Source: Microcaldota archaeon (lineage in GTDB: Archaea; Micrarchaeota; Micrarchaeia; Micrarchaeales; CABMGC01). From it: a stretch of DNA of 32,522 bases. The stretch spans positions 15,636-48,157 of the forward strand of contig JAGDYB010000005.1 in NCBI GenBank assembly GCA_023270055.1. The letters are read 5' to 3'. Below, piece after piece: positions 1-32,522 of the stretch (positions are counted from its first letter, which is position 1; the number at the start of each line of letters is the position of its first letter). A program made the translations under genes and the position numbers. The notes beneath the pieces are model-generated. The model saw only the letters and a list, made by a program, of their open reading frames with translations, made no database searches and had not been told where the DNA came from.

Positions 1-1075
1 CGCCCTGCCGCTCTCCCGCGTCGCCCCTGAGCTGCCACGTAAGCTCGACAATCTGCTTCACGCCTGTTGCTCCTACAGGATGCCCGCAGCCCTTCAGCCC
101 GCCGCTCGTGTTTACCGAAACCTTGCCGTTCAGCGCCGTCTCGCCGTCTGCTATCGCCTTTGCCGCCTCGCCCTTCTTGTAAAAGCCTATGTCTTCCATA
201 GCGATGATCTCTGCTATCGTGAAGCAATCGTGCACTTCCGCAACATCAACCTGTTCTGCCCCGACATGCGCCTGCTCGAGCGCCTTTTTCGAAGCGATGC
301 GCGCCGCCTTTATAGATGTCAAACTTTCGCGGTCTGCAAGCCTTATTGTATCGCTTGCCTGCGCGCTGCCGAGTATCCTTATCGGCGTGTCGGTATACTT
401 CTTCGCTATCTCAGCCGGCGCCAACACTATCGCCGCTGCCCCGTCCGTTATCGGTGAGCAGTCAAGCACCTTCAGAGGATCTGCAACAGGCTTTGACTGC
501 ATCACCTCGTCGATACTTATCTTCTTGTGAAACTGCGCGTACTTGTTCTTCAGCGCGTTGTCGTGGTTCTTGACAGCAACCGCAGCCATCTGCTCTTCGG
601 TTGTGCCGTATTCGTACATGTGCCTTTTTGCCATGAGCGCGTAAAGGCCCGGGAAGGTAAAGCCCTGGAAAAGTTCCGTCTCCATGTCTCCCGCGCCGCC
701 AAGTGCGGTCGTCGCCTCGGATGTGGTAACATCGGTCATCTTCTCCACTCCTCCGACAACAACAATGTCATAGGCGCCGCTAGCAACCGAAAGGTAGCCT
801 TCGCGCACCGCACTTCCGCCGCTTGCATTCTCCACCCTTGTCGCGGGCACATTTTTCAATCCAAGCTGGTCCGCAAGCAGCGGCGCTATGTGCTCTTGAC
901 CTACAAGCCTGCCCGGGCTCATCGTGCCGCCGTATATCGCATCTATTTCTTCGCTCGTTATTTTTGCATCTTCGAGCGCTGCGAGGCCCGCCTCGGCCAT
1001 AAGGCTTTTGAGATCGCTCTCCCAGCGTTCGCCAAACTTCGCCATCCCTACTCCTATTACAGCCACGTCTCTCAT
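1..1075 (-). CDS. Thiolase (acetyl-CoA acetyltransferase family), 3' end outside window
   Basis: The reading frame is open for 358 codons from an ATG at 1075 to the left edge, so only a short C-terminal tail is missing. The N-terminus (VAVIGVGMAKFGERW) and the GVEKMTDV, DCSPITDGAAA, EVHDCF and GGLKGCGHPVGATG motifs match the archaeal SCP-x-like thiolases that condense two acetyl-CoA to acetoacetyl-CoA. These normally form a complex with HMG-CoA synthase and a DUF35 protein, and the order HMG-CoA synthase then thiolase seen here is the usual archaeal one; DUF35 would lie off the left edge. The odd point is the active site: where relatives have a CASG motif with the nucleophilic Cys, this protein reads RVENASGGSAV (about residues 84-94), lacking the Cys. 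The His of GHP is kept and an extra Cys precedes it. The family is certain; activity is in doubt. Confidence 0.88.
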   Translation of the reverse strand, partial: MRDVAVIGVGMAKFGERWESDLKSLMAEAGLAALEDAKITSEEIDAIYGGTMSPGRLVGQEHIAPLLADQLGLKNVPATRVENASGGSAVREGYLSVASGAYDIVVVGGVEKMTDVTTSEATTALGGAGDMETELFQGFTFPGLYALMAKRHMYEYGTTEEQMAAVAVKNHDNALKNKYAQFHKKISIDEVMQSKPVADPLKVLDCSPITDGAAAIVLAPAEIAKKYTDTPIRILGSAQASDTIRLADRESLTSIKAARIASKKALEQAHVGAEQVDVAEVHDCFTIAEIIAMEDIGFYKKGEAAKAIADGETALNGKVSVNTSGGLKGCGHPVGATGVKQIVELTWQLRGDAGERQG

Positions 1076-1121
1076 AAAAACCATCCGCGATTCCCGCCTG
1101 TTTTCATCTCTGTTTTCATCT

Positions 1122-2171
1122 CTATTTTACAATGAACCCTTTGTTTTTCAGGTACATTGCGTAGTCAACATAAATCTTGCCTGCACTTATCATCTGCCTG
1201 ACAGGCACAGTCCTGGCCCTTTTCTTTTCTATCGGCTCTTTTATTTCGAGCACAAACGAATCGCTTCCGGCACCAGAGCCAAAACTCGTGACAAGCACCT
1301 TGTCGCCCGGCTTTGCCACGTCAAGCACTGCGGCAAGGCCGAGGAGCGACGAACCTGAATATGTATTGCCAATCAGCGGCACCAATAGCCCCTGCTCTAT
1401 CTGCTTCATTTCGAAACCAAGCTGCTTTGCAACATTTATCGGAAACTTTCCGTTCGGCTGGTGGAAGACCGCATAAGCGAAATCGCTTGGCCTCATGCCG
1501 GTGTCTTTGAGTATGAGCTCTGTTGCGCCTACAACGTGCTTGAAGTATGCGGGCTCGCCGGTGAACCTGCCCGAATGTGAAGGAAATTCCGCGCCATCCC
1601 TTCTCCAGAAATCCGGGGTATCGGTAGTGTAGCTTGCCGTATTTGTTATTTCGGCAATTACCTCGCTTTTTGCGTTTCCTATTATGTATGCGGCACCTCC
1701 CGCGCCGGTGGTGTATTCAAGCGCATCTCCGGGCCTGCCCTGCGATGTGTCTGCGCCTATGCTCATCCCGTATCTTATCATTCCAGATTTTGCAAAGCCC
1801 AAAAGTATTTGAATGCCCGCTGTGCCCGCCTTGCACGCAAACTCAAGGTCTGCAGCCATTAGCCGCGGATTGCTGCTTATCGCCTTCGCGACTATTGTAG
1901 CTGTAGGCTTCACCGCGTACGGATGCGACTCTGAGCCCACATAAATTGCCTCTATTTTGTCTCCGCTGATTCCGGCGCTGGTCAGCGCCCTCCGTGCCGC
2001 CTCCACCGCTATCGTAGCTGCATCTTCATCCGCATCTGGAACCGCTTTCTCCATTACATTGAGCCCCTCGCGTATGCTTGCCGGATCGGTATGCCAAACC
2101 CTTGCTATTTCCTCGACCTTTATCCTGAACGAAGGCACATATGCGCCATAACCAACAATTCCAACCGTCAC
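1122..2171 (-). CDS. Hydroxymethylglutaryl-CoA synthase, archaeal type
   Basis: This 349-residue protein should condense acetoacetyl-CoA with acetyl-CoA to HMG-CoA, the entry to isoprenoid lipid synthesis. Length and motifs fit the archaeal family: [10 protein letters not shown] at the N-terminus, a Glu in [13 protein letters not shown] (E81), the nucleophile in [10 protein letters not shown] (C113) and the general base in [10 protein letters not shown] (H237). All catalytic residues are present. The start is a GTG at 2171; the preceding in-frame triplets run back to a TAA only four codons upstream, so no longer start exists. A GGTGAT sequence directly abuts the GTG. The gene is 14 nt downstream of the oxidoreductase beta gene and 46 nt before the thiolase, so all are probably one transcript. 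A second, very different HMG-CoA synthase lies at the head of the same gene run. Confidence 0.93.
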
Positions 2172-2185
2172 ATCACCATATTACA

Positions 2186-3043
2186 TTATTTGTATATTTC
2201 CAACGCTTTTTCCACATCGCCGCTCGAAGGCATTGGCGTCTCTATGAGCGGACCGTTTTTAGTAGTCACATCGAGCTCTTCGTAAGTCGGGCGCTTGGTC
2301 TGGTAGAAAAGCCCGATTGGTATCTTCTCCCAGCCCGTAGCCTCTGGCTCCATTGCTTTTTCAATTGCCTTTCCAAAATTTGAAGGATCATGATCCGCGC
2401 CGAGCTTGTACACCCTTTTCCTGAACCAATCGTATGTGTTGAGGGTGTTAAACGTGACGCACGGGCTCAGCATGTCTATGAGCGCAAAGCCCTTATGGAG
2501 TATGCCGTTCTTTATCAGCTCGGCAGCGTGCATTGGATCGCCTGAGAATCCCCTTGCCACGTACGTGGCGCCGGCGCTGAGTGCAACCGCAAGCGGATTT
2601 ATAGGCTCTTCTATGTCGCCGAAAGGCGTAGACACTGTTTTTGCACCGATGAGAGACGTCGGCGACGCCTGACCCGTGGTGAGGCCATATATCTGATTGT
2701 TCATCACAATCATTGTTATGTCAACATTCCTCCTCGCCACGTGAAGCAAGTGGGCGCTGCCGATGCCATACGCATCGCCGTCTCCAGTAGTAACGATAAC
2801 GGTGAGCTTCGAGTTTGCGAGCCTCATGCCTGTGGCGACTGGCAGCGGCCTTCCGTGAAGGCTGTGCATACCGTATGTGCTGAACAGGTGAGGCATTGAT
2901 GAGCTGCAGCCTATGCCAGATACTATGGCAACAGAAGACTTGTCTATGTTAAGCTCGGTGAGCGCGCGCAGAAGCGCAGCGTGCACGCCAAAGTCCCCGC
3001 ATCCGGGGCAGAAAACCGGTTTCACACTTGATGAGTAGTTCAT
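2186..3043 (-). CDS. 2-oxoacid:ferredoxin oxidoreductase, beta subunit
   Basis: This 285-residue subunit binds thiamine diphosphate and one iron-sulfur cluster, and passes electrons from oxidative decarboxylation of a 2-oxoacid (pyruvate or 2-oxoglutarate) to ferredoxin, giving an acyl-CoA. The cluster ligands can be placed at C12 and C15 (FCPGCGDFG), C46 (GIGCSSS) and C195 (SPCVTF), the spacing known from the two-subunit Sulfolobus enzymes. The ThDP-Mg motif is GDGDAYGIG (from about residue 87) followed by MNNQIYGLTTGQASPT. The ATG has a GGTGAT ribosome-binding site 5 nt upstream. It starts 4 nt after the fused gamma-alpha gene, so the two are translated together. Sequence alone does not fix the substrate; the neighbouring acetyl-CoA-using enzymes argue for pyruvate. 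Confidence 0.93.
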   Translation of the reverse strand: MNYSSSVKPVFCPGCGDFGVHAALLRALTELNIDKSSVAIVSGIGCSSSMPHLFSTYGMHSLHGRPLPVATGMRLANSKLTVIVTTGDGDAYGIGSAHLLHVARRNVDITMIVMNNQIYGLTTGQASPTSLIGAKTVSTPFGDIEEPINPLAVALSAGATYVARGFSGDPMHAAELIKNGILHKGFALIDMLSPCVTFNTLNTYDWFRKRVYKLGADHDPSNFGKAIEKAMEPEATGWEKIPIGLFYQTKRPTYEELDVTTKNGPLIETPMPSSGDVEKALEIYK

Positions 3044-3047
3044 GATA

Positions 3048-4781
3048 TCACCATTTTAGCATAATTTCGTTAGCCTTCTCCGTAATGTATGCTGCCGTAA
3101 TCGGCTCTCCGTCATACCTCAATATCTTGTGCTCTATATCTATGCCTGCGTTCGCCGCAAGCAGATATGCAAGCTGCCCCGTGTAGTTGCATTCCACGTC
3201 TATGAGCTTCTTGCCTGCAAGCAGCATCTTCGTCTTCTCCTTGTCCATTGGCATTAGGTAGTTGAAGGATATTACCCCGACCTTCTTGCCCGCGGCTCTT
3301 AGCCTTTCTGCAGCTTCAAGCGCAGCGCCTGTCGTTGATCCAAAGCACACAAGGTAATAGTCAGCGCCTTCGGTGTCAACGTGCGGAACGAAGACATTTT
3401 CGTTCTTAAGCATAGTGTCAACTTTCCTCATTCTCTTTTCGTGCATTTTCCTTCTTGTTTCAACAGAAACCTCAAGCCCGGCAAGCACGTCAGAAACGAG
3501 ATCGCCGTATTCGTCGTGCTCATCGCTTGCCGCGATGAATTCTAGCCCTTGCGTACCCGGTATCGACCTGGGGGACACGCCGTCCGGAGTGATTTCGTAC
3601 CTCTTGAACCTTTCGCTGCCCGCTGCGGTTGCTATTTTGCCCCTATCAACCTTTACCTTTGAAAAGTCGAAAGAGTCAACGGTCCGCGAACTCTCTGAAA
3701 GGAACAGATCCATGAGTATTATCACCGGGCACTGGTAGCGCTCCGCGAGATTGAAGGCGTCGGCGGCTACGTAAAAGGCTTCATCCACGCTCCTCGGCGC
3801 TACAACAATTCTTGGAAATTCGCCCTGCGATGCGTGCATGACGAAAAGCATGTCGCCCTGCTCGGTCTTTGTAGGCAGACCCGTGCTCGGCCCAGTTCTT
3901 TGCGACTCGACCACGACTATCGGCGTTTCTGTCATGCCCGCAAGACCAAGGCCTTCAACCATAAGCGAAAACCCTCCTCCGCTAGTGCCACACATTGCCC
4001 TGACGCCGGCAGTTGCAGCACCTATTGTCATGTTTATTGCCGCAATTTCGTCTTCTGTTTGCTTGAATACCACACCTCTGTTCTCGTTTGCAGCAAACCA
4101 ATTCATTATGGTGCTCGCCGGAGTCATTGGATATGCAGCGTAGAACTTGCACCCTGAAGCGTATGCACCTATTGCCAGAGCCGTGTTGCCGTTTATAATG
4201 TATCTTGCCTTCCCATCGCCCTTCAGCTCATATGCCTTTTCTATGCCGGCAAAATTGTATCCTGCATTTGCGGCCTTCACATTGTTGTCCACCACAGCCT
4301 GACCCTTCCTAAGAAACATCTCCGAAAGTATTTTTTCGAAAACCTTTATGTCCAAGCCCAATATTTTCAGCAGCGCGCCTATTGAGACAACGTTTCTCGC
4401 TATAGGATCGCCAGCATTTTCCACCGCAAGCTCTATGAGTGGCATGCCCACGAGCTTGTAGCCCTTGCCCTTAAGTACATCTGCATTCGCCTTTGACGTG
4501 TCATATATTACGAAGGCGCCGCTGTTGAGCTGCCCGGACTGGTTGTCTATTGCGTCCTGGTTCAGCGCGACCAGTATGTCTATGCCATCGCCCTGGCTGT
4601 AAATTTGCGCATCGCTTATCCTGACTTGACTCCATACGTGCCCTCCTCTTATCACCGACTGATAGCCCCTGGAATAGTATGCGTTGAGACCGGAGCGAGC
4701 AGCTATTTTCGAAAGGAGCGAGCCGCTTGACTCCACTCCGTCGCCGTTGGAAGCCGCAATCCTTATTACTATGTCAGCCAT
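3048..4781 (-). CDS. 2-oxoacid:ferredoxin oxidoreductase, fused gamma-alpha subunit
   Basis: This is the partner of the beta subunit. Roughly residues 1-180 form the gamma domain (IRIAASNGDGVESSGSLL, then SRGYQSVIRGGHVW), and about 195-577 the alpha domain, with the CoA/substrate motif AAYPMTPAST, then CGTSGGGFSLM and QRTGPSTGLPTKTEQGD. The YPMTP motif and the gamma-alpha fusion are typical of the two-subunit archaeal enzymes of Sulfolobales and Thermoplasmatales; there is no separate delta ferredoxin subunit. I chose the ATG at 4781, giving MADIVIRI; an in-frame ATG at 4799 would add six residues (MYTSGF) but overlaps a less likely leader. The gene follows the long HMG-CoA synthase by 30 nt and precedes the beta gene by 4 nt. 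Confidence 0.92.
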   Translation of the reverse strand: MADIVIRIAASNGDGVESSGSLLSKIAARSGLNAYYSRGYQSVIRGGHVWSQVRISDAQIYSQGDGIDILVALNQDAIDNQSGQLNSGAFVIYDTSKANADVLKGKGYKLVGMPLIELAVENAGDPIARNVVSIGALLKILGLDIKVFEKILSEMFLRKGQAVVDNNVKAANAGYNFAGIEKAYELKGDGKARYIINGNTALAIGAYASGCKFYAAYPMTPASTIMNWFAANENRGVVFKQTEDEIAAINMTIGAATAGVRAMCGTSGGGFSLMVEGLGLAGMTETPIVVVESQRTGPSTGLPTKTEQGDMLFVMHASQGEFPRIVVAPRSVDEAFYVAADAFNLAERYQCPVIILMDLFLSESSRTVDSFDFSKVKVDRGKIATAAGSERFKRYEITPDGVSPRSIPGTQGLEFIAASDEHDEYGDLVSDVLAGLEVSVETRRKMHEKRMRKVDTMLKNENVFVPHVDTEGADYYLVCFGSTTGAALEAAERLRAAGKKVGVISFNYLMPMDKEKTKMLLAGKKLIDVECNYTGQLAYLLAANAGIDIEHKILRYDGEPITAAYITEKANEIMLKW

Positions 4782-4811
4782 AAAACCACTAGTATACATC
4801 CAAATTCAGCA

Positions 4812-6677
4812 TTACGCTACTAAATCTTTTTGCTTGAAAGATTGTGCACTGCTTTCGCTTCTTGCCCTTTCGTACAAGGAAAGGTAAGGAGCCAGGTTGC
4901 CGGTGAGCTCCGCCTCGTTTACGTGCATCATTCGGAACATCGAATTGCTAATTAAAGGGGCCGGGCGGCTGGCGCCAAGCAGCACGCTGTTCTTTCTTAT
5001 GCTTTCGTATTCGCCGGCGCTTATCTCGCGAAGGGAATTGAGTTCGGTATCTACATTGCGCTTTACAGTCTCTATCATTTTTTCTATGTTGCGCGGCTTG
5101 CCGTATATCGTGCTTGTCTCGAGGCCGCTCCCGTAGAACATCATAAGTATGTCGTTTGTGCTGGCAAAATCCGAATATGAAAGATAGCTTGCGAGGCCCA
5201 GCGGCGCCGAGCCAGTGTAAAGGTTGCCGGTCATTGAAGATATTCTCACGGACTCGTCTATGCTCATTCTTTTCTTGTACTCCTTGAAGATTGTGGTAGA
5301 CCTTATGCGCTTCACGTAATCATTGTCAGCCGCTTCGAAGGCTGCTATTATGTCGCGCGCTGGCTTGAACGCATCGTCAAGCTGCTGAAGCGTCGTCCTT
5401 TCGCTGCTGCGCAGCGATTCAAGGTTTTCTATAACACTGATGAACGAAGCGCCGAGCTCGCCGGTCGGCTTGTATCTTGCCGCTATTTCCCTTGTCTCAT
5501 TTTGGATGTAGCGCAGTATCAAATCCCTGTTAGCGTTGAGCATGCGCTCCGCGAGCTCCACATTCCCGTTTTTGTCGCGCGCGCCGAGCCGCGCATCAAG
5601 CTCCTTTGGCACGCCGACAAGACTGTAGTACAGACCGTTGAAGTCCATTATGAACGAGAGTTCGTCCTCTATTCTTGTGAATCCATCAAGGAAAGGTTCT
5701 GCCGCACCGCCAAGCTCGGCTTCAAGCCTGCTCTTGAGCTCGCTATCGTACCTGGTAAAGTGCCTGAACAGATAGGCAAAAGCCTTTTCCGGCATAGCCA
5801 CGGTTGGTATGTGTGATATGAAAGAGAGACTGTTGTGCAGCGACAGATCGCTAATGCTTTTGCCCATCTCGCGCATGATGCTTTTTACAGATTCGTAGTC
5901 CGCGAGAAAATATGTTTCTTCCGAAAACTTTCCGAATACAATGGGGTATTTTGCAACAAGCTCCAAGCCAGTCTCACCATACAAGTCCTTTATGATGGGC
6001 TTGAGGAAATCAGGCACCTTCCTGCTGAAATGCCCTATCTTGCTCGAAAGCATGATGCCGTTGGTGTTGCTGCTTGTCTTCTCGAGCAATACAGCGACAG
6101 AGCCGAAGCCTCCCGTCTCGTCCGGCGGCGTATGCAATGCGTATTCCGCGCTGTCGGTTGCAACAACTATGGCCTTGCCGCCATTAATGCCGTTAAGCGC
6201 GAAGTTTGAGATTGCAAGGCCTGCAGAGGCGCACGCAGACTGAACGTGAAGCTGGGCAAGCGGCTCGAACTGGCCGAACGAATAGCCGCGCCTGTTAAGC
6301 GCTGCAAGGACCTTGTTTACCGCATCCTTCACCTCGACTGCCATGCTCTCCGATATGTCTTGCGGCGTTTCTGTGGCGACTACAAGCGTCTTGATATCCG
6401 CCGGATCCACGCCATACGACAAAATTAGCTTTACAACTGCAAGCGCCGCGTTTGTGATTATGTTTTCGCCTATGTTCGCCACTGTGGTCGACTTTATGCC
6501 GAGGCCTTTGACAACTTTCTCCGCCTCTGCCTGAACCTCAACGGCGCCGCTCTTTATCGTCTTTACCTTTTCAAGCGTCGATATTTTCGTAGTGCCAAGA
6601 GATACTGCGATGCCTGTGATTGTCACGTAGCTTTCAAACTCCTCCCTTTTTGCATTCAAAATCTCGCTGCTGAGCAT
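4812..6677 (-). CDS. Long HMG-CoA synthase of bacterial/eukaryotic type with a helical insertion
   Basis: This 621-residue protein has the fold markers of bacterial and eukaryotic HMG-CoA synthase rather than the short archaeal one: ATETPQD (E103), VQSACASAG (C149, nucleophile), VVATDSAEYAL, SHIPTVAMPEKAF (H289) and, far downstream, GNLYTGSAPLGLASYL and MMFYGSGLETS. The Glu/Cys/His triad is intact. In ordinary members about 70 residues separate the His motif from the GNLYTGS motif; here there are about 195, rich in Glu, Lys, Arg and Leu (about residues 310-475) and probably helical. A TATA-like TTTAAAAA at 6705-6713 lies about 31 nt before the ATG, so this gene probably heads the five-gene transcript. 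It may make HMG-CoA beside the archaeal enzyme or use another acyl-CoA; I cannot tell. Confidence 0.82.
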   Translation of the reverse strand: MLSSEILNAKREEFESYVTITGIAVSLGTTKISTLEKVKTIKSGAVEVQAEAEKVVKGLGIKSTTVANIGENIITNAALAVVKLILSYGVDPADIKTLVVATETPQDISESMAVEVKDAVNKVLAALNRRGYSFGQFEPLAQLHVQSACASAGLAISNFALNGINGGKAIVVATDSAEYALHTPPDETGGFGSVAVLLEKTSSNTNGIMLSSKIGHFSRKVPDFLKPIIKDLYGETGLELVAKYPIVFGKFSEETYFLADYESVKSIMREMGKSISDLSLHNSLSFISHIPTVAMPEKAFAYLFRHFTRYDSELKSRLEAELGGAAEPFLDGFTRIEDELSFIMDFNGLYYSLVGVPKELDARLGARDKNGNVELAERMLNANRDLILRYIQNETREIAARYKPTGELGASFISVIENLESLRSSERTTLQQLDDAFKPARDIIAAFEAADNDYVKRIRSTTIFKEYKKRMSIDESVRISSMTGNLYTGSAPLGLASYLSYSDFASTNDILMMFYGSGLETSTIYGKPRNIEKMIETVKRNVDTELNSLREISAGEYESIRKNSVLLGASRPAPLISNSMFRMMHVNEAELTGNLAPYLSLYERARSESSAQSFKQKDLVA

Positions 6678-6769
6678 AGAATCAGATTGTATGCTTGAAG
6701 AAAATTTTTAAATGGCAGTGCAGCAATTGACAAAGGACGAACGCATAGCAAGGCGGTTGCGCGCGAGCA

Positions 6770-7729
6770 TCACGCCTGTGCTGCAAGAATTGTGTCTATG
6801 GCTTTCTCCACCGCAGCACGCGAACTGTATTTAGGAACGAAACCGAGCCTTTTGAGCTTCTCGTTCGAAAGGAATGCATCTGTCACGTCGCCGGGCCAGC
6901 CTCTTTCGCTGTTGGTGAACCTTATTCGCGCCGTGGGCGCAACGCGCGCGACGACCAGCTTTGCTATCTCCTCAACAGATATCTGGTCGTCGGAAGCAAT
7001 GTTGAATATGTCGCTTGAAGAGGATTTTTCGAACGCAAAAAGCATTGCGCCGACGCAATCGGAAACGTCTATGTACGACTTTTTCTGCCTGCCCGTGCCG
7101 AGAACCTCCAGTTCTGCACTGTTCCCCCTGAGTTTTTTTATGAAATCGTATATAACGCCGTGCGTGGAGTTTTTGCCTATCACATTCGCAAAGCGGAATA
7201 TCATATATTCGATTCCGAACAAGTGGGAATATGCTGTGATAAGCGCCTCGCTTGCAAGCTTTGCGGAACCATAAAGCGATATCGGCTTCAATGGGCCATA
7301 ATGCTCCGGAGTCGGCTTCACGTCTGCCTCGCCGTACACCACGCTTGACGATGAAAAAAGTATCTGCCTTGCGCCGCTTTTCCTCATCGCCTCGAGCAGG
7401 TTGTGCGTCGCTATTGTTCCCTGCTTAAGGTCAAGATCTGTCTGCTCGGCACCAAGCCTGACATTAGGATTCGCCGCAAGATGAATCACTACCTCGCTCT
7501 CGCTGCCCTTCAGCGCTTCAAGCAGTTTGTCTGCATCAAGCAGATCGCCCTTGATGAACCTGAATCCATTTTTGCCCTCGTACATCTTTATAAATTCGTA
7601 GTTGCCAGAGCTGAGATTGTCATAAACAGTTACAGTGCCCGCATTGTCAAGCAGCGCCTCCACCATGTTGCTGCCGATAAAACCCGCGCCGCCCGTTATG
7701 AAAATATTCTTTCCGCTAAACTTCCCCAT
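6770..7729 (-). CDS. NAD-dependent sugar-nucleotide epimerase/dehydratase
   Basis: This is a 319-residue extended short-chain dehydrogenase of the GalE/UDP-glucose 4-epimerase group. Visible are the NAD-binding GGAGFIGS (residues 13-20), HLAANPNV, the SSSSVVYGE strand, and the catalytic pair Y153 and K157 in YGSAKLASE. The protein is cytoplasmic and would interconvert or dehydrate a nucleotide sugar, for example UDP-glucose to UDP-galactose or a uronic-acid equivalent; the exact substrate cannot be read. Its ATG is 7 nt after the end of the MscS gene, with a GTGGTT ribosome-binding-like sequence, so the two are co-transcribed. It may feed donors to the glycosyltransferases found from 18 kb onward. 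Confidence 0.88.
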   Translation of the reverse strand: MGKFSGKNIFITGGAGFIGSNMVEALLDNAGTVTVYDNLSSGNYEFIKMYEGKNGFRFIKGDLLDADKLLEALKGSESEVVIHLAANPNVRLGAEQTDLDLKQGTIATHNLLEAMRKSGARQILFSSSSVVYGEADVKPTPEHYGPLKPISLYGSAKLASEALITAYSHLFGIEYMIFRFANVIGKNSTHGVIYDFIKKLRGNSAELEVLGTGRQKKSYIDVSDCVGAMLFAFEKSSSSDIFNIASDDQISVEEIAKLVVARVAPTARIRFTNSERGWPGDVTDAFLSNEKLKRLGFVPKYSSRAAVEKAIDTILAAQA

Positions 7730-7736
7730 ACAACCA

Positions 7737-8681
7737 CTATTTTTTCTTTGTGCTGCCTGCAGCTGCCTTCGCGACTGATGCGCTTGCAGCCTGCCGATTG
7801 CCGCTGAAATATGAAAGCTCCCGCATCGCCGCCTCTAAGATCCTGGAGCGCAGCTTGGGCTCTTCGCCTTTTGTATATCTCGCCCTTATTCCTACCGTAT
7901 ACTTGTCGCTTGAAGTGGACTCGACAAAGATGTCGTCGCGCTGAATGTCAAGACCGCCAGTTCCTCGCAAGCTCTCAAAAAGCCTTCTTGAAAACTCGGT
8001 AAACGGCACCGAAGACGAAACCTCTATTGTGAGGTGTATGATCTTCTCCTTTGCGGCGTGATGATTTATTATCATTGCCTGGTTTATTATGCTGTTTGGT
8101 ACATAGAGCGGTGCGTTGTTCTCACCTATGAGCTTTGTGTAGAGAAGTCCTATGCTTGAAACCTCGCCAGAATAGCCTGGCACAAAACGCTCGTGTGGAT
8201 GTGTTGAGGGCTGCAGCGAATACTGCCATGTTACAATAGTGATGTAGTCGCCAGGCTTGAAAGATCTTGCAGAAAGTATAGAGATGCCAGCGAAGATATT
8301 GCCAAGTGTTGACTGCGCGGCCAAGCCAATGATTATGCCAAGGAAGCCTGCGCCTATGAGTATATTTGTCACGTTTATGTTGAGCACAGATAGCACAATG
8401 ATGAATAGCACAGAATATGAGATAAGCCTGAAAAGATTTGTGGCAAGGCTAGTTTCGGCTGCTGCTCCTAAGATTTTGGTGTATTCCGCTATGGCCCTGA
8501 CAAGCACCTCTATTATTAATATGCCAAAAACTGCGGTAATCAAGGCGTTGATGCCAAGCATGTGCGGATAAAGTATGACGTTTTTATTGAAAAGGTAATT
8601 TGAGATGACAAGCAGTATGCCAGCGGCGACAAGCAAGAGCAGTGAATAGATGATGTAATAGCTTCTAGACTTTTTTTCCAT
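7737..8681 (-). CDS. MscS-family mechanosensitive channel
   Basis: The 314-residue protein has three or four hydrophobic helices in its first 130 residues (about 8-28, 37-66, 82-105 and 108-140). The last, GFLGIIIGLAAQSTLGNIFAG, is the glycine/alanine-rich pore helix of MscS, followed by the beta-domain start SFKPGDYITI. A mixed alpha/beta cytoplasmic domain fills the rest, ending in a Lys-rich tail. Such channels open on membrane tension and release solutes on hypo-osmotic shock. The ATG lies 27 nt from the centre of the TATA-like element 8704-8712, so the mRNA is probably leaderless. The gene heads a two-gene operon with the sugar epimerase, and diverges from the amidohydrolase. Confidence 0.9.
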   Translation of the reverse strand: MEKKSRSYYIIYSLLLLVAAGILLVISNYLFNKNVILYPHMLGINALITAVFGILIIEVLVRAIAEYTKILGAAAETSLATNLFRLISYSVLFIIVLSVLNINVTNILIGAGFLGIIIGLAAQSTLGNIFAGISILSARSFKPGDYITIVTWQYSLQPSTHPHERFVPGYSGEVSSIGLLYTKLIGENNAPLYVPNSIINQAMIINHHAAKEKIIHLTIEVSSSVPFTEFSRRLFESLRGTGGLDIQRDDIFVESTSSDKYTVGIRARYTKGEEPKLRSRILEAAMRELSYFSGNRQAASASVAKAAAGSTKKK

Positions 8682-8703
8682 ACTACTAATATTTTTATTA
8701 AGA

Positions 8704-8712
8704 TTTAAATAA
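8704..8712. promoter_or_regulatory. Shared TATA-like core between mscS and the amidohydrolase gene
   Basis: The 57-nt gap between the two divergent genes holds one AT-rich core, TTTAAATAA, nearly symmetric. Its centre is 27 nt from the MscS ATG on the minus strand and about 31 nt from the second ATG of the amidohydrolase on the plus strand. Both distances fit archaeal TATA boxes driving leaderless or nearly leaderless mRNAs. Confidence 0.55.
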
Positions 8713-8738
8713 TCACCTGTCGAAAAATGATTGATGCA

Positions 8739-10007
8739 ATGGACATACTGGTAAAAAATGCTGTCATAGTGACGCAGGACAGGAACAGGAAAATAGCAAA
8801 TGGGGACATTTACATAAGCGACGGAAGGATAGATGAAATAGGAAAGGATATAAGGGCAGACGCAGACATTGCACTAAAATCAAGAAGCCGGTTAATCGCT
8901 CTGCCGGGATTCATCAATACGCACGCACATATTGCAATGACGCCGCTGCGCGGAAAGGTTGACGATATTGAGTTGAGCCAGTTTCTTGACGCCACGTCAA
9001 GATTCGACAGCAGGAACAGTTACAAGAAAATCTATTATTCTGCAGTACTAGGCATACTCAGCATGATAAGAAGCGGCATCACGCATTTCGTTGACTTCTA
9101 CTATGGCGAAGACGCAATAGCAAAGGCGATTGAAGACATAGGATATAACGCGCACCTTGCCTGGGTGACGCTCGACAAGGACAAGACTACGCAGAAGGGC
9201 GACCCGATATCTAACGCTGAGCATTTCATTAAGCAATACAAGGGCAGCGGGAGTGTAAAGCCGATGGTGGCGGTGCAGGGAGTGTACGCAGCAGGCAAGG
9301 AAACGTTTGGCGCGGCCGCTGAGCTCGCAGACAAATATGATACGCTGACAACAGCGCACGTTGCTGAAACTTATTTTGAAGTTGTGCAACACTTCAGAAA
9401 GTACAGGAGAACACCATTGCAGTGGCTCAGCGACATTGGATTTGTGAATCGCAGGCTTATAGCAGTGCACTGCGTGTGGCTCAGTCGCAGCGAAATTGCA
9501 ATCGCTGCAAAGAAGGCGGGGGCCGTTTCGTACAATCCAACAAGCAACATGAAGCTCGCGTCAGGAATTGCACCGATAAGCAGACTCGTAAGCATGGGCG
9601 CAAACATTACGCTTGGCACGGACAGCGTTGCAAGCAACAACAGTCTAGATATGTTCAACGAGATGAAATACGGCTCGCTGCTGCAAAAGGTGAAGGAGGG
9701 CAATGCTAAGGTACTTGATGCACAGAGCATGCTTGACTTCGCTACCGTAAACGGCGCGAAAATACTTGGAGAGGGAGATGGTACAATAGAAGTGGGCAAA
9801 CCCGCAAACATTGTACTGCTCAACCCAGAACCGAACATGCTGCCGGTGCCGAAAGCAGGCGGCATTGTTAAGGACATAGTATATGCTGCCAACCCGGGAA
9901 ACGTAGCTGCAACCATAGTCAATGGGCAGCTGCTATACAATAACGGCTTTGCTGAATGGATTGAAAAACTGAGGGATGAAGCGCTAAAGTTCCTTGCACG
10001 CGGCTAG
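8739..10007 (+). CDS. MTA/S-adenosylhomocysteine deaminase-like amidohydrolase
   Basis: This 422-residue metal-dependent hydrolase belongs to the MtaD/AtzC-like branch that deaminates 5'-methylthioadenosine, S-adenosylhomocysteine or related adenosines. Metal and catalytic residues are visible: THAHIAM (H62, H64), TTAHVAET (H207, E210), AVHCVW (H244) and LGTDSVASNNSLDM (D295), with the family motif NPTSNMKLASG between the last two. I prefer the ATG at 8739 (MDILVKNA), the usual family N-terminus, over the in-frame ATG at 8727, which is only 19 nt from the TATA core. The stop codon overlaps the convergent radical SAM gene by 4 nt (CTAG). It could recycle products of radical SAM or methyltransferase enzymes. 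Confidence 0.87.
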   Translation: MDILVKNAVIVTQDRNRKIANGDIYISDGRIDEIGKDIRADADIALKSRSRLIALPGFINTHAHIAMTPLRGKVDDIELSQFLDATSRFDSRNSYKKIYYSAVLGILSMIRSGITHFVDFYYGEDAIAKAIEDIGYNAHLAWVTLDKDKTTQKGDPISNAEHFIKQYKGSGSVKPMVAVQGVYAAGKETFGAAAELADKYDTLTTAHVAETYFEVVQHFRKYRRTPLQWLSDIGFVNRRLIAVHCVWLSRSEIAIAAKKAGAVSYNPTSNMKLASGIAPISRLVSMGANITLGTDSVASNNSLDMFNEMKYGSLLQKVKEGNAKVLDAQSMLDFATVNGAKILGEGDGTIEVGKPANIVLLNPEPNMLPVPKAGGIVKDIVYAANPGNVAATIVNGQLLYNNGFAEWIEKLRDEALKFLARG

Positions 10008-11692
10008 TTTTCTTTTGCTACCATCTGCCACGATTCAAAATGCGTGTTGGACCCCACGCCGTAGCTCTTCACCTTTTCCACATCCAAACCCGCCTTCTTC
10101 GCGATGTGCTCTATCGTCTTGTACATTACCAATCCGCCGAGAGATATCAATGAAGATACGCCCGCCTTTACCACAAGATTCCTCGATTTCGTCTCCTTCC
10201 TCGCATCGCGCATGGCCATCTTGGCAAGGTGTCTGTATGCCGCGTAGTATACCGCAAGCATTGATGGAGTGAGCTCAGCGGTGAATGTCTTTGCCTTTAT
10301 CCTGCCCAATGGCATGTTGTACAGAGGGGTTACCGTGAACTCGAACGGCCTTCCATCCACAAAGGAATTGCTGAGCCTGTTTATTATTGCAACTGTATCC
10401 CAATTGTCTTCGTCAGTTTCGCCTGTTTGCCCAACCTGGACGGTGAAAGCCGGCCTCCAGAAGTATTTGGTCAAGTTGTAAACGCCGCGCCACACTATCT
10501 CCTGCCACGAGCCGTCAACCCCCACTCTAAGCGGCAGGGTTTTCGCAGGCATGTGCATTGCGGCAAGCCTCTCGCTTCCCGTTTCAAGCCCGACCTGTAT
10601 GCCTATCCAGTTGTTTGGGCCTGCTCTGCCTATTTCAGAAAGCTGCCGAATAAGGTCTGGATATGCTGAAGGTATTGAGATGCGCCCGTGCGTAGGGTTT
10701 GTCCTTCTTACTCCGGGTATTGCCATTATCGCCCTGAACAAATCCTTCAGAACCTCCTCGTTTGGCACGTAGTTCTGCAGATGCCTGTAGGCGAAGAATT
10801 CATCAGTGTGTATCCATGCATAATCGAAGCCACCGAGCTGGATATTGACCTTTATTTCCTCCACTATTTTTTCTATCGGATAATAGCGGAGCGGCCTAAG
10901 CGTAACTTCGCAGAAGTCACAGCCTATTCCGCAGCCGCGCATGATCTCGTTTAAGCTCTTAACAGAAGGCTTTACTATGTTTGGTATAGCATCAAGCGCT
11001 GGATAAAGCCCTGCTGCGCCGTTTCTGGATAGGAATTTTTCGTCATTTTTCGAATATCTGTGAAACGTCTCGTCAAACGAGGAATAGCCGTGGATAAACA
11101 TGTTCTTGTCAATGCTGTCTTCGGCAATCTGCTGAAAGAGCAAAGGCGCTACATCATCAGCTTCACCTTGAAAAAGGTAATCTATATTTCCCCGCTCCAC
11201 TTCTTCCCTCAGCAAAGTATATTCCCATACGCCGGGCCCGCCTACGAGCAGCTTCGCCTTCTTTCCCTTTCTCGCTGCATTAACCTTTTGTATCAGCTCT
11301 TCCCATTCCTTCTTGACCCACGCGTTCATTTCTGGGGTCTTGAAAAGTGCGTAATATGACATCGTGGTGGGCCCAAGGCCAAAAGGATCCATTGTAGATA
11401 TGCCTATTACCTCAGTGTCGTCCTTGACAAACTTGTCAAGATAATCCGGATGCGCAACGACAACATCGCCGGGCTTGTTTGCACCGAGCAATGCCGCCTC
11501 TATTTTTCTGAGTGCATAGGGCGCGTACTTAAGCTCCCCGGTCTTGGTAGCGGGCATGGGCTTTCCTCTAAGAAACTTGTATATTGATGAGGGTATGGTG
11601 TTTGAAGGTGCTGAAGGTAGAAAGTCCAGCAGCGGGAAATTTCTGTAGTCATATATAAGTGTATTATCCGATAACAGCACATATTTTACCAT
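10004..11692 (-). CDS. B12-binding-like radical SAM protein
   Basis: The 562-residue protein has an N-terminal Rossmann-like, B12-binding-style part (about residues 1-200, with VIGISTMDPFGLGPTT and LLVGGPGVWEY) and a radical SAM barrel. The cluster motif is C254, C258, C261 (RGCGIGCDFCEV), followed by IHTDEFFAYR and IQVGLETGSERL. A helical C-terminus (about 480-562) completes it. Architecture, length and the opening VLLSDNTLIYDYRNFPLLDFLP resemble, from memory, the archaeal group that contains the tetraether-lipid ring synthases (GrsA/GrsB); that assignment is inference. The DxHxxG cobalamin motif is not evident. I chose the ATG at 11692; a GTG at 11707 in frame would add five residues. No co-directional partner abuts it. 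Confidence 0.85.
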   Translation of the reverse strand: MVKYVLLSDNTLIYDYRNFPLLDFLPSAPSNTIPSSIYKFLRGKPMPATKTGELKYAPYALRKIEAALLGANKPGDVVVAHPDYLDKFVKDDTEVIGISTMDPFGLGPTTMSYYALFKTPEMNAWVKKEWEELIQKVNAARKGKKAKLLVGGPGVWEYTLLREEVERGNIDYLFQGEADDVAPLLFQQIAEDSIDKNMFIHGYSSFDETFHRYSKNDEKFLSRNGAAGLYPALDAIPNIVKPSVKSLNEIMRGCGIGCDFCEVTLRPLRYYPIEKIVEEIKVNIQLGGFDYAWIHTDEFFAYRHLQNYVPNEEVLKDLFRAIMAIPGVRRTNPTHGRISIPSAYPDLIRQLSEIGRAGPNNWIGIQVGLETGSERLAAMHMPAKTLPLRVGVDGSWQEIVWRGVYNLTKYFWRPAFTVQVGQTGETDEDNWDTVAIINRLSNSFVDGRPFEFTVTPLYNMPLGRIKAKTFTAELTPSMLAVYYAAYRHLAKMAMRDARKETKSRNLVVKAGVSSLISLGGLVMYKTIEHIAKKAGLDVEKVKSYGVGSNTHFESWQMVAKEN

Positions 11693-11891
11693 AATGTCAA
11701 GCCCCACAAATCTTGCTACTGCAATAAAAACGTTTTTGACATTTGATTTTATAATTAAGTTATAATCCTTAAGTAATAAGAAACATTTTTAAGTGTTTTC
11801 TTCGCCAAAAAAACTTTTAGTAACAAAATAATTTGCGTGTTAAAACACTTGCAACGGCAATATAATTCTGCAGTGTCCTGACTAGCTGTGC
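11693..11891. other. AT-rich intergenic region with a palindrome and a long inverted repeat
   Basis: No convincing coding sequence is present. A perfect 12-bp palindrome (AAAAACGTTTTT) lies at 11726-11737, 34-45 nt before the radical SAM start and overlapping a possible TATA box. TTATAAAAT-like sequence at 11747-11757 is a second TATA candidate. A 9-bp inverted repeat, AAGTGTTTT at 11791-11799 and AAAACACTT at 11842-11850, encloses 42 nt. T-rich runs on the minus strand may also end the transcript of the small membrane protein gene. Confidence 0.45.
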
Positions 11892-12173
11892 TCATTTCGT
11901 CTTGTGCCTTGCCCTGAACTGCAGGTATGCAATGCCATCTATTATCTTCTCGTAATGGGATATTCCGAAAATCATTAGGAAAAGCACCACCGAAAGCACG
12001 ACAACAGCTGAAAGCGCGATGTTGAGGAAAAACAAAATGTGTGAGAACGACGCGTAGTGTAGAGATACCAGCGTCACAAATGCCACCATGAAATCCAGAA
12101 ACAGCGAACCGTACGCTACCTTCTCGAATATACTTTTCATCTTCTTTGCCCTGAGGTAGTTTCTGTAAAGCAT
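11892..12173 (-). CDS. Small two-helix membrane protein of unknown function
   Basis: I do not recognise this 93-residue protein. It has a basic N-terminus (MLYRNYLRAKKMK), two hydrophobic segments at about residues 24-44 and 47-72, and a basic C-terminal tail ending RARHKTK. It has no signal peptide cleavage site and no cysteine or catalytic motif. The ATG is 27 nt from the centre of a strong TATA element (12196-12203), which argues for real, leaderless expression. It is separated from the radical SAM gene by about 200 nt, so it is probably a single-gene unit. Confidence 0.62.
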   Translation of the reverse strand: MLYRNYLRAKKMKSIFEKVAYGSLFLDFMVAFVTLVSLHYASFSHILFFLNIALSAVVVLSVVLFLMIFGISHYEKIIDGIAYLQFRARHKTK

Positions 12174-12195
12174 AAATAATTTTTTTTCTTAAGAG

Positions 12196-12203
12196 TATAT
12201 AAA
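12196..12203. promoter_or_regulatory. Shared TATA box for tRNA-Gly(GCC) and the 93-aa gene
   Basis: TATATAAA is centred 30 nt before the first base of tRNA-Gly on the plus strand. Read on the minus strand as TTTATATA, it is centred 27 nt before the ATG of the small membrane protein. No other good TATA candidate is present in the 56-nt gap between the two genes. Confidence 0.65.
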
Positions 12204-12229
12204 TCTTATTGAAGCAATATAGTAAATGT

Positions 12230-12302
12230 GCGATCGTAGTCTAGCCTGGTAGGACACAGCCTTGCCAAGGCTGAAGCCCGGGTTCAAATCCCGGCGTTCG
12301 CA
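12230..12302 (+). tRNA. tRNA-Gly(GCC)
   Basis: The 73-nt gene folds as a cloverleaf with acceptor GCGATCG/CGTTCGC, D stem GTCT/GGAC, anticodon stem CAGCC/GGCTG with loop TTGCCAA (anticodon GCC), a 4-nt variable loop and T stem CCGGG/CCCGG around TTCAAAT. The discriminator base is A73, as expected for archaeal tRNA-Gly, and no CCA is encoded. There is no intron. The acceptor stem has one mismatch, U5 opposite U68; its sister gene at 15543 has a normal U-A pair there. Confidence 0.96.
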
Positions 12303-12358
12303 CTTCTGCTTTTACCCTGTTTTGTTTTGACTTCTCATCAATAAAATCTGCAAGATAA

Positions 12359-12757
12359 TTATTGCACGATTTCCAAGCTCGAAGATGAAGGATCTATTTT
12401 TACCCTTTTTCCGCCGACCTGACCGTTGAAAAGATAGTCTTCTGAACTTGTGACAAGAGGTATGCCGCCCAATATGCAACCCGTGATAAGTATTGGCTCC
12501 GCGGATTTCACCACTATCGCCTTCGGGGCTACATTGTTTTTCGAAAGAGCATAAAGGACATACGAGCCGACAGTGCTACCACGCGTGCCTGGAACTACCA
12601 GCACCTTGCCTGCTATGCTCACTCCTTTTATATTAGAGTTTGGGTCTTTGACCACGCCAGTCTTTGGGTCGATATCTCCGAAGAATGATATGGGATTAAG
12701 CGAAACAACTGCCTCGCTCTCCGCTGCACCTTCCACTATAACCTTTATTTTAACCAT
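12359..12757 (-). CDS. Phosphomevalonate dehydratase, small subunit (aconitase X swivel domain)
   Basis: This 132-residue protein is the swivelling small domain of the aconitase-X type phosphomevalonate dehydratase. With the large subunit it removes water from mevalonate 5-phosphate to give trans-anhydromevalonate 5-phosphate in the archaeal mevalonate pathway. The marker is VPGTRGSTVGSYV (about residues 55-67), containing the serine that aconitase-like enzymes use near the substrate, plus ISFFGDIDPKTG and ITGCILGGIPLV. The ATG at 12757 is chosen because a GGTG sits 5 nt upstream and it lies 10 nt past the large-subunit stop; a longer frame to 12805 would overlap the large subunit. It is the last gene of the three-gene operon. 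Confidence 0.92.
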   Translation of the reverse strand: MVKIKVIVEGAAESEAVVSLNPISFFGDIDPKTGVVKDPNSNIKGVSIAGKVLVVPGTRGSTVGSYVLYALSKNNVAPKAIVVKSAEPILITGCILGGIPLVTSSEDYLFNGQVGGKRVKIDPSSSSLEIVQ

Positions 12758-12767
12758 AGCAACACCA

Positions 12768-13940
12768 TCATTTGCCAGTCGCAGCACGCACGAGCTCCTC
12801 GGCACTCATCGAGGCCACGCTTGTCCCGTGAACCCTTGAAAGGTAGAAGAATGACTTGCCTGAGTTCGTCGCTATGCTTTTGAACATGCTGCCGAGCGGC
12901 GCAACCACAGGGCACGTGTCTACTATAATCTCTACGCCATGCTTCATCAGGCGCTCTGCGACGCCTTCCTGCGCCGCAGCCTTGTAAACATCGCTTCCTG
13001 TTGTTATCCAGAACCTCTTCCCCTTGGAAACACTGCCGTAGCTCTCGAAATACTTGAGTATATCGCGCATGTCTTCGATGCTTGCGTGCGGGCAGCCAAC
13101 AAAATAAAGTTCGCTTGCCTGACCTATGCTCTTTTCCATGGATATGTCCTTTTCGCCTATTTTTATCTTTTCCAGGCCGGATGTGTCGGCGCGCTCCTTG
13201 GTGACTCCCTTGACAAAGGCCATACCCACGCTGCCGCTTGCAGCCATCGCAGCAAGCATTATCCTTAGCGCTGTATCGCCGACTTTTGGCATGCTTATGA
13301 ACGGGATGCCGTCCTTCACGAGCTCTCCTATCTTGAGCCCGAGCGCCCCAGCCATCGCGTCGTCAATCTTGCCCAGCTCAACGTCAATTTCCACTGAAGG
13401 CTTCCTGTTTTCGTCTATATGCAAGCCGGAGTAGTAAGTTTTTCCGACAAGCGCTGCAAGCACGGAAAGAGGACCTCCTTCCCTGTTCGTCCTCGCGCCT
13501 ACAACACTGTTCGCGTATATCACCGCGCTCGACTCGCCCCACGCAATGTGCTCTCCGTATGCGGGCATTTTTGAATAGTACGGCGTGCACGAAAGCGTTA
13601 TGTTGAATCCCATCTTCCTGAATGCATTTATTATGCGGAGTTGCTTCTCTGCAAAGCCTTCTGGCAGGGGTATGACCTCTTTCGTAGTGTCATAGCCTAT
13701 AGGATTTAGCGTTGCGTAAACTTTAGCCCTGGCGCCCTGGTTTGCCAGATCTTCAAGGAACTCCATGCCCGGATCGCCGATGTTGTTGTATGACAGGCCA
13801 GATGCGTGCGCATTCGTTATGCTTACAAGGCGCTCAGCACCCACGGCCTCACCAAGCTTCACAATTACCTGCATTGCCTTCTGGCTTGCCGCACCCTCCT
13901 CGCCATCATAGACCTTTTCCTCATCTTTTGTCAGATACAT
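12768..13940 (-). CDS. Phosphomevalonate dehydratase, large subunit (aconitase X)
   Basis: The 390-residue large subunit carries the active site and the iron-sulfur cluster of phosphomevalonate dehydratase. Three cysteines sit in conserved-looking places: C118 (SCTPYY), C283 (VGCPH) and C343 (DTCPVV), suitable as cluster ligands. Other aconitase-X features are NAHASGLSYNNIGDPG near residue 45, ANSVVGARTNREGG near 145-155 and RVHGTSVASM at the C-terminus. The ATG has GTGAT just upstream and begins 4 nt after the decarboxylase stop, so it is translated from the same mRNA. It acts between mevalonate kinase and the UbiD-type decarboxylase. Splitting into large and small subunits is the archaeal arrangement. 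Confidence 0.93.
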   Translation of the reverse strand: MYLTKDEEKVYDGEEGAASQKAMQVIVKLGEAVGAERLVSITNAHASGLSYNNIGDPGMEFLEDLANQGARAKVYATLNPIGYDTTKEVIPLPEGFAEKQLRIINAFRKMGFNITLSCTPYYSKMPAYGEHIAWGESSAVIYANSVVGARTNREGGPLSVLAALVGKTYYSGLHIDENRKPSVEIDVELGKIDDAMAGALGLKIGELVKDGIPFISMPKVGDTALRIMLAAMAASGSVGMAFVKGVTKERADTSGLEKIKIGEKDISMEKSIGQASELYFVGCPHASIEDMRDILKYFESYGSVSKGKRFWITTGSDVYKAAAQEGVAERLMKHGVEIIVDTCPVVAPLGSMFKSIATNSGKSFFYLSRVHGTSVASMSAEELVRAATGK

Positions 13941-13944
13941 GAAA

Positions 13945-15372
13945 TCACAAGTTCAGAGCCAATACCTTGTATCCGCGTACTGCGCTAATCTTTATGTCGC
14001 CAAAAATTGTAACCATGCCGTCAGCCAAATACTTGGAATAGCCCTTGATCCTTTTTTCTTTGAGCATAGCGTCAAGCTCCTCCTTTACCTCGCGTGGCAA
14101 CGGCTTGAGCTCTGGCAGCGCGCTTTTTCTATACTTATCGCGTTCCGCAAGCGGCGCAGTCGCGTCTATGCCGACCTTTGATGTTATGCCGTCCTTGGCA
14201 CTTGGGTCTAGGCTTGATCCCCTCGCCTCATTTATTATCACCATCTTGCTTGGCTGGAACCTTGTCGCTATCGCCCACTCTATTTCCTCCAGCTTGTCGA
14301 TGTCAACATCAGAATCAACAACTATGACATTTTTCAGGCTCGTATGCCCGGTGAATGCAGCAAGTATTGCGGTTTTCGCGTCGCCATCGGTGTTTTTCTC
14401 TATCGATATTGCGCAGTGCAGCCACATACCCCCGCCGCTCGTGAGCCTGACCTTCTTTACCTTTGGCACCACGCGCGAAACCATCTCGTATATCGCAGCT
14501 TCGCGCGGATATCCCATAAGCAGCTTGTGCTCCTCACCTCCGGGCAGTATCATGTTGAGCAACGGTTTTTTGCCCTCGTAGAACGCCTCAGCCTCGAAAA
14601 CTGGCTCTTCTCTTACAATGTCAGACGTGCTTGTGAGATCAACGAACGGGCCTTCCCTGGCCTTTTCTCTAAGTATCTTGCCTTCCACAACAACAGATGC
14701 ATCTGCAGGCACTGGTATGCCATACTTCGGCGTCATCGACACCGTGAATCCAGGCAACAGTTTTTCCGCGACGTCCATCTCGAAGACGCCATAGCTTGGG
14801 CTCATCGCGGCTGCGAGCTGTGCAACTGGATGCATGCCAACTACAAGCGCAACCTCCAGATCCTCGCCGCCCTTGTTCTTCTCCTTGAGCATAGTGTACA
14901 AGTTCCTCGGAACTATGCGCAACGCTGCTCTGCTGTCGCTCAGCAGGAGCATCCTGTGGAAGGAGGCATTTGATATATTGCCAAGCTTCGCGAATATCAC
15001 GCCTGAGGTGAGATACATGCCCGCATCATTAGGATAATACATTGCAAACGGCAGGTCTGAAAGCTTTGCGTCTGCTTTGCGCAGCTTGAATCTTGTCTCC
15101 TGCGCCTTGCCCGGCTTTTCTATCGCCTCAAGCAGTCTTTTGTATGCGGCAGTATCACCATCCACTCCAAGCGCAGACCAGAGCTCTTCCCTCCTAGTAA
15201 AAATGTTGCCCAAGAATTCGTACTTTGCATCCTTGAATTTAAGCTTGACAACATTCTTTCTCTCGTTTTCGGTCAGAAGCCTCGTTGGCTCGTATGCCCT
15301 GTCCACTATGCCAAGGCTTAGCGGCTTGCGCGACAGCGAGCTCGCATATTTTTCTAAGGAAAAATCACTCAT
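13945..15372 (-). CDS. Anhydromevalonate phosphate decarboxylase (UbiD family)
   Basis: This 475-residue UbiD-family protein would use prenylated FMN to decarboxylate trans-anhydromevalonate 5-phosphate to isopentenyl phosphate. UbiD features include VGMHPVAQLAAAMS, LPGGEEHKLLMGYPREAAIY (residues near 270-290), RVVPKVKKVRLTSGGGMWLHCAI and EEIEWAIATRFQPSKMVII, which carries the conserved Glu/Arg environment of the cofactor. Location directly upstream of both phosphomevalonate dehydratase subunits is what separates it from ubiquinone-type or aromatic decarboxylases. A TATA element at 15419-15426 lies about 50 nt before the ATG, giving a short leader with GGATGAT near the start. A perfect palindrome sits just upstream of that TATA. 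The UbiX needed to make the cofactor is not in the window. Confidence 0.92.
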   Translation of the reverse strand: MSDFSLEKYASSLSRKPLSLGIVDRAYEPTRLLTENERKNVVKLKFKDAKYEFLGNIFTRREELWSALGVDGDTAAYKRLLEAIEKPGKAQETRFKLRKADAKLSDLPFAMYYPNDAGMYLTSGVIFAKLGNISNASFHRMLLLSDSRAALRIVPRNLYTMLKEKNKGGEDLEVALVVGMHPVAQLAAAMSPSYGVFEMDVAEKLLPGFTVSMTPKYGIPVPADASVVVEGKILREKAREGPFVDLTSTSDIVREEPVFEAEAFYEGKKPLLNMILPGGEEHKLLMGYPREAAIYEMVSRVVPKVKKVRLTSGGGMWLHCAISIEKNTDGDAKTAILAAFTGHTSLKNVIVVDSDVDIDKLEEIEWAIATRFQPSKMVIINEARGSSLDPSAKDGITSKVGIDATAPLAERDKYRKSALPELKPLPREVKEELDAMLKEKRIKGYSKYLADGMVTIFGDIKISAVRGYKVLALNL

Positions 15373-15418
15373 GCTATCATCCGATCAGCAATAGTTTCAA
15401 TAATAGTTTGAACAATGG

Positions 15419-15449
15419 TTATATAATTTTTTAATCGCATACGATTAAA
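15419..15449 (-). promoter_or_regulatory. Promoter and palindromic candidate operator of the decarboxylase-dehydratase operon
   Basis: TTATATAA at 15419-15426 is the best TATA box, about 50 nt before the ATG. Three nucleotides upstream of it (minus-strand sense) begins a perfect 8-bp inverted repeat, TTTAATCG and CGATTAAA, separated by TATG (15430-15449). This is where an archaeal regulator could block or aid TFB/TBP binding. The core AATCGTATGC recurs before mevalonate kinase. Confidence 0.5.
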
Positions 15450-15542
15450 GACGAATGAGCAAGAATGTGGGCAATGCAAAACCTACAATGCATTTTATAA
15501 ATTTTATACATGTATATCTTAGCACTGCAGAAGATGTTGCAT

Positions 15543-15615
15543 GCGATCGTAGTCTAGCCTGGTAGGACTTTGGCCTTCCAAGCCAATGACCCGGGTTCAA
15601 ATCCCGGCGATCGCA
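15543..15615 (+). tRNA. tRNA-Gly(UCC)
   Basis: This 73-nt cloverleaf has perfectly paired acceptor GCGATCG/CGATCGC, D stem GTCT/GGAC, anticodon stem TTGGC/GCCAA with loop CTTCCAA (anticodon TCC), variable loop TGAC and T stem CCGGG/CCCGG. A73 follows and CCA is not encoded. Outside the anticodon arm and variable loop it is almost identical to the tRNA-Gly(GCC) gene 3.3 kb away, differing at position 68. AT-rich sequence with TATA-like TGTATATC at 15511-15518 lies about 28 nt upstream. It is divergent from the decarboxylase operon. Confidence 0.97.
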
Positions 15616-15745
15616 CTTGTGTTCTGCAATAGGCAGCGCCTATCGCACAAATGCTAAGGCTATATTCAAACTACACAGATACAATAGGAAACGAAAGACA
15701 AATTGTAAAATTACAAGCTCAAGCTGTCTTGCCTGCCCTAAACGC
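15616..15745. other. Spacer with a short hairpin after tRNA-Gly(UCC)
   Basis: No credible gene is seen. A compact hairpin, ATAGGC-AGC-GCCTAT at 15629-15643, lies 14 nt past the tRNA and could help end its transcript. A 69-codon frame (from 15617) crosses into the LamG gene on the other strand, is Lys/Arg/Cys-rich and looks spurious. Confidence 0.4.
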
Positions 15746-16624
15746 TCATGTGAGATTGCCGAGCGGAACGAAAGAAACATTGCTATATGCTATAGCGTTA
15801 TAGAGGTGGCCGCTGTAATCATCTAGATTGCCGTTAAGCGGGTACCAAGCGACGAGATCGGTAAATATTGGGAGGCTTGTGCCAACTCCCGTGCTGTACA
15901 ACTGCTCAATTTGGCTGCTTGAAAGCGAGATATTGTAGATCTGCACATCAGACAACAGACCGTCGTATCCTACGTTAAAGTTGTTGCTGGAGAAGGGAAA
16001 TACTGAAGACAGAAGAAGAGAGGTGCTGTTGGATACCCACATTTTCTTTGAGGCGCTGTTGAACAGCAGAGGAATGAAAGTGTTATTATAAAGCTTGCCA
16101 TTTATGTAAATGCCCAAAGTATTGTTGCTGTTGAGTGTTTCGGCAATGAATATCCACTTGTTCATGTAATTGAAGGGGATCAAAGACATTAAGCAATCTT
16201 TAGAATTAGAGCACACTATAACTGAAAGGTTGCCTGCGCCGCTCCATGAGGTGACAACTTGCGGAAATCCTCCCGAACCTGAAAGCTGAAATATTTGCTC
16301 CGAGTACTTGCTGCCGTTTATGCCGTTTCCTATGCGCTTAGGGTACATCCAGAAGCTTATAGAAAACGTATTGTTAAAGTCGCTGCTGATGGCGCTTGAC
16401 ATATAGCTGATTGTTTTGCTGGTAGTGTTAAATCCTGCTGCTTCTGAGATGTTCATTGGAGGTATTGTGGTAAAGGTTGATGTTGGCGGAACTGTTGTAG
16501 TGTTCGCCAAAGTTGTCTTAACAGTGCTTGTGGGTGCAACCGTCCTCATACTGAATAATATAATTGCTATCACCAATACTATAATCAATATGGCAATTAT
16601 CGTCACCAAAAACAGATTTTGCAT
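15746..16624 (-). CDS. Membrane-anchored extracellular LamG/concanavalin-like protein
   Basis: The 292-residue protein begins with a 20-odd residue hydrophobic anchor (about 4-27), then a Thr/Pro/Val-rich stretch (about 28-56) typical of an extracellular stalk, and a domain of about 230 residues. Signatures of the LamG/concanavalin-like jelly roll are ISFWMYPKRIG, GKLYNNTF, YDGLLSDVQIYNISLSSSQIEQLYSTG and the terminal VAWYPLNGNLDDYSGH. Such domains bind sugars or proteins outside the cell. Several Asn-X-Ser/Thr sites suggest N-glycosylation. TTAATATAG about 27 nt before the ATG fits a leaderless mRNA, and an inverted repeat (AACATTT/AAATGTT, 16653-16668) sits just upstream of that box. Its binding target cannot be read. 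Confidence 0.8.
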   Translation of the reverse strand: MQNLFLVTIIAILIIVLVIAIILFSMRTVAPTSTVKTTLANTTTVPPTSTFTTIPPMNISEAAGFNTTSKTISYMSSAISSDFNNTFSISFWMYPKRIGNGINGSKYSEQIFQLSGSGGFPQVVTSWSGAGNLSVIVCSNSKDCLMSLIPFNYMNKWIFIAETLNSNNTLGIYINGKLYNNTFIPLLFNSASKKMWVSNSTSLLLSSVFPFSSNNFNVGYDGLLSDVQIYNISLSSSQIEQLYSTGVGTSLPIFTDLVAWYPLNGNLDDYSGHLYNAIAYSNVSFVPLGNLT

Positions 16625-16652
16625 TGCCTCACTCGTATATTATCACTATATT

Positions 16653-16668
16653 AACATTTAAAAATGTT
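16653..16668. repeat. Inverted repeat upstream of the LamG gene
   Basis: AACATTT and AAATGTT form 7-bp arms around two A residues. The element abuts the likely TATA box of the minus-strand LamG gene, a position where regulators often bind in archaea. It is AT-rich, so chance is a real possibility. Confidence 0.35.
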
Positions 16669-16749
16669 GCCCTGCCTATCATGGCACCTGCACGTTTTTG
16701 CGCATGCGCTGAATGGTTGCAAACGTATCCGAATTGTCAGGCTTTCGTT

Positions 16750-16788
16750 GCCAATCGTATGCTGTGAAAAAGATAAAAAGTATATAAA
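16750..16788 (+). promoter_or_regulatory. Mevalonate kinase promoter with candidate operator
   Basis: TATATAAA at 16781-16788 is centred about 24 nt before the ATG at 16808, consistent with a leaderless mRNA; there is no ribosome-binding sequence. Upstream, 16750-16769 contains AATCGTATGC (16753-16762), identical to the core of the palindrome before the decarboxylase operon. Over the 20-bp palindrome window 14 positions agree, though the right arm is degenerate here. Confidence 0.5.
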
Positions 16789-16807
16789 CGAACAAATATT
16801 AGATTAA

Positions 16808-17863
16808 ATGGAAAATGTCGAGGCACCAGCGGTCATAAAACTTCTTGGGGAGCACGCAGTGGTATATGGAAGGCTTTCGGTTGCCGCTGCAATTTCGCTT
16901 TATGCTGAGGCTTCAATGGAGAAGAGTGGCAGTGAATACCTAAAAATAAGGCTTGAGGATCTGGGCTTAGAAGGTACTTTCAGCAACGAGCAGCTAAAGA
17001 AGCTGGGCGCTGACTATGAAGGCAGAAAGAGCATAGTCGAGTACATAGAAGAAGAGCGGAATATAGACAGAAAGCTCCTTCCTTTCGCAACAATAGCCGC
17101 AAGGATAGCCAAAGAGCTTGACATGGACATGTCTGGCATCGATATAACGATTAGGTCGCACATACCTATGGGCAAGGGCCTTGCGAGCAGCGCTGCAGCT
17201 TCAACCGCTTTTGCGGTGTGTCTGATAAAAGAGTATTCAGAAAGAACAAAGAAAGTCGTGGACAGCGAAATAGCGATTGATATTGCAAGGGACGGGGAAA
17301 GGATAGTTCATGCCAATGAAAATGCAGGAAAGATCGATGTGAGCACTTCGTATCTTGGTGGCATAGTGAGCTATAGCGCAAGCGCTGGGGCGAAGAAGGA
17401 AAGCGCAGCAGTAGACTTCAAGATAGTATTGATAGACACAGGACCGAAGAAAAGCACCGCAGAAACTGTAGGTCACGTCACCGAATTGTACAATAGAAAT
17501 AGAGGGTATGTAGAAGGTATTATGGACAAGATTGACAAATGCAGTAACATCGGGCTTCACGCAATAAAGATGGGGGACACAAGGCTCTTAGGCAGATACA
17601 TGTTCATAGACCATCACCTTCTTAGCCAGCTTGGCGTGTCTAGCGAAAGGCTGGACATGGCCGTCGAAGCCGCTGAAAAGAGTAGTGCATACGGTGCCAA
17701 GCTAAGCGGCGGCGGAGGAGGGGGAATCGCAATCGCCATAACAGACAAGGAAAGCCAATTGATTGGGAGCTTGGCCAAGCTAAATATGGAAGCAAGAGCA
17801 GTTGCCATAACAGATAAGGGAGCATCTGCGGTGCTGAAGGCAAGAAAGTTGCAAAATGCTTGA
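16808..17863 (+). CDS. mvk: Mevalonate kinase (GHMP family)
   Basis: This 351-residue GHMP kinase should phosphorylate mevalonate to mevalonate 5-phosphate, the substrate of the phosphomevalonate dehydratase encoded 3 kb away. Motif 1 is APAVIKLLGEHAVVYG (K11, E15, H16), the ATP-binding loop is MGKGLASSAAAS (residues 121-132), the catalytic-base region is ENAGKIDVSTSYLGG (D178) and motif 3 is AKLSGGGGGGIAIAI. Length is normal for archaeal mevalonate kinases. The PSGID form of motif 2 common in bacterial and eukaryotic enzymes is replaced by AGKID, but the Asp is kept. It is transcribed alone, from its own TATA box, divergent from the LamG gene. Confidence 0.93.
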   Translation: MENVEAPAVIKLLGEHAVVYGRLSVAAAISLYAEASMEKSGSEYLKIRLEDLGLEGTFSNEQLKKLGADYEGRKSIVEYIEEERNIDRKLLPFATIAARIAKELDMDMSGIDITIRSHIPMGKGLASSAAASTAFAVCLIKEYSERTKKVVDSEIAIDIARDGERIVHANENAGKIDVSTSYLGGIVSYSASAGAKKESAAVDFKIVLIDTGPKKSTAETVGHVTELYNRNRGYVEGIMDKIDKCSNIGLHAIKMGDTRLLGRYMFIDHHLLSQLGVSSERLDMAVEAAEKSSAYGAKLSGGGGGGIAIAITDKESQLIGSLAKLNMEARAVAITDKGASAVLKARKLQNA

Positions 17864-18000
17864 GCAAAAGCCTTGGCCGCAGTATACAACATGCTTGACT
17901 TGTCAGGCAAAATATGCACAGCAAGCCAGTATACAGCAACAGCTACAGATAAAAATCTGCACTCCTTTATTTATTATACATGCAGATGCTGTGAAAGTTT

Positions 18001-19674
18001 TTGCTTAGTGATGCAGTGTCGGGTGCGCCGAAAATCAATCGTGGTATCGCAACGGTAACCCTTGCCATAATAATTTTGCTTTCGCTCGCCCTTATATACT
18101 GCGGCTATTATGGTGTCCTCGGCTCTGACGAGGTATTCTACAGCGAGCTTGCGCATATGTTAGAGTCCAGAGGATTTGGGCTTGCCATGTCGCAAAACAT
18201 AGATGCTACTAAATACCTCACATTTTCCGGAACGGCCTTGTTCTTCAAACTTTTGGGACCGTCGAACTTCTCTTACGTTTTGTATGGCGCTATACTTTAC
18301 GCTGCGACCATAGTTGTAATTTTTTTAATTGGGAACAAGCTGCGCGGAAGTTTTGTTGGCCTTCTTGCTTCTTTTATTTATGCTACGCTTCCTTTGGGCA
18401 TATACCAAGTTGCAAGAGGTGGCGATGATTCGGTAATGGCATTCTTTGCGAGCACTGCGATTCTGTTTTTTCTATATGCGATGGACAGGAAGCAAAGACA
18501 AGCACTTAACAATTTGTTCTCGCTTTTGACCGGATTCACTGCCATAATAGGCATACTATCTGTTTCTGAAGAAGTGCTCGTGCTTGTACCAATGGCAATA
18601 GCTGCCACCTTCCTGCTGATAAAAAGCGAGGAGAGGAGTAGATATGCAAAGGGGCTTGGCTATGGGATACTAGGTATTATCGTTGGCGCGCTTGCTATAG
18701 TTGGGGTTGGGTATTTTGTATACGGAAGACCTGCTTATATTTTTTCTACACTCGTTAACAACTACAACCAGTCGATTGATGAGATGCTCGTTGGAAACGA
18801 GACAATACCTTTTTCCTACGGATTCGACAACTATATGGAAGCTATGTTCCCAAACATGCTCAGCAAAAATGGGACTTACGTCAACAACGGGGTAACATTC
18901 CCCTATTATGTAGGCAAGATCGAGCTTGGATGGTATTTTTACCTTGCGGTGGTTATGGCTGCGGTTGCACTTTTAAGAAAGGATAAGAGCTTGGCGATGC
19001 CTGGTCTGTGGGCACTATCGATTTTCATATACCTTTCCTTTGGAACGATGAGCCTAAGCAGGTACGTGCAGATTGACCTTGGAGTGCCGTTCCTGAGATA
19101 TCTAATGATAATAATGCCTGCCATATCTTTGATAATAGCGCTTGGACTTTTTGACATAGCGACATTAAAAAGTGGGCATGGTAGAAAAAGAACAGGAAAG
19201 GCAGCATATTTTTGGACTGACATGCTGCAGCCCCAAAAAATAGCAGTGCTTGCTGTCATTGTATTGTTTGTGGCAAGCAACATATATAGCATAGATGCAA
19301 TAAAGCTTGCAATGTATAATTACACTTTTCCCTTTCCAGAAATTGGAAGTTATGTCAATACGCTGCCCAAAAATTCAAGCATTGCAATAATATGGAATGA
19401 AAGTACACTTCCGCTGCCTGTGCAAGTATATACAGATTATGACTACAACTTTTCTTCGGTTTACTATAAAGAAATCAACTGCAGTATGCTGCACAGATAC
19501 AACTATTTCATAACTATACTTAACAGCACGTTACAAAACATGTGCAACTTAACGCTTGTTTACAAGTCGCCTCAATACGCAATGCAGCACAATAGCTACT
19601 CACTCCTCGGCCGGTACAACTTGATGCTCGGCATAAATAATAATACAATATTCGCCATTTATAAGACAAAATGA
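18001..19674 (+). CDS. Multi-pass GT-C (PMT/ArnT-like) glycosyltransferase
   Basis: The 557-residue protein has about a dozen hydrophobic helices and the first-loop acidic motif of GT-C enzymes right after helix 1 (GSDEVFYSELAHML). These use lipid-linked sugars (dolichyl-phosphate type in archaea) and transfer them to proteins or lipids on the outer membrane face. The C-terminal 110 residues are soluble, outside, with Cys and Asn-X-Ser/Thr sites. The frame opens with TTG at 18001 (26-28 nt after a TTATTTATTATA box); GTG at 18016 is an equally possible start. A shared FGTMSLSRY stretch ties it to the protein at 25280-27010. The A+T content rises from here on. Substrate unknown. Confidence 0.8.
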   Translation: MLSDAVSGAPKINRGIATVTLAIIILLSLALIYCGYYGVLGSDEVFYSELAHMLESRGFGLAMSQNIDATKYLTFSGTALFFKLLGPSNFSYVLYGAILYAATIVVIFLIGNKLRGSFVGLLASFIYATLPLGIYQVARGGDDSVMAFFASTAILFFLYAMDRKQRQALNNLFSLLTGFTAIIGILSVSEEVLVLVPMAIAATFLLIKSEERSRYAKGLGYGILGIIVGALAIVGVGYFVYGRPAYIFSTLVNNYNQSIDEMLVGNETIPFSYGFDNYMEAMFPNMLSKNGTYVNNGVTFPYYVGKIELGWYFYLAVVMAAVALLRKDKSLAMPGLWALSIFIYLSFGTMSLSRYVQIDLGVPFLRYLMIIMPAISLIIALGLFDIATLKSGHGRKRTGKAAYFWTDMLQPQKIAVLAVIVLFVASNIYSIDAIKLAMYNYTFPFPEIGSYVNTLPKNSSIAIIWNESTLPLPVQVYTDYDYNFSSVYYKEINCSMLHRYNYFITILNSTLQNMCNLTLVYKSPQYAMQHNSYSLLGRYNLMLGINNNTIFAIYKTK

Positions 19675-19974
19675 AGTGAGGGTTAAGTTCTCATAAATCC
19701 ACCGCGCGCCAGGGCATTCGCTGGCAATGCCTGACCTGAGTGCCTGTTAATAACTATTTCACATCTTCGGCATCGGATGCCTCTTAAACAATAGCATTTA
19801 CTGCAAATTGCCACAATTTTCCGTGTATCCGCCCGAATTTGGCGGAAGCAGGAAATTAACCTGCAGTGTATGTTGCAGCTTTATCATAAAAGATTATAAA
19901 TATCTACTTTCTTTATTTCTGGTAAGTGCAAAGTGTTTCCAACGCAAGATTGAAGCTTAAAAAGGCAGATAGGA
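19675..19974. other. 300-nt intergenic region with three hairpins and a promoter
   Basis: No gene is seen. Three short inverted repeats occur in order: GGCATT/AATGCC (19713-19731), GGCAT/ATGCC with a 3-nt loop (19769-19781) and TCCGCC/GGCGGA (19828-19846). TATAAATA at 19895-19902 would start the next glycosyltransferase mRNA with a leader of about 50 nt, longer than most genes here. The hairpins may act in termination or form an unrecognised RNA; there is no sequence match that I can name. Confidence 0.4.
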
Positions 19975-21564
19975 ATGGATAAACGAAACGACAACATTGC
20001 AGTTTTTACCAGCCTACTTATAGTTATAGTGCTTGGACTGCTGCTTGCAATGTATGCCTATGCTGGTCCAGATCCGGCATATGATGATGCCACTTATATA
20101 TTACAAGCACACTATATGGCAATGGGTAATTTTTATGATGTTTTGACTAACGTATTTACTTTTTCATTTATGGAAGTAGTTCCATACGCAATCTCATTCT
20201 ACTTATTCGGATATGGCACCACGCAAGCGGTTGTTGCAAGTTTATGTGAATATTTTCTACTAATAATCCTGACCTTTCTTTTGGCAAAAAGAATTATAGA
20301 CAAGAAGTATGCAGTATTGGCAGCGTTTTTTACAGCAATAACTCCATTTGTTGTCCTCTATGCGACAAGGGTACTGCCCGACATGATACTTGGCATATTC
20401 ATAGCCTTAGCATTATATTTTTACGCCTCTACAAAAAAAAATAAATTAGATTATTTTGTCCTTGGTATTATTTTGTCGTTAAGTATATATGCAAAAACGG
20501 AAGCGTTTGCCTTTTTGGGATTTTTTGGCTTTTTTATTTTTGTGGAGATCTTTTACAGCTCGTTTCGGCACAACAGAAAAGGCAGCGCTGCTTCATACAT
20601 AAATAACAGCTTGCTGTTCGGAAGCTTTGTTTTAGGGATATTGATAGGGTTATTTGTTTATTTTTTCATATATTACATTTATGTAAGAAGCCCATTCTTC
20701 ATTTTTACCCATTATACGCTTTATTCAGGGGATCTATTTTCAAACATAATGATACTAAATCCTTTCACGAGCGCGGTGTACTTTCTTGAAACGTTTTCGA
20801 TCGGCCTGCTGTTCTATTTTTTTATCGCTGGGGGAGTAGTAGCAATACTTAAAAAGAACACTAAAGCAGCAATAATATTCTCAGCGACTTTCTTTTTTGT
20901 ACTGTATTTGATATTCGGGAGTAGTAGCCTTACCAATTATGTGGTTGTTTCTGTATCTACCCGTTTTTTTGCTGCGGTAGTAGCTCCGCTTGCCACACTT
21001 TCTGCTTATTTGGTCAGGGAGGTCTCAAATAAAGCGTTCAAGATTACAGGAAGCAGTATTATAAAATATTTATCGATGATTTTGTTGGTACTTGCAATTG
21101 TATTATATGATGCGCAGCAGATCTACCTAATTACAGTTTACTACAACTCAGCTATTGAATATAAGAGCACTATTTTTCATGATGCAGCTAGATATATAGA
21201 GAATACATCAAATGCGCCTACATATGTGTATTGCATCACAGGACGCGGTTTCAATATAGTTTCGATAAGCTTCTCAAATTTTGAATTTAAATTCAACCGG
21301 AATTATACGGCGCTATCAATATTTCCAAATGAATCTTATGGAGCAAAAGGCATGTGCAATGAAAGTATTCTGCAGGCCAAAGGGATCAGCTCCTTTCTTT
21401 TCGGCATTAACTTAAACGCAAGCAATAACAGCTATGTGAAGGCATGGTTGGATAATTCGTGCAGCTTGTCATTTGTAAAACAGTATGGAAGCAAGTCGAA
21501 TTTCTTCATAGATATTTATAGAGTTTATCCCACAAAAAACATTTCCCAAAGTTCGCCTGAATGA
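19975..21564 (+). CDS. Multi-pass GT-C glycosyltransferase-like protein
   Basis: This 529-residue membrane protein resembles the preceding gene in layout: one N-terminal helix, an exposed acidic motif (GPDPAYDDATYILQAHYM, residues about 30-47), about ten further helices, and a soluble extracellular C-terminus of about 130 residues with Cys and glycosylation motifs. The DD pair fits the catalytic position of PMT/ArnT-like GT-C enzymes. The ATG at 19975 is preceded by AGGA, a weak ribosome-binding site. Its sugar donor and acceptor are unknown. The codon bias is strongly A/T-rich. The stop overlaps a possible 53-codon frame (ATGA). Confidence 0.76.
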   Translation: MDKRNDNIAVFTSLLIVIVLGLLLAMYAYAGPDPAYDDATYILQAHYMAMGNFYDVLTNVFTFSFMEVVPYAISFYLFGYGTTQAVVASLCEYFLLIILTFLLAKRIIDKKYAVLAAFFTAITPFVVLYATRVLPDMILGIFIALALYFYASTKKNKLDYFVLGIILSLSIYAKTEAFAFLGFFGFFIFVEIFYSSFRHNRKGSAASYINNSLLFGSFVLGILIGLFVYFFIYYIYVRSPFFIFTHYTLYSGDLFSNIMILNPFTSAVYFLETFSIGLLFYFFIAGGVVAILKKNTKAAIIFSATFFFVLYLIFGSSSLTNYVVVSVSTRFFAAVVAPLATLSAYLVREVSNKAFKITGSSIIKYLSMILLVLAIVLYDAQQIYLITVYYNSAIEYKSTIFHDAARYIENTSNAPTYVYCITGRGFNIVSISFSNFEFKFNRNYTALSIFPNESYGAKGMCNESILQAKGISSFLFGINLNASNNSYVKAWLDNSCSLSFVKQYGSKSNFFIDIYRVYPTKNISQSSPE

Positions 21565-21722
21565 ATCAGATAGTTCTTCTGCAACGCCTTACACATCTGC
21601 CTGTTGCAGACTGCGGTCGAGGCGACGAAGGAGCGGCTTTGCGGGCACGCTACCTCTTGCGTCCTTTCTATTTGCACCACAGCAAAAGGCATATTGGGCT
21701 CGGAAAGGATAAAAATATATAG
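21561..21722 (+). CDS. Possible 53-aa ORF overlapping the glycosyltransferase stop
   Basis: An ATG overlapping the previous stop (ATGA) opens 53 codons, rich in Arg and Leu (starts MNQIVLLQRL, ends GLGKDKNI). I see no known family, no helix and no start signal other than the overlap. Part of the frame (about 21610-21660) is much more G+C-rich than its surroundings, and a 7-bp inverted repeat CTGCAAC/GTTGCAG (21579-21609) lies in it, so the region may instead hold a terminator or RNA structure. Confidence 0.2.
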   Translation: MNQIVLLQRLTHLPVADCGRGDEGAALRARYLLRPFYLHHSKRHIGLGKDKNI

Positions 21723-21771
21723 TGAATAATAAAATAGCTTAAGCAGCTTAGAGTATGCTGTGAAGCATGCT

Positions 21772-21891
21772 GGCGAGGTAGCTCAGCTGGTTAGAGCGCT
21801 AGACTCATATGCAAAGCATGATGAGTTAGGAGCTTTACGCAATGACTGCTAAGATATCTAGAGGTCGTGGGTTCGACTCCCACCCTCGCCA
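21772..21891 (+). tRNA. tRNA-Met(CAU), elongator type, with 46-nt intron
   Basis: Exons 21772-21809 and 21856-21891 give a 74-nt cloverleaf: acceptor GGCGAGG/CCTCGCC, D stem GCTC/GAGC, anticodon stem CTAGA/TCTAG, anticodon CAT, T stem GTGGG/CCCAC, discriminator A, no CCA. The absence of the G-C-rich anticodon stem and of A1-U72 argues against initiator tRNA; a lysidine/agmatidine-type Ile tRNA is less likely by overall sequence. The intron (21810-21855) sits at 37/38. A bulge-helix-bulge can be drawn: outer helix CTAGA/TCTAG, central CTCA/TAAG with one C-A mismatch, 3-nt bulges TAT and ATA, inner GCA/TGC. A small hairpin (ATGCT/AGCAT) lies in the 5' leader just before base 1. Confidence 0.93.
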
Positions 21892-21910
21892 AGTTTTCTA
21901 ATCTACGCGT

Positions 21911-22147
21911 GAGTGGTGTGCCGTAGCCTCCCTTCTGTTTTAGATGGCATTTGACTAAGCGGCATATGCCTTGCACGCTCACCGCTTGCGCATCGGCGCG
22001 TTTCACCTGCTTCGCACGCTCGTAGCGTCATCGCAACATGTGCTTCGCAGTGCCGTTTCTGTTCCGAATTAGGCCTTAAGCCATGCAAGCTCTGCGTGGG
22101 GAGAGCTTCCTCAGTCGCAAGGACCGTAAGCCATCCGCACACCACTC
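21911..22147 (-). ncRNA. rnpB: RNase P RNA
   Basis: Read on the minus strand, this 237-nt region has the RNase P core. P1 is GAGTGGTGTG at the 5' end pairing with CACACCACTC at the 3' end. P2 is GATGGC (22130-22135) with GCCATC (21943-21948). Conserved region I appears as GAGGAAGCTCTCCCC and conserved region V as ACAGAAGGGAGGCTA. They pair as P4, GC-U-CUCCC with GGGAGGC (22099-22106 and 21926-21932), leaving one bulged U, the universal feature of P4. AACAGAAACG and GTGCAAGGC also recall conserved RNase P segments. It processes 5' ends of tRNAs. It is short for the family. A TATA-like TTTATATATT lies about 25 nt upstream; the 3' end faces the tRNA-Met end 19 nt away. Confidence 0.85.
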
Positions 22148-22168
22148 GTTTAATTGACTCAGGGAAAA

Positions 22169-22178
22169 TATATAAAAA
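22169..22178. promoter_or_regulatory. TATA element upstream of rnpB, possibly shared with the small membrane protein gene
   Basis: TATATAAAAA is centred about 25 nt from the 5' base of RNase P RNA (minus strand). On the plus strand it would start a transcript near 22198, just at the GGAGG ribosome-binding sequence of the next gene. A second box, ATATATAA at 22189-22196, could instead give a leaderless start at GTG 22217, so sharing is likely but not certain. Confidence 0.5.
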
Positions 22179-22216
22179 TACCATGCAGATATATAATAGG
22201 AGGAGTGGTAGATTTT

Positions 22217-22639
22217 GTGGAAAAAATATTAACATTTCTTATGCTAAGTCTCATGCTTGGCTCGCTTTCCGCACAAATACCCAGCAACACGGCGAACGGC
22301 ACCACGGTAAACAGCACGATAGTAAACCAGAGCTACAAGGTGCCGGAACCCTATTCTCTCATAGTTGCAATAATCATAATTGTATTTGTGGTTTGGCTTG
22401 GCTTTGTGTTCATAAAGGACATATTAAAGGTAATCGCCATACTGATACTTCTTGTCATACTTGCTTCCGTAGGGTATAGCTTCTTCACTACCGGCACGCT
22501 GAGCCTTAGCGGCGTAGCAGGTTACATAAACAGCATAATAGCCTTCTTTAAGTATATACTTGGAATTTCCCACGCCGTATCAAGTGCGATAAACACCACA
22601 GTGAAGAACACGAGCGGCATAATACCTAGCTCTGCGTAA
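22217..22639 (+). CDS. Small membrane protein with signal peptide, unknown function
   Basis: I do not recognise this protein. From the GTG at 22217 it has 140 residues: a signal-like N-terminus (MEKILTFLMLSLMLGSLSAQ), a short Asn/Thr/Ser-rich external stretch with glycosylation motifs, two closely spaced hydrophobic helices (about residues 50-70 and 73-92), and a third weaker one (about 105-125). GTG at 22205 is an alternative start; GGAGG at 22199-22203 lies 13 nt before 22217 and 1 nt before 22205. It could be a pilin-like or channel-like small protein; no motif decides. It stands alone between rnpB and the histone gene. Confidence 0.6.
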   Translation: MEKILTFLMLSLMLGSLSAQIPSNTANGTTVNSTIVNQSYKVPEPYSLIVAIIIIVFVVWLGFVFIKDILKVIAILILLVILASVGYSFFTTGTLSLSGVAGYINSIIAFFKYILGISHAVSSAINTTVKNTSGIIPSSA

Positions 22640-22691
22640 TTTGCCACCCCACCAGAATGCACCATACTTCAGAATGAGCCATGCTTGCATG

Positions 22692-22904
22692 TCATTCGGC
22701 TAGCTCGACATCTGATTTCTCGACAGTCTTGCGTTTCGCGTGCTCTGCAAGCCTGACCGCCTTCTTTGCCATAGAATAAGCAAACTTGTTTACCTTTTGG
22801 GTGTATTCGTCAAGAGCCTCCTCGCTCACCCTCTTAGCACCAGCTTCCTTGAATATCTTTCTAGCAGTCGATTTTGCAAGCATAAGATCAGCAGTTTCAT
22901 GCAT
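22692..22904 (-). CDS. Archaeal histone
   Basis: A 70-residue histone-fold protein that wraps DNA as dimers. The fold reads as helix 1 (LAKSTARKIFKEAG), loop 1 (AKRVSEEAL), the long helix 2 (LDEYTQKVNKFAYSMAKKAVRLAEHA), loop 2 (KRKTV) and a short helix 3 (KSDVELAE). Compared with HMfB-type histones, the last few basic residues after helix 3 are missing and a seven-residue N-terminal lead (MHETADL) is present. The ATG at 22904 is chosen by homology and because a TATA-like core is centred 26 nt upstream; the longer frame to 22991 would run through the promoter. It is divergent from the acetyltransferase gene. Confidence 0.93.
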   Translation of the reverse strand: MHETADLMLAKSTARKIFKEAGAKRVSEEALDEYTQKVNKFAYSMAKKAVRLAEHAKRKTVEKSDVELAE

Positions 22905-22925
22905 TGTCTGGCTTGATGATATAGA

Positions 22926-22935
22926 TATTAAAATA
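22926..22935. promoter_or_regulatory. Symmetric TATA-like core shared by histone and acetyltransferase genes
   Basis: TATTAAAATA is centred 26 nt from the histone ATG (minus) and 26 nt from the acetyltransferase GTG (plus). Both distances fit leaderless archaeal transcription. A second AT-rich box, TTTATATTA at 22942-22950, lies too close to the GTG to serve it but could give the histone mRNA a short leader. Confidence 0.5.
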
Positions 22936-22955
22936 AGAAAGTTTATATTATTTGC

Positions 22956-23444
22956 GTGGAGCTTGAAATAAATGAGATAGGAGAAGAGCATGCTGAAGGC
23001 ATAAAGCGCCTCGTATACTCGCTTTTCGAAAGCGACAGGCTTGCGATAAGGTACAAGGAGATGCCAATGCCGCAGGAGCTTGATATGCTGATAGAAAAGA
23101 AAATTGATATGTCAAGGCAGGGAAGGCTTGCGGATATGGTAGCGCTGTCGCATGGAAGCGTTATAGGCGAGTGCGAAATCACAATTGACGGCAGCGAGGG
23201 CAAGATCGGCATATTAGTAGAAAAAGCATTTCAGCACAAGGGCGTAGGCGCAAGGCTGCTTGAAGCCTGCATCTCGCGGGTGCGCGGCACTGGAGTCAAC
23301 AGGGTTATTGCGGAGATAGCCGGACAGAATAGCGGCGCATTTGCGTTTTTTGGAAAGATGGGTTTCAAAGCAACAGGAGGCAGCAGCAAGATGGTAATTG
23401 ACGGAAAAGAAACAGAGATAAAGATGCTCGAAAAATTCATTTAG
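22956..23444 (+). CDS. GNAT-family N-acetyltransferase
   Basis: A 162-residue acetyl-CoA-dependent acetyltransferase. The central strand IGILVEKAFQHKGVGARLLEACI holds motif A (Q/R-x-x-G-x-G/A form, QHKGVGARL, about residues 93-101), followed by VIAEIAGQNSGAFAFFGKMGFKATGG, which is the motif B region. The start is GTG at 22956 (residues VELEINEIGEEHAEGI), the only in-frame option that keeps the first strand and helix. The substrate (protein N-terminus, small amine or antibiotic-like compound) cannot be inferred. It is divergent from the histone gene, so histone or other protein acetylation is a tempting but unproven idea. Its end overlaps the next gene by 8 nt, tail to tail. Confidence 0.88.
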   Translation: MELEINEIGEEHAEGIKRLVYSLFESDRLAIRYKEMPMPQELDMLIEKKIDMSRQGRLADMVALSHGSVIGECEITIDGSEGKIGILVEKAFQHKGVGARLLEACISRVRGTGVNRVIAEIAGQNSGAFAFFGKMGFKATGGSSKMVIDGKETEIKMLEKFI

Positions 23445-24057
23445 GTACGCTGTAGTTGAACAGCAGATTGCCGCCAACCTGCGAAAGTATTATGTTTATT
23501 GACTTGTTGGCAAGAGGAGAAGAATAGCTCACCATCCAAATGTTTGTGTAGTTTTTGCCTAGCAGATTTAGCTTGCTATAGTACGCTGCAGTCACATTGA
23601 TATTGGAATAGCCGTATTTGTTTACAAAGTTTGTCACTGAGGGGATAGACATATTGTATGATCTCGCGATTGCCACTGGCGCCGCCGCAAGTATGTAGCT
23701 TTTGTTCTGCAGGAAGCCGTATATTACGCAGTTCTGCGTGTACAGGTTCACATTACGTGACACAAATCCGTATATTGGGTAGTCGTAGGAAAGCACTTCG
23801 TATGTAGGGCATGGCCTCGTGGCGTTTAGCGTAAGTGCCAGAACGATGTGCCAGCTGCCGGGATAAGTGGAAGGCGAAACATTGGTGACATTTATTATCG
23901 CGCCGGGAAAAGAGCGCTGTAGGTCGTTCACAACAAGCGAAACTGCGGTCGATTCCGATACGCCCTTTGCGGATATGCTTTTCAATACCGTATATGCCAC
24001 AGCTAGAATTGCAACTACTATTATCGCGGCAACCACTGATTTCAGCAAAAGGTCCAT
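23437..24057 (-). CDS. Membrane-anchored extracellular protein, unknown
   Basis: I do not recognise this 206-residue protein. It begins MDLLLKSVVAAIIVVAILAVAYTVL, an uncleaved anchor or type-IV-pilin-like hydrophobic helix, and the rest is extracellular with about ten Asn-X-Ser/Thr motifs, two cysteines in the middle (RPCPTYEV and TQNCVIYG, about 30 residues apart) that could form a disulfide, and many Tyr and Ser. TTATAAAT on the minus strand about 23 nt before the ATG suggests leaderless expression, independent of thiI. The layout resembles the protein at 31629-32426 (anchor plus Ser/Asn-rich ectodomain). Confidence 0.65.
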   Translation of the reverse strand: MDLLLKSVVAAIIVVAILAVAYTVLKSISAKGVSESTAVSLVVNDLQRSFPGAIINVTNVSPSTYPGSWHIVLALTLNATRPCPTYEVLSYDYPIYGFVSRNVNLYTQNCVIYGFLQNKSYILAAAPVAIARSYNMSIPSVTNFVNKYGYSNINVTAAYYSKLNLLGKNYTNIWMVSYSSPLANKSINIILSQVGGNLLFNYSVPK

Positions 24058-24089
24058 ATGAATAGATGCACATTATAAATTTAAAAAGA

Positions 24090-25244
24090 TTAATAATTTT
24101 GGTGTCTGATAACTTCCGCTGCAGAAATGGACTTTGATACCACTTCGGCAATGCCAATGCTGTCAAGTATTTGCCTTGTCTTCTCCGCGGAGGCGCCAGT
24201 CAACGGGTTTTTTATGCCTATGGAACATACATCCTTGTATGGCATTATCGAAAGCTCGTACGTGCCTATCTTCCTGGCTACGCTGATTATCTCGTTTTTG
24301 TCAAAACCAATCAAAGGCCGTAATATAGGCGTTTTTATATCTAGCTGTGACGCGGCGATGTTTTGGGGTGTTTGCGATGCTACTTGACCCAAGCTTTCGC
24401 CTGTGAATATTGCCTTCGCGCCTTCGCGCCTGCATACTTCTTCGGCAAGCCTGAACAGAAACGCCTTGAAAAGCACTGCCTCATAGCGCCGGTTCGCCTT
24501 CATCGCTGCCACCTGGAAGATGCTTGCTGGAACGAAGTACGCGGAATATGACGGTGTGTATTTTGATAATACTTCAAGAATTTTTGGTATCTTAGAATTG
24601 GCAAGCTCCTCACTGGTGCGGAGCCCGTGCACATGCAGGAATATGGGGCTGACGCCGCGCTTCATTGCGTACCATGTTGAAACTGGAGAGTCTATGCCTC
24701 CGGAGAACAGCATAACTCCCTTGCCACTGCTGCCTACTGGAAGGCCGCCGAGCCCCTTAATATCCTTAATGTACAGATACGACCTGTCCTTCGTCATGTT
24801 TATGTGCACTGCAGTCCTAACGCTGCTGGAAAATGAGTAGCCGCGCTTTGCTCCCCGCTTCTTGATTGCTTCTGCTATGTCAATAGAGTTGAAATCGAGG
24901 CCTTTGTAAGAGCGGTGGGCGCGTATTGAAAAGCGTTTTGCCCTGGTACCAAGCATTAGTTTTATTGCCGCGTTCACTATCTCGTTTTTGCTTATTCCCG
25001 CAACCGTGGCTACGGAGAAGTGGCTTATCCCAAAAACCTTTGAAAGCCCTTCGATGATTTTACGCGAGCTGTCATAGTTTTTGATTACGAGCCTGTCGTA
25101 ATGGTTCTCTATCGCACGCTTATCTATGCCAAGCTGCGAGGATATGTTGCTAATCAGCTGACTTATGTACTGGCCGCGATTCCTTCCTCTTAGCCAAAGC
25201 TCCCCGAAATGGATCAGTATCACATTGCCTTCTTGTATCGCCAT
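24090..25244 (-). CDS. thiI: tRNA 4-thiouridine synthetase ThiI (archaeal type)
   Basis: The 384-residue protein has an N-terminal ferredoxin-like/THUMP RNA-binding part (about residues 1-165, starting GNVILIHFGELWLRGRNR), then a PP-loop ATP pyrophosphatase domain with LFSGGIDSPVSTW (about 182-194). It activates uridine 8 of tRNA for thiolation. The C-terminal part includes ESLGQVASQTPQNI and MPYKDVCSI, with a Cys at the position of the sulfur-carrying cysteine in archaeal ThiI. No rhodanese domain is present, as usual in archaea. The ATG at 25244 has GTGAT 5 nt upstream; TTG at 25274 would add ten residues. It follows a glycosyltransferase gene by 35 nt on the same strand. Confidence 0.93.
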   Translation of the reverse strand: MAIQEGNVILIHFGELWLRGRNRGQYISQLISNISSQLGIDKRAIENHYDRLVIKNYDSSRKIIEGLSKVFGISHFSVATVAGISKNEIVNAAIKLMLGTRAKRFSIRAHRSYKGLDFNSIDIAEAIKKRGAKRGYSFSSSVRTAVHINMTKDRSYLYIKDIKGLGGLPVGSSGKGVMLFSGGIDSPVSTWYAMKRGVSPIFLHVHGLRTSEELANSKIPKILEVLSKYTPSYSAYFVPASIFQVAAMKANRRYEAVLFKAFLFRLAEEVCRREGAKAIFTGESLGQVASQTPQNIAASQLDIKTPILRPLIGFDKNEIISVARKIGTYELSIMPYKDVCSIGIKNPLTGASAEKTRQILDSIGIAEVVSKSISAAEVIRHQNY

Positions 25245-25279
25245 AAAAATCACTGCTCGCGCTGCACACCGCAAAGTAT

Positions 25280-27010
25280 TCAGGGCTTGTAGTAAAGGTT
25301 GCCAGTGTAATCAATCGCATATATCTGCTTGCCTCTGACTAAGCTGTCGTTGTATACATCTTTAAGCATTACCAAGCTCCCGCACTCGCTCGGATCCGTA
25401 ACCCAGCTCTCGTTTATTGCCCATGGACCGAACGTATTTATTGACTGCAGTGCCTGCACCGACGGCAGTATAAGGTAGGTGTTGTTTGGTATGCTCGCAC
25501 ACGTAGGCAGATATTCCCCATACTGCGTTCCGTTGTTCAGCACGTTGACGTTCTCCATTGGTATATCTCCAAGATAGTAATTAACCAGGAAAGGCGATAA
25601 CGCACTGCCATAAAGCTGGGCCCTTGTCAAGTTAGTAGAATGTGCAAGTATTGCCCTTGCTATTATTTTAGGATACAGCATAGTATTGTGATCAAAAAGA
25701 TAATAATAATAGTCCATAGGGAGGGATGTTATAAAAAGTATAAATAGAATCAGTCCGAGTAGAGACAAACGTATATAGTAGGATCTGCCCTTCTTTGAAT
25801 CAATTAGTTTTGAAAGGGCAATACCAAGAATGAGAAGTTCTGGCATTTCTGCTACTACCGTGAATTTCATGAGCTTGTATATAGGGAAGTAGTGCGTAAG
25901 GCTCATCGTACCAAACTCCATATACGCCACTATGAATGCGGCCCAAGCGAGTACAAAATAGGATTTCTTATCGCGTCTGAACAGGAGATATAGCCCTGCA
26001 ATAAAATATGCATAGCTGAAAAGGCCTACATCATTCAGGTTCATGTTGCTAAACGAGAACATTCCTGAGAGCGCAGCGGATGGACTCAGAAGCGAGATGG
26101 AATTGGTGAATTGGCTGCAGTTGTAGAACGTATAGGGGAAGTAGCCGCAGATATAGAAAGTCAGGCTTGGCGCCGTGTAGAATATAACGTCGCTCTTGCC
26201 GCTCATGCTAGAACTACTGTAGTAGCTGCTGGTTAGGTTAAACTCGAAGAATGGTTCGTGGTTTGCGGCAAGATGGAAGTTTATAAAACCAAAGATAACT
26301 ATTAACGTTACAAGGCCTAGCAGATATGCGAAGCTTGAATAGTCTATTGCAAGGCTGCCTTTCCTGTATACCTGCACCAACGCTGTAACCAAAATGTAAA
26401 GAATGAAGAACAGGATGTATAAATAGGCAAGAGGGTTTACAAGCGCGGCAAGGAATGCGAAAGCACCGGAGAGCGCGAAGTATAGCTTGCTGCTGCTTTT
26501 CTTCCCTTTTATGAAGAACATCGCTGAAATCGAAAGGAACATTGCTAGAGGCATCATGCTTATCGCTTCTGAGCTGTATTTCAGCGACAGGGGATAAATC
26601 GCGAAAAGCAGCGCCGCAATTACCCCAGCCCTGTTGCCATAAAGATCGCGACCCATTATGAACATCAAGATTATTGAAATAAGATAGCTAAAAAGCGCAT
26701 ACGCGCCAGCTCCAAGATCAGTAAACCCGAAAATCGCTAGTGATATGGCAAGGGGGTAATCCATGAGCAACCGCAACGAAAATATATTCAGATTCTCAGA
26801 AAAAGAGCCAGTAAGAACTGCATTTGCTTGCCCTACATATGCAAAATCATCGCCGTATATGCTCATGCCCTTGAAAAGCAGCATGGAGAGGGCAAAGCCA
26901 AAAACAAAAATTGCGATAAGTGCAATCAAAGCTGCGCGGTCTTTCATATCTGCCTGGGTTTGTTTTGCTTTTATGCTCACGCGCGAAGCAATGCCCCTGT
27001 GTTTTGCCAT
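25280..27010 (-). CDS. Multi-pass GT-C glycosyltransferase-like protein
   Basis: A 576-residue membrane protein with a basic cytoplasmic N-terminus (about 30 residues), helix 1, then the acidic motif YGDDFAYVGQANAVL of GT-C enzymes, and about eleven further helices. FGTMSLTHYFPIY near the middle matches FGTMSLSRYVQID in the protein at 18001-19674, so the two are paralogues. The extracellular C-terminus (about 130 residues) has Cys pairs and glycosylation motifs. The ATG at 27010 is 26 nt from the centre of a TTATAAAT box at 27033-27040, which decides the start over an upstream ATG at 27055. It should transfer a lipid-linked sugar; the acceptor is unknown. Confidence 0.8.
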   Translation of the reverse strand: MAKHRGIASRVSIKAKQTQADMKDRAALIALIAIFVFGFALSMLLFKGMSIYGDDFAYVGQANAVLTGSFSENLNIFSLRLLMDYPLAISLAIFGFTDLGAGAYALFSYLISIILMFIMGRDLYGNRAGVIAALLFAIYPLSLKYSSEAISMMPLAMFLSISAMFFIKGKKSSSKLYFALSGAFAFLAALVNPLAYLYILFFILYILVTALVQVYRKGSLAIDYSSFAYLLGLVTLIVIFGFINFHLAANHEPFFEFNLTSSYYSSSSMSGKSDVIFYTAPSLTFYICGYFPYTFYNCSQFTNSISLLSPSAALSGMFSFSNMNLNDVGLFSYAYFIAGLYLLFRRDKKSYFVLAWAAFIVAYMEFGTMSLTHYFPIYKLMKFTVVAEMPELLILGIALSKLIDSKKGRSYYIRLSLLGLILFILFITSLPMDYYYYLFDHNTMLYPKIIARAILAHSTNLTRAQLYGSALSPFLVNYYLGDIPMENVNVLNNGTQYGEYLPTCASIPNNTYLILPSVQALQSINTFGPWAINESWVTDPSECGSLVMLKDVYNDSLVRGKQIYAIDYTGNLYYKP

Positions 27011-27032
27011 ACGACTACTTTGCAAATTAAAA

Positions 27033-27040
27033 TTTATAAT
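27033..27040 (-). promoter_or_regulatory. TATA box of the 25280-27010 glycosyltransferase
   Basis: TTATAAAT on the minus strand is centred 26 nt before the ATG at 27010. The divergent gene at 27164 has its own box (CATATATAG, 27135-27143), so this pair does not share a core. Confidence 0.55.
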
Positions 27041-27082
27041 ATTAATGTATGCCAAGCTACTACGTCTTTGTGCACACTTACG

Positions 27083-27106
27083 CCTTCTAAATGACCTTCT
27101 AAATGA
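27083..27106. repeat. Two tandem copies of a 12-bp unit in a divergent promoter region
   Basis: CCTTCTAAATGA occurs twice without spacing, in the gap between the divergent glycosyltransferase and the large surface protein, about 58-81 nt upstream of the latter's start. The unit length is near one helical turn, as expected for paired binding sites of a regulator. Confidence 0.55.
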
Positions 27107-27163
27107 AATTGAAGGAATTCTTTTAAATATTAAACATATATAGATAAATGTTTGGTGGTATTG

Positions 27164-29050
27164 GTGCAGATAAAGTATCGTGTGTTGCTTTTATTCATGA
27201 TTTTGGCCTTTGCATTGACTGCTAATACAAATGCTGCAAGCAGCCAATGCGATTACAGTATTGGTGCAAGTCATATGAACTACACAGTAAATGGCACTGG
27301 ATGTAAAAGCCTGTCGCTGACGCTTGCGAATGGCATATCTGGTGACAACATCACATGCATCAACGCTAATTTCAATTCAAACTCAACCATAACATTGGAT
27401 GGCAGCAACGCGCATAATTACTTGTTTGACTGCAATTTCAGCGGTGGAAGTATACTGCTCTATAACAGGGCCAGCCTGTTTATTATAAGTCCAAACAGCA
27501 CGGAATTTGTGCCAGACTTCATTGGAAAGAACAGCAACATAACAGTAGGCTATTACCTGCGGATGAATGTACTTGAACCACCAAAGAAGTATTACTATTA
27601 CAATTCAACTTCGGTGTTTTTGAACAGGGTGGCGGCATTTGGATATATAATACCACTGATGCAAAACACCATAAAGCTCAACAACTCACAGCTTCAGTAT
27701 CAGCCTTCATTTGCGCCACAAACAATAAGCCTTATAGACCATTTGAGAACGATAGTACCGTTTGGCGTCTATGGTCAAAACAGCAGCCAGTTCTATGCCA
27801 ATGTTACTTACCTCCCTTATGGCACACTGGAAGGATACAAAACCTTCGTTGTGCCCGATTACACGCTCGAGCAGAACAGGACGATTGATTACAACCCGTA
27901 CGCGGTGGACTATTCGTTTTTCGCTTTCGACCAGCTTATAATGTTCACAGTTAATATAACGAAAAACCTCAACATAACACCATTGTATATCCAGCCTCTT
28001 TACCCAACTTTCAATTACAACATAATACCGGACAACGGGAGAAAAAACTTCACTATAAGATGGCTGCTCACCGTGCCGCCGCAGGATCACAACTGGAATT
28101 TCAGCTTTAACATATACAGGTATTACGCAGATCAAGAGCTTACCATGAATCCACTTGGAAACAACTCCATAGCGCCAAGCACATTGAAAACGCTGCTTAC
28201 CTATCCTTCTAAGAATTATTCGTTTGAGATAAACGGAACCCAATTCTTCTATTTGAACTTGAGCACAACCCTTCAACCTGGACTCAATTCATCAATAATA
28301 ATAGCAAATGGCACTGCCCCTGGTATTGGAAGCTATATACAGGATTCGACTACGCCTTCATTCAGCTTTGGTCTCGCTATGTGCAGCAGTCCGTATAATC
28401 TTAACGAAACGCATTTCGTAGTGACAAAAAGCGGCTATTATACTATGTCAAAACAGCTACTTCCGCTGTACACCGACCTTAGGCCGCTTAGAGTATACGC
28501 ACCTTGCTATGTTGGTGCGGTTATTCAAGGTACCAACATAACAATAAATTGCGATAATGGCACAATTAACGACATAGCAAATGGCATAATAGTGGCTAAT
28601 TCCAGCAACATAAAAATCATGAACTGCAACATATACGGCAACGGTTTCAGAATAAATTCATCCAGAAATGTTACCATACTTAACAGCACAATAATACATA
28701 CTTCAAACAGCAGCAGTTATGCATCGTATATTTACGGCTCCGACAACATATTGTTTAGCAGCACAAGCATTTCAAAAGGATTTGCAGGGCTGTATGCGGA
28801 GAACAATTCTTATAATATTAGTGTTATGAAATTATTCAATAACATCACAACAACAGTTGCCACTACAAATGCTACGACGCCGACAACGGCCGCAAGCCAC
28901 AGACCAAAATTTCTAAGTATGGGCTTGCAAGATGCGTTGCTTTATTTGCTTGCTGCAGCTACAGTTGTGGCGTATATATACATTTTTCTCAAGATACAAT
29001 ACAAGAAGGGGAGAAAGCCAACTAAAGCAAAAAATAGGAAAAAGGCTTAG
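27164..29050 (+). CDS. Large secreted N-glycosylation-rich surface protein with beta-helix-like part and C-terminal anchor
   Basis: From the GTG at 27164 this protein has 628 residues: signal peptide (QIKYRVLLLFMILAFALTANTNA), a long extracellular region, a Thr/Ala-rich stalk (about 560-580) and one C-terminal helix (LLYLLAAATVVAYIYIFL) with a Lys/Arg-rich cytoplasmic tail. About forty Asn-X-Ser/Thr sites are scattered through it. Near residues 450-550 short strands repeat (NITINCDNG, NIKIMNCNIYG, NVTILNSTI, NILFSSTSI), the pattern of a right-handed parallel beta-helix such as pectate-lyase-like folds. CATATATAG about 25 nt upstream and GGTGGT near the GTG support this start; TTG/GTG at 27152-27161 are alternatives. 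It could be a surface-layer or adhesion protein and a substrate for the adjacent glycosyltransferases. Confidence 0.75.
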   Translation: MQIKYRVLLLFMILAFALTANTNAASSQCDYSIGASHMNYTVNGTGCKSLSLTLANGISGDNITCINANFNSNSTITLDGSNAHNYLFDCNFSGGSILLYNRASLFIISPNSTEFVPDFIGKNSNITVGYYLRMNVLEPPKKYYYYNSTSVFLNRVAAFGYIIPLMQNTIKLNNSQLQYQPSFAPQTISLIDHLRTIVPFGVYGQNSSQFYANVTYLPYGTLEGYKTFVVPDYTLEQNRTIDYNPYAVDYSFFAFDQLIMFTVNITKNLNITPLYIQPLYPTFNYNIIPDNGRKNFTIRWLLTVPPQDHNWNFSFNIYRYYADQELTMNPLGNNSIAPSTLKTLLTYPSKNYSFEINGTQFFYLNLSTTLQPGLNSSIIIANGTAPGIGSYIQDSTTPSFSFGLAMCSSPYNLNETHFVVTKSGYYTMSKQLLPLYTDLRPLRVYAPCYVGAVIQGTNITINCDNGTINDIANGIIVANSSNIKIMNCNIYGNGFRINSSRNVTILNSTIIHTSNSSSYASYIYGSDNILFSSTSISKGFAGLYAENNSYNISVMKLFNNITTTVATTNATTPTTAASHRPKFLSMGLQDALLYLLAAATVVAYIYIFLKIQYKKGRKPTKAKNRKKA

Positions 29051-29052
29051 AG

Positions 29053-30885
29053 ATGTTTGAGATGCTATTGCTGCTTGCAGGAGGAATTGGCGGATTTTTC
29101 AGCAATATTGTCAACTTTTTCAGCAGTAATGGCATATACATATACTTATATTATGGCATATTTCTACTAGCAGGCCTACTTGTTACGCTTCCAATGGCAA
29201 TTATTACAACCCGCAAGGAATTTGATTTTATAAGCAAGAAGAGCTATGCCGCAATATTACTCCTGCTGTTGCTATTTGCCGCATTTGAGCTCATAGCGGT
29301 AAAACCAACGTTCTTGCTGTATAATGACGAGTATATTTACGGAAGCATAGCGAAGAGCATAGTATATGATCACGCTGCCGGCATCTGCAGCTTCTCCAGC
29401 TCGCTGCACTGCGTTCCAAACACCTTTGGGCTTTTCCATGAGCCAGTGGGCTGGCCCATATTGGAAGCCGCAGCATTCGCGCTTTTCGGAATCAGCTTCT
29501 CAACAATGTTAAACCTCTCGTTCTTGATAACACTTTTGAGCATAGTGCTGGTGTTCTTAGTTGCCAGCATGATATTTGAGGACAAAAGAATAGCGCTCCT
29601 GGCTAGCACACTATTCGCCTTTACCCCGCTATTTATGACCTATGCTAGGGCAACGTTGCCAGACCCCGTATTAAACATGTTTATCCTCCTTTCAGCTTTC
29701 CTTGCCTTGCTTTACATGAGGAGTAAAAAAACGATTGTAGGAATTGCAACAATATTTGCTGCGGGTTACACTATGATGGTCAAGGTCGACGGGCTGATAG
29801 TTATACCCATACTGCTTATAATTTTACTACTTGATAGGCACAATTTCAAAGGTACGCACGCGAAAAAGGACCTCATTAAGTTCTTGGGGCTTCTACTTGT
29901 TGGATTTGTATTGCTTCTGCCCAATTTTATTTTTATTGTTATGGCGAACCAGCATGGATTTGGTGCAGCACAGAACCAAGCCAAGATGAGCATAGGCAAT
30001 TTCGTTTCGAACGCAGGGCAAAATACGCTGTTTTATTTTGGCGTATATGATAAGGTGTATGAAGACGGCTATTATTATTATGATGAATTCCCGATAACCT
30101 ATACGGTGCTCGCCATATTTGGTGTTGCGCTCGGGCTCAAGCGAAAGAGATACAGGGAAATGACAATGCTGTTTCTATGGTTTGGCATAATCTTCGCGTT
30201 TTATGCTGCATACTATGGCGGTGGAGTGCTGTATAGTACGGGAGATGATGTCAGATACTTGACCAGCAGCTTTCCTATAGTTGCTATGCTGGCAGCATAT
30301 GGAATAGTTGGTCTTGGGGATATGGATGCCGCGCCAAAAACTGGTAAAACTAGAATAGGCAAGCGTAGGAAAATTGCATACGCAAAGAAAACGTTAATGA
30401 GCAATATATTTATAGTAATAATACTGGTTGTGGTAGCTTCGGAGCTTGTGTATCTCATTTATAACTTTGTGCTAGTAAAGCCTTCAAATATGTATCCATT
30501 TGCGGCATATAGGGCTGACAAGCAGTTTATACTTGCACATTACAACGAGATACCGAACAACTGCTATGTTCTTACGTTCAAGCCGCCGCTGTGGTACCTG
30601 CTCAACAAAAGCAACATATACATAACATGGGCAAACCAATCTTATTACTACAGCACATTGATGAACGATTCGAAAGGCTGCTGGTATTTCGATGAAAGCA
30701 CAGATTGTTTCATGAATTATACACAATATATTTACGGAAACAACGAAATGCAGTGCAGCTATTTCATGCATCATCTCAAGCTACAGCCCATAGCTATAGA
30801 GCCCTATAATAAGCTCGGCTGGAATGTGACATTCGGCCTTTACAAGGTAATAGGTTTTAATAACTTTAGCATTACTAATAGCTAA
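29053..30885 (+). CDS. Multi-pass GT-C (PMT-like) glycosyltransferase
   Basis: The 610-residue membrane protein begins two codons after the surface protein's stop. It has two N-terminal helices before the acidic motif LLYNDEYIYGSIAKSIV (about residues 92-108, the GT-C DE motif), followed by about ten helices with TYARATLPDPVLNMF, a region conserved in the related proteins (compare YATRVLPDMILGIF in the gene at 19975). A soluble extracellular C-terminus of about 130 residues with several Cys follows. Its tight linkage to the large surface protein suggests that it modifies that protein or is co-expressed with it; this is inference. Confidence 0.82.
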   Translation: MFEMLLLLAGGIGGFFSNIVNFFSSNGIYIYLYYGIFLLAGLLVTLPMAIITTRKEFDFISKKSYAAILLLLLLFAAFELIAVKPTFLLYNDEYIYGSIAKSIVYDHAAGICSFSSSLHCVPNTFGLFHEPVGWPILEAAAFALFGISFSTMLNLSFLITLLSIVLVFLVASMIFEDKRIALLASTLFAFTPLFMTYARATLPDPVLNMFILLSAFLALLYMRSKKTIVGIATIFAAGYTMMVKVDGLIVIPILLIILLLDRHNFKGTHAKKDLIKFLGLLLVGFVLLLPNFIFIVMANQHGFGAAQNQAKMSIGNFVSNAGQNTLFYFGVYDKVYEDGYYYYDEFPITYTVLAIFGVALGLKRKRYREMTMLFLWFGIIFAFYAAYYGGGVLYSTGDDVRYLTSSFPIVAMLAAYGIVGLGDMDAAPKTGKTRIGKRRKIAYAKKTLMSNIFIVIILVVVASELVYLIYNFVLVKPSNMYPFAAYRADKQFILAHYNEIPNNCYVLTFKPPLWYLLNKSNIYITWANQSYYYSTLMNDSKGCWYFDESTDCFMNYTQYIYGNNEMQCSYFMHHLKLQPIAIEPYNKLGWNVTFGLYKVIGFNNFSITNS

Positions 30886-30898
30886 TTGGGGAGCACAT

Positions 30899-31375
30899 AT
30901 GAATAAGACAAGCATTGCCATGCTCGTGATTGGTATAATAGCAGGTTTTTTGATCGGCATTTTGACTTCACCAAGAATACTGCCGCTTTTGCAAACCGCC
31001 CATAGCACTACTACTATTGCACCAAATGGCTATTATGACAACGTGACAAACGTTAACATAACGTACTATGACATGCAGACTGGCAAGGCCTATTTCGGCG
31101 GTGCATTGAACGGCTTTGTTGTAAGGCCCGATTCGCCATATTTTTACAATTTTTCAGTCGTATACAAAAATCTTACTTACAACGAGACAATAGAAAATAT
31201 TACGATACTTGGAGGCAACTTTAAGCTCGTTGGCGTGATGCCAGTTTTGCCACAAAATATACTTCCTGGAACCAGCAAAGCATTCACTCTTGAGATAGCG
31301 TCTCCTAATACTACATATCTGGGGCCAATAAGCGTGGCAGTATTATACAAAATAGATTACAGAAATGCCACCTGA
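30899..31375 (+). CDS. Small anchored extracellular protein, unknown
   Basis: I do not recognise this 158-residue protein. It has an N-terminal hydrophobic anchor (residues about 6-26), then an extracellular beta-rich domain with about ten Asn-X-Ser/Thr sites; the pattern of strands (FYNFSVVYKNLTYNETIENITILGGNFKLVG, then FTLEIASPNTTYLGPISVAVLYKI) is consistent with an immunoglobulin-like sandwich. It follows the GT-C gene by 13 nt with GGGGAG upstream, so the surface protein, transferase and this gene probably form one operon. Confidence 0.68.
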   Translation: MNKTSIAMLVIGIIAGFLIGILTSPRILPLLQTAHSTTTIAPNGYYDNVTNVNITYYDMQTGKAYFGGALNGFVVRPDSPYFYNFSVVYKNLTYNETIENITILGGNFKLVGVMPVLPQNILPGTSKAFTLEIASPNTTYLGPISVAVLYKIDYRNAT

Positions 31376-31628
31376 CATCCTACTATGTTGATTTGACTGC
31401 AGCAGGACACCACAGTCAATAATGTTTCCAGTTAATTCGGTAATCATTTTACAATCTTTTATATCTTTATGTCAAATCCATAAGATTGAAATCGTGGGCT
31501 TTCTGCTAAGCATTATGTAAGGAGTTCTTTTAAATTGCTAGTAGAAGAAATACTCAGATTTACACAAGCTTGGCTAGGCAACGCAGGAAACAAACCAATC
31601 TCTTTTAAGGCCTCAATTACAATTCTGA
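31376..31628. other. Spacer between convergent genes; nothing recognised
   Basis: No gene of credible length is present. CTTTTATATC at 31454-31463 is a TATA-like sequence, but only very short frames follow it on the plus strand. I tested the following 100 nt for tRNA stems and box C/D motifs by eye and saw none. Confidence 0.4.
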
Positions 31629-32426
31629 TCAGCCTACAAGCTGCTTGACGTAATTTATTATAGTGCTTGCTGTACTAGTGAGATTGCTAATTACGCCCCC
31701 CATATGCCCCGTAAAGCCCCAGGCGCCGACTCCAACACTTACGTTTTTGTAAAGTATATTTATTGAATACCAAGATACATTAGGCATTGGCCCTGTATAT
31801 GGTGTGTTACTTATAGCCAGAGCCTTACTGTTCAGATTTGTAAACTCCAGCAAAAAGCCAGAGGCGTTGTCTATTTTTACAGGTATGCTTGTGAACGTGG
31901 AATTAGATGCTATCTGGCCTACGTAATTCTCGCAATAACCTTTGTTTGCATAAAATATTGATGGATATGTTTGTATTGTGCTGCTATTGAGAACCTGAAC
32001 TTTTATGTACATTACAAATGGCGAGGAGCTATTTGCCATAGCTTCTGAGATAGGTGATAAAGGGCTGCTCATTTTTTGGGAAATATATTGTTTCAGGATT
32101 GTTGGGCTGAAGCATTCCGCAGTAAATGGCGGTGTTAGTATAGAGCTGTTTGAAATAGAATAGAAATTCAGCTTGGTAGCAGGGGAGTATGATGCTAGAA
32201 ATGAATATAGTTTAGGGAGAATAGCGTGCTTTGACGTGTTTAGGAAAGTAATTGTTGATGAAGCTGTGCTAGTTATTGGCCCTTTTGATATCGAATTAAA
32301 TACGACTATGACCACTAAAGCGACAATTAATATAATAACAATGGAAAGCATTACTGCTCGAAAATGCGTATCGGTATGCGTTGTTTCGGCAGCTGCACCC
32401 TCCTCTTGAGCCATTTCGCCATCCAT
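31629..32426 (-). CDS. Membrane-anchored extracellular protein, unknown
   Basis: The 265-residue protein has a short acidic cytoplasmic N-terminus (MDGEMAQEEGAAAETTHTD), a single hydrophobic helix (about residues 24-46, AVMLSIVIILIVALVVIVVF) and a Ser/Asn/Thr-rich ectodomain with many Asn-X-Ser/Thr sites and two cysteines (about 30-60 residues apart). No known domain is seen. I prefer ATG at 32426 over TTG at 32438, because a TAATTATT-type box lies about 29 nt upstream of the former. Layout resembles the 206-residue protein at 23437. Confidence 0.66.
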   Translation of the reverse strand: MDGEMAQEEGAAAETTHTDTHFRAVMLSIVIILIVALVVIVVFNSISKGPITSTASSTITFLNTSKHAILPKLYSFLASYSPATKLNFYSISNSSILTPPFTAECFSPTILKQYISQKMSSPLSPISEAMANSSSPFVMYIKVQVLNSSTIQTYPSIFYANKGYCENYVGQIASNSTFTSIPVKIDNASGFLLEFTNLNSKALAISNTPYTGPMPNVSWYSINILYKNVSVGVGAWGFTGHMGGVISNLTSTASTIINYVKQLVG

Positions 32427-32455
32427 TCTTCTCGCCAAAATATGTTAAACAATAA

Positions 32456-32522
32456 TTATGCAGTATAATCTTTGTCTATAAGGTAGCCATCGGCAATGTA
32501 ATCGTTGACTGGGGAGCCTATG
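32456..32522 (-). CDS. Possible C-terminal end of a gene entering from the right edge
   Basis: On the minus strand one frame is open from the right edge to a TAA at 32456-32458 and would encode the tail GSPVNDYIADGYLIDKDYTA. Its acidic, mixed composition looks protein-like, unlike the other open frame here, which is Arg/Cys/Ile-biased. With only 21 codons visible, neither function nor reality can be settled. Confidence 0.35.
   Translation of the reverse strand, partial: IGSPVNDYIADGYLIDKDYTA

Follow-up and report, generated by a model that had tools for sequence, protein, structure and literature searches.

The window analyzed here, a stretch of 32,522 nucleotides from a genome of a Microcaldota archaeon, carries at its left end a minus-strand operon whose first gene encodes a divergent HMG-CoA synthase of 621 amino acids, hereafter X (P0001; 4812..6677, with an ATG start). 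It is followed by the alpha subunit of a 2-oxoacid:ferredoxin oxidoreductase (OFOR; a gamma-alpha fusion of 583 aa, 3048..4799, TIGR03710 at 639.7 bits), the OFOR beta subunit (285 aa, 2186..3043, NF008820 at 407 bits, above cut-off), a canonical archaeal HMG-CoA synthase (HMGCS; P0002, 349 aa, 1122..2171), and an archaeal acetoacetyl-CoA thiolase (2..1084) that is cut by the window edge and has lost its nucleophilic Cys. All five genes lie on the minus strand, with gaps of 12, 4, 14, and 37 nt between them, and the DUF35 (zinc-ribbon/OB-fold) partner follows the thiolase beyond the window edge (L030:15090-15494). The initial annotation had placed a normal archaeal HMGCS in the same run as X, and the gene at 1122..2171 is just that: it scores 527.6 bits with TIGR00748 (cut-off 353) and 546.7 bits with NF003274, and its catalytic residues are intact in the alignment. 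Read on the plus strand, 4812-6677 is riddled with stops; the real open reading frame is on the minus strand, and a chance or artefactual frame is ruled out by the homologues and profile matches described below. A TATA-like A/T-rich box, TTTAAAAATTTTC (6700..6712, minus strand), which we read by eye 23-35 nt upstream of the start codon, is a possible leaderless archaeal promoter of X.

Further mevalonate genes lie elsewhere in the window. The small and large subunits of aconitase X (12359-12805, PF01989 at 6e-34, and 12768-13940, PF04412 at 7e-132, both on the minus strand) are candidates for the phosphomevalonate dehydratase of the archaeal mevalonate pathway, and the UbiD-family decarboxylase beside them (13945..15372, minus strand, TIGR00148 at 296.9 bits) is a candidate anhydromevalonate phosphate decarboxylase. 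With the mevalonate kinase (16808..17863, plus strand, TIGR00549 at 182 bits, cut-off 163), these genes are a hallmark of the archaeal mevalonate route; the HMG-CoA reductase (HMGR) of the species is encoded on another contig (G000:C19). Relatives (L090, L091, L092, L160, and L162) have a canonical operon of OFOR alpha, OFOR beta, HMGCS, thiolase, and DUF35. The genes that recur beside X in the sister family (DUF2666, HTH, tRNA-synthetase, and flippase genes) are ordinary or uninformative, and conserved neighbors were set aside as a clue to the function of X. The window also encodes a 567-aa radical SAM protein (10004-11707, minus strand) whose similarity to B12-binding radical SAM families (TIGR04013) is weak and, in its right part, four PMT-type glycosyltransferases (PF13231; 18001-19674, 19975-21564, 25280-27055, and 29053-30885), beside which is the gene for a 292-aa protein with a concanavalin-like lectin domain (15746-16624).

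Profile searches place X among the HMG-CoA synthases, at a distance from every curated family. In Pfam, it matches PF08540 (HMG-CoA synthase, C-terminal) at 2.3e-11, above the cut-off, and PF01154 (N-terminal) at 1e-3, below it. The score with TIGR01835, the model for prokaryotic HMG-CoA synthase, is 116.6 bits (1.1e-33) and falls below the curated cut-off of 360.35, so X is not filed as a member of that equivalog. Scores with the haloarchaeal model NF041302 (98.1 bits, cut-off 800) and with the eukaryotic NCBIfam model (61.4 bits, far under its curated cut-off) are lower, and those with the best KAS III model (28.6 bits, cut-off 249) and the archaeal TIGR00748 (20.8 bits, cut-off 353) are lower again. 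All 21 homologues in one alignment (A2) match both the haloarchaeal and the prokaryotic models. The AlphaFold model of full-length X (pLDDT 82, pTM 0.85) has an HMG-CoA synthase fold in which the additional stretch forms long helices. Its top Foldseek match is MvaS (5hwr, E 8e-17, TM 0.77 by target length), followed by plant, human, and staphylococcal HMG-CoA synthases and then by PksG, CurD, and the archaeal enzyme; identity to known enzymes in the Foldseek alignments is 15-20%.

The phylogeny leads to the same placement. A maximum-likelihood tree built from 56 proteins, without eukaryotic sequences, gathers all 32 X proteins in a single clade (support 94/82), which joins the haloarchaeal, MvaS, and PksG enzymes with support of 100/100 and stands apart from both KAS III and the archaeal HMG-CoA synthases. 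The two KAS3 outgroup rows are poor, one being without the Cys and the two not grouping together, which leaves the root of the tree unsure; the placement of X does not depend on the root. The clade splits into two subclades, each supported at 100/99: A, which has a long insert and contains the window protein, and B, in which the insert is shorter. We consider these comparisons to support X as an HMG-CoA synthase of the MvaS/eukaryotic branch at the level of the clade. The clade is apparently undescribed and is sister to the bacterial, haloarchaeal, and polyketide HMG-CoA synthases. Our literature searches found no paper that separates two HMGCS types in Micrarchaeota, and a recent survey of the phylum handled HMGCS as a single gene with mostly vertical inheritance (PMC12892359).

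The catalytic residues of X are intact. The Glu/Cys/His triad noted in the initial annotation is present as described, with Glu103 (codon 6369..6371), the acyl acceptor Cys149 (6231..6233), and His289 (5811..5813), all on the minus strand, invariant in 32/32 X homologues. Asp175, Tyr179, Phe224, Lys226, Ser252, Pro291, and Asn485 are kept in the same 32, Asn485 lying in the GNLYTGS motif (residues 484-490; 5208..5228, minus strand). With bacterial MvaS and eukaryotic HMGCS (PF01154 plus PF08540, TIGR01835, TIGR01833), X shares the triad, the core fold, and the motifs DxAxY, DFxK, YPIVxGxxS, HxP, GNxYTGS, and YGSG. An identity as KAS III was rejected on the invariant Glu103, the score far under the KAS III cut-off, and the position in the tree. 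The polyketide beta-branching HMG synthases (PksG, CurD) have a similar fold and fall in the same 100/100 clade. However, Phe and Lys at 224/226, found in 32/32 X homologues, match the signature of mevalonate-type enzymes, in which Phe is paired with Lys or Arg, whereas PksG-type rows have Thr (Ser in one) with Arg at these positions and Phe, Pro, Cys, or His instead of Tyr at 179. These residues and the separate clade of X led us to reject a PksG identity as well, and no acyl-carrier-protein gene was seen by Pfam among the operon genes.

What sets X apart is a segment between the His motif and GNLYTGS. Residues 311-476 (5250..5747, minus strand) form an all-helical insert, recognized by spacing comparison and AF2, with predicted helices at 336-367, 375-382, 384-402, 406-423, and 430-459. 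The distance from the catalytic His to the GNxY Asn is 196 residues in the window protein, within a range of 173-239 for A-type X, and compares with 111-125 in B-type X, 84 in haloarchaeal enzymes, 42-43 in bacterial MvaS, and 32 in the archaeal type. The figure of about 125 extra residues given earlier is thus fair; the insert measures about 110-165 depending on the reference. Folded alone, this region, which the initial annotation had singled out for structure prediction as residues 310-475, again gives a confident helical bundle (pLDDT 88, pTM 0.78). The insert has no match in Pfam, no relative among PDB sequences, and no significant match among PDB folds (best E 1.1), and a known domain was dropped as its identity. 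It occupies the segment that is already most variable between HMG-CoA synthase types, which makes a role as a lid or an assembly element the simplest guess: the insert would close over the active site or mediate assembly. A C-terminal extension, likewise claimed before, is present and modest, with 137 residues after the GNxY Asn in X and 110-121 in MvaS; in the AF2 model and by spacing comparison, it is a helix at residues 588-620 (4818..4916, minus strand).

The insert also helps to distinguish X from its nearest relatives. Bacterial and eukaryotic enzymes have 42 residues where A-type X has 173-239, and they form a separate sister clade. The haloarchaeal HMG-CoA synthase (NF041302) shares with X the branch of the family, occurrence in an archaeon, and a longer His-Asn segment, but A-type X has some 90-155 residues more and is not nested among the haloarchaeal rows. 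With the canonical archaeal HMG-CoA synthase of the thiolase-DUF35 complex (TIGR00748, PDB 6ESQ), X has in common the reaction class, the superfamily fold, and, in the window, the operon; its score nevertheless reaches 20.8 of the 353 bits required, and the tree separates it from the archaeal type. No dependence of X on DUF35 is evident, since several genomes with X as their only HMGCS were found to be without any thiolase.

Genomic contigs were scanned with an X profile made from a five-member alignment. Among the matches listed for the 295 genomes of the phylum, strong ones (E below 1e-33) are confined to the order of the window species, and more than 100 genomes from other families of the class give only a weaker cross-match to the canonical enzyme of 350 aa. 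X and canonical HMGCS largely exclude each other. Of the order's 148 genomes, a canonical HMGCS above cut-off is found in 43, X in 68, and both in four (G000, the window genome, with G017, G118, and G178), against 19.8 expected (Fisher p=4.6e-9); at the genus level, which is the level at which these statistics handle phylogeny, the exclusion holds at p=1.4e-4, in genomes that are incomplete. A fifth double carrier, G222, has a weaker X match.

Relics of the canonical enzyme point in the same direction. In one genus (g33; G042 and G089), X is present, and the HMGCS homologue that stands by an intact thiolase and DUF35 (L097:6733-7803, L166:6781-7851) has none of the Glu, Cys, His, and Asn. A copy of the same motif-less protein at a contig edge in a third genome of the genus (G188, L168:19-873) is a fragment consistent with a dead HMGCS. 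Between G042 and G089, dN/dS is 0.10 for the dead HMGCS, 0.065 for X, and 0.02 for the thiolase; X is under purifying selection, and the value of 0.10 indicates that the dead protein is also retained under such selection. PMC12329534, citing Vogeli et al. 2018, describes a solved archaeal complex in which a single CoA site serves both thiolase and HMGCS and DUF35 holds the pair together; this arrangement is perhaps why the dead HMGCS has been kept. G118 and G178 have an intact version of each system, with X located away from the mevalonate operon, as it is in G222. One further genome, G048, has an operon (L041:5176-10563) of B-type X, a bacterial-type thiolase, OFOR alpha, and OFOR beta and carries an A-type X elsewhere (L040:9144-10865). 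Read across the order, these arrangements suggest INTERMEDIATE stages of replacement, the canonical operon (i) and the G048 operon (v) among them. The window species shows the reverse of g33, with a thiolase that lacks its nucleophile beside an intact canonical HMGCS; since the latter is intact, the replacement there would be incomplete.

The window copy of X appears to be a newcomer to its operon. In the tree, it clusters with sister-family proteins (G043, G047, G042, and G089), away from the other A-type X proteins of its own family, and a topology that forces all A-type proteins of its own family into one group is rejected (AU p=8.8e-6). The gene was probably acquired laterally and inserted ahead of the old operon, although ancient paralogy with losses is a possible origin.

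We therefore favor, at a probability of about 70%, a reading in which the X clade, restricted within the Micrarchaeota sampled to a single order, serves the mevalonate pathway and has repeatedly replaced the canonical enzyme, the window species being a case of rare overlap. The activity of X, its substrate, and the direction of replacement are what we infer here. By homology, Cys149 would be acetylated by acetyl-CoA and Glu103 would assist formation of the enolate; His289 would help to hold acetoacetyl-CoA, to whose C3 the enolate would add, and hydrolysis would then free HMG-CoA. The X family would have displaced the canonical enzyme, which works in the thiolase-DUF35-HMGCS complex, several times within the order. 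In the window species, an X related to those of the sister family would have been placed before the old operon, where the HMGCS is still intact and the thiolase is without its nucleophile.

A mevalonate role does not extend readily to every member of the clade. HMGR is found in only 23/64 genomes that have X without the canonical enzyme, compared with 35/39 canonical-only genomes. The 41 X-only genomes without HMGR include single-contig genomes (G058, G082), and in the 13 examined within a set of 60 genomes, every catalytic residue of X is kept and thiolase is absent from 12. These observations would suit a reading in which X works outside mevalonate synthesis, supplying for example HMG-CoA or a branched acyl-CoA to some other use, its operon position in the window being incidental. 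However, the window gene sits in a mevalonate operon by OFOR, HMGCS, thiolase, and DUF35, and the B-type X of G048 sits with thiolase and OFOR. Among genomes without canonical HMGCS, moreover, PF22700 (the mevalonate decarboxylase/3-kinase type, a marker of the lower mevalonate pathway) is found in 47/64 with X and in 18/41 without it (p=0.0037). It is kept in 25 of the 41 X carriers that lack HMGR, G058 and G082 among them, which suggests a gap at HMGR and not the absence of the pathway. Ca. Micrarchaeum harzensis is reported to have this gap too (PMC8975820). A non-mevalonate role for the clade is consequently unlikely in our view. The gap itself would reflect mevalonate supplied by the host, an unrecognized reductase, or another use of HMG-CoA.

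The initial annotation saw in the two versions of the enzyme a division of labor. One form of this would have the old HMGCS channeled in the thiolase-DUF35 complex while X works on a free or different acyl-CoA, both being active. The premise of the annotation stands, in that a second, non-orthologous type of HMG-CoA synthase does share the operon. Both genes are intact, five double carriers are known, and the large insert of X could alter the entrance to the active site. The conclusion is weakened, however, by how rare such genomes are, four in the order where about 20 would be expected, and by the dead copy in one genus. In G118, G178, and G222, X is away from the mevalonate operon, and the different acyl-CoA substrate that had been proposed finds no positive support in a substrate site with the signature of ordinary mevalonate-type enzymes. 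Given the mutual exclusion across the order and the dead old copy, co-occurrence looks like a rare overlap stage, and we regard replacement with such overlap as likelier than a division of labor, which we hold to be rather improbable.

The thiolase raises a different question, namely whether X depends on one at all. The change reported in the window thiolase is real: it reads VENA--SGGS where its operon relatives read ENACASGG, an in-frame loss of 6 nt (two residues), including the nucleophilic Cys, between about positions 823 and 824 on the minus strand. ACASGG is kept in the aligned operon-type relatives that cover this site. The window protein retains the other active-site motifs, HDCF and KGCGHP. 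With a mean identity of 72.2%, in a range of 67.7-75.8% for the other members, it is not unusually divergent, which suggests that the loss of the Cys is recent or that it is an assembly error. A Cys-competent thiolase is absent from 6/14 X carriers with HMGR and from 0/17 canonical-only genomes in the 60-genome set (p=0.004), the genomes concerned being incomplete MAGs, 84-93% complete. The six are the window genome with its deletion, G024 with a Cys-to-Ser change, and four genomes in which none was found (G004, G006, G009, and G049). The G024 protein is a 493-aa thiolase homologue (L176:6107-7588, NISASG) in a genome with both HMGR and X, and its C-terminal extension may be a fused DUF35-like part.

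It has been suggested that X compensates for the altered thiolase. The frequent absence of a Cys-competent thiolase from X carriers with HMGR agrees with this, but G118, G178, and G222 have intact thiolases. Loss of the Cys was discarded as a general mark of double carriers, these three keeping it and the partial G017 sequence doing so too. Taken further, X might need no thiolase, condensing two acetyl units to acetoacetyl-CoA and adding a third while thiolases decay in its carriers. The lost nucleophile in the window and the 6/14 against 0/17 would fit such an enzyme. Set against this are the bacterial-type thiolases with a Cys motif in other X carriers (G005, G020, G037, G041, G043, and G046) and the thiolase that shares the X operon in G048, superfluous were X to make acetoacetyl-CoA itself; the incompleteness of the genomes, or precursors from the host, could also account for the missing genes. 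We find this doubtful, and no less speculative is a self-sufficient X whose insert holds the intermediate in place of the thiolase-DUF35 channel, with an unrecognized reductase or another use of HMG-CoA in the species without HMGR. A purely structural or regulatory role for X, with no synthase activity, might be hinted at by the size of its insert and its low identity to the known enzymes, but it is very improbable, given that the triad and surrounding motifs are invariant in 32/32 homologues, that dN/dS is 0.065, and that the true pseudoenzyme of g33 lost its catalytic residues while X did not.

Formation of HMG-CoA is the step that commits carbon to the membrane lipids of archaea, which are thought to carry it out with a channeling complex of thiolase, DUF35, and HMGCS. 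Should X have replaced the canonical enzyme as we propose, gene lists that record a single, vertically inherited HMGCS in Micrarchaeota merge two different enzymes. The species that have an HMGCS and the lower mevalonate pathway without a recognizable HMGR then present a sharper puzzle. The X clade displacing the complex within one DPANN order would amount to a natural experiment on how an essential channeled complex is dismantled, with intermediate stages that include both enzymes side by side, a dead HMGCS with a live thiolase, and a live HMGCS with a dead thiolase.
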